This document shows positions 1 through 35,875 of a stretch of DNA of 35,875 nt, piece by piece. The stretch is from a virus. Positions within the stretch are counted from its first letter, which is position 1. The number at the start of each line of letters is the position of its first letter. The translations under genes and the position numbers were made by a program. The DNA lies in the IMG/VR virus record IMGVR_UViG_3300021197_001900, positions 1-35,875 of that record; one strand, written 5' to 3'. The notes under the pieces are model-generated. The model worked only from the letters and a program-made list of their open reading frames with translations, had not been told where the DNA came from and searched no databases.

Positions 1-415
1 ATTTGTAGTTTTGGGCCAAAGTGGGTCTTAATCGGGCCTTGGAAGAAACAATTAGGTACAAAAAACTGTTTTTAGCTACGGACCAGACTTGTCTTTGTCG
101 CACTTAGAGTGGGCTTTATCGCCCCCAGACTAACTTGACTCACGGGTTATCCGTAGATACCGTGTACAAACTGTGACGAAAGGGGCGACCAGCTTGCACG
201 CCAATGCAAGCTGCTCGAACCATCATCAAAACCTTGTGTGACCAAGAGTTTTCAATGAAAGCGACTCCCCAAAAAGCGGGGCGGCGTATCCGCGCGCCAC
301 CACTCTGTAAATAAGGTCCGCCCTGCCGGGCCAACAGGATTGTGGATGCTGCGCTGACCGCTAAATCAATTTGCAGAATCCAAAACGAGAAGGAACGACA
401 GAACGGATTTTTTTA
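1..415. other. Left-end non-coding region
   Basis: I see no convincing gene here. The segment holds several short inverted repeats. The clearest is a perfect 8-bp stem (AGCTTGCA at 191-198, TGCAAGCT at 205-212) around a 6-nt loop. There is also a small GC-rich hairpin near 267-282. If the genome is circular, this region joins the repeat arrays at the right end and leads into the excisionase/integrase operon, so it could hold the operon's promoter. I could not pick a promoter with confidence. Confidence 0.4.
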
Positions 416-616
416 ATGGATGTGGATTGGGATCACCCGCTTGTACAGCAGGGGATAATTCCAGAGCACCTTGCGATGGAGTTTTTTGGATATACGAATC
501 GAAGATCATTCGTTGCCTTTTGCAAACAAAACAAAGGCATGTGCAAACAGGTCAATCGACGATTTGTTTTTTCAGTCGAGGCGATCAGCAAATGGATCGC
601 TGATAACCCGCAGTAA
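416..616 (+). CDS. Small helix-turn-helix protein, excisionase candidate
   Basis: A 66-residue protein from ATG 416; the frame is open upstream to TTG 371, but no good ribosome site decides between the starts. The middle (about residues 15-60: IPEHLAMEFFGYTNRRSF, then a basic stretch and VFSVEAISKWI) has the look of a short AlpA/excisionase-type winged helix: a helix-turn-helix, a basic wing and a final helix. It ends 5 nt before the integrase ATG, so the two are probably co-transcribed. By position and size it is a good candidate for the recombination directionality factor. This is inferred from fold impression and context; no diagnostic motif is visible. Confidence 0.55.
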   Translation: MDVDWDHPLVQQGIIPEHLAMEFFGYTNRRSFVAFCKQNKGMCKQVNRRFVFSVEAISKWIADNPQ

Positions 617-621
617 ATTTG

Positions 622-1761
622 ATGAAGATTAAAGCCAAGACAGTTGAAACCCAGCGGGATGGAATAGCGTTTCGCTGGCGTACTCTTGATGGCAAAACTC
701 ACCAAAAGTTTTATCGCGGGAAAAAGCATCGCAATAAAATTGAACAAGCTAGGGTGGATCTTGAGCAGCAGTTGAACCGCACTGGCAACGACCAAATGTG
801 GTCGAGTTTCTGCCAAAGCTTGAGCGACTATTTTGAAGGTATGTCGCCTAGGTCGATTGAAAAGTCGCAGCAGACGCTGAAAAAGTTTAACCATTTGTTT
901 GGCGACTTTGAATGCAGCGAATTGTCCAAGGAGCACATGCGGCTTTTTAAGGAATCGTTGAAGCAAGCCAATTTGGCGTCTGCCACCGTCGATTCCACTC
1001 TTGCAACAATGTGGGCGATTTTGCGATGGGGCTCCGACGAAGATTTGCTGCCTGTTGTAAACCGACCTCGAAAGCGATCTCGAAAAATAGATCGTGGGAA
1101 GAAGTCGAAGTCGAAAGGTCGCAGTTTGGCAACGGAGGAAATCGAGCGATTGCTGATGTGCATTCCGCAGGCTTGCAAACACGGCGAAGATCCTGCCAGC
1201 TTTACGCGAGCGGCTATGGCAGCGTGGCTGATCGGGCTCAGGCTCGACGATTGCCACATGTTGAGCTTTGAGCCGCGACCAGGTTGCCATTGGATCTCTG
1301 GCGACCTTCAGTTCATCCATTTTGCTGAGTCGCAGAAGTCGGGGCAGGTGGAAGCGGTTCCTCTCGAAAAGCCAGCAACCGAGTGGCTTGAAACACTCGA
1401 TCAGTCGCTGGAATGGGTTTGCCGTGCTCGCGGCGATAAAGGATGGCACGCAACCAGCAATCGTCTTGGACGAGTGCTCAGTGCCGCTGGCAAGAAAGCC
1501 GGAATTGTCGTAAAACGCGATGTTGCTGGCGAATGCAGCAAGACAGCATCTGCTCACGATCTGCGTAGAACCTTCGCGACCAACCTGCTTGCCAGCGGGA
1601 TGGCGATCAAGGACGTTCAACTGCGAACAAGGCACGCGGATCACAACACTTTACTTTCCTACTACGCTGATATAGATCGCAGTGCAGGTGGTTTTTCAGT
1701 GGTTGTAAAATCGTCAAATCCAGAAGAATTGACTTCAGGTTTCGCTGCAAAGTCTCGATAA
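622..1761 (+). CDS. int: Tyrosine-family site-specific integrase
   Basis: A 379-residue phage integrase that would recombine attP with a host attB. The N-terminal part (about 1-60) is basic, as expected of an arm-binding or AP2-like domain. A SAM-like core-binding domain follows (about 60-150). The catalytic domain shows the first Arg in GLRLDD (about residue 204), the HDLRRTF box (H-x-x-R, about 313-319) and the tail TRHADHNTLLSYY, with the second His and the nucleophilic Tyr. Start ATG 622 is preferred over TTG 619. The gene is followed after 30 nt by a tRNA-Lys 3' segment, the usual place for attP. An 18-bp arm-type repeat lies within its 3' end (1687-1704), and a second repeat overlaps its stop codon. 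Confidence 0.95.
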   Translation: MKIKAKTVETQRDGIAFRWRTLDGKTHQKFYRGKKHRNKIEQARVDLEQQLNRTGNDQMWSSFCQSLSDYFEGMSPRSIEKSQQTLKKFNHLFGDFECSELSKEHMRLFKESLKQANLASATVDSTLATMWAILRWGSDEDLLPVVNRPRKRSRKIDRGKKSKSKGRSLATEEIERLLMCIPQACKHGEDPASFTRAAMAAWLIGLRLDDCHMLSFEPRPGCHWISGDLQFIHFAESQKSGQVEAVPLEKPATEWLETLDQSLEWVCRARGDKGWHATSNRLGRVLSAAGKKAGIVVKRDVAGECSKTASAHDLRRTFATNLLASGMAIKDVQLRTRHADHNTLLSYYADIDRSAGGFSVVVKSSNPEELTSGFAAKSR

Positions 1762-1766
1762 TTACT
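1687..1766. repeat. Left arm-type repeats of attP
   Basis: Two words, GGTGGTTTTTCAGTGGTT (1687-1704) and TCGATAATTACT (1755-1766), lie in the integrase 3' end and over its stop. Both recur on the other side of the tRNA-Lys segment, at 1979-1996 and 1957-1968. Direct repeats at similar distances on both sides of a core fit integrase arm-binding sites. Binding is inferred. Confidence 0.6.
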
Positions 1767-1791
1767 GTGGTTACACGCATAAGGCGCGAAG

Positions 1792-1938
<147 letters not shown>

Positions 1939-1956
1939 CTTGGCGTGAAACCACTT

Positions 1957-1996
1957 TCGATAATTACTCGATAGACAAGGTGGTTTTTCAGTGGTT
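1957..1996. repeat. Right arm-type repeats of attP
   Basis: Second copies of TCGATAATTACT (1957-1968) and GGTGGTTTTTCAGTGGTT (1979-1996). An AAACCAC/GTGGTTT inverted pair (1948-1954 and 1980-1986) frames part of the block. The right word overlaps the proposed GTG start of the next small gene. Confidence 0.6.
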
Positions 1997-2227
1997 TCTA
2001 AATCTCCATGCCCATGCGGCAAGCCGACCCCCGGTAAGACGATCTGCGATTGCATCCGATGCGATGAATGTGGTCGCCATTTTGTGCTTTGCGAATGCAA
2101 AACAAGCAATCTGCAAAAAAAGCAAAGTATTCTCGATGCACTCCCGCTACATCGCGGCGACATCGAAGATACATCGGATCGACATTCTGCCGTTTTCGTC
2201 AACCTCTGGCGACTCTTGGCGACCTAA
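1991..2227 (+). CDS. Small Cys-rich protein, zinc-ribbon-like
   Basis: A 78-residue frame from GTG 1991. Residues 7-37 contain nine Cys in CxC, CxCxxC and CxCK groupings (CPCGKP, CDCIRCDECG, LCECK), a spacing that suggests one or two zinc-binding knuckles. The C-terminal half is not Cys-rich. I do not recognise a family. The start overlaps the right attP arm repeat and no ribosome site is obvious, so the true start and even translation are uncertain. Similar Cys-rich mini-proteins occur elsewhere in this early region (for example at 4606). Confidence 0.5.
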   Translation: MVSKSPCPCGKPTPGKTICDCIRCDECGRHFVLCECKTSNLQKKQSILDALPLHRGDIEDTSDRHSAVFVNLWRLLAT

Positions 2228-2363
2228 TTTTCGCTGCTAGATTTCCCCTGCTTGTCATACGGCATCGCAGACGGCAGCACCTCTCGCGGGTTCCTCCGCA
2301 GGTCACAACCCGCTGTCGTCTGCTTTTTAGTTTTTAGTTTTAGTTTTGATTTGTGAGGTAGCT

Positions 2364-2696
2364 ATGAGAAATGATCAAAGGTCGCTCTTCGACTCAGCGA
2401 CTATTGAACGTCCGCTCGCACGCAGTACTGATGCGAGCACCTCGAAAGACGCTGCTTCTGTTGCACAGAAAGTTGCGTCATCTCAGCGTGAAAGAATGCT
2501 GGCTGTCTTTCAGCGTTTTGCACAGACATACAACGAAGCAGCACGCGAATGCGTTGTCCAGTTCGGGCAGTTTGAACGCGACTCTTATCGCAAGCGTGGA
2601 AGTCAATTAAAAGCGGCTGGACTGATCAAGGCTGTTGGCGAACGCACCTGTCAAGTAAGTGGATCGCGAGCGACCGTTTTCGAGGCAGTCCAGTGA
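2364..2696 (+). CDS. Small winged-helix-like protein, early region
   Basis: A 110-residue protein starting at ATG 2364, with GAGGTAG about 6 nt upstream; the longer frame from 2346 lacks a good site. A low-complexity Ser/Ala-rich N-terminus (about 1-40) precedes a C-terminal domain: SSQRERMLAVFQRF, a middle segment ending in Arg-rich RDSYRKRGSQLKAAGLI, then a wing with SGSRATVFEAV. This order (helix, recognition segment, 'GL(I/V)', basic wing ending xxxATVxxA) matches the small winged-helix proteins often found at the start of phage replication operons, usually unnamed. It could bind DNA or sit on the replication machinery. Function is inferred. Confidence 0.65.
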   Translation: MRNDQRSLFDSATIERPLARSTDASTSKDAASVAQKVASSQRERMLAVFQRFAQTYNEAARECVVQFGQFERDSYRKRGSQLKAAGLIKAVGERTCQVSGSRATVFEAVQ

Positions 2697-2809
2697 CCGT
2701 CGCAATTTCGTTTGCTGCGTTTGTAGTCGGTGCTGCGACAGCGGTGCTTTGGATGGAGTGGTTAAGAAACCTAGAGGAATCAGATGGACCCGAAGTTGAA
2801 CAAGATTGA
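2693..2809 (+). CDS. Tiny single-pass membrane peptide (38 aa)
   Basis: GTG 2693 overlaps the upstream stop as GTGA and opens a 38-codon frame. Residues 3-20 form a hydrophobic segment (VAISFAAFVVGAATAVLW), followed by a charged acidic tail. The GTGA coupling, the hydrophobic segment and the tight packing with the next gene support a real membrane peptide. Length is below most gene-calling limits. No family recognised. Confidence 0.5.
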   Translation: MTVAISFAAFVVGAATAVLWMEWLRNLEESDGPEVEQD

Positions 2810-2888
2810 GAGACTGTGCTTTGCGGTCATTTGCACATCATTTCTCATCACTGCGGTCATTATTTTCGACAGCTATCGGAGTTGGTAA
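2784..2888 (+). CDS. Tiny single-pass membrane peptide (34 aa)
   Basis: ATG 2784 with an AGAGGA ribosome site about 6 nt upstream starts a 34-residue peptide: a basic N-terminus (MDPKLNKIERL), one hydrophobic segment (CFAVICTSFLITAVIIF) and a short tail. It overlaps the preceding tiny frame by 26 nt, and its stop is immediately followed by the ATG of the next gene at 2889. The clean ribosome site and tail-to-head fit make it likely to be translated. Role unknown; possible uses are superinfection exclusion or membrane signalling, but nothing shows this. Confidence 0.55.
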   Translation: MDPKLNKIERLCFAVICTSFLITAVIIFDSYRSW

Positions 2889-3113
2889 ATGATCACTGAC
2901 GACCAAGTTTCAGAACTGTTGACCTTGATGGAAAACAAAGATGCACAACTCGATGAAAAGTACGAGTTGCATTTTGGCGAGATGACGCACCGGATGAATT
3001 TTGATCCAGAAAGCGATTGGTACAAGCCAGAAGCAGTGCAAGCAGCAATCGTCGTCGGCAATGGGCAAATGGTTAATTGGTTACGCGACTGGATTTTGGA
3101 GAACAACCAATGA
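2889..3113 (+). CDS. Acidic hypothetical early protein
   Basis: A 74-residue protein from ATG 2889, directly after the preceding stop. It is acidic and predicted helical (DDQVSELLTLMENKDAQLDEKYE), with a Trp-containing C-terminus (MVNWLRDWILENNQ). No catalytic or metal-binding motif is visible and I do not recognise the family. The next gene starts inside its stop codon (ATGA at 3110), so translation is coupled within the early operon. Confidence 0.7.
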   Translation: MITDDQVSELLTLMENKDAQLDEKYELHFGEMTHRMNFDPESDWYKPEAVQAAIVVGNGQMVNWLRDWILENNQ

Positions 3114-3328
3114 GCGGAATTGACCCTGAAATTGATCGCGTGCTCAAGCACATGATCAGGCGCAACCCAAAGATGAAAGACCCAAAGAACAAAATCGAAT
3201 TACTTGCAGGCGAAATTACGCAAGTGTTCATGCAAGGCGTGCGAGTCGGTGAATCTATCGCTCGCAAACGATACATGATGGACCCAACAATTAAACCCGT
3301 TGATTTTTTACAGCAAGAAAGAGAGTGA
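3110..3328 (+). CDS. Hypothetical early protein
   Basis: 72 residues from ATG 3110, which overlaps the previous stop (ATGA). The protein is basic in the middle (RVLKHMIRRNPKMKDPKNKIE) and otherwise helical, with no membrane segment or known motif. A longer reading from 3077 is possible but would overlap the upstream gene more. Its stop overlaps a GTG that could start the SSB-like gene. Role unknown; position suggests a replication-region accessory protein. Confidence 0.65.
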   Translation: MSGIDPEIDRVLKHMIRRNPKMKDPKNKIELLAGEITQVFMQGVRVGESIARKRYMMDPTIKPVDFLQQERE

Positions 3329-3333
3329 GAGTT

Positions 3334-3942
3334 ATGAAGTTACCAGCAGCAACATCAGATTTTAAGCCACTTGATCCCGGTACACATTTAGCGATCTGCT
3401 ACGAAGTCATCGACTTTGGAACACAGCGAGATGTGTACGAAGGTGAAGAAAACATTCGTCGCAAGCTTTGGATTGGCTGGGAGATACCAGACCAAACCAT
3501 GGACGATGGTCGTCCCTTTGTGATTGGGAAAGAGTACACATTATCCATGCATGAAAAGTCTGCTTTGCGAAAGCATCTTGAGGCATGGCGAGGCATTCCA
3601 TTTACTGATGATGACCTGGGTGAAAACGGCAAGTTTGACGTTAAAAACATCATCGGAAAACCATGTGCTTTAAGCGTTACGCACAACGACAAAGGCAGAG
3701 CCAAGGTTGCCAGCGTGATTGCGTTGATGAAAGGAACCCAAGTTCCTGCGAAGACGAATGACGAGCGTTTTCTGTCGCTTGCACCTGACGAGTTTGATGT
3801 TGAAGCATACCACTCTCTTAACGAGTGGATGAAAGAAAAGATTGCAACGAGCCCTGAGTTTGCTGCAACGCAAAAGCCAGTCGCTGGCCGCGTCACAGTG
3901 CCTGAGATTGACGAAACAGACGAGAACGATCTGCCGTTCTAG
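3334..3942 (+). CDS. Phage single-strand DNA-binding-like protein
   Basis: 202 residues from ATG 3334, preceded by a purine-rich GAAAGAGAG; an in-frame GTG at 3325 is an alternative. The body has alternating beta-type segments (THLAICYEVIDFG, RKLWIGWEIP, IGKPCALSVTHNDKGRAKVASV) of the kind seen in phage OB-fold ssDNA-binding proteins. The tail is acidic and ends ETDENDLPF, very like the DDxPF tip by which bacterial SSB recruits partner proteins. It sits among replication genes. The family match is by overall look and the tail, so the assignment is probable and not certain. Expected role: coating ssDNA during phage replication or recombination. Confidence 0.65.
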   Translation: MKLPAATSDFKPLDPGTHLAICYEVIDFGTQRDVYEGEENIRRKLWIGWEIPDQTMDDGRPFVIGKEYTLSMHEKSALRKHLEAWRGIPFTDDDLGENGKFDVKNIIGKPCALSVTHNDKGRAKVASVIALMKGTQVPAKTNDERFLSLAPDEFDVEAYHSLNEWMKEKIATSPEFAATQKPVAGRVTVPEIDETDENDLPF

Positions 3943-4009
3943 GAAACCAGACTGGGAGTTTGGGAAGGACCGCGTCTGCCAGTACGCGGGATAAATCGAC
4001 TGGCGTTTT

Positions 4010-4109
4010 GCCTGCTGTTGGACGCTCATCACATTCACAAATGAAAGGGAACCGTGCCGTGGAAGGTCTTAATTCCCCGATGAAGTCGGGTTCGACTCCC
4101 GAAGCAGGT
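4010..4109 (+). ncRNA. tRNA-like RNA 1 (acceptor and T arm, no anticodon arm)
   Basis: A 100-nt intergenic segment folds with a 7-bp acceptor-like stem (GCCTGCT 4010-4016 with AGCAGGT 4103-4109, one G-U pair at the end), directly stacked on a perfect T arm (TCGGG-TTCGACT-CCCGA, 4086-4102). Immediately 5' of the T arm, GATGAAG (4079-4085) pairs with CTCATC (4025-4030) with one bulged A, in the place of an anticodon or variable arm. A D-loop-like GTTGG follows the acceptor stem. The 48-nt apical part has no 7-nt anticodon loop; a GGGAA/TTCCC pairing is possible there. A run of six T (4115-4120) follows. The architecture resembles the tRNA-like domain of tmRNA in outline, but with no reading frame. 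A second element of the same design is at 33010. Function unknown. Confidence 0.55.
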
Positions 4110-4141
4110 GCTGTGTTTTTTACTCGTAAGAAGGATCGAAG

Positions 4142-4471
4142 ATGACTGCTGCTGTACTAGCAATGGGTTTGTTTTTTAGTTGGACGCCTGGCGTGAAAAC
4201 GCGAACACGCTCCTGTGAAATCAAACGTGAGGTGACGGTGACCAAGACTGTCGAATTGACTGATCAGGAGGCGTGCGAAGAAGAGTGCAAACGAATGATT
4301 CAATTTCGACGCATGCACGTTTTCAAGACGCCTGCTGGATGTTTTGAAGGATGCGGGATCAGTCGAAGCAAGGACGTTTCCACTTGCAGGCCAAATCGCA
4401 AGATGCGTTTGACCGGCGACTGCACAATTGAAAGGAATGGTTGGTTTTATCGCTGTCGCTTGTGGCGATAG
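4142..4471 (+). CDS. Secreted or membrane-anchored Cys-rich protein
   Basis: 109 residues from ATG 4142, with an AAGAAGGA ribosome site about 9 nt upstream. Residues 2-13 (TAAVLAMGLFFS) form a short hydrophobic segment, a possible signal sequence, though without a clear basic n-region. The rest is basic and has eight Cys (SC, ACEEEC, GCFEGC, STC, GDC, YRC) whose even number and paired spacing suggest disulfides in an exported protein. I do not recognise the family. Position between replication genes makes an envelope role, such as exclusion, conceivable but unproven. Confidence 0.65.
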   Translation: MTAAVLAMGLFFSWTPGVKTRTRSCEIKREVTVTKTVELTDQEACEEECKRMIQFRRMHVFKTPAGCFEGCGISRSKDVSTCRPNRKMRLTGDCTIERNGWFYRCRLWR

Positions 4472-4499
4472 TGGTTGAGTTGTTTGTCGTTTTCTGACT

Positions 4500-4616
4500 G
4501 TGGCGACAAATGCGGCGAGCTTAGGAGCCCTTGTGGCTGGCGTTTTTGTTCCCGTCAGTTTCACTATCGCGATGCAACTTCGCGACTCGCCGTTGAGGTA
4601 TTTGGATGGATGTTAA
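4500..4616 (+). CDS. Possible tiny membrane peptide (38 aa)
   Basis: A GTG-started frame of 38 codons with a hydrophobic stretch (AASLGALVAGVFVPVSFTIA) and a short charged tail; its end overlaps the start of the next gene by 11 nt. There is no ribosome site, so it rests on hydrophobicity and fit alone. It would otherwise leave a 134-nt gap. Confidence 0.3.
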   Translation: MATNAASLGALVAGVFVPVSFTIAMQLRDSPLRYLDGC

Positions 4617-4797
4617 CGAAGACGAATGCTGGGCTCGCCTGTGCGACAAGTGCAGGCAACCAGTGGGAAGCGATTGGGAATATGCACTTTGCAAGGCATG
4701 TGGTGAGGAACCGTGCAAGCACGGCAACCAGGTCGAAGAGTGCAACGAGTGTTTTATCGAAAGTGATTTAAAGTTTGATGCCAATAGGGAGAGGTGA
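4606..4797 (+). CDS. Small Cys-rich zinc-finger-like protein
   Basis: 63 residues from ATG 4606. Cys positions form CDKC, CKAC and CNEC pairs plus single Cys, with EEPCKHGNQVEEC between them: a treble-clef or double zinc-ribbon pattern. The protein is acidic overall. It ends 2 nt before the ATG of the nuclease-like gene, so the two are probably translated together. Exact family unknown; zinc binding is inferred from Cys spacing. Confidence 0.65.
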   Translation: MDVNEDECWARLCDKCRQPVGSDWEYALCKACGEEPCKHGNQVEECNECFIESDLKFDANRER

Positions 4798-4799
4798 GG

Positions 4800-5399
4800 A
4801 TGACGGAACACGCAGTAGACCAGCGAATTGAAATGCTAGGAAAGGGTTTAATGTCGAAAGACGGTGAAGACGCTTTGCTACAAGAAATTGTAGATGCAGC
4901 GAGACAGAAAAAAGGAATCGAAGAAAGTCCAGTCATAGAGAACCACAGATCGTTTCTGCGCCATTTAAAAAACAGTGAGAAGTCTGTGGACTTCGTGCGG
5001 CAATATTTGCTTGAGAAAGGTTATGCGGTATTGCAAAACCCGAGCACCAAAGCAGAAAGCCACGCTGATTGGAAGCAACACGCAGATAACGGCGACTTGT
5101 ATATCCAGCAGCGAATCGAAGTTAAGCATTTGTCAATAGACTTCACCAAAGCTGACTGGCCCTACAAAGACTTCATTGTTTGTGCAAAACATTCGTTCGA
5201 CAACGCAAAGCCAAAGCCATTTGCGTATTTTGTTTTGAGCAAAAGCAAAAGGTTTGCTGCGATTTTGCTCGTCAGCGAAACGCAATCGAAATGGTTTGTT
5301 TCGCGCAGAAGGGATCGTCGATACGAAGGCGTAGAGCAGGAGTTTTACGTTGCACCCATTGAATGTGCAAAGTTCGTTTCAATGGAGACAGCATCGTGA
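4800..5399 (+). CDS. PD-(D/E)XK-like nuclease
   Basis: 199 residues from ATG 4800, with GGGAGAGGTGAGG just upstream; GTG 4794 is an alternative. The N-terminal third is helical and charged. The C-terminal half has NGDLYIQQRIEVKHLSIDF, in which D (of GDLY) and E-x-K (IEVK) are spaced as in the PD-(D/E)XK fold, followed by beta strands (FIVCAKHSF, PFAYFVLS, FAAILLVS). Such proteins in phage replication blocks act as endonucleases or exonucleases. The ExK motif is seen; the family is inferred. Its stop overlaps the GTG of the replisome organiser (GTGA). Confidence 0.6.
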   Translation: MTEHAVDQRIEMLGKGLMSKDGEDALLQEIVDAARQKKGIEESPVIENHRSFLRHLKNSEKSVDFVRQYLLEKGYAVLQNPSTKAESHADWKQHADNGDLYIQQRIEVKHLSIDFTKADWPYKDFIVCAKHSFDNAKPKPFAYFVLSKSKRFAAILLVSETQSKWFVSRRRDRRYEGVEQEFYVAPIECAKFVSMETAS

Positions 5400-6139
5400 A
5401 ACACACAGTACCGGATTGCATCAAGTTTAAAAAACTGTGCCGCCGCCTTTACCCAGACATGGATAAGGACATGCGTCATGTGCTCGTAACTGGGCATCTG
5501 GAGTTGCTTTGGCATAGCACTCAGTCAAACGCCCCAGCAGGCGATATAGGACGCTACACCGACGAAGAGATAGCGATTGAGGTGCGCTGGCCGGAAGAGC
5601 CGGAGCGGCTAATCTCGGCCCTTGTGGAGTGCGGTTGGATCGATCCATGCACTGAGCATCGGTTCGTAATCCACGATTGGGCAGACCATTGTCCGAACTG
5701 GGTAAAGGGCTCACTGAAGCGTCACGGCAAACCACTGGTTTCTGCTAAGGAACCTCCTAAGGAGGTTCCTAAGGAGGCTCCTAGGGAGCCTGCTAGGGAA
5801 GGTGCTAATAGTAGCCTCCCTAGCACCCATCTGAGCACCCTCCCACCTAACGTAACCAAACCTAACGTAACCAAACCTAACCAAACCAAACGAAGTAAGA
5901 AGCGGGTAAAACCCGCAATGCCCCCTACTTTGGAAGAGGTTAAAGAGTTTTGCAGAGAGAGGGAAAGCAGCGTTGATCCTGATCAGTTTGTTGATCACTA
6001 CACGGCAAATGGATGGAAGCAATCAAACGGGAACAAGATCTGCAACTGGCAGGCAGCGGTTCGCACTTGGGAAAGAAACGGATTTAGCAAGCCGCTCGCG
6101 GCGGGCATTAATGGCAAAAAACAGGAGTTGGACTTTTGA
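5396..6139 (+). CDS. Replisome organiser / replication initiator
   Basis: 247 residues from GTG 5396, overlapping the upstream stop. The N-terminal domain (about 1-105) is a winged-helix region with the signature seen in many phage replication proteins: FKKLCRRLYPD, GHLELLWH, GDIGRYTDEEIA, LVECGWID, IHDWADHCPNW. A low-complexity linker (about 115-170) has 4-residue repeats (KEPP, KEVP, KEAP, REPA, REGA) and PNVTK repeats. A C-terminal domain (about 175-235) has LEEVKEFCRER, DPDQFVDHY and NWQAAVRTWERNGF, typical of the tail of such initiators. By analogy with lambda O, the N-terminus would bind the origin and the C-terminus would bring in the helicase loader. The repeat-coding linker DNA may itself be the origin. 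Confidence 0.8.
   Translation: MKHTVPDCIKFKKLCRRLYPDMDKDMRHVLVTGHLELLWHSTQSNAPAGDIGRYTDEEIAIEVRWPEEPERLISALVECGWIDPCTEHRFVIHDWADHCPNWVKGSLKRHGKPLVSAKEPPKEVPKEAPREPAREGANSSLPSTHLSTLPPNVTKPNVTKPNQTKRSKKRVKPAMPPTLEEVKEFCRERESSVDPDQFVDHYTANGWKQSNGNKICNWQAAVRTWERNGFSKPLAAGINGKKQELDF
5742..5890. repeat. Iteron-like repeats inside the initiator gene, candidate origin
   Basis: About six 12-bp repeats of the type (T)CCTAAGGAGG/CCTAGGGAGC (5742-5811) are followed by an inverted-looking CCTCCCTAGCACC and then two exact 15-bp repeats (CCTAACGTAACCAAA at 5846 and 5861) and a shorter third. Lambda-type phages carry ori iterons in the linker-coding part of the O gene; the same placement is seen here. Three 11-bp words are shared with the attP flank. 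Confidence 0.5.
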
Positions 6140-6756
6140 AGTGGGAACAAACGAAAGAACTGTGGGACTTTTTTTTCATTGGGAGTCCAGACACAAAAGC
6201 CTGGCTCGCCAAGCAGGACGATCCAAACGCGACTTTTAAGCTTTGGCGGAACACAATCAAGAATTGCGACTTTGACGATGTCAACTCAGTCATGAACGAC
6301 ATGATGGATGGAACTCGCGACCGTCCAGAAGCTTACGAGCGAGACAGGACCGCGATTTGGATACGCACGCAATCTGACGATTTACGGTACGAGCGAAACC
6401 GGAAGGTGGAGCAGGAAGAAAAGTATCACACAAGCGCACGCGGCGCGATGAAGTATGTGCAGCAGACTGCGTTCGGTGGGATTGCTTGCCGACTTGGTCG
6501 CATGGTGCAGGAAAAGAAACTCACTGTTGAGGAAAACAACAGGCGGTTTAAGGAAGGTTATTTGTGGGACAAAGGCAAAATTGAAGCACCAGAGTGGTTG
6601 CGGAACATGCTAGGAGGCAAAGTTGATGAAACTAATACTCAGAGAAACGATCAAGCTGAACCTGACGAACGGGAACGATGGTCAGGGTCGGGCTTGGTAC
6701 AGAACAGCATCGACTCGCAAAGCTATCGAGCAACAACTGAAGGTGCAGGATCTTAA
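6136..6756 (+). CDS. Replication-region protein, possible helicase-loader-like
   Basis: 206 residues from TTG 6136, which overlaps the initiator stop (TTGA), a start style seen repeatedly in this genome. The N-terminal 70 residues (LWDFFF, then TFKLWRNTIKNCDFDDVNSVMNDMMDGTRDRP) recall the short helical domain of G39P-type helicase loaders/inhibitors: 'Y/F-P...W...L..yd...V...l....k..P'. No P-loop is present, so it is not a DnaC-type ATPase. The middle is charged and helical and the C-terminus is disordered and polar. It lies directly after the initiator, where many phages place their loader. The match is weak and the role is inferred. Confidence 0.45.
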   Translation: MKWEQTKELWDFFFIGSPDTKAWLAKQDDPNATFKLWRNTIKNCDFDDVNSVMNDMMDGTRDRPEAYERDRTAIWIRTQSDDLRYERNRKVEQEEKYHTSARGAMKYVQQTAFGGIACRLGRMVQEKKLTVEENNRRFKEGYLWDKGKIEAPEWLRNMLGGKVDETNTQRNDQAEPDERERWSGSGLVQNSIDSQSYRATTEGAGS

Positions 6757-7000
6757 GCGGTATCCATTTGACTTTCCGGTAAAGGTGACGCTCACGCGGA
6801 TACTTGGACCCAACCAGAGGCTCTGGGATGCAGACAGCGTGCTCAGAGGGAATGCAAAACAACTAATCGACAGCTTGGTTGCGGTTGGCTGGTTTCACGA
6901 TGACTCGATGAAATACATTACCCAGGTCGTCGGGGCTCAGGACGCAACCCAGCGAGAAATCGGCCCGGCAGTTCTAATTGAGGTGTTTAAGGATGAGTGA
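6626..7000 (+). CDS. RusA-like Holliday junction resolvase
   Basis: 124 residues from ATG 6626, with a perfect AGGAGG 8 nt upstream; it overlaps the previous gene by 131 nt. The C-terminal two thirds match the RusA pattern: a first strand (PVKVTLTRILG), then RLWDADSVLRGNAKQLIDSLVAVGWFHDDS, in which spaced Asp residues (DAD, then D in LIDSL, then DD) form the metal site, and a closing strand (GPAVLIEVF). RusA family enzymes resolve four-way junctions during phage recombination and before packaging. The length is usual for the family (about 120). Confidence 0.8.
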   Translation: MKLILRETIKLNLTNGNDGQGRAWYRTASTRKAIEQQLKVQDLKRYPFDFPVKVTLTRILGPNQRLWDADSVLRGNAKQLIDSLVAVGWFHDDSMKYITQVVGAQDATQREIGPAVLIEVFKDE

Positions 7001-7301
7001 GTCACAATTTGAAAAGATGTTACGAGCACTAAAAGACGCCGAACGTCAGGTCGAGGTTCAGGACGAGACAATCAACGATTTGCGAGCAGAAAACAAGCAA
7101 CTGCGTGAAAGGAGTTGGGAAATAAGTGAGGAGAAAAGGAACATCGACATGCGCCGCATCGAAGCAGAGGATGCGTTGCTGTACGAGCGACGCGAAGTGC
7201 AGCGGTTGCGAGAGGAGAACGAGCGCATGAAGTTTGTGATCCAAAACGGACTTGGATCGGAAGACCTTGTGGATGATCGAAAGGAGGTGGGTGATGAGTG
7301 A
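6993..7301 (+). CDS. Coiled-coil hypothetical protein
   Basis: 102 residues from ATG 6993, overlapping the RusA-like stop. Almost the whole protein is a charged heptad-like helix (ERQVEVQDETINDLRAENKQLRE, then EVQRLREENERMKF), hence a coiled coil that likely dimerises. The 3' end of the gene holds the AAAGGAGGTG ribosome site of the next gene. Partner and role unknown. Confidence 0.7.
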   Translation: MSESQFEKMLRALKDAERQVEVQDETINDLRAENKQLRERSWEISEEKRNIDMRRIEAEDALLYERREVQRLREENERMKFVIQNGLGSEDLVDDRKEVGDE

Positions 7302-7569
7302 TAAGATCAGTGGTGGCGACATTGCCCGAAGCATCAAAGAGTACCATCAGGAGTGCGAAGTCCGTTTGAACGCCGAGATCAAGCGGCTTCATGAACTTGT
7401 TGAGGCGGGCAAGGAGGATCGCAAGGCGATTGACGAACTTGTCGATGAGAATGTGCGACTGCGTGGGTTGATGCGGAATCTTGTGGAGAACGCTGAAGGT
7501 GGGGACTACGGTGAGATAATTGTCCTTGATGTTGACTTTATTGAGATCGAAAAGGAGGTGGGTAAGTGA
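7294..7569 (+). CDS. Second coiled-coil hypothetical protein
   Basis: 91 residues from ATG 7294, preceded by AAAGGAGGTGGG with good spacing and overlapping the upstream stop. Its centre is helical and charged (LNAEIKRLHELVEAGKEDRKAIDELVDENVRLRGLMRNL). The C-terminus (IIVLDVDFIEIEKEVGK) ends much like the preceding protein (DRKEVGDE), because both gene ends carry the same purine-rich ribosome-site block. The two could be a partnered or duplicated pair. Confidence 0.7.
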   Translation: MSDKISGGDIARSIKEYHQECEVRLNAEIKRLHELVEAGKEDRKAIDELVDENVRLRGLMRNLVENAEGGDYGEIIVLDVDFIEIEKEVGK

Positions 7570-7847
7570 GTGCGACAAGCCGGGATTACAAGGTTTACAA
7601 AAGCAGGTTTGAGCATCGACAGAAAGCCAAGCCGCCGCCAGAAATATTTGAGTATGAGTTGCAAGCTATTGCGTCGAAAGAAACGTATGTTGCGAGAGGC
7701 AAAGACCTAAAGTCTGCTATCGCAAATTATTTTGAAACTGATTTGATGCGGCGAATATCCGGCATCTCGGTTTTTTGTAGGCACGGTCGCGAGTGGTATT
7801 CAGCAACAAGAATGGAAACGATCATTAAAGTCGAAAGGATCTACTAA
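7566..7847 (+). CDS. Hypothetical early protein
   Basis: 93 residues from GTG 7566, with the same AAAGGAGGTGGGT leader as its neighbour. The protein is basic at its N-terminus (SRFEHRQKAKPPPE) and then has an alpha/beta look: YELQAIASKETYVARGKDLKSAIANYF, a strand SVFCRHGREWYSA and an end strand. No catalytic residues can be identified and the family is not recognised. Confidence 0.7.
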   Translation: MSATSRDYKVYKSRFEHRQKAKPPPEIFEYELQAIASKETYVARGKDLKSAIANYFETDLMRRISGISVFCRHGREWYSATRMETIIKVERIY

Positions 7848-7848
7848 A

Positions 7849-8073
7849 ATGAAAGACTGGATCACAATACCAGAGGCCGCGGATTACGCTTGCGTATCTC
7901 ACCAGACGGTTCGCAAGTGGGTGCAGAGCGAATGCTTTGCAGTGCGGAAGCTGCCCGCTGTAGGCAAGCAAAAAAACGGACATATACGCATTGAGCAAGA
8001 GGTTTTCGCAAGATTTGTTGCTAGCCTGTCTCATAATTCTTCGCAATCTCAAAAGTCTGATGCAACCGTTTGA
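7849..8073 (+). CDS. Helix-turn-helix DNA-binding protein (MerR/excisionase type)
   Basis: 74 residues from ATG 7849. Residues 4-50 read DWITIPEAADYACVSHQTVRKWVQS, a basic segment, then GHIRIEQEVFARFV: the standard 'helix-turn-helix domain 17' layout, with a recognition helix around SHQTVRKWV and a wing with KNGHIRI. Proteins of this kind serve as excisionases or small transcription regulators. Because another candidate excisionase lies next to the integrase, this copy may regulate early genes. It starts right after the preceding stop. Confidence 0.8.
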   Translation: MKDWITIPEAADYACVSHQTVRKWVQSECFAVRKLPAVGKQKNGHIRIEQEVFARFVASLSHNSSQSQKSDATV

Positions 8074-8120
8074 CTTAGGGCTCTGCTTGCGTGTTAATCG
8101 ACTTAACTCGCGAGCACGAT

Positions 8121-8822
8121 ATGTCAACGGTTCTAGTCATTCCCGACCTCCATGCGCCAGCAATCCACCCTGCTGCGTTTGACTTTGTGCTTGAAGTCGC
8201 AGAGGCGTATGGATCAATTGACCGAGTGGTTTTTTTAGGTGATGCATACGACCTTCACGCAATGAGCTATCACGCGAAAGAAGCAGGAATGCCAACTGCT
8301 CTAGACGAGGTTGAGCAGGCAAAGGAGCAACTTCAGCCGTTCTACGATCACTTTTCTACTGGTCGGGTCGATTACATGATCGGCAACCACGACTGGTTGA
8401 TCATGCGAAAAGCCGTTGACGCCAACATCCCCGAGGACTGGATCAAACCGATCAAGTCGATCTTTGGCTTTCCAAAAAACTGGCGCATTCACCCACGCTT
8501 CGGAAGAGTGCTAATCGACGGAGTTCAGTACAAGCACGGCGAGGGGCTTGGTGGTGCGACCCCAGCTTTGGCACAAGCCAAGGCGTCGATGCGATCAACG
8601 GTCATCGGTCACTTTCACGCAAGCCTTTCAGTCAACTACTACGCAAGCGAGGATGTGCGTCTGTTTGGCCTGTCAGCGGGATCGCTGTGCGACTCCTCGA
8701 GCCTGGCGATGAAATACGGCGTCAAGTATGCGAAGCGACCACTGCTGGGCATGGGGGTCGTTGTCGATGGTGTTCATGCATACGCTGAGGCGATGCCTCT
8801 TAAAAACAGAGGCGTGCGATGA
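8121..8822 (+). CDS. Calcineurin-like metallophosphoesterase
   Basis: 233 residues from ATG 8121; a GTG at 8091 would add ten residues. All core motifs of the family are visible in order: D-x-H in VIPDLHAP (about 7-14), GD in VVFLGDAYD (about 43-50), GNHDW (about 92-96), a His in QYKHGEG (about 145-150) and GHFH (about 171-174). It would hydrolyse phosphodiesters or phosphomonoesters with two metal ions. Phage homologues are common in replication blocks and their substrates are mostly unknown. The next gene starts within its stop (ATGA). Confidence 0.88.
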   Translation: MSTVLVIPDLHAPAIHPAAFDFVLEVAEAYGSIDRVVFLGDAYDLHAMSYHAKEAGMPTALDEVEQAKEQLQPFYDHFSTGRVDYMIGNHDWLIMRKAVDANIPEDWIKPIKSIFGFPKNWRIHPRFGRVLIDGVQYKHGEGLGGATPALAQAKASMRSTVIGHFHASLSVNYYASEDVRLFGLSAGSLCDSSSLAMKYGVKYAKRPLLGMGVVVDGVHAYAEAMPLKNRGVR

Positions 8823-9142
8823 AATGGGTAGAGCGAGATGAAATTCACGTTCCCATTCGCGGCGCAATGTGGACTATCCAGTTCGTCGGTCGCAAAGATA
8901 TGCCCAGAGCGACCTGGGGAGACTGCAACCATGAAAAGCGTTTGATTCGCGTGCGAAAAGACTTGAGCCCTTTGAATTTTACAGACACTCTAATTCACGA
9001 AATCAAACACGCTCAACAATACGAGCTTGATGAGCAGTTTGTCTCTGAAACCGCCACCGAAATGGCAAGCATTATATTTGCGACAAATAAATTTGACGTT
9101 TACCCACGAGGGAAACCTCAAAAAAATAAGAAACGCAAGTAG
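8819..9142 (+). CDS. Small HExxH metallopeptidase-like protein
   Basis: 107 residues from ATG 8819. The sequence DTLIHEIKHAQQYELDEQ contains the zinc-binding H-E-x-x-H (HEIKH) on a helix, and a second helix with VSETATEMASII supplies a plausible third ligand Glu. The preceding strand NHEKRLIRVRKDL fits the edge of a minimal metalloprotease domain as in SprT- or ImmA-like small peptidases. The C-terminus is Lys-rich. Such proteins in phages are of unknown target. The motif is seen; the activity is inferred. Confidence 0.7.
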   Translation: MKWVERDEIHVPIRGAMWTIQFVGRKDMPRATWGDCNHEKRLIRVRKDLSPLNFTDTLIHEIKHAQQYELDEQFVSETATEMASIIFATNKFDVYPRGKPQKNKKRK

Positions 9143-9191
9143 TCTCAAGCAGGTGTATTGACTTCAAAATCTGCTAGCTGAAACTTTAGCA

Positions 9192-9506
9192 ATGTCGTTT
9201 TTAAATGCAAATCGTCGTCGCCGCGTTCGCGAGATCGCGAGAGAAGAATATCTGGTCGCGAGTGCCTTACATCCAAATCCAAAAAGGCAACCCGAAGGTA
9301 TTGGCGCGTTAGCTATTAATACAGCGATCACTCGAATAACAAACGCGCCTGAGTATCAATCGATATTGGGAAAATTGCTTGCAGCAGTTGCGGTAAAGCT
9401 TGCAATCGCACTAATTGAAAAATGGGTTAAAGAGCAGTTGGTTGGGCAAAGCGTTCCTGCAAACTTCCAACCAGAGGAACCGGGATATGCCAAAACTCCG
9501 CGATAA
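9192..9506 (+). CDS. Hypothetical protein with C-terminal amphipathic or membrane helix
   Basis: 104 residues from ATG 9192. The N-terminus is strongly basic (NANRRRRVREIAREEY). A later segment (ILGKLLAAVAVKLAIALIEKWV) is hydrophobic and could be a membrane or amphipathic helix. It opens the block of small membrane proteins ahead of the cysteine protease. A TTGACT about 34 nt upstream of the start could be part of a promoter, but I see no matching -10 box. Family unknown. Confidence 0.6.
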   Translation: MSFLNANRRRRVREIAREEYLVASALHPNPKRQPEGIGALAINTAITRITNAPEYQSILGKLLAAVAVKLAIALIEKWVKEQLVGQSVPANFQPEEPGYAKTPR

Positions 9507-9870
9507 CAAAAGCTTTGTTTTCTTGTGTGGATGTGCAACTATTTGGTTCGCATTCTATTGCTGGAGGCAGGGACTGCTTGACTGGTTCCTCGTTGAAGAA
9601 AGCGAGGGATATCAATCGACCTCTGCACTCGCGATCATCGTATTGCAGGCCGCGTACAGTGCTATCAGCATGGTGGGATTGATTGCTATCGGAATTGTAT
9701 CGGGCATCCTCAAGCCAATTGCAGAGTACACAGTTGACGCAGTGCGAGCAAAGTTCCCGAAGGTCGATGCCGCTGCCGCTGTTGCTGAAAACGCAATTGA
9801 CTTTGACAAGCTTACGCAAGTCTTAAACGACATTGACGAGCGTCTAAGAAAGGTCGAGGACAAGCGTTGA
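9487..9870 (+). CDS. Two-span membrane protein, holin candidate
   Basis: 127 residues from ATG 9487, preceded by GAGGAA and overlapping the previous gene by 20 nt. There are two likely membrane spans: about 9-22 (SFVFLCGCATIWFAFYCW) and about 45-72 (ALAIIVLQAAYSAISMVGLI and the residues after it). A soluble, charged C-terminus follows (DFDKLTQVLNDIDERLRKVEDKR). Size and topology suit a holin, and the gene sits two genes ahead of the protease. The label rests on topology and position only. Confidence 0.6.
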   Translation: MPKLRDNKSFVFLCGCATIWFAFYCWRQGLLDWFLVEESEGYQSTSALAIIVLQAAYSAISMVGLIAIGIVSGILKPIAEYTVDAVRAKFPKVDAAAAVAENAIDFDKLTQVLNDIDERLRKVEDKR

Positions 9871-10307
9871 TCGACATTGCCAAAGCAGCAAGTCCGGCCC
9901 CGAAGCAGAACAACCTTTTGGTTGTTGTGTTGCTTGCTGCGTTGGCGTTTTTAATTTGGGATAGTGACTGGCTTTCGCGTTTTAAGCCAGATCGCGATGA
10001 GCAGGTCGTCAACAGCAAAGTTGCAAACGTGTTGCTAATTAAGTCTTTGGAGGGAATGACAGCGGACCAGGCTCAGGTTGCTGCAAGCGTTGTCCCTGAT
10101 GAGATTTGCGACCAGCGGGGCATTGGCTTTCGCACGCTGTGGCAAGACGCGGACATCCAAAACGCAGACGAATGGGTTCGGCAACTTTTTGGATTCTACG
10201 CTGATGACGCACCTTGCATGGCAACGATGGACAAGCGTGGCAACCGAAAAGTGCAACCACTGCCATCGTCAATTTCAGAGTTCCGAAAAGTTATCGGAGC
10301 AAACTGA
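9867..10307 (+). CDS. Single-span membrane-anchored protein
   Basis: 146 residues from TTG 9867, overlapping the upstream stop (TTGA). Residues 17-31 (LLVVVLLAALAFLIW) form one membrane span after a short basic N-terminus. The remaining roughly 110 residues are soluble, with two Cys (EICDQRG and APCMAT). I do not recognise the family. It overlaps the protease start by one base (TGATG), so the two are translationally coupled, which suggests a joint role at the envelope. Confidence 0.65.
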   Translation: MIDIAKAASPAPKQNNLLVVVLLAALAFLIWDSDWLSRFKPDRDEQVVNSKVANVLLIKSLEGMTADQAQVAASVVPDEICDQRGIGFRTLWQDADIQNADEWVRQLFGFYADDAPCMATMDKRGNRKVQPLPSSISEFRKVIGAN

Positions 10308-11053
10308 TGCAAGATGGATCAAAAGGCTACATCGCCAGAAACTTTGCAGAGCAACCGTTTGGTTCTGTCGTTGAACCATACGAAAAACGCCACTCGCGTG
10401 ATACCTGGAAAGACTTGCTGGAGTTGCAAGATCAAAACAGGACATCAGCCCTTGATGTGATGCTCAGTTCAAATTTTAAATCTTACGACCAAAAGAGCCT
10501 TCCATATTGTTGGTCATTTGGCGTCTGTGCTCCGGTCGCTGTTGCTATGGCACGCGCTGGTCATGATCCAATTCCTCATTTGTCTGCCAGCTACGTTGCA
10601 GGCAAAGTCAAAAACTGGAAGCGAGTCGGCGGATGGGGAATGCAAGCCGTCGAGGGATTGCTGAAATACGGATGTCCAACGACTGACGTTTTTCCCGAGG
10701 CATCAACAAACCGCTCGCTTGCTAACACTGACAAAGTTAAAGCAAGTGCAGCACTGCACAGCATTGTGCAGTTTGAAGAAATACAAAGCAACGACTTTGA
10801 CGGTTGCATCAGTGCGTTACTTGATCCAATCAATCCAGCATGTGGCGTCAGTATGGCTTTCAACTACTGGCGACATCTTGTTTTTGCGTGCAAGGCTTGC
10901 TGGCATCCGCAGAAGGGTTGGGGAGTAGTGATACAAAACTCTTGGGGATCGCGTTGGGGCGACCAAGGAAGAAAAGAATTGTACGGTTCTAAAGCAATTG
11001 CTCACGAAATGATCGTAGTACGTTCAGCAAAGGTTAGGAAAGATGGTAAATAA
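10307..11053 (+). CDS. Papain-like (C1-type) cysteine protease
   Basis: 248 residues from ATG 10307. The catalytic Cys is in SLPYCWSFGVCAPVAVAM (about residue 68), which matches the papain 'C-W-[AS]-F' helix. The catalytic His lies in YWRHLVFACKACW, and the Asn in GVVIQNSWGSRWGDQG, the very characteristic NSWG box. All three catalytic elements are present, in order and with normal spacing for a compact C1 domain lacking a propeptide. There is no signal peptide. Neighbours on both sides are small membrane proteins, so it may act in lysis or on virion or envelope proteins. The activity is well supported; the target is inferred. Confidence 0.85.
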   Translation: MQDGSKGYIARNFAEQPFGSVVEPYEKRHSRDTWKDLLELQDQNRTSALDVMLSSNFKSYDQKSLPYCWSFGVCAPVAVAMARAGHDPIPHLSASYVAGKVKNWKRVGGWGMQAVEGLLKYGCPTTDVFPEASTNRSLANTDKVKASAALHSIVQFEEIQSNDFDGCISALLDPINPACGVSMAFNYWRHLVFACKACWHPQKGWGVVIQNSWGSRWGDQGRKELYGSKAIAHEMIVVRSAKVRKDGK

Positions 11054-11351
11054 GTATTTTGACTATGCAATTTACGCAGCAGCAGGCATTGCAATTTGCG
11101 TAGTGGTTGGTGGTGCTGTGTCAGCAGAGAAAGCTTCTGAGCAATTAGTGGAAGAGCAGAAGGTTCTGATGTCTGCGCCGATTGCAGAATGCAAGGATGG
11201 GGTATGCACTCCAGTATCTGAGCCACAGTGCGTAGCTGGTTCATGCAATGTCACCAAGCAGTTTTCAAGCAACCAACCTGTGCAAAAAACTGTTCGATCA
11301 TGCAGCACTAGAGTTCGCCGTGGAATCTTTTTTCGCTGGAGGCGACGATGA
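11043..11351 (+). CDS. Membrane-anchored or secreted Cys-containing protein
   Basis: 102 residues from ATG 11043, overlapping the protease end. Residues 8-27 (YAIYAAAGIAICVVVGGAVS) form a signal anchor or signal peptide, with a possible cleavage after VSA. The rest has five Cys in short spacings (ECKDGVC, QCVAGSC, RSC) and a strongly basic end (TRVRRGIFFRWRRR). Exported proteins with such Cys pairs are often disulfide-bonded or lipid-associated. It could be an outer spanin-like or envelope component; there is no clear lipobox. Confidence 0.6.
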   Translation: MVNKYFDYAIYAAAGIAICVVVGGAVSAEKASEQLVEEQKVLMSAPIAECKDGVCTPVSEPQCVAGSCNVTKQFSSNQPVQKTVRSCSTRVRRGIFFRWRRR

Positions 11352-11596
11352 TGCTTGCTGTGGTTGATCCAACAATGACCGGGATGCTTTTATCTGCGTG
11401 CGGAGTCCTAGGTGGTGCTGTGACTTATTTGTACAAGCAGCAGAGTGCATTCCACAAAGACACATCGGAAAAGTTGCAGCAATGCGAAAGCGACAGGATC
11501 GTGCTGCATGAGCAGCAAAGCAAACTATGGGCCGAGCTTGCAAGGCAGGCAGGAACAAAACTTGAAGAACTAAAAAAGGAAATAAACGGTGATTGA
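11348..11596 (+). CDS. Membrane protein with coiled-coil tail (spanin or holin candidate)
   Basis: 82 residues from ATG 11348 (ATG 11351 is equally possible), overlapping the previous stop. One membrane span (about 9-28, MTGMLLSACGVLGGAVTYLY) is followed by a charged coiled coil (TSEKLQQCESDRIVLHEQQSKL, ARQAGTKLEELKKE). This is the layout of Rz-type inner-membrane spanins and of some one-span holins. Position in the membrane-protein block supports a lysis role, but no family signature is visible. Confidence 0.6.
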   Translation: MMLAVVDPTMTGMLLSACGVLGGAVTYLYKQQSAFHKDTSEKLQQCESDRIVLHEQQSKLWAELARQAGTKLEELKKEINGD

Positions 11597-12161
11597 TTAC
11601 CTCTTGGACGTGAAACCGCTCGAAGACGCTGGCGTTGATGATTCAGCGATCGCTCAACACTTGGCGTCACGCACTGCCAACGCACTCGCCTGCAGTGACG
11701 CACGAATCGTGCTGCAAGAGTCCGGTGCAGTGGTTGAGGATCCGGTTGCTGGAACGCGAGCAGGATCATTGATTGACCACTACAGCGGGCTGCCTCAAGG
11801 TGACGCAAAGTCGCTGCTGAGTTGGTTTATCTCGCACTGCTTTGGAAGCGGGGAATCGGTCAGCACCAACGAGTTTCCACGGAGCGTGCAGTGGGCAACC
11901 GTGACCTCTGGTATGGGACCGGATTTGCAGGTAGTTGCCGAGCAACTTATCGAAGCGGGTGGCGGTCAGCAGGCAGACACGAGCGTTGACGATGTCATTG
12001 CATCGCGGGAAGGGTACTACATCATCGTCGCTGACGAGCAGAGGATGGAAGGCATTGACCAACTAAAGGCGGACATCGAGAACCTGTGGATTAACCCAGC
12101 GTTGAGCGATGGTGTCAGCACTGCTGACGAGGTGCGTCAGCTAATTAAGTCGTGGCTGTGA
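11589..12161 (+). CDS. Hypothetical protein
   Basis: 190 residues from GTG 11589, overlapping the preceding stop by 8 nt. The sequence is soluble and acidic with no membrane span. It has an alpha-rich N-terminus (LEDAGVDDSAIAQHLASRTANAL) and a middle with SLIDHYSGLPQGDAKSLLSW. There are several Ser/Asp/His residues but no recognisable catalytic triad. I do not recognise a family. It stands between the membrane-protein block and the fibre-like genes, and its stop is followed at once by the next ATG (TGAATG). Confidence 0.65.
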   Translation: MIDYLLDVKPLEDAGVDDSAIAQHLASRTANALACSDARIVLQESGAVVEDPVAGTRAGSLIDHYSGLPQGDAKSLLSWFISHCFGSGESVSTNEFPRSVQWATVTSGMGPDLQVVAEQLIEAGGGQQADTSVDDVIASREGYYIIVADEQRMEGIDQLKADIENLWINPALSDGVSTADEVRQLIKSWL

Positions 12162-12776
12162 ATGGCTGACAACTTGCGAATATCGGTCAGGCTGTCGTAT
12201 CCATACGTCACAGATGAAGCCGGGTGGGATCCTTGCTATAGGCAAGACGGATCGCCCTATGATAACTCAGCATACGATGCCTCGCAGGGGTTTGGCTTCA
12301 CGAGTTATAGCGCGGGACAATTCCGCAACAGGAACAGCAGCAACGCACCGCAACTCGCAGGCATGTACTTCACATCGACGAATGGGCACACGTTCCGTCT
12401 GGACCTTCCTGATGGTGCAGGCAAGTACAAAATATTCTCTGCTCACGTTGACCAGGCAGCCGGCCAGACTACCGGGTGGGATTTTACAGACGGCAGTGGC
12501 TCAACGATTGTGAGCGTGACAGGTGCGACGACATCAAGCACATACCGAGACATCAACAGCAACAGCAAGGCAGTTAGCGGATTCAGTGCGAGCGGTGAAA
12601 CATACGTTGAGCACACGTTCTCAAACGATCACCTGCTTATCGTTCGCAATACGTCGCTCAACTCTGGCAACGGTGTCCTCTCTGCCGTGTGGGTCGAAAA
12701 AGCTGACGATGCAAGCATGAGGCGGACAAACACGAGCGGAAACTTTCAACAGCTACACGGTGGATTAGACGGATGA
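12162..12776 (+). CDS. Beta-rich virion-surface-like protein
   Basis: 204 residues from ATG 12162. Composition is Ser/Thr/Gly/Asn-rich and strongly beta (GHTFRLDLPDGAGKYKIF, STIVSVTGATTSSTY, ETYVEHTFSNDHLLIVRN), ending in a VLSAVWVE strand. That is the look of a jelly-roll, carbohydrate-binding or discoidin-like domain of phage fibres and decorations. No collagen repeats or peptidase motif. It is probably made with the next gene, whose start overlaps its stop (ATGA), and may be a receptor-binding or decoration protein. Inference from composition and context. Confidence 0.55.
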   Translation: MADNLRISVRLSYPYVTDEAGWDPCYRQDGSPYDNSAYDASQGFGFTSYSAGQFRNRNSSNAPQLAGMYFTSTNGHTFRLDLPDGAGKYKIFSAHVDQAAGQTTGWDFTDGSGSTIVSVTGATTSSTYRDINSNSKAVSGFSASGETYVEHTFSNDHLLIVRNTSLNSGNGVLSAVWVEKADDASMRRTNTSGNFQQLHGGLDG

Positions 12777-13930
12777 AGTTAAAAGTAAAGCAGGGCGTTA
12801 CGTCAAAACTCGTGCGATTCTTTGTCTCTGACAGCACTGCGACTGATGGCAGGGGCAAGACTGGGATTGCGTACAACGCCAGCGGATTGTCGGCCTACTA
12901 CATCGGCGAGGGTGATTCGACTCCAACACAGATCACGCTCGCCAGCGGTGCAGTAGGCGTTTGGTCATCTGGCGGATGGTCAGAAGTGAGTGCGAGCTAC
13001 CTGCCTGGCGTTTATGAAGTCGGGCTTCCTGATGCTGCAATTGATGCAACCAGCAATTCAGTCGTTGTCATGCTCAAGGGGGCGACAGACATGGCACCAG
13101 TGCTGATTGAGGTTCAACTCGTTGCCATTGATGAAAGCAATGCAACCACACTCGGACTGACAAACCTTGATGCTGCAATCAGTAGCCGCAGCACTTTTGA
13201 CCATTCAAGCAACCAAGTAACAACAGACAGTGCAAGCCGAACCGCTGCACAGGCTGACGTTTCTGCACTTGCAACAGCGTCAGAGGTTGCCAGCATCGAC
13301 GCATTAGTAGATGAAATAAAATCGGTAACCGACAACTTGCCGAATAGCGGAGCGCTCACCGACATTGCAACCGCAGCAGCAGTCGTAACCATTGATTCTG
13401 TTGCTGATTCAATTCTGGTCATTGCAAACAAGCTTGACAGCGCAATGGAGGCAGACGGTCTTGTATCTAGATTTACGACCAACGCTCTTGAACAAGCACC
13501 AAGCAGCAGTGGTGGTGACGCGACCGCGAGTAATCAGTCAGCAATCATCACTCACTTGACGGACATCAAAGGCAGCGGGTTTGCATCGACCGACACTCTT
13601 GAGGCGATTCGAGATCGTGGCGACTCAGCATGGACTACTGGCGGGAGCGGGAGCGGGATCTACTCACTGACAGTCACTTGCCAAGACAGCAGCGGAAGTG
13701 CGGTCGCAAATGTCAGAGTCAACATCGACGGAACAACAACAACGCTGGTCACAAATAGCAGCGGTCAATGCGTCTTCAACCTGGACGCTGGCGATTACTC
13801 GTTGGTCGCGAGCCCACCCAGCGAGTTTAACACTCCGGCAGATACAGCAGTTACTGTTTCTGCCGATGGATCGCAAACAATAACGCTTACTCAAGCATCG
13901 ACCTCCGGTTCAGCAGGGTGGGTCGGCTGA
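12773..13930 (+). CDS. Fibre or adhesin-like structural protein with C-terminal Ig/CarboxypepD-like domain
   Basis: 385 residues from ATG 12773. The N-terminal 110 residues are beta-rich (KLVRFFVSDS, ASGLSAYYIGEGDS, LPGVYEVGLPDAAI), like the attachment domain of baseplate upper proteins. A Ser/Ala/Asp-rich helical stretch follows (about 120-270), which could be a trimeric stalk. Residues about 297-385 form a beta-sandwich: VTCQDSSGSAVANVRVNIDG, NSSGQCVFNLDAGDYSLVA, VTVSADGSQTITL. This is the pattern of the carboxypeptidase-regulatory or Big-type fold used for surface binding. Likely a fibre, baseplate or decoration protein. Family of the N-terminus not certain. Confidence 0.6.
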   Translation: MKLKVKQGVTSKLVRFFVSDSTATDGRGKTGIAYNASGLSAYYIGEGDSTPTQITLASGAVGVWSSGGWSEVSASYLPGVYEVGLPDAAIDATSNSVVVMLKGATDMAPVLIEVQLVAIDESNATTLGLTNLDAAISSRSTFDHSSNQVTTDSASRTAAQADVSALATASEVASIDALVDEIKSVTDNLPNSGALTDIATAAAVVTIDSVADSILVIANKLDSAMEADGLVSRFTTNALEQAPSSSGGDATASNQSAIITHLTDIKGSGFASTDTLEAIRDRGDSAWTTGGSGSGIYSLTVTCQDSSGSAVANVRVNIDGTTTTLVTNSSGQCVFNLDAGDYSLVASPPSEFNTPADTAVTVSADGSQTITLTQASTSGSAGWVG

Positions 13931-14250
13931 TGTATTTCTGCAAGTGCGGCGAAATGATCGAAGACAGAAAACTGTGTGCAAAATGCAACGCAGGCAGGAT
14001 GAACGCTGGGCAAAAAGGGTACGACCATCACTGGCGTAAGTTGAGAGCTCAAATTCTAGAGGATCAACCGCTGTGCATCGATTGCGAAAAAGAAGGTCGC
14101 ATAAAACCAGCAGTCGAACTGCATCACATTCAAGGCATTAACACAGCACCGCATTTGCGATTGGAACGAACGAACCTTGCCCCGTTGTGCGAGCGTTGTC
14201 ATGACGCTAGGCACGGCAAGGTGCTCAAACGTTTTAGGAGGTATGCGTAA
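13930..14250 (+). CDS. HNH endonuclease
   Basis: 106 residues from ATG 13930, which shares its A with the preceding stop. Cys pairs CKCG and CAKC open the protein. The HNH core follows: LCIDCEKEGRIKPAVELHHIQGI, then LERTNLAPLCERCHDARHGK. The first His pair (LHH), the Asn (TNL) and the last His (CHDARH) make the beta-beta-alpha metal site, and CxxC pairs bind structural zinc. HK97-like phages place an HNH nuclease just before the terminase genes, where it is needed with the terminase for genome cleavage. The context is exactly that here. Confidence 0.9.
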   Translation: MYFCKCGEMIEDRKLCAKCNAGRMNAGQKGYDHHWRKLRAQILEDQPLCIDCEKEGRIKPAVELHHIQGINTAPHLRLERTNLAPLCERCHDARHGKVLKRFRRYA

Positions 14251-14732
14251 TGGCAAGAGGAAGAAAACCGCTAGCCCCGAGTGTTCACAAAGCACAAGGC
14301 AGCTACGTCAAAAACCCACAGCGAGAAAACAAAGACGCACCGGAAATTGACGGCAAAGCCCCACCGATGCCGAAGTGGTTTAGCGACGACGAAAAAACTA
14401 TGTGGCGACAATTAGTTAAAGACATGAAGTCGATGGGAATCCTGTCGTCTGATCAGCGTCAGGTGATGGTTGCGTACTGCACCGCATACGCTGGCTGGAT
14501 GATGGCAAAGCGACAGTTCGATGAATGCGGTGGAATCATTACCGACTCGCGTGGCGAACCGAAAAGACATCCTGCTGGTACTGACATGCACAAGCATCGC
14601 GAAGCAATGAACAAGCTAATTCCAGAGTTTGGTTTGACCCCTGCCTCTCGCGGCAAGCTTGTGAGCATGAATCCAAAGCAAGATGACAATCCGTTTGGTG
14701 GGCTGTTGGCAAAACTGCAAAGCAGGAACTAA
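14250..14732 (+). CDS. terS: Terminase small subunit, P27 family
   Basis: 160 residues from ATG 14250. The P27-family look is clear: a basic N-terminus (ARGRKPLAPSVHKAQGSY), then PPMPKWFSDDEKTMWRQLVKDMKSMGILSSDQRQVMVAYCTAYAGWMMA, a helical DNA-binding and oligomerisation core, and a C-terminus with FGLTPASRGKL, a hallmark of the family. It would recognise the phage DNA end and direct the large subunit. Stop and next ATG are adjacent (TAAATG), consistent with paired expression. Confidence 0.9.
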   Translation: MARGRKPLAPSVHKAQGSYVKNPQRENKDAPEIDGKAPPMPKWFSDDEKTMWRQLVKDMKSMGILSSDQRQVMVAYCTAYAGWMMAKRQFDECGGIITDSRGEPKRHPAGTDMHKHREAMNKLIPEFGLTPASRGKLVSMNPKQDDNPFGGLLAKLQSRN

Positions 14733-16439
14733 ATGATTGCATCGGGAACGCTTCACAAGATCCAAGGCTACATCGACGATGTCATGAACGATGATATCGT
14801 TGTGTGTGATTTGGTGCGCAAAGCGGTCCAAAGGCATGTGCGTGACATGGAGCGTGAAGGCGACAAAGACTTTCCGTATTACTTCGACAGTCAGCACGCA
14901 GAGGTGGCAGTTGATTTCATCGAGTCGTTGCTATGCCACAGCATTGGCGAACACGCTGGTTTGCCGCTGATCCTTGAACCTTGGCAAGCATTTGGCGTTT
15001 CATGCCTGTTTGGTTGGAAGCGTGCAGACGATAGCACTCGCAGGTTTCGCAAAGCTTATTGGTCAATGGGTCGGAAAAACGGGAAGAGCACGCTGGGGGC
15101 AGCGTTGGCAGTGCTGTTGGCAAGCTTCGATGTGAATCCCGGTACAGGCAAGCCCGAAGCAGTGGCAAACGTGATTCTGTGTGCAACCAAACGAGAGCAA
15201 GTTGAAAAGGTGATGTACGCCGAGATCGAGCGCATGCGAATGCAGAGCAAGCACATCAAAAAGATGAGCACTGCGATAAACAAGCAGATTACGTTTGCTC
15301 ACAATCAAGGCTCGATACGATGCGTTGGAAGCGACAAGCCGTATGACGGTTTGAATCCACTTGCAATCTTGCAAGACGAATTGCATGCATGGCGAGAGCA
15401 CCATCGAGGTTTTTACGACACGATGCAGACTGGATCTGGTGCGAGGCAGCAACCAATCATTATTACGCTGACCACTGCTGGAGATGACCAGAGTCACATT
15501 TGGCTCAGTGAATACAAGTACGCCAAAGGCATACTTAACCAAGACTTTAATGACGAACAGTTGTTTGCGTTCTGCTTTGAGTTAGACGAAAAGGACGATG
15601 TGCTTGATCCTGAAAACTGGGTAAAGTCAAATCCAAATTTAGGGGTCAGCGTAAAGCCAACATACCTCGAACGAATGGCGAAAGAGGCGAAGCAGGATGC
15701 ACTCGCGTTGAACCGTTTTAAGAGGTATCACGCGAACCAACTTGTTTCATCAACAACGCGAGCATTTGATCTAGAGTTGTGGGATAAATGCGAAGGCGTC
15801 TTGAGCGATTGGCGTGACGCAGCAGCGGTTGGGGCCGCAGTGGATCTCGGAGGGCAAAACGATCTCGCCAGTTGGTCAATTTGTGCGAAGTACCCAACTG
15901 GAGACTATACCGGCGACCATACGCCAGTTTGGCGATACGAAATACGAACGCAGTCGTACATCGCAACAAACACTCGTCGCGATTTGACAAAGCAACCATT
16001 TGCACAATGGGTGCATGATGATTTGATTCGCCGCTGCGAATACCCAGTCAGTCAAATGGAGCGGGATTTGCTCGATGCTTGCGATAGGTATCGGGTTGAT
16101 CAACTGGCATACGATCCGGCGGGAGCACAGCAGTTTGCGGAAAACTTAAGCCAGCAAGGTATACGCGCTGCTCGCATGGGTCAAAACTGCGGAATGTTCA
16201 ACGGTCCAATCTGTGAGTTCCGAGCAGCAATGGCAGAGGGCAGATTGCTGCACGATGGCAACCCACTTTTGCGTTGGTGCATGGGCAACGCAGTCCTCGT
16301 ACAAAACACACAACAGCAAGTGATGTTTACGAAGCGAGATTCTAACGAAAAAATAGACCCCGCCGTGTCGAGCGTTATGGCGATGTGGGTTTGCATGGTC
16401 ACCGAACCCCGAATCGACGGTCCCCTGTTCATTAGTTGA
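14733..16439 (+). CDS. terL: Terminase large subunit (ATPase and nuclease)
   Basis: 568 residues from ATG 14733. The packaging ATPase is recognisable by its Walker A-like YWSMGRKNGKST (about 108-119) after a WQAFGVSCLFGWKR adenine-binding region, Walker B PLAILQDELHAW (about 208-219) and a coupling motif around IIITLTTAG (about 236-244). The C-terminal RNase H-like nuclease has Asp in AAVDLGGQNDLAS (about 367), AYDPAGAQQ (about 455) and KIDPAVSSVMAM (about 544). Length is normal for HK97-type TerL. It cuts concatemers and pumps DNA through the portal encoded next. Confidence 0.95.
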   Translation: MIASGTLHKIQGYIDDVMNDDIVVCDLVRKAVQRHVRDMEREGDKDFPYYFDSQHAEVAVDFIESLLCHSIGEHAGLPLILEPWQAFGVSCLFGWKRADDSTRRFRKAYWSMGRKNGKSTLGAALAVLLASFDVNPGTGKPEAVANVILCATKREQVEKVMYAEIERMRMQSKHIKKMSTAINKQITFAHNQGSIRCVGSDKPYDGLNPLAILQDELHAWREHHRGFYDTMQTGSGARQQPIIITLTTAGDDQSHIWLSEYKYAKGILNQDFNDEQLFAFCFELDEKDDVLDPENWVKSNPNLGVSVKPTYLERMAKEAKQDALALNRFKRYHANQLVSSTTRAFDLELWDKCEGVLSDWRDAAAVGAAVDLGGQNDLASWSICAKYPTGDYTGDHTPVWRYEIRTQSYIATNTRRDLTKQPFAQWVHDDLIRRCEYPVSQMERDLLDACDRYRVDQLAYDPAGAQQFAENLSQQGIRAARMGQNCGMFNGPICEFRAAMAEGRLLHDGNPLLRWCMGNAVLVQNTQQQVMFTKRDSNEKIDPAVSSVMAMWVCMVTEPRIDGPLFIS

Positions 16440-18061
16440 GTAACACAATGATTGATTTTGTAAAGAGAATTCTGAACACTGGACTTGCCAAGCCTGCCGA
16501 GTGGTTTGTCAACGCAGTGACAAGCGTGAAGAGCGACAGCGGCATGCGGGTCACTGGCATCAACGCTATGGGACTGCCTGCTGTTTGGTATGCAGTCAGC
16601 AAAATTAGTGGTCACGTTTCCCAGTTACCGCTATGCGTACACAAACGACTCGATGAGGGTGGAGCAGACAAAGCATACTCGCACCCAGCGTATCGCCTGC
16701 TGAAAACGCGACCTAATCCGTACATGACTGCGGCTCAGTTTAAGGAAACGCTAATGGTGCATGCGTTGATTTGGGGCAACGCAAAAGCAGCAATCGTGCG
16801 TGACGGTCAGGGCAACCCAATCGAGTTGTTGATCATCGATCCAACTCAGAGCACTACGGTCTACCATGAAGGTAGCAAGATCCACACAGTTAACCTGACG
16901 CCTCATGAGCGGCTAAATGCGTTCAACGAAGGTTACGAGGCAAAAACGCTAATCATCGAGGACAAGGATGTTTTGCACATACCAGGTTTAGGTGCAAATG
17001 GGGTCAACGGATTGCAGTTGTTTGAAGTTGCGAAGAACAGCATTGGACTTGGGTTGGCAGCGGAGAAAGCAACAAACAAAGATTTTGCTAATGGATCGCG
17101 ACCAGGCATCATGCTGGAAGCACCAAGGTCAGCGTTTCGCGACAAGAAAGATGCCGACGAGTTTTTGTCCTCGTTTAACACTTGGCACAAAGGGCTCGAC
17201 AATGTTGGGCGTGCAGGTCTTATACGCGAAAACATGAAAGTGCATACGCTAAGTCACGCAGACACAGCATCGTCATGGGTTGAGCAGCGGAAGTTTCAGC
17301 GGCAAGAGATTGCGTTGTTGTTTCAGCTAGAAGGAATTTTGGGTGACGACGAGTCTGTCAGTTACAACTCGATGGAGCAAAAGAACCTCAACTATCTATC
17401 CAACTGTCTGATGCGGTGGTTGGTTCGCATAGAACAGGAGTGCGACGAAAAACTGCTCTCCGGTCGCCAAAAGCGTGCCGACTCGCACTACTGGAAGTTC
17501 AATACCGCTGCACTACTGCGAGCAGACTATAAAACGACTGTTGAAGCACTGGGGCTCGCGATCACGCACCGCATCATTAGCCCCAATGAAGCACGGGCAA
17601 AACTGGACATGAACCCCTATGACGGGGGCGATGTGTACGAGAATCCCGCAATCACGCCGGGGCAAGGCGACAGCGAGCCTGAAGAGCCGCAGGAGGCTCA
17701 GGAAGAGCCGCTAGACGCCAATTCCCTCGCGATAGTCGCACACATGGAACATCGCCTTAAAGTCGAAGCTGGGCATGTTCTCAGAGCCGCAGGCAATTCA
17801 GGAAACTACATCAGTTGGCTCGACAAGTTTTACGACAAGCGTTGGAAAAGTACGATGGAGAACGCTTGCGAAAACCTTGGTGGTGCTCGCAGCACAGGCA
17901 CGCAGCACTGCCAGCAATCCAAAGACGAACTACTCGAAATCGCAGGCTCAGTCACGATTGACGGGCTCGCAGATGCAGTTGCTGAAGCAGTCGAATCATG
18001 GCCGAGCAAAGCAGAAACACTTGCAAACGAAATCCTAGCAGGAGATTTGATCGATGTTTGA
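16436..18061 (+). CDS. Portal protein, HK97 family
   Basis: 541 residues from TTG 16436, overlapping the terminase stop (TTGA); ATG 16448 would remove four residues. Portal signatures run through the first 400 residues: AVWYAVSKISGHVSQLPL, HPAYRLLKTRPNPYMTAAQFKE, ALIWGNAKAAIVRD, DVLHIPG, then LIRENMKVHTL, FQLEGILGDDESVSYNSMEQKNLNYLSNCLMRWLVRIEQECDEKL and ISPNEARAKLDMNPYDGGD. The C-terminal 130 residues, after a Glu/Pro-rich linker, form an extra helical domain longer than in HK97 portals. It forms the dodecameric ring at the capsid vertex. Confidence 0.93.
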   Translation: MSNTMIDFVKRILNTGLAKPAEWFVNAVTSVKSDSGMRVTGINAMGLPAVWYAVSKISGHVSQLPLCVHKRLDEGGADKAYSHPAYRLLKTRPNPYMTAAQFKETLMVHALIWGNAKAAIVRDGQGNPIELLIIDPTQSTTVYHEGSKIHTVNLTPHERLNAFNEGYEAKTLIIEDKDVLHIPGLGANGVNGLQLFEVAKNSIGLGLAAEKATNKDFANGSRPGIMLEAPRSAFRDKKDADEFLSSFNTWHKGLDNVGRAGLIRENMKVHTLSHADTASSWVEQRKFQRQEIALLFQLEGILGDDESVSYNSMEQKNLNYLSNCLMRWLVRIEQECDEKLLSGRQKRADSHYWKFNTAALLRADYKTTVEALGLAITHRIISPNEARAKLDMNPYDGGDVYENPAITPGQGDSEPEEPQEAQEEPLDANSLAIVAHMEHRLKVEAGHVLRAAGNSGNYISWLDKFYDKRWKSTMENACENLGGARSTGTQHCQQSKDELLEIAGSVTIDGLADAVAEAVESWPSKAETLANEILAGDLIDV

Positions 18062-18770
18062 TATACAAAACGCACCCGATGCCATCAAAGCTGACGCAGA
18101 AGCACAGACGGGTTTTTCACTCGCGTTTCGCAACGAAGCACAATCCGATGCTGCCGAGCTTTACATCCTTGAGCAGATTGGCGAGGACTTTTTCAGCGAT
18201 GGGGTCAACGCACAAGATGTAGTTGGATTCTTAAACAGCAATCAGGACCGCGACATTCGCGTTGTAATCAACTCGCCAGGCGGATCGGTCTATGACGGTC
18301 TGACGATCTACAACGCTCTTAAATCGCATGCTGGCGAGGTCAGAGTCGAAATTGTTGGTCAGGCGTACTCAGCAGCAAGTTTTGTTGCGATGGCAGGCGA
18401 CCACATTGCAATTCACCAAGCTGCCGACATTGGTATTCATCAAGCTCATGTGGTCTACGGTGGGAACAGCCACGGCATGCGTGCGATTGCTAATTATTTA
18501 GAAACAATTGACGAGCACCTTGTTGACATCTATCAGTCGCGAACTGGTCAAACTCGCGAGACAATCGAGTCGCAAATGGAAGGCGAAGACAAAGGCGTAT
18601 TAGGCACGCTAATGTCAGCGACTCAAGCCAAGGAACTTGGTTACGTCGATGAAATCATCGAGAACAAAAAGAAGAAAAAGCAGTATGCGATGAAAACTGA
18701 AGCAGTCGCAAAAAAACGAATTGCTGCTCACCACAAACTGCAACTTGAAAAACTTCGTAAAAGTGTTTGA
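18054..18770 (+). CDS. ClpP-like prohead maturation protease
   Basis: 238 residues from ATG 18054, overlapping the portal gene by 8 nt. The S14 ClpP-type fold is clear: INSPGGSVYDGLTIYNAL (about 79-96), the nucleophile Ser in GQAYSAASFVAMAG (about 108), the His in GIHQAHVVYGG (about 131-135) and an Asp later in the helix region. The C-terminus is Lys-rich (ENKKKKKQYAMKTEAVAKKR), a feature of proteases that also serve as or process scaffold. There is no separate scaffold gene, so scaffold function may lie here or in the capsid N-terminus. Confidence 0.93.
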   Translation: MFDIQNAPDAIKADAEAQTGFSLAFRNEAQSDAAELYILEQIGEDFFSDGVNAQDVVGFLNSNQDRDIRVVINSPGGSVYDGLTIYNALKSHAGEVRVEIVGQAYSAASFVAMAGDHIAIHQAADIGIHQAHVVYGGNSHGMRAIANYLETIDEHLVDIYQSRTGQTRETIESQMEGEDKGVLGTLMSATQAKELGYVDEIIENKKKKKQYAMKTEAVAKKRIAAHHKLQLEKLRKSV

Positions 18771-18835
18771 CAACAAATGATGTAATCCTAGAATCGCCGC
18801 ATCGAACTTGTTCGGTGAGCGTCAAGCTAGCTCAT

Positions 18836-18922
18836 AAGCGGCGTGACTCACTGCACCAGCGATACGTTTTTGTTTAATCACAAACCCGTGCGCTGGTCGG
18901 TAGGTCACGCCGCTTTTTTTGT
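18836..18922 (+). terminator. Long nested hairpin with T run before the capsid gene
   Basis: An outer 12-bp perfect stem (AAGCGGCGTGAC 18836-18847 with GTCACGCCGCTT 18904-18915) encloses a second perfect 7-bp stem (ACCAGCG 18855-18861 with CGCTGGT 18891-18897) and an inner TTTGT/ACAAA hairpin. Eight T (18914-18921) follow. It looks like a strong intrinsic terminator of unusual size, or a processed 5' leader structure that sets capsid mRNA level and stability. Confidence 0.75.
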
Positions 18923-18956
18923 GGTTTCCCTACTGACTAGGCAGTAAGGAAATCCA

Positions 18957-20300
18957 ATGTTTAAAAATCTGAACGATTACAGAGAAGAGCGAGCAGAACT
19001 GATCGCACAAAGCGAAGCGATCATTGAGAACGCAAAGCAGGAAGACCGCGAGTTGCTTGCTGATGAGCAGGCACAGATCGATGACATCATCGAGAACAAG
19101 CTTCCAGCGAATGAAGCATTTATCAAGCGAGGTGAAAACCTTAACCGTCTGCAAAATGAGTCAGCAAAGGCTCGAATTGCTTCTGGCGACATCGTTGTCC
19201 CCGGCGGAAACCAAGAGCAGGATGCACCGTTTGCTAACGTGCGTGTTCCAACAAGCGTTGCCATTCCAGCAAACCGCAAAGGTTTCAAGAACGATGCCAA
19301 AGGTGGTTACGTTTCTGGCCTTTGGGTTGCCGCGTTGGTCGGCAATCGCTGGGCAAAAAACAAGCTTGCTGACGTTGCACCTCAGTTCGCTAATGCGATG
19401 TCTGAAGGCAGCAACTCTGCTGGTGGTTTTTTGGTTCCCGATCCATTGGCAAACGAGATCATTCGACTTGTTGAAAACGCAGGTGTTTTCCGACAAAACG
19501 CTCGCGTTGTCCCAATGTCAAGCGACAGTCTTGCTGTGCCTCGTCGCACCGGCGGTCTGACCGTTTACTATCCTGGTGAAGGGTCAAGCATCACCGCGAG
19601 CGATCTTACTTTTGCTCAGGCTTCTATCAGCGCGGTCAAATATGCGACCATTTCGTTGATGAGCACTGAGTTGAATGAAGACTCGGTCATCGGAATGTCG
19701 GCGTTGCTTGCCGAGGAAATTGCCTACGGCATTGCTGTCGCTGAAGATACCAACGGTTTCATCGGTGATGGCACAAGCACCTACGGCAGCATCACTGGTG
19801 TTGCCAGTGCTCTTGCTGCTGGTTCCAAGGTGCAAGCCGCATCTGGTAAGGACACTGTTGCTGAGTTAGCTTTGGCAGATTATCACGCTGCCCAAGGAGC
19901 ACAGTTGCAAGTGCCTGGAGCAAACAACAAGTGGTACTGCCACAGTTCTGTTTACTACAACAGCCTTGCTCCTTTGATGACAGCAGCAGGTGGCAACACA
20001 GCGGCAGACCTTGCTGCCGGAACTGTGCCTCGCTTCCTTGGCAGCGAAGTTGTCTTTACTCAGGTGCTCCCTGATTCAGACGCTGCTGCTGATTCGCTGG
20101 TTGCTTACTACGGCGATCTTTCGCTTGCAGCAACCATGGGATCTCGTCGAGATGTGTCCGTGAAAATTTTAAATGAGCTATATGCCGCCTCCGATCAGAT
20201 CGGAATTCAGGCAACGAGTCGCTCTGGAATCACGGTACATGAAGTTGGTTCCGGCAGTGCGGGCGGTCCTCTGATCGGCGTGCAACTGGCAGCTAGCTAG
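18957..20300 (+). CDS. Major capsid protein, HK97 fold
   Basis: 447 residues from ATG 18957, with a TAAGGA ribosome site. The N-terminal roughly 80 residues are a charged coiled coil (REERAELIAQSEAIIENAKQ), the delta/scaffold domain removed by the ClpP-like protease. The capsid domain begins near residue 145 with NSAGGFLVPDPLANEIIRLVENAGVFRQNARVVPM, then SLAVPRRTGG, the A-domain and E-loop regions (SLMSTELNEDS, GIAVAEDTNGFIGDGTS), WYCHSSVYYNSLAPL and the ending VAYYGDLSLAATMGSRRDVSVKI. Size and order are typical. The nested hairpin upstream suggests separate, high-level expression. Confidence 0.95.
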   Translation: MFKNLNDYREERAELIAQSEAIIENAKQEDRELLADEQAQIDDIIENKLPANEAFIKRGENLNRLQNESAKARIASGDIVVPGGNQEQDAPFANVRVPTSVAIPANRKGFKNDAKGGYVSGLWVAALVGNRWAKNKLADVAPQFANAMSEGSNSAGGFLVPDPLANEIIRLVENAGVFRQNARVVPMSSDSLAVPRRTGGLTVYYPGEGSSITASDLTFAQASISAVKYATISLMSTELNEDSVIGMSALLAEEIAYGIAVAEDTNGFIGDGTSTYGSITGVASALAAGSKVQAASGKDTVAELALADYHAAQGAQLQVPGANNKWYCHSSVYYNSLAPLMTAAGGNTAADLAAGTVPRFLGSEVVFTQVLPDSDAAADSLVAYYGDLSLAATMGSRRDVSVKILNELYAASDQIGIQATSRSGITVHEVGSGSAGGPLIGVQLAAS

Positions 20301-20302
20301 CT

Positions 20303-20515
20303 ATGAAGGTTGTATTAAAAAAAGCGTGGCTGGGGTTTGAACCTGGTCACGCTTTCACGGAAATGAACGGTGGGTTAGCAGCAACCTTAGTCGCAAGTGG
20401 ATTTGCAGAATTCCATGCCAACAAAGTACGCACTAAATCGAACAGTCGGTCCAAGCAGCGAGCCAGTAAGTCTGGCGGAAGCAAAGGATCATCTGGAGCT
20501 CGCGGCAAGCGATAG
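20303..20515 (+). CDS. Small post-capsid protein with basic tail
   Basis: 70 residues from ATG 20303, 2 nt after the capsid stop. The N-terminal 37 residues (MKVVLKKAWLGFEPGHAFTE, then GLAATLVASGFAEF) match the common small protein after HK97-type capsid genes, with its 'W..f.pG......g.A..L...G.Ae' pattern. The tail is a run of Arg/Lys/Ser/Gly. It overlaps the next gene by 101 nt, an unusually long overlap. Exact role is unknown. Confidence 0.65.
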   Translation: MKVVLKKAWLGFEPGHAFTEMNGGLAATLVASGFAEFHANKVRTKSNSRSKQRASKSGGSKGSSGARGKR

Positions 20516-20993
20516 TACGCACGAAACAAAGTTGTCTCGTTTTATCTCCGCAGCACGCGAGCGTGTTGAGGCAGACACAAACTATGCTTTGATTTCGCAG
20601 ACGTTCACGCTTTCCCTTGATGCGTTCCCCGATGACTACATCGACATCCCGTACAAGCCACTGACGAGCGTTTCCAGCATCACTTACTACGATGCTGACA
20701 ACGCCCAGCAGACGCTCGCTACGAGCGTGTACGCAGTCGATTCATCGCGGCGAATCATTAGCCTGAAATACGATCAGGATTGGCCAGAGACTGTCGATAT
20801 CCGAAACGCAGTCACGGTGACGTTTGCTGCTGGGTATGGGACTGCTTCCAACGTGCCTGACCTGTTTAAGCAACTTGTTTTGGTGCAGGTTGCTTTGATG
20901 TTTGAGGATCGTGGCGACATGACCAAACGGACTCATTGGGAAACTGCTTACGAGCGTTTGTTGAATCCTGTCAAACGGAGCAACTACCCGTGA
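20415..20993 (+). CDS. Head-tail connector protein, HK97 gp6-like
   Basis: 192 residues from ATG 20415, inside the preceding gene in another frame. The N-terminal helical part (EPVSLAEAKDHLEL, ETKLSRFISAARERVEADTNYALISQTF) is the signature of gp6/gp15-like adaptor proteins, which stack under the portal. A beta region follows (TSVSSITYYDADN, AVTVTFAAGYG), then a helix with FKQLVLVQVALMFEDRGD. It would form the ring linking portal and head closure protein. Length and order relative to capsid support this. Confidence 0.85.
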   Translation: MPTKYALNRTVGPSSEPVSLAEAKDHLELAASDSTHETKLSRFISAARERVEADTNYALISQTFTLSLDAFPDDYIDIPYKPLTSVSSITYYDADNAQQTLATSVYAVDSSRRIISLKYDQDWPETVDIRNAVTVTFAAGYGTASNVPDLFKQLVLVQVALMFEDRGDMTKRTHWETAYERLLNPVKRSNYP

Positions 20994-21334
20994 GAAGAGC
21001 AGGAGCAGCAAGGCATCGAGCCGACTTTACTCAGCACGATGGAACGCAGGATGGTCATGGTACACCGACTTACCGCGTTGCAGGCGACTGGGATACGGTC
21101 GTTTCATCATGGCCTTGCGAAATGCTGACTACTAATGGTGCTGAAACGCTTCGCGGCGAACAAGTGCAACCCACAACAACTCATGTGCTCATGGGCGAGT
21201 ATCACGGTGCAAAGGCTGTTAAGCCTGACATGAGAGCGGTCGTCGATAACGTGACTTACGGAGTGGTCGCTGCCTTCGACCCAATGGGCAACTCTCGCGA
21301 GATCCGCATCGAGTTGAAAAAGGATGTGGAATGA
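20990..21334 (+). CDS. Head closure / head-tail joining protein
   Basis: 114 residues from GTG 20990 overlapping the previous stop (GTGA). A short beta-barrel-type protein: ARHRADFTQHD, DWDTVVSSWPCEMLTTNGAE, THVLMGEYHGAK, NVTYGVVAAFDPMGNSREIRIELK. This is the pattern of the SPP1 gp16/HK97 gp7-type head-tail joining family, where 'W.....v.a.v...G.E.......a......v....R.......r.......y.i......d...r...l'. The position after the adaptor fits. A longer frame upstream is a shadow. Confidence 0.8.
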   Translation: MRRAGAARHRADFTQHDGTQDGHGTPTYRVAGDWDTVVSSWPCEMLTTNGAETLRGEQVQPTTTHVLMGEYHGAKAVKPDMRAVVDNVTYGVVAAFDPMGNSREIRIELKKDVE

Positions 21335-21930
21335 GCGGTTACCAGAAGAAAACAAAGTATTACAGCGATGTGGTTTACGAATTCAACCTGCCAGTCGGTC
21401 ACACATGCCCGTTTGCAGAAACATGCCTAGTAAAAGTAGATAGAAACACTGGCAAGTTCGTGAACAAGTCAATTGATTACAAATGCTACGCTGCATCAGC
21501 CGAACGCTTCCCGGGAGTTCGGGACAGCAGATGGACAAACTTTAGCGTTGCCAAAGATGGTGTTGTGCCTGCACCACCAAAGGTAGCGAAACGAATTCGG
21601 ATTCATGGAAGCGGCGACTTTTTTAGCCAGGCATATTTTGATCGCTGGTTGGAAATTTGTAATGAGCACCCTGAAAAAGAATTTTGGGCGTACACAAAGT
21701 CTTTGCTTTACTGGAACAGAAGGATTAATGACGTTCCAAGCAATTTAGTGCTGACTGCCAGCATGGGTGGCAAGCATGACCATTTAATTAAACATTTAGA
21801 TTTAAAGCACGTTGTTGTTGTCAAAAGTGCCAACGACACAAACTTGCCGATTGATACAAATGACGACCTAGCAAGAGATCCAGGCATTAAGCGATTTGCG
21901 TTGGTTGATAATTTTGCGAGTGCAGCATGA
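21331..21930 (+). CDS. GP88-like protein inserted among connector genes
   Basis: 199 residues from ATG 21331, overlapping the joining gene and the tail gene after it. The sequence has the features I associate with the phage 'gene product 88' family: Cys pairs in HTCPFAETCLVK and YKCYAASAE, then KRIRIHGSGDFFSQAYFDRWLEICNEHPEKEFWAYTKSL, then SNLVLTASMGG and HVVVVKSAND. Function of the family is unknown; Cys spacing suggests metal or cluster binding. It is not a virion connector, so it is an accessory gene set in the structural operon. A distant relative lies at 34582-35427. Confidence 0.65.
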   Translation: MSGYQKKTKYYSDVVYEFNLPVGHTCPFAETCLVKVDRNTGKFVNKSIDYKCYAASAERFPGVRDSRWTNFSVAKDGVVPAPPKVAKRIRIHGSGDFFSQAYFDRWLEICNEHPEKEFWAYTKSLLYWNRRINDVPSNLVLTASMGGKHDHLIKHLDLKHVVVVKSANDTNLPIDTNDDLARDPGIKRFALVDNFASAA

Positions 21931-22394
21931 AAGGTAGAAATACAGTTCAAATTCACGATGACGGGAGCATGGACGCTTTCTTGGCAAACTTTCCAGTTGA
22001 ACTTAGGGAGCGGATGCTAAAGCGTGCGTTAGCAAAAGCGTCACGCATTATGGCTAGGGAAGCACGGCGAGGTGCAAAGCGAACAAAGCCTGGTTGGGGG
22101 CAACCTCGCGGTGGGCGAGGGCGAGAAGAGCCCTTGAACAGAAGCATACGCAGCAAGGGTTTGCCAACGAAAGGTAGCCGCGTTGTGCATAGAACGCGAA
22201 CAACAGGCAAAGCAAACATACACGCGGTGGCGGCAGAATACGGTCATGAGAAAGTGATATTCGGAAAGCGAGTCGGTGGCACTGTCACAGAGAAAAAATT
22301 CTGGCGACCAGCAATTGACCAGACTCGAAACTCGCAGCACCAAGAAATTATTAAATCGCTTAAAGCAGACTTGCAGAACATAGCAAAGTTTTAA
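21927..22394 (+). CDS. HK97 gp10-like tail component
   Basis: 155 residues from ATG 21927. Features of the gp10/neck-tail family: an N-terminal helix (AFLANFPVELRERMLKRALAKASRIMAREARRGAK), a loop with basic and Gly-rich stretch, a beta strand around ANIHAVAAEYGHEK and the closing VTEKKFWRPAIDQTRNSQHQEIIKSLKADL, where 'fmrPA.......' is the family hallmark. It joins tail tube and head connector. Start overlaps the GP88-like stop (ATGA). Confidence 0.85.
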   Translation: MKGRNTVQIHDDGSMDAFLANFPVELRERMLKRALAKASRIMAREARRGAKRTKPGWGQPRGGRGREEPLNRSIRSKGLPTKGSRVVHRTRTTGKANIHAVAAEYGHEKVIFGKRVGGTVTEKKFWRPAIDQTRNSQHQEIIKSLKADLQNIAKF

Positions 22395-22817
22395 ATGGCA
22401 GACATTAGCGCAACCATACGAACTCTAACAATTGCTGACAGCGATGTGTCTGCTCTTGTAGGAACACGCATGTACTCAGATGTGTTGCCGCAGAAATGCA
22501 CGATGCCTGCCATCGCATACCAAGTCATTAGCACGGTTGCTAACGAAGAATTAGTTAATGTTACTGCACTGACTAGAGCACGGATACAGATTGATTGTTT
22601 CGCGAAAACTCGCGGTGAGGCCAATCAGTTAGCGGAGAAGGTGAGGATCGCGCTGCACAAAAAGCATCGCGGAGATAACTCTGGACAATGGATCGACGAG
22701 ATCAGTCTTGCTGGTGGCGAGGAACATGAATTTGTTCAACCCGAGGCAGGGACCGATCAGCGACGATTCATAACAAGTCAAGACTTTTTTGTTTTTTACC
22801 AGACCACTACCTCATAG
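22395..22817 (+). CDS. Tail terminator / completion protein (DUF3168-like)
   Basis: 140 residues from ATG 22395, directly after the preceding stop. The pattern is that of tail completion proteins: an N-terminal helix, then DSDVSALVGTRMYSDVLPQKCTMPAIAYQVIS (the 'g.ri....ap.....P.i.y..i' box), then TRARIQIDCFAKTRGEANQLAEKVRIAL and a beta ending FFVFYQTT. These proteins cap the tail tube at the head-proximal end. Position before the tail tube gene fits. Confidence 0.85.
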   Translation: MADISATIRTLTIADSDVSALVGTRMYSDVLPQKCTMPAIAYQVISTVANEELVNVTALTRARIQIDCFAKTRGEANQLAEKVRIALHKKHRGDNSGQWIDEISLAGGEEHEFVQPEAGTDQRRFITSQDFFVFYQTTTS

Positions 22818-22832
22818 CCTTGGAGTTAACAC

Positions 22833-23252
22833 ATGGCATCAACTGGTAACGGCGTAACACTGAGCGTTGGTACGTCAGTCGCAAAAGTTCGTTCAATTAG
22901 TGGCGTTTCGCAAAGTGCAGACGCTATTGAAACAAGTCATCTTGGAACGAATAATTTTAAAACGATGATGGCAGGAGATTTAACTGATCCTGGTTCCTTT
23001 ACTGCTGACATCATTTACACAGGTTCATCGTTTACGGTTGCCAACCAAGGAACTACAGCGCAAACCATCACTATCACTTTCCCAGCGATTTCTGGCGGGT
23101 CGAGCACTAGCCTTAGCGGGTCAGGATTTATCTCTGGACACAACTTCCCAGAAGTTCAAAACGGCGACATCATGGTTCAGCAAATCACTGTGCAGTTCGA
23201 TGGTGGTGATGACTCCAGCGGATCTGCTGGCACTGAGCCTACGTTTGCATAG
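22833..23252 (+). CDS. Major tail (tube) protein
   Basis: 139 residues from ATG 22833, with a GGAG ribosome site. The beta-rich sequence has the tube-protein motif order: a start strand (GVTLSVGTSVAKVRSISGVSQSADAIETSHLGTNNFKTMMAGDLTDPGSFTADIIY), where 'iet..l......k....gl.d.G.....' is characteristic, then TITITFPAISGG and QITVQFDGG. It would polymerise around the tape measure protein. It has its own ribosome site and short gap, as expected of an abundant protein. Confidence 0.88.
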   Translation: MASTGNGVTLSVGTSVAKVRSISGVSQSADAIETSHLGTNNFKTMMAGDLTDPGSFTADIIYTGSSFTVANQGTTAQTITITFPAISGGSSTSLSGSGFISGHNFPEVQNGDIMVQQITVQFDGGDDSSGSAGTEPTFA

Positions 23253-23288
23253 GTATTAGCAACAAGCTTTTCGTCGAGGAATATTTAA

Positions 23289-23609
23289 ATGTTTGAAAAA
23301 CAAAACATTACTGTTAAGCAAGACCGTGGACGTTCACTCGCTACAGGCGAATGGAAACTACGTTCGCAGTACAGGATTGAACTCGACGAAGAGTGGGTGG
23401 CGTATTTGCCATTTGATAAAGGCGCAAAGATAATTTACCTGTCAGGTACAAATCTTTCGCCGCTGACGATGGAAGCGATTGATGAGGAAGTTCGCAAAGT
23501 CGTCAAAGATGAAACACTTGAATCTGTTGTTCCACCGGAAATACCAGAGGAACTTTTGAACCCTGTTAGTGAGGATGAAATAGATGACGAAGACGACTTT
23601 GACTCGTGA
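23289..23609 (+). CDS. Hypothetical tail-module protein
   Basis: 106 residues from ATG 23289. The first 55 residues look beta-rich (QDRGRSLATGEWKLRSQYRIELDEEWVAYLPFDKGAKIIYLSG) and the remainder is highly acidic (EIPEELLNPVSEDEIDDEDDFDS). It lies between tail tube and chaperone and overlaps the chaperone start by 26 nt. I do not recognise the family; it may take part in tail assembly. Confidence 0.6.
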   Translation: MFEKQNITVKQDRGRSLATGEWKLRSQYRIELDEEWVAYLPFDKGAKIIYLSGTNLSPLTMEAIDEEVRKVVKDETLESVVPPEIPEELLNPVSEDEIDDEDDFDS

Positions 23610-23958
23610 GAAGCTTTTTAAAAAAGCAAAGGTGCGATACCAAGTTGTAGACGTTCCAGGTTTTGGGAAAGTTGGTATTCGCAGCGGTGGCGAAGTTCAA
23701 CGATCACGGAGAGCGTCACGGATGTGGGATGCGGATGGCAAACCAGTTGAAGAGTCGTTTGCACAGCGTCGAGTGCATGCAATCATTGACCAGGTAATGG
23801 TCGATGAAAGCACGCCGATGTTTTCTGAAAAAGACGCTACAGACTTAGGTGCTCTGGATTCGAGCGAGCTTGACCCATTGTTTGCTGCGATCACAAAATT
23901 TAACGAGGTTGAAGACGTTGGAAAAAAGGACGTATCGAGCGATTCAAGCGAGAGTTGA
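23584..23958 (+). CDS. Tail assembly chaperone, G-like
   Basis: 124 residues from ATG 23584. The sequence (VDVPGFGKVGIRSGGEVQRSRRASRMWDADGKPVEESFAQRRVHAIIDQVMVDE, then FSEKDATDLGALDSSELDPLFAAITKFNE) is of the common tail assembly chaperone type, which coats the tape measure protein. The conserved feature is the slippery A AAA AAG at 23922-23928, in frame for a -1 shift, so part of the translation continues into the frame that ends at 24170 to make a longer GT-type protein. In the unshifted frame the protein ends DVSSDSSES. Confidence 0.8.
   Translation: MTKTTLTREKLFKKAKVRYQVVDVPGFGKVGIRSGGEVQRSRRASRMWDADGKPVEESFAQRRVHAIIDQVMVDESTPMFSEKDATDLGALDSSELDPLFAAITKFNEVEDVGKKDVSSDSSES
23922..23928 (+). 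promoter_or_regulatory. Programmed -1 frameshift site A AAA AAG
   Basis: The zero-frame codons are GGA AAA AAG, so the heptamer A-AAA-AAG is in the X-XXY-YYZ phase. A one-base slip back continues through GGA CGT ATC GAG into the downstream frame without a stop until 24170. This is the standard tail chaperone arrangement and uses one of the most slippery known heptamers. Confidence 0.85.
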
Positions 23959-24170
23959 AGCGTAATCACCGATTGCGATATGCGTTTGACATTTGCAAGG
24001 ACTTGGGAATTGATGATCCAGTTTGCTGGATGAATTCCGTTCCTCCAAAAGTGTTGGATTTTTGGTTAGCCAGAGCGTTGCTGCTCGCAGAAGAGCAGAA
24101 GGAAAACATGGAACCTGACATGATGACTCCAGAGAACCTTGCAAAACAGTTAGGTGCAAACCATGCCTAG
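23929..24170 (+). CDS. Tail assembly chaperone T-like extension (made by -1 frameshift)
   Basis: This frame is the C-terminal part of the longer tail chaperone. After the slip it reads RIERFKRELKRNHRLRYAFD and goes on with CKDLGIDDPVCWMNSVPPKVLDFWLARALLLAEEQ. 'DFWLA' plus the preceding 'dlG.....' pattern resemble GpT-type domains, in which a small helix pair contacts the tape measure protein. A TTG at 23955 could start it alone, but the in-phase slippery site makes fusion far more likely. The fusion product from 23584 would be about 195 residues. It ends 8 nt after the tape measure ATG. Confidence 0.8.
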
Positions 24171-27100
24171 CGGAAAAATTGGATCGCTTGTTTACGATGT
24201 CATCGCTGACACTCGGCAGTTCACAAAAGGACTTATTCCTGCAAAAAAAGAATTGACTGCGTTCAATCGCATGATGATCAACACTCGCACGCCAATGGAA
24301 AAGCTTGGCATTGAGTTTGATGGGATTGCGAGAGTAGCACGAAGCGGTCTTGCACCAATCGATGCACTGTCTCGGACAGTTGGACAGCTGGCGGTTGAAA
24401 CGAAAGGCGGTGGTCGAGAAGCTCGAGAGTTCGCACAAAGCTTAAGAAAACAAGCAGGTGCAATTGGAGGTGCAAATCTTGGAACGCAGAGGTTAACGGA
24501 AGCAGAAAAAAACCTTCAGAACCATTTGCGTGCAGTCGCAGACGCAAGTGAGCAGGAAGTTAATTCGCTTAGGGCAAAGCGAGCAGAAACGCTTCTCGCG
24601 GAACGAGCAGCTAGGCAAGCCGCTGCTGCTGCTGCACAACAAGCAGAAGCAGACAAAAAAATTGCAGCTGAAGCAAAGAAAGCAGCAGAAGCGTTGCAAA
24701 AGCGTAAAAAAGCAATTGCCGAGGCAGCATCTGCCGCAACTAAAGCTCGGCAGCAGAGCCGCCAAAGAAGCATTGACTCTGCGAAGGGAATAGCTAGCCA
24801 GAGTGAAGCAGCAAGATTGTCTAGAGTACGCAGCGAGATTGAAGCAACCGTCCCAGCAGCAAAAAAGTTGGCAACGCGAATGGCAGAGGTTCGGCAAGAA
24901 TTTGCTGCTGGAAATATCTCGCAGGAAGCCTTTGAAAGAGTACAGCGTAAAATTGCACAAGAATTGCACGAAACTACTGCTGCCTACGCTAAAGAACAAC
25001 AGCAACTACAGCAAAACGCACAACAACTTTCTCGCGTCAAATCACTTGTTCAAAGCCTTGTTCCGCAGCAAGATCGGTTGCAACAGACAGCAAGCGAACT
25101 GCATAGCGAATACAGAAAAGGAAATATTACATCAACAGAATATCAGCGTGCGATTAAGCATCTTCGCGAAGAGTTTAACAAGACTACCGATGCATACGAC
25201 AAAAAGCAAAAGCAGTTGCAACAAAACCAAGAGCAACTCGCGCGTGTTAAATCACTTGTCGCAAGTCTTGTTCCGCAACAAGATCGTTTGCAGCAAACAG
25301 CAAGCGAGCTTTTTACAGAGTACAAAAACGGAAATATTACTCTAGCGGAATACAGGCGTGCAATAAAGCACGTTCGTGAAGAAACCTACAAAACCACTGA
25401 TGCATACGAGAAAGATCAAAAGCAGTTACGCGAAAACGCACAACAACTTTCGCGTGTTAAATCACTTGTTCAAAGCCTTGTTCCGCAGCAAGATCGATTG
25501 CAACAAACAGCAAACGAATTGCATAGCGAATATAAGAAAGGCAATATTACATCAGCGGAATATCAGCGTGCGGTTAAGCACCTTCGTGGCGAATACAACA
25601 AGCTTGACCCTGCTGTCCAAGAAGCAGACGCTAGATTGCAAAGAGTGCGTGCAACGGTTGAACGCACAATCACGCCAATGCAAAAGCTCGAAAAGGAACA
25701 ACGAGAACTTTCTCAAGAGTTTAAACGCGGCACCATCAGTGCTCAGGAGTATCGTCGGTCGTTAGCAATGCTGATGCGGCAAAAAAGAGAACTTTCGCCG
25801 ACGTGGAACAAAACCACTAAAAACGAAAAAAAGCTAGGTGCTCAATTTGCAGCAATTGCAAAGCATGTTGCTGGAATAACACTTGCATACAAAGCTCTAG
25901 ATCAAGTTCGCCAAGGTTTGCAAGATGCTTTTGACATGGAGCGAGCGACGAAACAGTTTGAGATTTTTACAGGAAGTGTTCAGCAGTCAACACGCATCAT
26001 CGCAGGCTTGCGAGACATCGTTGCTAGGACTCCTCTGACTTTTGCGTCAGCGCAGCAAGCAACAAGAACGATGATGCAGTATGGCGTTGCGTCAGAGGAT
26101 GTTTTATTGCGGTTGCGTCAGATTGGCGATGTCAGCGGCGGCAACCATGAAGCGTTGCAGAGACTTGCACTTGCAATGGGCCAGGTCACTGCTAACGGCA
26201 GGTTGCAAGGCCAAGAACTTCGTCAACTCATCGAAGCTGGCTTCAACCCTTTGCAAAGCATTGCAGAGAAAACTGGCAAAACGATGTTTGAGTTACGAGT
26301 TGAAATGGGAGAGGGCAAAATTTCCGCCGAGGACGTTGCAAAATCTTTGGACGCTGCAACGTCAGCAGGTGGAAGGTTTGCAGATGTGCTCGAAAGGATC
26401 GGAACAGAAACGAATGTAGGTAAAATTGAACGACTTCGAGGGCAGTTGCAACTGCTTCGACAGGACTACTTTGAAAATCTAACAGATGGACTTGGTGACA
26501 TAGGAGGCAGCGTTGCTGATGACCTGACTGAGCAACGCGCGGCAGCTAAAAAAGCAGTGTCCGACCTTCGGAAGGGTTCTGGTGATGGATTGAAAGAGTT
26601 TGCGATGGCAGACTTGTTTTCTGGAGGTTTAAAGCAAATGGCAGGGATCATTGCTTTAACAAAAGAACTGAACACAGAAGAGGAAATCAGGTTTAAGCTT
26701 GTAAAGGAAATTTCAAAGGAGCAGGCATTTGCTGATTCCGAACAAGGCAAAGCCTTAGCCGAGCGTATCGGTCAGTTAAAAAAAGAAACAGACTTGCGCA
26801 AACGTTTTTTGGAGTTTTCAAGTCAGTTTTCTGATCCTACTAACGAGTTAAAATCTGAATTTGACCGTGAGGAAGAACTGCGAAATGCCGACGCAGCAGG
26901 GGTACCGGAAAAAGAATTGGAAATGCTTAGAAAAGCATTAAACGATTCAGCGCGACTTGAAGGTTTAGAAGCGATGAATGAAGAAATGAAAAAAGTGTTC
27001 GACTTAGGCCAAGAATCTATAACCGAAACAAGAAATAAACGAACGGACAAGGATCAAGCGAAATTTGATTCTGATGAATTTATTGACAAACACGGGTTTG

Positions 27101-27597
27101 CAGGCTCAGAGGCGCAAATCAAAGCAGCAAAAGATTTTGATGATCGTATTCTGCGAGCGTGGGAGAACTGGCAAGAAATTGAAGGTCTTGCAGACGATGG
27201 ATTTTACAGCAAATTTAAAGAACAAAACTTGCAGTTTGCGGAGCAGGCTTTTGAGGAATTGATGGACGCGCAGCAACACGCAATTGATGTAGCCGGTAAA
27301 AACGACATCGACAAAGGAAAAGATGCCCTTAGCACTATTGCAGCAGAACGAGAGAAGCAACTCGAAGACAGAAAGCTGTCTGCCAAGCACAAGGAAGCTG
27401 TTGCTGCAACAAGAGGATCAAAGGCAGAATTCAAGCTTCTCAGTTCAATGCAAACGCAGAGACTAAATGCAGAACGTCAACGACACAAAGAAGCTCAGGA
27501 TTTGCGAACTAAAATGAACAAAGCATTAACTGACGTAGGCTTAAATTTAGCCGATTTGCCACAAGCAATTCAGAACATGCTACCGGAGGCAATCTAA
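24163..27597 (+). CDS. Tape measure protein
   Basis: About 1144 residues from ATG 24163, the longest gene of the window and in the usual place after the tail chaperones. Residues 120-200 are Ala/Gln/Lys-rich coiled coil. Residues 217-560 hold five related units, three of them nearly identical and exactly 70 residues long. From about 575 the conserved TMP domain follows: FDMERATKQFEIFTGSVQQS, DIVARTPLTFASAQQATRTMMQYGV, GNHEALQRLALAMGQVTANGRLQGQELRQLIEAGFNPL. The C-terminal 350 residues are helical and charged. It sets tail length and probably travels into the cell with DNA. No lysozyme or peptidase motif and no strong membrane spans are visible. Confidence 0.92.
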   Translation: MPSGKIGSLVYDVIADTRQFTKGLIPAKKELTAFNRMMINTRTPMEKLGIEFDGIARVARSGLAPIDALSRTVGQLAVETKGGGREAREFAQSLRKQAGAIGGANLGTQRLTEAEKNLQNHLRAVADASEQEVNSLRAKRAETLLAERAARQAAAAAAQQAEADKKIAAEAKKAAEALQKRKKAIAEAASAATKARQQSRQRSIDSAKGIASQSEAARLSRVRSEIEATVPAAKKLATRMAEVRQEFAAGNISQEAFERVQRKIAQELHETTAAYAKEQQQLQQNAQQLSRVKSLVQSLVPQQDRLQQTASELHSEYRKGNITSTEYQRAIKHLREEFNKTTDAYDKKQKQLQQNQEQLARVKSLVASLVPQQDRLQQTASELFTEYKNGNITLAEYRRAIKHVREETYKTTDAYEKDQKQLRENAQQLSRVKSLVQSLVPQQDRLQQTANELHSEYKKGNITSAEYQRAVKHLRGEYNKLDPAVQEADARLQRVRATVERTITPMQKLEKEQRELSQEFKRGTISAQEYRRSLAMLMRQKRELSPTWNKTTKNEKKLGAQFAAIAKHVAGITLAYKALDQVRQGLQDAFDMERATKQFEIFTGSVQQSTRIIAGLRDIVARTPLTFASAQQATRTMMQYGVASEDVLLRLRQIGDVSGGNHEALQRLALAMGQVTANGRLQGQELRQLIEAGFNPLQSIAEKTGKTMFELRVEMGEGKISAEDVAKSLDAATSAGGRFADVLERIGTETNVGKIERLRGQLQLLRQDYFENLTDGLGDIGGSVADDLTEQRAAAKKAVSDLRKGSGDGLKEFAMADLFSGGLKQMAGIIALTKELNTEEEIRFKLVKEISKEQAFADSEQGKALAERIGQLKKETDLRKRFLEFSSQFSDPTNELKSEFDREEELRNADAAGVPEKELEMLRKALNDSARLEGLEAMNEEMKKVFDLGQESITETRNKRTDKDQAKFDSDEFIDKHGFAGSEAQIKAAKDFDDRILRAWENWQEIEGLADDGFYSKFKEQNLQFAEQAFEELMDAQQHAIDVAGKNDIDKGKDALSTIAAEREKQLEDRKLSAKHKEAVAATRGSKAEFKLLSSMQTQRLNAERQRHKEAQDLRTKMNKALTDVGLNLADLPQAIQNMLPEAI
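24811..25800 (+). repeat. In-frame tandem repeats in the tape measure gene
   Basis: Three 210-bp units start at 25021, 25231 and 25441. Each encodes 70 residues with SLVPQQDRLQQTA in common, then an (E/N)L.(S/T)EY(R/K).GNIT..EY(Q/R)RA(I/V)KH motif. A more divergent unit lies upstream (24811) and another downstream (from 25630, shorter by 7 codons). The exact spacing suggests recent duplication; tail length would change by a fixed step per unit. Confidence 0.9.
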
Positions 27598-28535
27598 TGC
27601 CAACATTTGAAGTGTTTGAAGAGCGATCTCAAAGCTTGAAGATTACAGGCACAGATGACTCGATCAAAACTGTCTGGAACAAAGACTACGCAGTGCAGGT
27701 GACGCTTTCGGGAACAGAAACACTCGCAAGCATTGATGCATACGATGTGATGACAGCGACTGGTTTGCCAACAGTCAATCGCTCAATCTATCAGGTAAAC
27801 AACAAAATCATCCCGTTCGTTATCTGCCGAAGCAAAACCTGCAAGCCCATAAACAAGGCTTACACTAGGTGGACCGTAAGCACGCAATTTGAATCAACGA
27901 TAAAGCAAAACAACGACGAGGCAAACAACGCACCTATTGCCAAGCCTGCTTCAATAGCAGACCTACCCGTTCGCGTAGTTCCAGTCTTTGGAGAAACAGA
28001 AAAGGTCATCTATCAAGACAAGTCTGACCTAGAGGTTGAGTGCGCCAGGACTCCAGCAAAAAACTGGTGGACCGAACCCGTGATGGAAAAAATACCAACG
28101 CTTGCTTTGCAAATTACACAGTATGAATCATACATTAGCTACGAAACCTTGTTAGATAGAAAGTTTAAGGTCAACGACGATCTCTATCGAGGACAAGCAA
28201 GATTCGACTGGCTGATTACGGAAATTGAGCCAACTGAAGTAATCGTCGAGCTAGCCAGCGGTCCTACGCAAGCGGTGCAGATCACTTACACGGTCGCTCA
28301 CTCTCCTCATCTATACGGATGGAAAGAAGACCGTGCTTTAATTGATTCGCAGTACCTAGTGAACCCTGGTGCAAACGAAGAGATTAAGTTGTTCCAAAAC
28401 GATCAACCTGGAACAAAGTCGATAGGGTTTATTACCATCGCAGGCGAGCAACGCGGTGATCAGACTGGAGCACCTGATTACATTCAGTATGAGCAATATG
28501 ATGACATTGACTTCAGTTCCTTTTTGCGAGCGTAA
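27597..28535 (+). CDS. Tail protein downstream of tape measure
   Basis: 312 residues from ATG 27597, which overlaps the tape measure stop (TAATG). The sequence is beta-rich (YAVQVTLSGTETLASIDAYDVM, FVICRSKTCKPIN, VEVECARTP-type strands, then ALQITQYESYISYETLLDRKFKVNDDLYRGQARFDWLITEIEPTEVIVELASG). It has no enzymatic motif. By position it may act as a distal tail, baseplate hub or tail-tip protein, but I cannot match it to Dit or Tal families from the sequence. Two further genes of the same sort follow. Confidence 0.65.
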   Translation: MPTFEVFEERSQSLKITGTDDSIKTVWNKDYAVQVTLSGTETLASIDAYDVMTATGLPTVNRSIYQVNNKIIPFVICRSKTCKPINKAYTRWTVSTQFESTIKQNNDEANNAPIAKPASIADLPVRVVPVFGETEKVIYQDKSDLEVECARTPAKNWWTEPVMEKIPTLALQITQYESYISYETLLDRKFKVNDDLYRGQARFDWLITEIEPTEVIVELASGPTQAVQITYTVAHSPHLYGWKEDRALIDSQYLVNPGANEEIKLFQNDQPGTKSIGFITIAGEQRGDQTGAPDYIQYEQYDDIDFSSFLRA

Positions 28536-28537
28536 CA

Positions 28538-29785
28538 TTGTCAGGATTCTCATTCGCCAAGAAGCAAGACATACAGCGCGTGTTGAAAATGATCAACGCG
28601 CCGATGCATCACACGATGATGCCGCAGCACACAACTGCGCCGATAGATTACAACACGGCAGGGTATGTCTACCTGACTGGCAACGGAGGAATTCCTGCTC
28701 GAAACGGTCAAGTCTGTGGTGTTGCAGAATGCACTCCATACTTCATTGATAGAGAAACAAATGAACTGACTGAGTTGCTCAAGAACAACGGTGAGTCGCA
28801 GACTCATACTGTTCACAACATCGCGACAGACAGCGTTCCTGCGAACACTTACATTAATGCTCTTCGCACCTTCGACCGAGTCGTTGCGTTGAAAGAGTTT
28901 TCTGCTGGAGCAATGATCGCTTTTTATGTTCCAGAGGATTATAACCCTCCGACTGCAACCTATTGGTATGTTTCAATAACAGCAACGAGTAATCCCGTTG
29001 GTCCAGAAGACGATCCCCCAATGCCGGTCGAAGGGGACAACACAATTTTGTACAAGGGCCGAAGCTACGACAGCTACTCTAACGGTGCTGCTTACCATAC
29101 CTACGTTTGGATAATACAAAGTTGCAACAGCATCGACATGGGTGCGTGGCTTGAGAGCACCGGACCCCAGTTAATCGATGATTGGGTTGCTGACATTTAC
29201 CAAGGCGACGATGGAAATAAGGAGTGGATAAGAAACGCGACAACTGTAACGAACAGTTTACGCGATACGCACATGACGGTTATCGACACTGAGTTGACGC
29301 AACCTACTGATTACATAGAAAGTGACATCATCGCGTTGCTTGACGCAGACGATTGCGATCCTGATGAACTTTGCGCAAACAGTGAAAGTCCATCATTGAA
29401 CGTCATCGGTCGTTCAATGAAAGTTGACATCATTGCTAGGACTTGTGGCGTAAATCCAGTTCCACAAGAATCAAACAACCAAGTAACTGTATATGACACA
29501 ACTGGCAGTTTCTTGTATGGCAGACGATTGCAGGATGCAAAAGGTCGGTATGGCATTGCTGCCTACATGCAGTCAGATGGCGAATACGATTGCCACTGGA
29601 TGATTACTTGGCTGGACTGGTTCGATCCCTTGCAGGTAGTTCATGATGTAATCATTGGAGAAAACGGGATCACGATTGAACGATACAAGGTAGACGTTTG
29701 GCGAAAGTGCAAGCTTCCTGTTGAATTTGTGGAAGGCGAAACCTGCGAAGGTGATTACTACATTAATCCAAGCGGAGCAACGTAG
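28538..29785 (+). CDS. Minor tail / tail-tip protein
   Basis: 415 residues from TTG 28538, 2 nt after the preceding stop. A beta-rich protein with many aromatic residues: VYLTGNGGIPARNGQVCG, FSAGAMIAFYVPEDYNPPTATYWYVSITATSNP, YHTYVWIIQSCNSIDM, YGIAAYMQSDGEYDCHWMITWLDWFDPLQVV. No peptidase or glycosidase signature is visible. It contains a cluster of acidic residues (LLDADDCDPDELC), possibly metal binding. Likely a tail-tip or receptor-contact protein on grounds of position. Confidence 0.6.
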   Translation: MSGFSFAKKQDIQRVLKMINAPMHHTMMPQHTTAPIDYNTAGYVYLTGNGGIPARNGQVCGVAECTPYFIDRETNELTELLKNNGESQTHTVHNIATDSVPANTYINALRTFDRVVALKEFSAGAMIAFYVPEDYNPPTATYWYVSITATSNPVGPEDDPPMPVEGDNTILYKGRSYDSYSNGAAYHTYVWIIQSCNSIDMGAWLESTGPQLIDDWVADIYQGDDGNKEWIRNATTVTNSLRDTHMTVIDTELTQPTDYIESDIIALLDADDCDPDELCANSESPSLNVIGRSMKVDIIARTCGVNPVPQESNNQVTVYDTTGSFLYGRRLQDAKGRYGIAAYMQSDGEYDCHWMITWLDWFDPLQVVHDVIIGENGITIERYKVDVWRKCKLPVEFVEGETCEGDYYINPSGAT

Positions 29786-30402
29786 TGCCTCTAATTTATC
29801 ACAACAACAAACCGTTGTTTGTTAATAATAAAATCGCATTCGACAAAGCTTGCTGCTGCAACAATTGTTCTCGCGCATGCATCGTTGTTCGTTTAGCTTG
29901 GTCAGCGATTAGCGTTACTGGCAGCGAACCGTGGGAACCTGTGAACGCTGGTACTTCGCCACCAGGCCCAACATTATCGTCGATGGAATCGACAATGAAA
30001 TGGCATGCTCACAGTTACGACACAATATCAACCAACGCACCTAGAACTGGTTATCACACACATGTTTGGTTGATGGAAGTCAAGTTCAACGCATTTGAGC
30101 AGGCAACCGGCGTGCCAGCGTTACTTCCGCTTGATAGGTACGTTGCAGAACTAGAAGCGTGGAAAAACAGTTTGCTGCAATCGATTACAGGCGACGAGTA
30201 TGTCTGGCAACTCACGCCAACGACTGAAGTCATTGGTGGCAATGAATGCCTGACAACATTCTATGCAGAAGAATGGGCAAGGCCGCCGCTCGAAATGTCA
30301 GGAGTCGCAAACCTGTCTGGCATACCGTACTGGGAAGGTGCAGATTTGTTTGGGCCGGACTTTGATACCAGTTACCCTGACTGCACGGCATACCAGCCAT
30401 AA
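29785..30402 (+). CDS. Tail-associated protein with Cys cluster
   Basis: 205 residues from GTG 29785, overlapping the previous stop by one base (TAGTG). The N-terminus carries a dense Cys cluster (KACCCNNCSRAC, residues 21-32), unusual for a virion protein and suggestive of metal binding or disulfide linkage. The rest shares words with the preceding protein: RTGYHTHVWLMEVKFNAF resembles GAAYHTYVWIIQSCNSIDM, so the two may be partly homologous. No enzymatic motif. Probably a small tail-tip component. Confidence 0.6.
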   Translation: MPLIYHNNKPLFVNNKIAFDKACCCNNCSRACIVVRLAWSAISVTGSEPWEPVNAGTSPPGPTLSSMESTMKWHAHSYDTISTNAPRTGYHTHVWLMEVKFNAFEQATGVPALLPLDRYVAELEAWKNSLLQSITGDEYVWQLTPTTEVIGGNECLTTFYAEEWARPPLEMSGVANLSGIPYWEGADLFGPDFDTSYPDCTAYQP

Positions 30403-30404
30403 AC

Positions 30405-31652
30405 ATGAGTTGCAAAACAAACACATCTGTACCTTCTGGGCCAATGCCATTGTTGATTCTTCAACAGCGGCAACAAATTTGCGATGCCTGCGAGCACAAC
30501 AAGCATGGGGTTTGCAAGATTATTTCACGAAGGCATACATCAGCAAAAGCAATCATTGCTGATGGTATAAAGCGGGGCTCGCTAAAATGCCCGGTTGCGA
30601 AATGGAATTCAATCAAACGCATTTGCCCAGGTTGCAATCGACGAATTGAGGTCGATGAAATTAGCAATGTATGTCGCTGGTGCGATGTAAAACAAAAGTG
30701 TGGGGGTCGCGGAGGTGCAGCGGGATCGAAATTCCGAAAAGGCAATCCGTTTAGTTTGACGCAGGGAAAAGCGATGTGGATTTCAGCAGAAGACTTGGCA
30801 AGAGATGCAGTTCGGTTGTCGCAGTTGATACCAGCAGAAACTAAGGCAATTGTTGGCGTTGCAAGATCAGGCATCACGCCAGCAAACATAGTTGCAACAA
30901 TGCGACATCTGCCTCTGCTGGCAGTTCGGCAAACGCTCAATGATGTTATTGAGGTTGGTAATGGTTGGCGTATGGGTGGCAATAACCATGTTAAAATCAA
31001 GCCACATGAAATGGTTGTTGTTGTTGATGATACGGTGATGACCGGCAACTCATTCATTTCAATTCAAGACATTGTCTCGCGAACATTTCCAAGACACAAA
31101 ACAGCAGCGTGCTACGTCAATCCGTTGGCTAAGAAAAAGCCGGACATCTGGATCAGAGAACTTCCTGCACCGCACATTCTTGAATGGAATATATTTAACA
31201 GCGTCTACAGTCCAAGTATCGCGGTGGATTTTGACGGAGTGCTCTGCGACGATTGCCCACTAGGTGATGATGATGACGGGCGAAAATACATTGAATTTTT
31301 GACTAACGCTCGACCAAAGTATGTCGTTCGCAAAGCCACGATACCTCTGATTGTAACCGCAAGACTTGAAAAGTATCGAGCGATAACAAATGAGTGGTTG
31401 CAGAGACATGGGATAACGTGTCACAGGCTTGTGATGCACCCAGCAGCAACGCTTGCGGAAAGAAGACGCGATGACATTGCTGCATTTAAGGCAAGAGAAT
31501 ATTTAGGTTGGGTGACAAGTCATCGAGCTAATCCAGCACCAGCTATGTTTGTTGAGTCGGAGGATCGCCAAGCGCAGCGAATTGCACAATTGTCTGGGAG
31601 GCTAGTTGTTTGCCCCTCGTCTCGGCAGGTCTATGGAGATCCTCGGCAATGA
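30405..31652 (+). CDS. Zinc ribbon - phosphoribosyltransferase - HAD-like fusion protein
   Basis: 415 residues from ATG 30405. Residues 26-95 have Cys pairs of zinc ribbons (CDACEHNKHGVCK, CPGCNRRIEVDEISNVCRWC). Residues about 125-260 form a type I phosphoribosyltransferase: AIVGVARSGITPANIV as the PPi loop, then EMVVVVDDTVMTGNSF (about 202-217), the PRPP-binding signature with its DD pair. Residues about 270-400 are a HAD-like domain opening with SIAVDFDGVLCDDCP (nucleophile Asp and DxD-type start), then IPLIVTARLEKYRAI with the Thr of motif II. Such PRTase-HAD fusions act on nucleotides or sugar phosphates. It begins the late cassette of sugar-related genes, but its substrate is not evident. 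Confidence 0.8.
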   Translation: MSCKTNTSVPSGPMPLLILQQRQQICDACEHNKHGVCKIISRRHTSAKAIIADGIKRGSLKCPVAKWNSIKRICPGCNRRIEVDEISNVCRWCDVKQKCGGRGGAAGSKFRKGNPFSLTQGKAMWISAEDLARDAVRLSQLIPAETKAIVGVARSGITPANIVATMRHLPLLAVRQTLNDVIEVGNGWRMGGNNHVKIKPHEMVVVVDDTVMTGNSFISIQDIVSRTFPRHKTAACYVNPLAKKKPDIWIRELPAPHILEWNIFNSVYSPSIAVDFDGVLCDDCPLGDDDDGRKYIEFLTNARPKYVVRKATIPLIVTARLEKYRAITNEWLQRHGITCHRLVMHPAATLAERRRDDIAAFKAREYLGWVTSHRANPAPAMFVESEDRQAQRIAQLSGRLVVCPSSRQVYGDPRQ

Positions 31653-32203
31653 GAACAGCAGTCACGCTTGTCGCTAAAGGTCCATCGGCTAAAAACGCAC
31701 TTGCAATTGTGCGTGATGGAGATGCTATCGCATGCGTTAACGATGCTGGCATGCTGCTGCCAGGCGAAGAGATTGATTACGTTTTTTTTAGTGATGCAAA
31801 TGTATTCCCACTGCTAGAGCCAATGCGTGATCGCTTTGAGCGTGCCATCAGTCGAAAGATGAATCAAGCGCAATTGGAAAGCATGCCTGACTGGCTTGTC
31901 ATGCGACACAGCATGTACGACGACATCAGTTGTGCAGGCGAGCACGATGAACTTTGCCAGCGTGTGATACTTGGTGGAATTATGCACCACCATAGTACGC
32001 CTGGTGCGTTGCACTGGCTTGCAAAGTATGGGAAGTACAACACGATTCGAGTCACCGGCGTTGATGGTGGAACACGTTACGCCAATAACCTGTCTGCAAC
32101 TGGTGCAGCAAAGTATGACCTCGATGAGTGGGCAACGGTAACGAGGCGGGTTGGTGACATTTGCTCGCGAGTTTATGGAACGGTTATCGAGTGGCATTCA
32201 TGA
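31649..32203 (+). CDS. Sialyltransferase / DUF115-like glycosyltransferase candidate
   Basis: 184 residues from ATG 31649, overlapping the fusion gene stop (ATGA). It opens TAVTLVAKGPSAKNALAIVR, which matches the nucleotide-binding 'vxxGxGPS' loop of GT42/GT29-like sialyltransferases and DUF115 (Maf) proteins, followed by DAIACVNDA and YVFFSDANV, the usual '.N.a......d..f..D' stretch. Further on, HHHSTPGALHWLAKYGKYNTIRVTGVDGG is like the '(S/T)G..a...A...G...i...G.D' box of the same group. It is shorter than most members (usually above 250). Its partner gene makes an activated sugar, so transfer of a CMP-linked sugar is a coherent reading; the acceptor is unknown. Confidence 0.55.
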   Translation: MRTAVTLVAKGPSAKNALAIVRDGDAIACVNDAGMLLPGEEIDYVFFSDANVFPLLEPMRDRFERAISRKMNQAQLESMPDWLVMRHSMYDDISCAGEHDELCQRVILGGIMHHHSTPGALHWLAKYGKYNTIRVTGVDGGTRYANNLSATGAAKYDLDEWATVTRRVGDICSRVYGTVIEWHS

Positions 32204-32865
32204 AAGTTATCATTCCAGCCAAAGCATGCAGCGAGCGAGTGCATGACAAAAACTGGCGACCGTTTATAGATGATTTTTCGCTTGTAGACATTACGATCAC
32301 TAAGTTGATTGCTGCTGGATTCAACTCGCAAGACATTATCGTAAGCAGCGAATGCGAAAACAGATTGCAGGCAGCGGTAAAAAGGCACGGCATCGTGCCA
32401 ATGCTGCGGGATCTTGCGATGTGCTGCAACGATCTCTCGCTTTGCACATGGATACGCAGCACAGTTGAGCAAGCAGGTATCGAAGGTGATGTCGCGTGGG
32501 CCCAGGTCACCAATCCGGCATTTACGCAATACGCACATTGCGTAAGCACATGGGAAAGCGTCAGACACTTCGCAGACTCGCTGGTTGTTGCCTACCCGGT
32601 CAAACGCTATTTGATGATGGAAGCAGGTAGCTGGATGCGACCAATCGGTTGGTCTTTTGGTGAGCACCACACAAAGAGTCAGCAGTTGCCGATGATGTAC
32701 GAGATGCCGTTCACATTTTCAATACTGTCGCAAGAATCAATCGAGCGATCAGGCTACCACATTGGGCTCAGACCGCATTGGTTTGTTGCAGATGGCAAAT
32801 GTATCGACATCGACACAGAGGACGATTACAGGGCAGCACAGGCGTATTATTCAGCAACTCACTAG
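32200..32865 (+). CDS. CMP-sugar synthetase-like cytidylyltransferase (NeuA-like)
   Basis: 221 residues from ATG 32200, overlapping the previous stop (ATGA). The N-terminal MKVIIPAKACSERVHDKNWRPF matches the 'IPAR.gS.r...KN' nucleotide-binding loop of acylneuraminate cytidylyltransferases, with Lys-Asn kept and the Gly replaced. Then come DIIVSSECENRLQAAVKRHGI, a strand plus helix as in NeuA, and WAQVTNPAFTQYAHCVSTWE in place of 'qpTsPl....di...i'. The C-terminus, GKCIDIDTEDDYRAAQAYY, is the family's typical end, with metal-binding Asp in DID. It should join CTP to a 2-keto-3-deoxy sugar such as a nonulosonic acid. It ends the cassette and is followed by a strong terminator. Confidence 0.75.
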   Translation: MKVIIPAKACSERVHDKNWRPFIDDFSLVDITITKLIAAGFNSQDIIVSSECENRLQAAVKRHGIVPMLRDLAMCCNDLSLCTWIRSTVEQAGIEGDVAWAQVTNPAFTQYAHCVSTWESVRHFADSLVVAYPVKRYLMMEAGSWMRPIGWSFGEHHTKSQQLPMMYEMPFTFSILSQESIERSGYHIGLRPHWFVADGKCIDIDTEDDYRAAQAYYSATH

Positions 32866-32893
32866 CGAGCGATTCTAGACCCCCGCCTCGCGG

Positions 32894-32931
32894 CCCCGCA
32901 GGTTGCCCTCACCAGCCTGCGGGGTTTTTTT
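32894..32931 (+). terminator. Intrinsic terminator after the sugar cassette
   Basis: A perfect 9-bp GC-rich stem (CCCCGCAGG 32894-32902 with CCTGCGGGG 32916-32924) and seven T. It lies 29 nt after the CMP-sugar synthetase-like gene and closes the long late operon. Confidence 0.92.
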
Positions 32932-32963
32932 GTGCAAATATAGAAAAAGAGTATGCATGGTAC

Positions 32964-32993
32964 TTGCGTAGGTGACGATACTGTGCATATACT
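32964..32993 (+). promoter_or_regulatory. Candidate sigma70-type promoter for the tRNA-like RNA
   Basis: TTGCGT (32964-32969), an 18-nt spacer and TATACT (32988-32993). The expected start, near 33000, is about 10 nt before the acceptor stem of the RNA at 33010. The -35 box is weak. Directly after the terminator, a fresh promoter is expected. Confidence 0.5.
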
Positions 32994-33009
32994 TAAGGAA
33001 CGCTAAGAC

Positions 33010-33138
33010 GATGCGAGCTAACGGCAGCAGCCAGACGCTACTTGATTGTGCAGGGATTGACTCTGCGGCTTTAGCGGGCCGCGACCAAACGGCGCACAAT
33101 CATGCTGGTGTAGTCAGGGTTCGATCCCCTGTCGCATC
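33010..33138 (+). ncRNA. tRNA-like RNA 2 (acceptor and T arm, long helix in place of the anticodon arm)
   Basis: A 129-nt segment with a perfect 7-bp acceptor stem (GATGCGA 33010-33016 with TCGCATC 33132-33138) directly next to a perfect T arm (CAGGG-TTCGATC-CCCTG, 33115-33131). One base 5' of the T arm ends a long helix: CTAC (33038-33041) pairs with GTAG (33110-33113), and TGATTGTGC (33043-33051) pairs with GCACAATCA (33094-33102), with a 7-nt internal loop on one side. Its tip has a GCGGC/GCCGC hairpin (33065-33082). A D-arm-like stretch (33017-33031) includes a GG pair in the loop. Anticodon loop and CCA are absent. The design equals that of the RNA at 4010. It resembles the tRNA-like part of tmRNA or Y-RNA relatives but has no tag frame and no Ro gene nearby. 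Function unknown. Confidence 0.65.
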
Positions 33139-33152
33139 TACCCATACACATT

Positions 33153-33233
33153 GCTGGGTCGCACACATACGAAAGGTGGTGCGACCGCTGACGAGCGGCG
33201 TGGCGATCACGATTCGGTGCGACCCAGCTTTTT
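33153..33233 (+). terminator. Switch-like terminator with alternative hairpins
   Basis: GCTGGGTCGCAC (33153-33164) pairs perfectly over 12 bp with GTGCGACCCAGC (33217-33228), followed by five T. But its inner eight bases (GGTCGCAC) can also pair with GTGCGACC at 33179-33186, because GGTGCGACC occurs twice (33178 and 33216). The two pairings exclude each other. Between them lie CCGCT/AGCGG and CGTG/CACG hairpins. Terminator versus antiterminator control of the three small genes downstream is possible. Confidence 0.65.
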
Positions 33234-33279
33234 AATACAGAGTTACGGTAGTTTTTACGTTTTTTAGTGAGGATCAACA

Positions 33280-33477
33280 ATGCTGGTTTTTCAAGAGAAA
33301 GAGTCTGGTGCGCTATTGAATCCTAGAGTTGAGGGAGGCTTAGGTGTGCATGAAGTGTTTGGCGACGAATACATTGGAAAATCGTGGGATGAGGCAATGC
33401 AAGATTGGCTAAATGGTCCAATGAACATTGATGCAATTCCAGGTTACGAAATTGCAGAGGTGACCAGCAATGACTAA
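33280..33477 (+). CDS. Small hypothetical protein after the RNA locus
   Basis: 65 residues from ATG 33280, 46 nt after the switch-like terminator. Acidic, with no membrane span: LVFQEKESGALLNPRVEGGLGVHEVFGDEYIGKSWDEAMQDWL. I see no motif. It overlaps the next gene by 8 nt, so the three small genes here form an operon under the control of whatever passes the terminator. Confidence 0.6.
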   Translation: MLVFQEKESGALLNPRVEGGLGVHEVFGDEYIGKSWDEAMQDWLNGPMNIDAIPGYEIAEVTSND

Positions 33478-33673
33478 CTCAGAACGAAAGACAACAACGC
33501 AACCAGATGACTGGTGGCGTGCCTTCGAGCAGGAGGCTCAGAAACGCGGCATGACGCTCGCAGGATGGATGGGTGAGGTTTGTTCCGCCCAGTTACCAAA
33601 ACGTGTTCAGGCGAAGCTGTCAGAGCGACCGGGAGCACATCGACCTAAGAAAAGTGAGGTGAGTGATGGATGA
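33470..33673 (+). CDS. Small protein with ribbon-helix-helix-like segment
   Basis: 67 residues from ATG 33470. The central part (DWWRAFEQEAQKRGMTLAGWMGEVCSAQL) has the helix-turn-helix spacing seen in the second half of ribbon-helix-helix repressors ('a...g.sl..wi.e....'). The C-terminus is basic and rich in Pro. This may be a small DNA-binding or antitoxin-like protein; with no clear beta strand before the helices the call is tentative. No toxin partner is evident beside it. Confidence 0.5.
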   Translation: MTNSERKTTTQPDDWWRAFEQEAQKRGMTLAGWMGEVCSAQLPKRVQAKLSERPGAHRPKKSEVSDG

Positions 33674-33851
33674 TAAAAAGGTTTTGAAAGTGCTCGTGAT
33701 GTGCGAGCAGTTTTTGCGTAAATACATCGAGATGACTCCCGACGAGCGAGTTGCCCATGGCCCCGAGCTTAGTGAGCTTGCGACAACTACTCTTGATCAA
33801 CTTGAAAGCACTGTTGACGCAGTAGAACTTGATGTAGAGTTAGACGACTAG
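33666..33851 (+). CDS. Small acidic helical protein
   Basis: 61 residues from ATG 33666, overlapping the preceding stop; GTG 33663 is an alternative. It is a helix-rich acidic protein (VLKVLVMCEQFLRKYIEMTPDERV, then LATTTLDQLESTVDAVELDVELDD). No motif and no family recognised. A 10-bp stem follows 28 nt downstream. Confidence 0.6.
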   Translation: MDDKKVLKVLVMCEQFLRKYIEMTPDERVAHGPELSELATTTLDQLESTVDAVELDVELDD

Positions 33852-33879
33852 TGCGGCGGAATGTGGTGTTCTGCTTAAG

Positions 33880-33909
33880 CCAGCGGGAGTCCTAAACCTC
33901 TCCCGCTGG
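33880..33909. terminator. Hairpin after the small-gene operon
   Basis: A perfect 10-bp stem (CCAGCGGGAG with CTCCCGCTGG) and a 10-nt loop, without a T run on the + strand. Probably a Rho-aided or processing stem marking the end of the + strand genes. Confidence 0.6.
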
Positions 33910-33919
33910 TCAGCACTGT

Positions 33920-34130
33920 CATTCAGGTTGACCCCCACCATACCGGTGATGCTCGTCATTCAGGTTGACCCCCACCATACCAGCCATGCTCGTCATTCAG
34001 GTTGACCCCCACCATACCGGCGATGCTCATCATTCAGGTTGACCCCCACCATACCGGCGATGCTCATCATTCAGGTTGACCCCCACCATACCGGCGATGC
34101 TCGTCATTCAGGTTGACCCCCACCATACCG
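33920..34130. repeat. 37-bp tandem repeat array (5.7 copies)
   Basis: Five full copies and a 26-nt partial copy begin at 33920, 33957, 33994, 34031, 34068 and 34105. The conserved part is CATTCAGGTTGACCCCCACC followed by ATACC; variation is confined to GGTGATGCTCGT versus AGCCATGCTCGT or GGCGATGCTCAT. There is no unique spacer and no gene. The array abuts the next, unrelated array without a gap. Confidence 0.92.
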
Positions 34131-34479
34131 CTGAGCTCCCAGGATCCCTGACAGCATCAACCACTGAGCTCCCAGCTTCCTGGCAGCATCAACCACTGAG
34201 CTCCCAGGATCCCTGGCAGCATCAACCACTGAGCTCCCAGGATCCCTGGCAGCATCAACCACTGAGCTCCCAGGATCCCTGGCAGCATCAACCACTGAGC
34301 TCCCAGCTTCCTGGCAGCATCAACCGCTGAGCTCCCAGCTTCCTGGCAGCATCAACCACTGAGCTCCCAGGATCCCTGGCAGCATGAACCACTGAGCTCC
34401 CAGGATCCCTGACAGCATCAACCACTGAGCTCCCAGGATCCCTGGCAGCATCAACCACTGAGCTCCCAGCTTCCCAGGC
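34131..34479. repeat. 32/33-bp tandem repeat array, left copy
   Basis: Eleven direct copies beginning CTGAGCTCCCAG. Two unit types alternate irregularly: 33 bp with AGGATCCCTGG and 32 bp with AGCTTCCTGG, each followed by CAGCATCAACCA. Each 33-bp unit holds a GAGCTC palindrome and a CCAGG/CCTGG stem. All frames across it are open, giving spurious reading frames. The same units reappear at 35530-35875 in the same orientation. Confidence 0.92.
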
Positions 34480-34583
34480 CGTTTGGGGGGGCATGCCCCC
34501 AAACGCAACAAACCCTGCCAGGGTATCCCCTGGCAGGGTTTGTAGTTTGTTAGTTTGTTAGTTTGTTAGTTTGTTAGTTTGTT
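34480..34583. terminator. Two strong hairpins and an 8-bp tandem repeat at the 3' end of the minus-strand gene
   Basis: The first hairpin has a 10-bp stem (CGTTTGGGGG 34480-34489 with CCCCCAAACG 34496-34505). The second is a perfect 16-bp stem (34508-34523 with 34528-34543) with loop TATC, containing CCTGCCAGG/CCTGGCAGG. Then follow about five copies of TTAGTTTG up to the gene's stop codon. On the minus strand these lie just downstream of the gene and probably end its transcript. Confidence 0.75.
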
Positions 34584-35427
34584 AGCTGGGTTTGTGCTCG
34601 ACACTAAACCCGCTGGCAATGGCAGCATCACGTTTGTCGTTTGATGCTGATTTAAGTTTTAAACCGATAACCTTCCCACCCCTGGGATCGGTAAACCTTA
34701 AATCGGTTTCATCACCATTAATAACCTCAAACCCTTCCCAGGTTTCTGGCAAGGTTTGTTTGCCAGATCGATTCCCGCTAAACTTCCCAGGGTTATGAAA
34801 CACGATGGCAACATTACCCCCTTGCGATAGAATCTTAAGCGCAGTTTGTTCGTTTGTTTCTGAGCGGGAAAACGTTACCCAGTAGTTAGGCAATAATACG
34901 CCAAACCGTTTAGCATGCTTTGTATAATCGTAGAATTGACAGTTTGGGTGGTTCTCAATTATACCACTGAGCTCCCAGGCGATATCGCTAAAAACGTTTG
35001 GACGGCATGCCAGGTTTAAACCCTTACGCTCAGCTTTGTTTTCCCAACGTGTTAGCTCAGCATCAAACCTATCGTAAAACCACTGACGTTCCCGATAATA
35101 TAAAACGTTTTTAGCTATCCTGGCAGCTTTGATAGTTTTAAAAATGGCTCCCATTCCGGTCTCATCCAGGCATGCATTAATGCATGCCTCCGATGCATCG
35201 GTACAAACGTTACCGATTCCCGATTGCCTGGCAGGGGATATCGATAAACCACAAGTAAGAAACCCCCTGCCAGTATTCTTCGCTAGTTTGGCGTTTGAGT
35301 CTCCATCAGCTAACAAACGTGAAACCTTAGTTTCCATATTCAAACTGGGGATACAAACCACTGGGTTTGTACCTTCCCAACGTGAAACAAACGGAACATT
35401 AGCAGCGGCGATAGTTTCGAGCAACAT
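34582..35427 (-). CDS. GP88/DUF7227-like protein of unknown function
   Basis: 281 residues from ATG at 35427, chosen because a promoter lies at 35486-35514 and because longer readings would start in the repeat array. TAAGG precedes the start. Features: GLSISPARQSGIGNVCTDAS and EACINACLDETGMG (Cys set, residues about 60-85), KTIKAARIAKNVLYYRERQWF, LNLACRPNVFSDIAWELSG, NCQFYDYTKHAKRF, NYWVTFSRSETNEQTALKIL, GGNVAIVFHNP and INGDETDLRFTDPRGGKVIGLKLK. This matches a phage and plasmid family with 'SDI.WE', 'FYDYTK', 'FSRSE.NE' and 'DGDETDLRF' boxes, which I recall as DUF7227. The gene at 21331 shares the general order and may be a distant relative. It is the only clear minus-strand gene and differs in word use from the rest (frequent CCTGGCAG and CCCAGG), suggesting separate acquisition. 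Confidence 0.75.
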   Translation of the reverse strand: MLLETIAAANVPFVSRWEGTNPVVCIPSLNMETKVSRLLADGDSNAKLAKNTGRGFLTCGLSISPARQSGIGNVCTDASEACINACLDETGMGAIFKTIKAARIAKNVLYYRERQWFYDRFDAELTRWENKAERKGLNLACRPNVFSDIAWELSGIIENHPNCQFYDYTKHAKRFGVLLPNYWVTFSRSETNEQTALKILSQGGNVAIVFHNPGKFSGNRSGKQTLPETWEGFEVINGDETDLRFTDPRGGKVIGLKLKSASNDKRDAAIASGFSVEHKPS

Positions 35428-35485
35428 AGTCTTAAACCTTAAGATGTGGTGATTTGTTACTAGGGGAATCCCAGTAACTGTACGT

Positions 35486-35514
35486 ATTGTTATGGCATCG
35501 GCTAACAATGTCAA
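35486..35514 (-). promoter_or_regulatory. Sigma70-type promoter of the minus-strand gene
   Basis: Read on the minus strand: TTGACA (35514-35509), a 17-nt spacer and AACAAT (35491-35486). The -35 is perfect. The start would lie near 35479, giving a leader of about 50 nt before ATG 35427. This decides against translation starts inside the repeats. Confidence 0.65.
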
Positions 35515-35529
35515 CAGCATTAATAAAAA

Positions 35530-35875
35530 TTGAGCTCCCAGCTTCCTGGCAGCATGAACCACTGAGCTCCCAGGATCCCTGGCAGCATCAACCACTGAGC
35601 TCCCAGGATCCCTGGCAGCATCAACCACTGAGCTCCCAGGATTCTGCCATCAACTGAGCTCCCAGGATCCCTGGCAGCATCAACCACTGAGCTCCCAGGA
35701 TTCTGCCATCAACTGAGCTCCCAGCTTCCTGCCATCAACTGAGCTCCCAGCTTCCTGGCATCAACTGAGCTCCCAGCTTCCTGGCATCAACTGAGCTCCC
35801 AGCTTCCTGGCATCAACCTAGCTCCCAGCTTCCTGCCATCAACTGAGCTCCCAGCTTCCTGCCATCAACTGACCT
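35530..35875. repeat. 32/33-bp and shorter repeats, right copy, to the window end
   Basis: About twelve direct copies of the TGAGCTCCCAG unit. The first few are the 32/33-bp types; later ones are shortened to about 26 bp with CTGCCATCAAC or CTGGCATCAAC. The array runs off the window end, which is probably where assembly stopped. No gene is supported here. Confidence 0.9.

Follow-up and report, generated by a model that had tools for sequence, protein, structure and literature searches.

Two-step ribofuranose transfer by a PRTase together with a HAD enzyme has been described for CriT/CrpP of Hib Bcs3 (PMC10299916) and for the gPRT-PRP enzymes of Klebsiella (PMC11127046). In NeuA of N. meningitidis, roles have been assigned to the residues that deal with the nucleotide, with Mg2+ and with the carboxylate, including Arg165, which binds the sugar carboxylate in a salt bridge (PMC2901514), and the general base of the sialyltransferase CstII is His188 (PMC4202792). 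An Acinetobacter prophage carries epaA-epaB, genes concerned with 8-epipseudaminic acid in the capsule (PMC12053666). The fold classes of the three phage proteins analysed here are known individually; no description of their combination, or of its sugar, was found in the literature.

The window is an entire IMG/VR record (IMGVR_UViG_3300021197_001900) of 35,875 bases from an uncultured tailed phage, with genes for a terminase, a portal, a ClpP-like protease, an HK97-type capsid and a tape measure. On the + strand the tape-measure gene is followed by three predicted tail genes, including that of a tail-module protein with a CCCxxC motif (29785..30402, +), and then by a trio of open reading frames: gene 1 (30405..31652, ATG to TGA, 415 aa), a fusion of a Cys-rich N-terminus, a PRTase and a HAD phosphatase; gene 2 (31649..32203, ATG to TGA, 184 aa), a putative CMP-sugar transferase of DUF115/GT42 fold; and gene 3 (32200..32865, ATG to TAG, 221 aa), a cytidylyltransferase of NeuA/PseF type. 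The ATG of gene 2 overlaps the stop codon of gene 1 as ATGA, and the ATG of gene 3 overlaps the stop codon of gene 2 in the same way; such overlaps are typical of translational coupling. Reading both overlaps in the DNA confirmed the three tightly overlapping genes at 30405-32865 of the original prediction; the starts at upstream TTG codons given for genes 2 and 3 in the list of open reading frames are unsupported by relatives. Because a terminator-like hairpin, read from the sequence as a 9-bp GC stem and seven T (CCCCGCAGG...CCTGCGGGG and T7; 32894..32931, +), lies directly 3' of gene 3, the trio evidently closes the tail operon; no further gene of the operon follows gene 3 in the window.

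Other features were recorded elsewhere in the window. Positions 33010-33146 fold as a cloverleaf-like RNA (-52.5 kcal/mol) with a 7-bp acceptor-like stem, a T-arm with a TTCGATC loop and a long middle stem; ARAGORN found no tRNA there, and Rfam gave a weak mascRNA match only. At 33152-33236 there is a 12-bp perfect inverted repeat (gctgggtcgcac / gtgcgacccagc) with a structured loop inside and TTTTT at the end. Tandem repeat arrays of 37, 33 and 26 bp (33918-34490 and 35531-35872) flank a GP88 gene (34582-35628, minus strand, PF17338, E 4e-37), and the tape-measure gene contains a 210-bp (70-aa) repeat in about 2.8 copies (25007-25586). Positions 12773-13930 and 10214-11053 encode a protein with a carboxypeptidase-regulatory-like domain, immediately upstream of the terminase genes, and a borderline papain-like protease.

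Single-sequence searches of viral contigs and a phage collection with each of the three proteins returned no relatives (one gave short polynucleotide-kinase matches only), and automatic 8-residue patterns were too strict, but a degenerate DNA pattern for the motif S.RV..KN[FWY]RPF succeeded in finding true gene-3 relatives in viral contigs. Four of the contigs found by this pattern carry the same ordered trio and an alignment-based scan added two, giving the order gene 1, gene 2, gene 3 in the window and in six other phage contigs (IMGVR 3300037247_001044, 3300028610_001353, 3300033144_007188, 3300002145_000150, 3300002145_000154 and 3300044806_000237), two of which have a methyltransferase inserted between genes 1 and 2. 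Every contig returned by a gene-2 scan also had gene 3. A 223-kb record encodes a 41% identical gene-3 relative behind a methyltransferase, and a trio is possible there because the contig begins just upstream. For a further eleven gene-3 relatives, which are more distant (23-29%), gene 1 and gene 2 are both missing from the vicinity. On a 7-kb viral contig (L029, 70-2286), a distant NeuA-like gene lies, as judged by eye, between SDR-reductase-like and 2-hydroxyacid-dehydrogenase-like genes, an arrangement that suggests another sugar cassette. The contigs fetched as terminase relatives, which are the kin of the phage, contain gene 3 in no case, and a genome scan with the terminase found distant Pseudomonadota prophages only; the gene-2 profile had no match in 398 Pseudomonadota genomes, an empty result of limited meaning. 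In close relatives where dS could be estimated, dN/dS is about 0.1-0.24 for genes 1-3. The trio is under purifying selection, and synteny together with dN/dS rules out chance open reading frames or decaying genes.

In the window and in its relatives alike, the trio sits after tail genes, and the proteins just upstream of it are Cys-rich in every locus read (L028, L032, L034, L036, L054 and L055). Downstream, the relatives encode a Sulfotransfer_4 protein (E 2e-27) as well as GNAT, cupin, FkbM methyltransferase, GT4-like, Methyltransf_24 and radical SAM proteins. The same slot in a more distant terminase relative (G013, locus L019) is occupied by a Cys-rich protein that is glycosyltransferase-like by eye and has no Pfam match. 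Cys-rich N-termini like that of gene 1 were also seen on other phage enzymes (L019 3087-4244, minus strand; L034 7789-8823; L054 2591-4639) that look like glycosyltransferase, DUF115-like or methyltransferase proteins, as if one N-terminal module had been swapped among phage glycan enzymes.

The product of gene 1 comprises a Cys-rich, zinc-ribbon-like N-terminal part with CxxC motifs (30480..30707, +), a PRTase domain with the PRPP-binding loop VVVVDDTVMTGNS (30756..31208, +; PF00156 at residues 118-268) and a HAD-type phosphatase domain with the motifs DFDG, VTAR, FKA and VES (31212..31616, +). The Pfam match of the PRTase (E 8e-6) is just below the cut-off, and the family profile matches purine PRTases in the PDB at E 5e-8; gPRT and CriT are absent among the PDB profile matches to E 0.1, in a PDB set that may lack the solved entries. 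The core of the PRPP loop is invariant among the phage homologues, which are 36-42% identical over the alignment, and the HAD motifs DxDG, T, K and ES are invariant in phage and bacterial homologues. Weak PHROG polynucleotide-kinase matches were obtained for the HAD domain, and the sole PADLOC match to gene 1 was a weak one to ShosT (E 0.02). The Cys-rich N-termini are variable and partly related among phage relatives, and absent from the bacterial homologues.

Six of the 200 Pseudomonadota genomes searched encode a PRTase-HAD fusion (E 1e-47 to 1e-50), 31-34% identical to gene 1 of the window in the five compared. All six loci are inside polysaccharide clusters (two tested by Pfam, the others by eye), which do not count as six independent cases because five of them look like the cluster of one lineage. 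The pair tested by Pfam encodes a flippase, GT2/GT4 or WecG glycosyltransferases, UDP-glucose dehydrogenase or GDP-mannose dehydratase, and GH16. Fusions in exopolysaccharide clusters are located at L073 5838-6923, L074 7413-8435, L075 7630-8652, L077 7377-8399 and L078 7654-8676, and most of these fusions adjoin a Wzx-type flippase. The PRTase-HAD fusion of the original prediction is thus borne out by the PRTase profile and the invariant HAD motifs, and gene 1, which had been left unexplained, is the part of the trio best linked to glycan synthesis. Because the trio is conserved, has glycan-decorating neighbours and includes a gene with homologues in polysaccharide clusters, it is a real glycan-modification module.

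Gene 2 matches no Pfam family, PF01973 (DUF115) included. Its model from a five-sequence alignment is of moderate confidence (pLDDT 72, pTM 0.75), and the model made without an alignment is poor (pLDDT 41). By VIA-align, the modelled fold resembles those of the DUF115 protein MptE of M. jannaschii (Z 11.8, 148 residues, rmsd 3.3), thiamine pyrophosphokinase (TPK; Z 11.2), CstII (Z 10.8, 170 of 184 residues) and a Pasteurella sialyltransferase (Z 9.4), against Z 6.3 for the next fold class outside this MptE/TPK/GT42 group; Foldseek of the model against the PDB gave no E below 0.001. The gene-2 profile scores 29.4 against eight DUF115 domains, compared with at most 22.1 in 60 column shuffles, and its profile alignment with CstII is full-length but weak (E 0.009, one comparison). 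The invariant residues R105, N31 and Y144 align with Arg129, Asn31 and Tyr162 of CstII, but the family has no invariant His aligned with His188 of GT42, for which D157 or H114, both invariant, could be a substitute. PDB profile matches to antibodies and a dehydrogenase were taken as noise, and a search for PF06002 in 369 genomes did not yield a set of GT42 proteins that could be used. The fold, as modelled, does not choose between a transferase and a pyrophosphokinase (MptE/TPK); a CMP-sugar transferase is favoured because the partnership of gene 2 with gene 3 is fixed.

The gene 3 protein of the window scores 20.2 bits against PF02348 (cut-off 22.6) and matches the PseF model TIGR03584 over its full length at E 1e-8 (35 bits versus a cut-off of 205.7). 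All eight members of the gene-3 family match PF02348 (best 1.7e-10), and PseF ranks first among the NCBIfam models for each of them. NeuA is barely detected when a single sequence is used for the search; the family profile matches the NeuA structures 9t4z (6e-10) and 1EYR of N. meningitidis (1e-9) in the PDB, with Kdo enzymes far worse (E 0.66), and a wider family profile matches 9t4z and 1EYR at 6e-8 and 2e-6, respectively. The invariant residues S11, K17, N18, Q102, D203 and D205 correspond to Ser15, Lys21, Asn22, Gln104, Asp209 and Asp211 of NeuA, and the DID metal motif is invariant in the family. Arg12 of NeuA is replaced by Lys, the equivalent of Lys142 is mostly conserved, and the position of Arg165 is Ser or Gly in the alignment, in which a shifted substitute is possible. 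The C-terminal half has invariant residues of its own (H157, Q161, F171, T172, S174, Y186, H187, G189, P192 and W194). From this sequence pattern we infer that gene 3 encodes a CMP-sugar synthetase with a family-specific sugar.

The folds found are accordingly those of the NeuA class and of DUF115/GT42, in agreement with the original prediction of a NeuA-like gene 3 (PseF at E 1e-8, PDB NeuA at 6e-10) and, as far as the model goes, of a sialyltransferase/DUF115-like gene 2 (Z 9-12 versus 6.3 for the next class). That gene 2 is the matching transferase stands with respect to its fold and to its position side by side with gene 3 in seven phages, but its use of a CMP-sugar was not established, as His188 is missing and MptE and TPK fit equally. 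Nor was the nonulosonic nature of the sugar established, with Ser or Gly in place of Arg165 and no synthase gene in the trio.

The trio contains no gene for sugar synthesis. Gene 3 most likely uses CTP to turn a sugar, perhaps an ulosonic acid obtained from the host, into a CMP-sugar; gene 2, as a minimal one-domain DUF115/GT42-fold protein, most likely transfers that sugar to an acceptor; and gene 1 would add ribose from PRPP with subsequent dephosphorylation, as in the Hib Bcs3 and Klebsiella enzymes, a reaction that we infer because of the domain logic and the homologues in bacterial polysaccharide clusters. Late expression is suggested by the position of the trio at the end of the tail operon after predicted tail proteins. 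The chances appear evenly balanced that the trio is in all these respects a module for glycan modification, coupled in translation and placed last in the late (tail) operon, by which a CMP-sugar is made and transferred and ribose is added. Its product is probably a decoration of the virion's tail proteins or of the host envelope. With the chemistry left as it is, action at the surface of the host (for receptor masking or superinfection exclusion) instead of the virion is a credible choice of target that we nevertheless do not favour: the prophage genes epaA-epaB modify pseudaminic acid of the host capsule (PMC12053666), and the gene-1 homologues have, to judge by their context, a role in polysaccharide clusters of bacteria, but the trio of the window and its relatives is the last part of the tail operon and comes straight after predicted tail proteins.

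Tentatively, and with the balance of probability against it, PRTase-HAD may be one more class of glycan ribofuranosyltransferase, hitherto unrecognised, with a purine-PRTase-like fold, common to phages and bacterial exopolysaccharide clusters; its coupling in phages to a minimal transferase of 184 aa and to a CMP-sugar synthetase whose sugar specificity is new would produce a virion glycan derived from ribose and a CMP-sugar.

It is rather unlikely that, as in a strict form of the original prediction, gene 3 turns a host sugar into a CMP-nonulosonic acid (Neu5Ac, legionaminic or pseudaminic acid), with gene 2 as its sialyltransferase or Maf-like transferase and gene 1 as an incidental neighbour. 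The ranking of PseF first among NCBIfam models for the whole gene-3 family, that of NeuA first in the PDB profile search and the fold match of gene 2 to CstII all agree with such a pathway; Maf-type transferases put nonulosonic acids on flagellin (PMC4065374, PMC11339370), and there is precedent for the modification of pseudaminic acid by prophages (PMC12053666). The residue of the carboxylate salt bridge is replaced in the gene-3 family, however, the PseF score is far short of its cut-off, gene 2 has no counterpart of the GT42 general base, and gene 1 is not incidental because it is conserved as tightly as the pair of genes 2 and 3. Synthesis of a small nucleotide- or cofactor-like compound by a nucleobase PRTase and nucleotidase (gene 1), a pyrophosphokinase-like protein (gene 2, MptE/TPK) and a cytidylyltransferase (gene 3) is improbable, for although MptE and TPK lead the fold matches to gene 2 and purine PRTases are closest to gene 1, the phage neighbours are glycan-decorating, the gene-1 homologues are in bacterial polysaccharide clusters and two DUF115 Asp positions are not conserved across the gene 2 family.

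As a glycan-modification module, the trio would, if the proposal is true, offer a defined and testable case of a phage that makes and attaches an unusual sugar. PRTase-HAD connects it with a question answered only recently, that of how ribofuranose is added to polysaccharides in bacteria, and its reading as a ribofuranosyltransferase predicts that the exopolysaccharide clusters of bacteria contain a new class of enzyme.

Comparison with known systems indicates that gene 1, similar to gPRT-PRP and CriT-CrpP, has its PRTase joined to a HAD phosphatase and occurs in neighbourhoods of glycan genes, but its PRTase is closest to purine PRTases and its domain order is PRT-HAD with a Cys-rich N-terminus; its sequence places it in neither the Bcs3 nor the gPRT-PRP family. 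Gene 2 has the fold of DUF115/MptE, and its GPS, VNDA-like, GxDG and YA motifs follow one another as they do there, but it is only 184 aa long, does not conserve across its family the two Asp kept in most aligned DUF115 proteins, and has its own GGxxxHx(T/S) loop with the invariant H114. With CstI/CstII of GT42 it shares the fold and the aligned Arg129, N31 and Y162, but it has no significant sequence match to them, lacks His188 and has a shorter lid region. Gene 3 resembles NeuA/PseF (PF02348) in its full-length profile match and in the CTP and Mg2+ residues that it keeps, and differs in its sugar-binding half, its very low sequence identity, the changes of Arg12 to Lys and Arg165 to Ser or Gly, and its own conserved C-terminal residues. 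The epaA-epaB genes of Acinetobacter encode other enzymes (no cytidylyltransferase, transferase or PRTase-HAD) and act on the capsule; their likeness to the trio is that of phage-carried genes altering an acidic surface sugar.

Follow-up and report, generated by a model that had tools for sequence, protein, structure and literature searches.

The IMG/VR virus record IMGVR_UViG_3300021197_001900 stems from an uncultured phage, comprises 35,875 bases and is classed as linear; the window analysed here is this entire record. Its gene content is that of a tailed phage, including a tyrosine integrase, TerL, portal, a ClpP-type protease, capsid and tape measure. About 4% of the stretch 1900-33900 consists of intergenic gaps, and inside such gaps lie two tRNA-like elements: element 1, behind the late operon, and element 2, between two early genes (Table 1). 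The integrase gene (619-1761) is directly followed by the 3' fragment of a tRNA-Lys(TTT) on the minus strand (1800-1858), which lacks a 5' acceptor strand. This fragment is an ordinary attP candidate and likely represents attP, and a similar fragment is found at about 22498-22566 of the Planctopirus limnophila plasmid pPLIM01, which carries phage genes. Tandem arrays at 33882-34500 and 35480-35875, composed of a 37-mer (CAGGTTGACCCCCACCATACC...) and 33/26-mers (GAGCTCCCAGCTTCCTGGCAGCATCAAC), flank a gene of the GP88 family. In the late module (30405-32865), one protein combines a phosphoribosyltransferase-like domain with a weak polynucleotide-kinase match, and the next one is weakly cytidylyltransferase-like; a search of viral contigs yielded no relatives.

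Element 1 (33010-33138) was originally predicted to combine a perfect 7-bp acceptor stem with a perfect 5-bp T arm, and both are indeed present. The acceptor consists of seven Watson-Crick pairs, while the T arm carries the consensus T loop and adjoins the acceptor without gap. The discriminator is a U and no CCA is encoded. Over 130 nt, the MFE amounts to -52.5 kcal/mol (z -2.48), and the MFE structure retains acceptor and T arm (pair probabilities of 0.85-1.0 and, for the T stem, 0.93-0.97) with a long branched arm between the two. This arm replaces the anticodon arm, as had been proposed. However, it is not the suggested interrupted helix of 13 bp, but branched, with 16 interrupted pairs that enclose two to three hairpins: a perfect 9-bp helix, the helix ACGCTA/TGGTGT and, in the MFE structure, one more pair. 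The D-region includes AACGGCA and thus a GG as in the D-loop of tRNAs.

Since element 1 sits between a terminator and a hairpin with a U5 run, it is plausible, judged from this layout, that it forms a free-standing RNA. The upstream terminator was found where the original prediction expected one. Of the candidate promoter claimed there as well, the hexamers exist, but they are weak and were not scored by the promoter scan. The downstream hairpin was absent from that prediction and ends the putative unit in a terminator-like manner.

Table 1. Positions of the tRNA-like elements and of neighbouring features in the window.
Feature	Position	Strand	Basis or remark
Intrinsic terminator of the upstream (late) operon	32892..32931	+	14-pair hairpin + T7
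Weak promoter-like hexamers TTGCGT-18-TATACT	32964..32993	+	read from sequence; below promoter-scan threshold
Element 1, acceptor 5' strand GATGCGA	33010..33016	+	sequence, fold
Element 1, D-region GCTAACGGCAGCAGCCAG with GG	33017..33034	+	sequence
Element 1, branched long arm (ACGCTA/TGGTGT, C-G, TGATTGTGC/GCACAATCA, inner hairpins)	33035..33111	+	MFE; arm folded alone, z -2.84
Element 1, T arm CAGGG-TTCGATC-CCCTG	33115..33131	+	sequence, geometric scan, pair probabilities
Element 1, acceptor 3' strand TCGCATC (33132-33138) + U discriminator (33139)	33132..33139	+	sequence, geometric scan
Terminator-like 3' hairpin GCTGGGTCGCAC/GTGCGACCCAGC + TTTTT	33153..33233	+	12-bp outer stem, z -5.9
Hairpin GCCAGT/ACTGGC + TTTT, directly upstream of element 2	3978..4009	+	sequence
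Element 2, sibling tRNA-like element	4010..4109	+	geometric scan; homologues L113:1341-1438, L112:1460-1557
Gene for a small Cys-rich protein, directly downstream of element 2	4142..4471	+	relatives in L112 (94%), L113 (78%), G022 (68%)

A geometric scan of the window delivered three T arms and exactly two complete elements, elements 1 and 2; the third T arm belongs to the tRNA-Lys fragment by the integrase. To compare this geometry with chance expectation, strict criteria were employed that demand at least 6 Watson-Crick acceptor pairs, a perfect T stem, a TTCRA loop and a length of 60-200 nt. Markov shuffles of the window (n=3000) led to an expectation of 0.0103 elements per window, or 0.002 with a 7/7 acceptor, and none of the 3000 contained two. 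Among other viral loci (1.11 Mb scanned) two matches were obtained, both from one tRNA cluster of the locus L068: a tRNA-like element (7266-7380) and an ordinary tRNA-Gly. The former comprises 115 nt, encodes ACCA, has its anticodon arm replaced by a branched one and abuts the normal tRNA-Gly; a 95-nt tRNA-Cys with a long arm is located nearby.

No homologues of element 1 were detected in the viral loci searched, in phage or plasmid records, or by an exact-pattern scan of viral contigs. In the latter, its 3' half found no match, and the 3' half of element 2 found one, in an unrelated, haloarchaeal-looking virus. A DNA similarity search of phage and plasmid records gave nothing convincing, and a scan of genome contigs based on the TerL alignment returned only distant proteobacterial prophages. 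The regions behind the DUF669-like gene of 16 distant phages contain no T arm. TerL relatives exist in L002 (98%) and L003 (89%), the latter spanning only the equivalent of about 4.8-25.5 kb and thus neither of the element positions. For the late proteins adjoining element 1, the viral collection offered no relatives, so that the covariation comparison covers element 2.

The small Cys-rich protein gene behind element 2 led to the loci L113 and L112, both of which possess a homologue of element 2 in the same place. In the window, element 2 comprises the acceptor GCCTGCT/AGCAGGT, the D-region GTTGGACGC, arm A (TCATC/GATGA), arm C (GGGAA/TTCCC), which includes a ribosome-binding site, and the T arm TCGGG-TTCGACT-CCCGA. 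Short ORFs pass through it. Its folding energy is unremarkable, and the inner region is no more stable than shuffled sequence (z +0.67). The element of L113 reads GCTCGCA ... TCAGG-TTCGATT-CCTGA-TGCGAGC, and that of L112 is the same except for its 3' strand TGCGGGT. If the four helices of the window and L113 are compared, 9 of the 22 pairs are changed, six of these in both partners (acceptor pairs 3, 4 and 7, pair 2 of arm A, pair 1 of arm C and pair 3 of the T stem), and not a single pair is broken. Because MAFFT misplaces the 5' strand of the element 2 acceptor, the count was based on exact substrings aligned by hand according to structure, with the length difference assigned to the D-region. 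While acceptor and T stem had been defined from the window alone and before the L113 sequence was known, arms A and C were derived by looking at both sequences and carry less weight; in L113 and L112 a hairpin (TGGTTA/TAATCA) competes at the position of arm A. Because L112 and L113 hardly differ, the comparison comprises two independent sequences. Compensatory changes in homologous phages, on which the original prediction was made to depend, are thus found in the element at 4010, the only one to which this comparison was applied. Elements 1 and 2 share the same architecture, with MAFFT and BLAST similarity confined to the T arm. What speaks for element 1 is its predicted geometry and architecture, and the support from homologues concerns element 2.

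Further members of the group were encountered as well. In L112 and L113, the stop codon of the DUF669 gene is immediately followed by a mini-element consisting of GGGTC, AATGGTTTTT, GAGTGG-TTCGATT-CCACTC and GGCCC. The 48-kb record G022 has a 73-nt element (L117:1495-1423) directly after a small gene ending in EEIPF. It is composed of GAGGGGG, ACGGT, an 8-bp arm, TCAGG-TTCGATT-CCTGA, TCCCCTC and U5, and its T arm is identical, letter for letter, to that of L113. In front of the G022 copy of the Cys-rich protein gene the element is missing. ARAGORN recognised none of the elements of L112, L113 and G022, and in Rfam those of L113 and G022 reached no more than tRNA-Sec scores below the threshold, which spanned the element in full. 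Every element has GG in the D-region, and the acceptor/T stack measures 12 bp in element 1, element 2 and the L113 element and 11 bp in the L113 mini-element. A hairpin with a U-run precedes element 2 and its L113 homologue at a distance of 0-2 nt; in L113, AGCAC/GTGCT + T7 occupies the place of the window hairpin.

None of the known RNAs with tRNA-like parts that were compared accounts for these elements. ARAGORN detected neither tRNAs nor a tmRNA in the window. In a search of all Rfam families at E<=10, neither element was significantly matched and the tRNA model was absent, its only match in the window being the fragment 1800-1858 (-). Checks against the tmRNA, YrlA and tRNA models had been proposed along with the original prediction, and element 1 matches none of the three at this threshold; its best match, mascRNA, is insignificant (19.3 bits vs 42.5 needed). 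Both elements display the 7-bp acceptor, the 5-bp T arm and the TTCRANN loop of a canonical tRNA, but not the cloverleaf with a 5-bp/7-nt anticodon arm. They resemble the tRNA-like domain of tmRNA in their 7-bp acceptor, T arm, GG D-loop with little or no D stem and long helix in place of the anticodon arm. In contrast to tmRNA, they have about one third of its length and no pseudoknots in the MFE structure. At position 3-70, element 1 has U-A and element 2 has C-G, so that the alanylation identity G3-U70 is absent, and a tag frame ending in -ALAA was not recognised on reading the arms of either element. The tmRNA models of Rfam, standard or permuted, matched neither of them and gave only an 8.8-bit T-arm fragment in L113. 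Identity with tmRNA was rejected on the basis of Rfam and the identity pair.

YrlA likewise contains a tRNA-like module without anticodon arm and is a possible tRNA competitor (PMC7790460). However, the window elements close the acceptor with their own 5' and 3' ends, the models of YrlA and bacterial Y RNA gave no Rfam match at E<=10, a Ro-binding helix motif was not seen by eye and an Rsr/Ro gene was not recognised among the window proteins scanned. M3 RNA and the C4 antisense RNA of P1/P7 are small phage RNAs which are cut by RNase P (PMC11143913), while the elements match no Rfam family and an antisense target was not found in the window. The mascRNA of MALAT1 is a tRNA-like fold that serves as RNase P processing signal, yet it is eukaryotic, has a short anticodon-like loop and shows no homology. 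Haloviruses of the HF1 group are reported to possess conserved tRNA-like sequences of aberrant secondary structure (PMC7230728, PMC8707807), to which no function was assigned (PMC7230728); they are, however, archaeal and unrelated. L092, whose proteins look haloarchaeal, shows comparable mini-elements before genes, mostly shorter than those of the window and without the long arm. On the minus strand of L092 and L106 (L106 10504-10468, 9554-9512 and 7806-7740), short acceptor plus T-arm elements precede ORFs that share a recurring leader (...CACCCTGTCGGGCG...GACGGGACACAACCAACC-ATG), which gives the impression of transcripts punctuated by tRNA-like structures.

With two elements of one geometry where chance would give 0.010, no Rfam match and compensatory changes in the sibling at 4010, the originally proposed tRNA mimic is supported. 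As far as can be judged from sequence, 33010-33138 is a real structured RNA form that imitates the acceptor-T half and elbow of a tRNA, with a branched helix replacing the anticodon arm. Based on geometry, non-randomness, the lack of a matching known RNA family and the compensatory changes at 4010, the elements are real and make up an undescribed set, probably a family, of predicted anticodon-less tRNA-like elements in this phage group.

Other explanations deserve consideration. That the elements are chance inverted repeats is extremely improbable: the folding energy of element 2, if taken alone, would fit this idea (z -0.11), but neither the shuffles nor the compensatory changes of element 2 nor the location of both elements within the intergenic gaps do so. 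It is very unlikely, too, that the elements are tRNA genes that have decayed or been interrupted, or pieces of tRNAs that integration left at att sites. The window does hold the tRNA-Lys fragment by the integrase, and L068 has odd tRNAs beside normal ones. However, att fragments such as 1800-1858 comprise the 3' part only, without a complementary 5' acceptor strand, while the stems of the elements are perfect and those of element 2 are kept by double changes. An interrupted tRNA was rejected for element 1, as the flanks of its arm cannot form a normal anticodon stem.

A more serious rival is a cis-acting leader. The thrS operator is tRNA-like, and in a similar way element 2, and perhaps element 1, might regulate how the next gene is translated, the tRNA-like top acting as sensor. 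The ribosome-binding site in arm C and an ORF starting inside the element give this idea its weight. In L112 and L113, AAAGGAAGG, which is paired in arm C, represents a good ribosome-binding site and is followed by GTG, and in L112 a C5-cytosine methyltransferase ORF (L112:1513-2310, Pfam E 1e-50) begins at this GTG within the element 2 homologue. In L113 the methyltransferase is not present at this place. We nevertheless regard a leader as unlikely, since the corresponding GTG of the window opens 9 codons only and a terminator-like hairpin separates element 1 from the next gene. Quite unlikely, in our view, is a trans-acting decoy, in which an anticodon-less tRNA top half would occupy anticodon nucleases, RNase P, the CCA enzyme, EF-Tu or SmpB and thereby shield the phage from tRNA-directed defence. 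A similar idea was proposed for YrlA (PMC7790460), and the free-standing layout of element 1, with a terminator on one side and a terminator-like hairpin on the other, is consistent with it. Yet element 2 lies inside an early operon and overlaps a ribosome-binding site, neither of which a pure decoy needs. For element 1, a decoy against tRNA-directed defence is a conceivable role.

We favour, with roughly even chances of being right, that the elements are read by host machinery that measures the acceptor/T stack and the elbow, above all RNase P. This enzyme clamps the tRNA elbow and requires a loop resembling the T loop, but can do without the D-loop (PMC4919913), and besides the phage M3 and C4 RNAs it cleaves mRNAs (PMC11143913). 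The substrate features, a coaxial acceptor/T stack of about 12 bp and an elbow, are present in the predicted structures of elements 1 and 2, and the parts used by elbow readers (11-12 bp coaxial stack, T loop and D-region GG) are kept in all elements. RNase P would cut element 1 at 33009/33010, trimming of the 3' end behind the acceptor would follow, and the product would be a stable free-standing RNA of about 130 nt whose branched arm might be the functional payload. Element 2 could act as punctuation or leader: an equivalent cut would divide the mRNA into two parts and stabilise both, and the ribosome-binding site built into the arm may thereby become exposed or hidden. After such a cut, the U-run hairpin upstream of element 2 and its L113 homologue would provide the upstream mRNA with a terminator-like 3' end. 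The original prediction also mentioned a guide to RNase P; complementarity of element 1 to other parts of the window comprises no stretch of at least 11 nt, which argues against a guide directed at mRNAs of the phage itself. One might speculate further, and this we put forward with considerable reserve, that a class of phage small RNAs uses the tRNA top half as docking handle for a variable payload, is freed by host tRNA-processing enzymes and acts against tRNA-directed defence or reprograms host RNA processing.

Structures resembling tRNAs are well known from plant RNA viruses and a few stable RNAs. In Rfam and the literature searched, however, we found no description of conserved anticodon-less tRNA mimics with compensatory changes in tailed bacterial phages. 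Since the elements are invisible to ARAGORN and Rfam, similar ones have probably been missed in other phages. With these elements, two questions become directly testable: whether phage transcripts are punctuated by RNase P sites, and whether phages make tRNA decoys.

Follow-up and report, generated by a model that had tools for sequence, protein, structure and literature searches.

The DNA analyzed here, hereafter the window, is a single virus record from IMG/VR, 35,875 bases long, with genes for integrase, replication, terminase, portal, capsid and tape measure. On its minus strand, behind or beside the integrase gene, lies the 3' part of a tRNA-Lys(UUU) (1800-1858), which probably constitutes the attP site. 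A 42-nt exact match to this segment was found in eight genome contigs, seven of which are labelled Rhodopirellula, Rubripirellula or other Planctomycetota/Planctomycetaceae and one "bacterium TMED88". This exact match suggests a Rhodopirellula-like planctomycete of the Pirellulaceae type as the probable host. One planctomycete genome (G224) bears a related prophage in two copies about 44 kb apart (contig 1, about 7.966 and 8.011 Mb), which are syntenic with the window and show about 40% terminase identity. To our knowledge, little has been established about gene control in planctomycete phages.

Behind the tail genes, a late terminator is followed by a promoter-like site, a tRNA-like RNA, the hairpin under study (33153-33233) and three small genes (Table 1). 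The promoter-like site was the best hexamer pair between 32930 and 33012. A scan of the gap 33234-33279 returned no comparable promoter, although planctomycete promoters are little known and one could be missed, so that read-through from the upstream promoter would be the simplest source of transcripts for 33280-33851.

Table 1. Features discussed in the text; positions refer to the window unless an element is named.
Feature	Position	Strand	Description
Second tRNA-like candidate	4010-4109		acceptor GCCTGCT/AGCAGGT, T arm TCGGGTTCGACTCCCGA; gap before gene at 4142
Capsid-leader promoter	18767-18794		TTGACA-16-TAGAAT
Capsid-leader terminator	18838-18913		76-nt rod, T7 to 18920, z -8.7
Late (tail) operon terminator	32892-32932	+	stem and T7, z -4.1; start of unit
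Promoter-like site	32964-32993	+	TTGCGT-18-TATACT
tRNA-like RNA	33010-33139	+	acceptor 33010-33016/33132-33138; T arm 33115-33131, loop TTCGATC
Intrinsic terminator	33153-33233	+	arms 33153-33164/33217-33228, T5 at 33229-33233
Proximal copy of GGTGCGACC	33178-33186	+	pairs with 33157-33164; competing hairpin -15.6 kcal/mol
Distal copy of GGTGCGACC	33216-33224	+	terminator 3' arm
First gene after terminator	33280-33477	+	65 aa, coding score 0.07
Second gene	33470-33673	+	67 aa, conserved in planctomycete elements and L094
Third small gene	33663-33851	+	62 aa, coding score 0.134
G106 tRNA-like RNAs	L085:3556-3629, L085:11864-11974, L086:362-428, L086:8865-8934, L087:13080-13151

The only syntenic relative used for this region was contig L094 (the same contig as L099, which is its full form), which has the tail module in common with the window (27597-28535, 56% amino-acid identity). 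Its late terminator carries an identical loop, TTGCCCTCACCA, on a stem with compensatory changes, and right behind it, at the aligned promoter position, lies TTGACG-17-TATCGT, followed by a small ORF and a homologue of 33470-33673 (61%). Neither the tRNA-like RNA nor the second terminator occurs in L094; these elements would have been either inserted, in the lineage of the window, in the space from the promoter to the small genes, or lost in that of L094. Searching viral contigs with the late-terminator loop pattern gave eight matches, with L099 the only homologous one, and 241 genomes gave none. No relatives of the proteins encoded at 32161-32865, 30405-31652, 28538-29785 and 33280-33477 were confirmed in viral contigs, and none were found for the last of these in any search. 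Behind the homologous gene of the syntenic G224 prophage stands a plain terminator, and the site showed no tRNA-like RNA.

The arms of the hairpin, GCTGGGTCGCAC and GTGCGACCCAGC, are complementary at 12 of 12 positions, with 52 nt between them and T5 immediately after, showing the GC-rich stem running directly into a U tract that characterizes intrinsic terminators. When T5-anchored perfect repeats with arms of at least 12 nt and loops of at most 60 nt were counted on both strands, the window contained one and 300 dinucleotide shuffles none. The region folded at -45.5 kcal/mol (z -6.25), and a d'Aubenton-Carafa-type score was positive at about 10 and lower than the 39-45 of the late terminator. 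The 9-nt GGTGCGACC occurs as a direct repeat starting at 33178 and 33216, 38 nt apart, with the proximal copy inside the loop, and GGTCGCAC (33157-33164) can pair 8/8 with either 33179-33186 or 33217-33224. These data confirmed the statement of an earlier note on this DNA that one sequence can pair with either of two identical copies. The same note held that only the distal pairing yields a 12-bp stem followed by T5; the arms and the T tract were indeed as described, but the predicted fold, instead of a bare stem with an open loop, is a rod with few interruptions that includes the proximal copy, paired with the opposite side of the loop. With the arms fixed, an additional copy of at least 8 nt of the 3' arm appeared in shuffled loops with P = 0.0035 in a post-hoc test. 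Neither the perfect repeat with its T5 nor the duplicated arm is expected by chance, and the assignment of 33153-33233 as an intrinsic terminator is well supported. Two features count against it, namely the shortness of T5 and the duplicated arm, which a plain terminator does not need. No relatives carrying the element were found, hence it offers no covariation and no proof of selection.

The layout had also been read in the earlier note as that of an attenuator or riboswitch platform, with the tRNA-like RNA as a possible sensor domain. Two mutually exclusive helices, one of them the terminator, and a leader-like position were in fact present, and the possible switching was then evaluated by folding the nascent chain from 33147 onwards, with path barriers computed by findpath as upper bounds. 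The proximal hairpin was predicted to appear first, when the nascent end reaches about 33186, and to persist to about 33219. At 33222 the two states were equal in energy (-27.4 and -27.6 kcal/mol) and separated by a computed barrier of about 16 kcal/mol, which dropped to 6.6 kcal/mol as the 3' arm emerged, while from 33228 the terminator was ahead of the competing hairpin by about 11 kcal/mol. The early folding of the proximal hairpin, the energy tie and the change in the barrier thus make a kinetic competition possible. But the pre-terminator structure (-24.3 kcal/mol) was not more stable than with shuffled loops (-21.6 +/- 2.8, P = 0.16), and the proposal of switching was not supported.

A duplex between the tRNA-like RNA and the terminator scored no better than shuffles (P = 0.78), leaving the supposed sensor unconnected to the switching helix. 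Both the supposed sensor and the switch are absent from L094, the one syntenic relative. Rfam returned no family at gathering score in this region, only chance-level matches up to E 10, and no curated covariance model for T-box or any other known cis-regulatory RNA matched. A ligand- or tRNA-driven switch, for which the layout is the sole positive evidence, is improbable.

The RNA at 33010-33139 has a long helical arm in place of the anticodon arm and a fold z of -2.05. A descriptor combining a 7-bp acceptor and a 5-bp T arm with a TTCRA loop matched 33010-33138 and one other site of the window, 4010-4109, against 0.07 matches per shuffled window; the latter is the weaker candidate because its overall fold was no better than shuffles (z -0.36). 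ARAGORN and Rfam recognized the upstream RNA as neither tRNA nor tmRNA. A tmRNA origin was also considered by visual comparison with host tmRNAs and, with no Rfam or ARAGORN match, was dropped. Relatives of the RNA were found neither by a pattern scan of IMG/VR for the T arm and acceptor nor by blastn against phages and 17 related viral records, and the 241 Pirellulaceae-family genomes gave only short, chance-like matches.

Several tRNA-like RNAs devoid of a normal anticodon arm were detected in prophage-like elements of a planctomycete genome, G106, which carry homologues of two window genes. Their acceptor stems covary: in three homologous RNAs all 16 tested pairs were kept, five of them with changes on both sides, a level reached by 4 of 500 shuffles; the comparison covered three sequences only. 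The RNAs occupy gaps between genes, mostly with no terminator behind, which indicates that such RNAs need no terminator switch; in L086 a 13-bp hairpin with almost no U tract separates one of them from the next gene. The conserved D-arm pattern of these RNAs, searched in 396 genomes of the order, occurred in G106 only. DNA identity between the L085 and L086 elements ends immediately downstream of the 111-nt RNA. A tRNA-like leader RNA is known to regulate in cis in the yjdF system, and work on it showed that such leaders can raise translation in vitro (PMC9142559). By analogy, raising translation may be one possible role of the tRNA-like RNAs.

A search for long-armed repeats with T5 identified a further hairpin at 18838-18913. 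The region 18767-18956 comprises a promoter, this 76-nt rod hairpin with T7 and then the capsid gene. A promoter-like site, the motif CTCRTWAGCGGC and a hairpin with changed stems were observed at the same place in L003 (87% capsid identity), in L004, in the group L005/L006/L008/L011-L016 and in the G224 prophage, and the layout reaches relatives at about 35-40% capsid identity. A strong T tract is present in the window, L003, L004 and G224, and a weak one in the L005-type group. In these leaders CTCRTWAGCGGC forms the 5' side of the hairpin, while in 33153-33233 a similar AGCGGCGTGGC lies in the loop (33193-33203) and not in the outer arm. Homology between the two elements was rejected, since they have only a short motif in common and their folds differ.

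Taken together, we consider that 33153-33233 acts as an intrinsic, Rho-independent terminator closing a short unit and as a fixed attenuator for the genes behind it, with a probability of about 60%. The 12-bp GC-rich stem with T5, absent from 300 shuffles, and the z of -6.25 support this reading, as does the non-coding score of the ORF running through the element. Further support comes from the promoter position and the preceding terminator, both conserved in L094, and from the disadvantage of about 11 kcal/mol predicted for the proximal hairpin after the whole 3' arm has emerged. Transcription would start just upstream of 33010, and the polymerase would pass the tRNA-like domain and mostly stop at 33229-33233, so that the RNA would measure about 230 nt. 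As no promoter is evident for the small genes at 33280-33851, their transcripts probably come from polymerases reading through, a fraction which the terminator would lower by a fixed amount. The proximal repeat would form a transient nascent hairpin that may render termination less complete, without serving as a ligand-controlled antiterminator. The element is thus most likely an ordinary stop signal and not a proven on/off switch.

Among regulated alternatives, termination controlled by an antitermination factor is the main one, as the capsid leader repeats the same succession of promoter, terminator and gene in the same phage and in relatives down to 35-40% capsid identity. In phage Xp10, P7 reportedly helps the polymerase past intrinsic terminators ahead of late genes (PMC6624301), and the late genes of lambda are controlled by Q (PMC7171158). 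The layout matches that used with such factors in other phages, and this analogy raises the standing of regulated termination at 33153-33233, where, before a phage factor carries the polymerase into the downstream genes, an early stop would leave a short leader transcript. On the other hand, the two terminators differ in fold, the late-operon terminator ahead of the unit looks unconditional, and no antitermination gene stood out on non-systematic inspection; we consider this explanation unlikely. Somewhat more doubtful is an RNA switch with the proximal pairing as antiterminator, the distal one as terminator and the tRNA-like domain sensing, for instance, tRNA-processing enzymes or ribosomes. 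The exact second copy of the arm, the early proximal hairpin with its tie and high computed barrier at 33222, the leader position ahead of genes and the yjdF precedent speak for such a device, but the full-length terminator is better by 11 kcal/mol, the competing structure and the pairing with the tRNA-like RNA are at chance level, no relative with the element was found, and the other tRNA-like RNAs, in planctomycete prophage elements, have no such terminator.

It is improbable that a tRNA mimic lacking an anticodon arm, belonging to a set of such RNAs in the intergenic gaps of planctomycete phages and prophage elements, controls read-through of the duplicated-arm terminator, for example when tRNA enzymes bind or cut the mimic. 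A slightly lower probability still was assigned to an RNA-processing unit, in which RNase P and RNase Z would excise the tRNA-like RNA as they do a tRNA, and the hairpin would mainly shield the 5' end of the downstream mRNA. The terminator-free tRNA-like RNAs between genes of related prophage elements and the U-poor hairpin in L086 fit this arrangement, whereas T5 right behind the stem better suits a terminator. Finally, an ORF of 74 aa (ATG 33011 to TAA 33235) extends over both the tRNA-like region and the terminator, and a ribosome translating it would melt the hairpin; terminators close to stop codons are known to be repressed by ribosomes (PMC4824070). This ORF is open, AAGGA lies about 11 nt before it and its ATG is near the position of the small-ORF start in L094, but its codon score is -0.06 against 0.02 to 0.18 for phage genes (one real short gene scores -0.02), no relatives of its product were found, and a perfect inverted repeat with a tRNA-like fold would be odd within a gene, so a coding function is very hard to credit.

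Compared with known systems, the element resembles intrinsic terminators in its GC-rich stem, T tract and a fold far more stable than shuffles, but differs in its long structured 52-nt loop, its short T5 and the presence of its 3' arm a second time within the loop. Like the late-gene terminators of lambda with Q and Xp10 with P7, it stands in a series of promoter, short leader RNA, intrinsic terminator and phage genes; unlike them, it shows a tRNA-like domain in the leader, small downstream genes and no identified antitermination factor. Transcriptional riboswitches and attenuators likewise place alternative helices that cannot coexist, one of them a terminator, in a leader-like position, whereas here no known aptamer, no coupling of the upstream RNA to the hairpins and no relative with the element were found and the stabilities are very unequal. 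The yjdF riboswitch similarly carries a tRNA-like fold within a 5' leader, but acts on translation via its T loop and the ribosome-binding site (PMC9142559), and no Rfam match was obtained here.

The analysis yields a testable unit of promoter, tRNA-like RNA, terminator and small genes, and the follow-up led to the capsid-gene hairpin terminator common to a phage group and to planctomycete prophage tRNA-like RNAs with covarying acceptor stems. If termination is controlled, the antitermination logic of lambda or Xp10 would extend to the planctomycete phylum, where we know of no studies of antitermination of this type.

Other repeats were observed in the window. Long tandem arrays (37-nt x 5.8, 33-nt x 10.5 and 26-33-nt units) occupy 33918-34474 and 35531-35872, on either side of a GP88-like gene (34582-35628), and their unit contains the palindrome-like CCAGGATCCCTGG. 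A perfect 16-bp hairpin at 34508-34585, ACAAACCCTGCCAGGG...CCCTGGCAGGGTTTGT, continues into a (GTTTGTTA)6 repeat, and the tape-measure gene (24154-27597) contains an internal 210-bp tandem repeat at 25007-25586.
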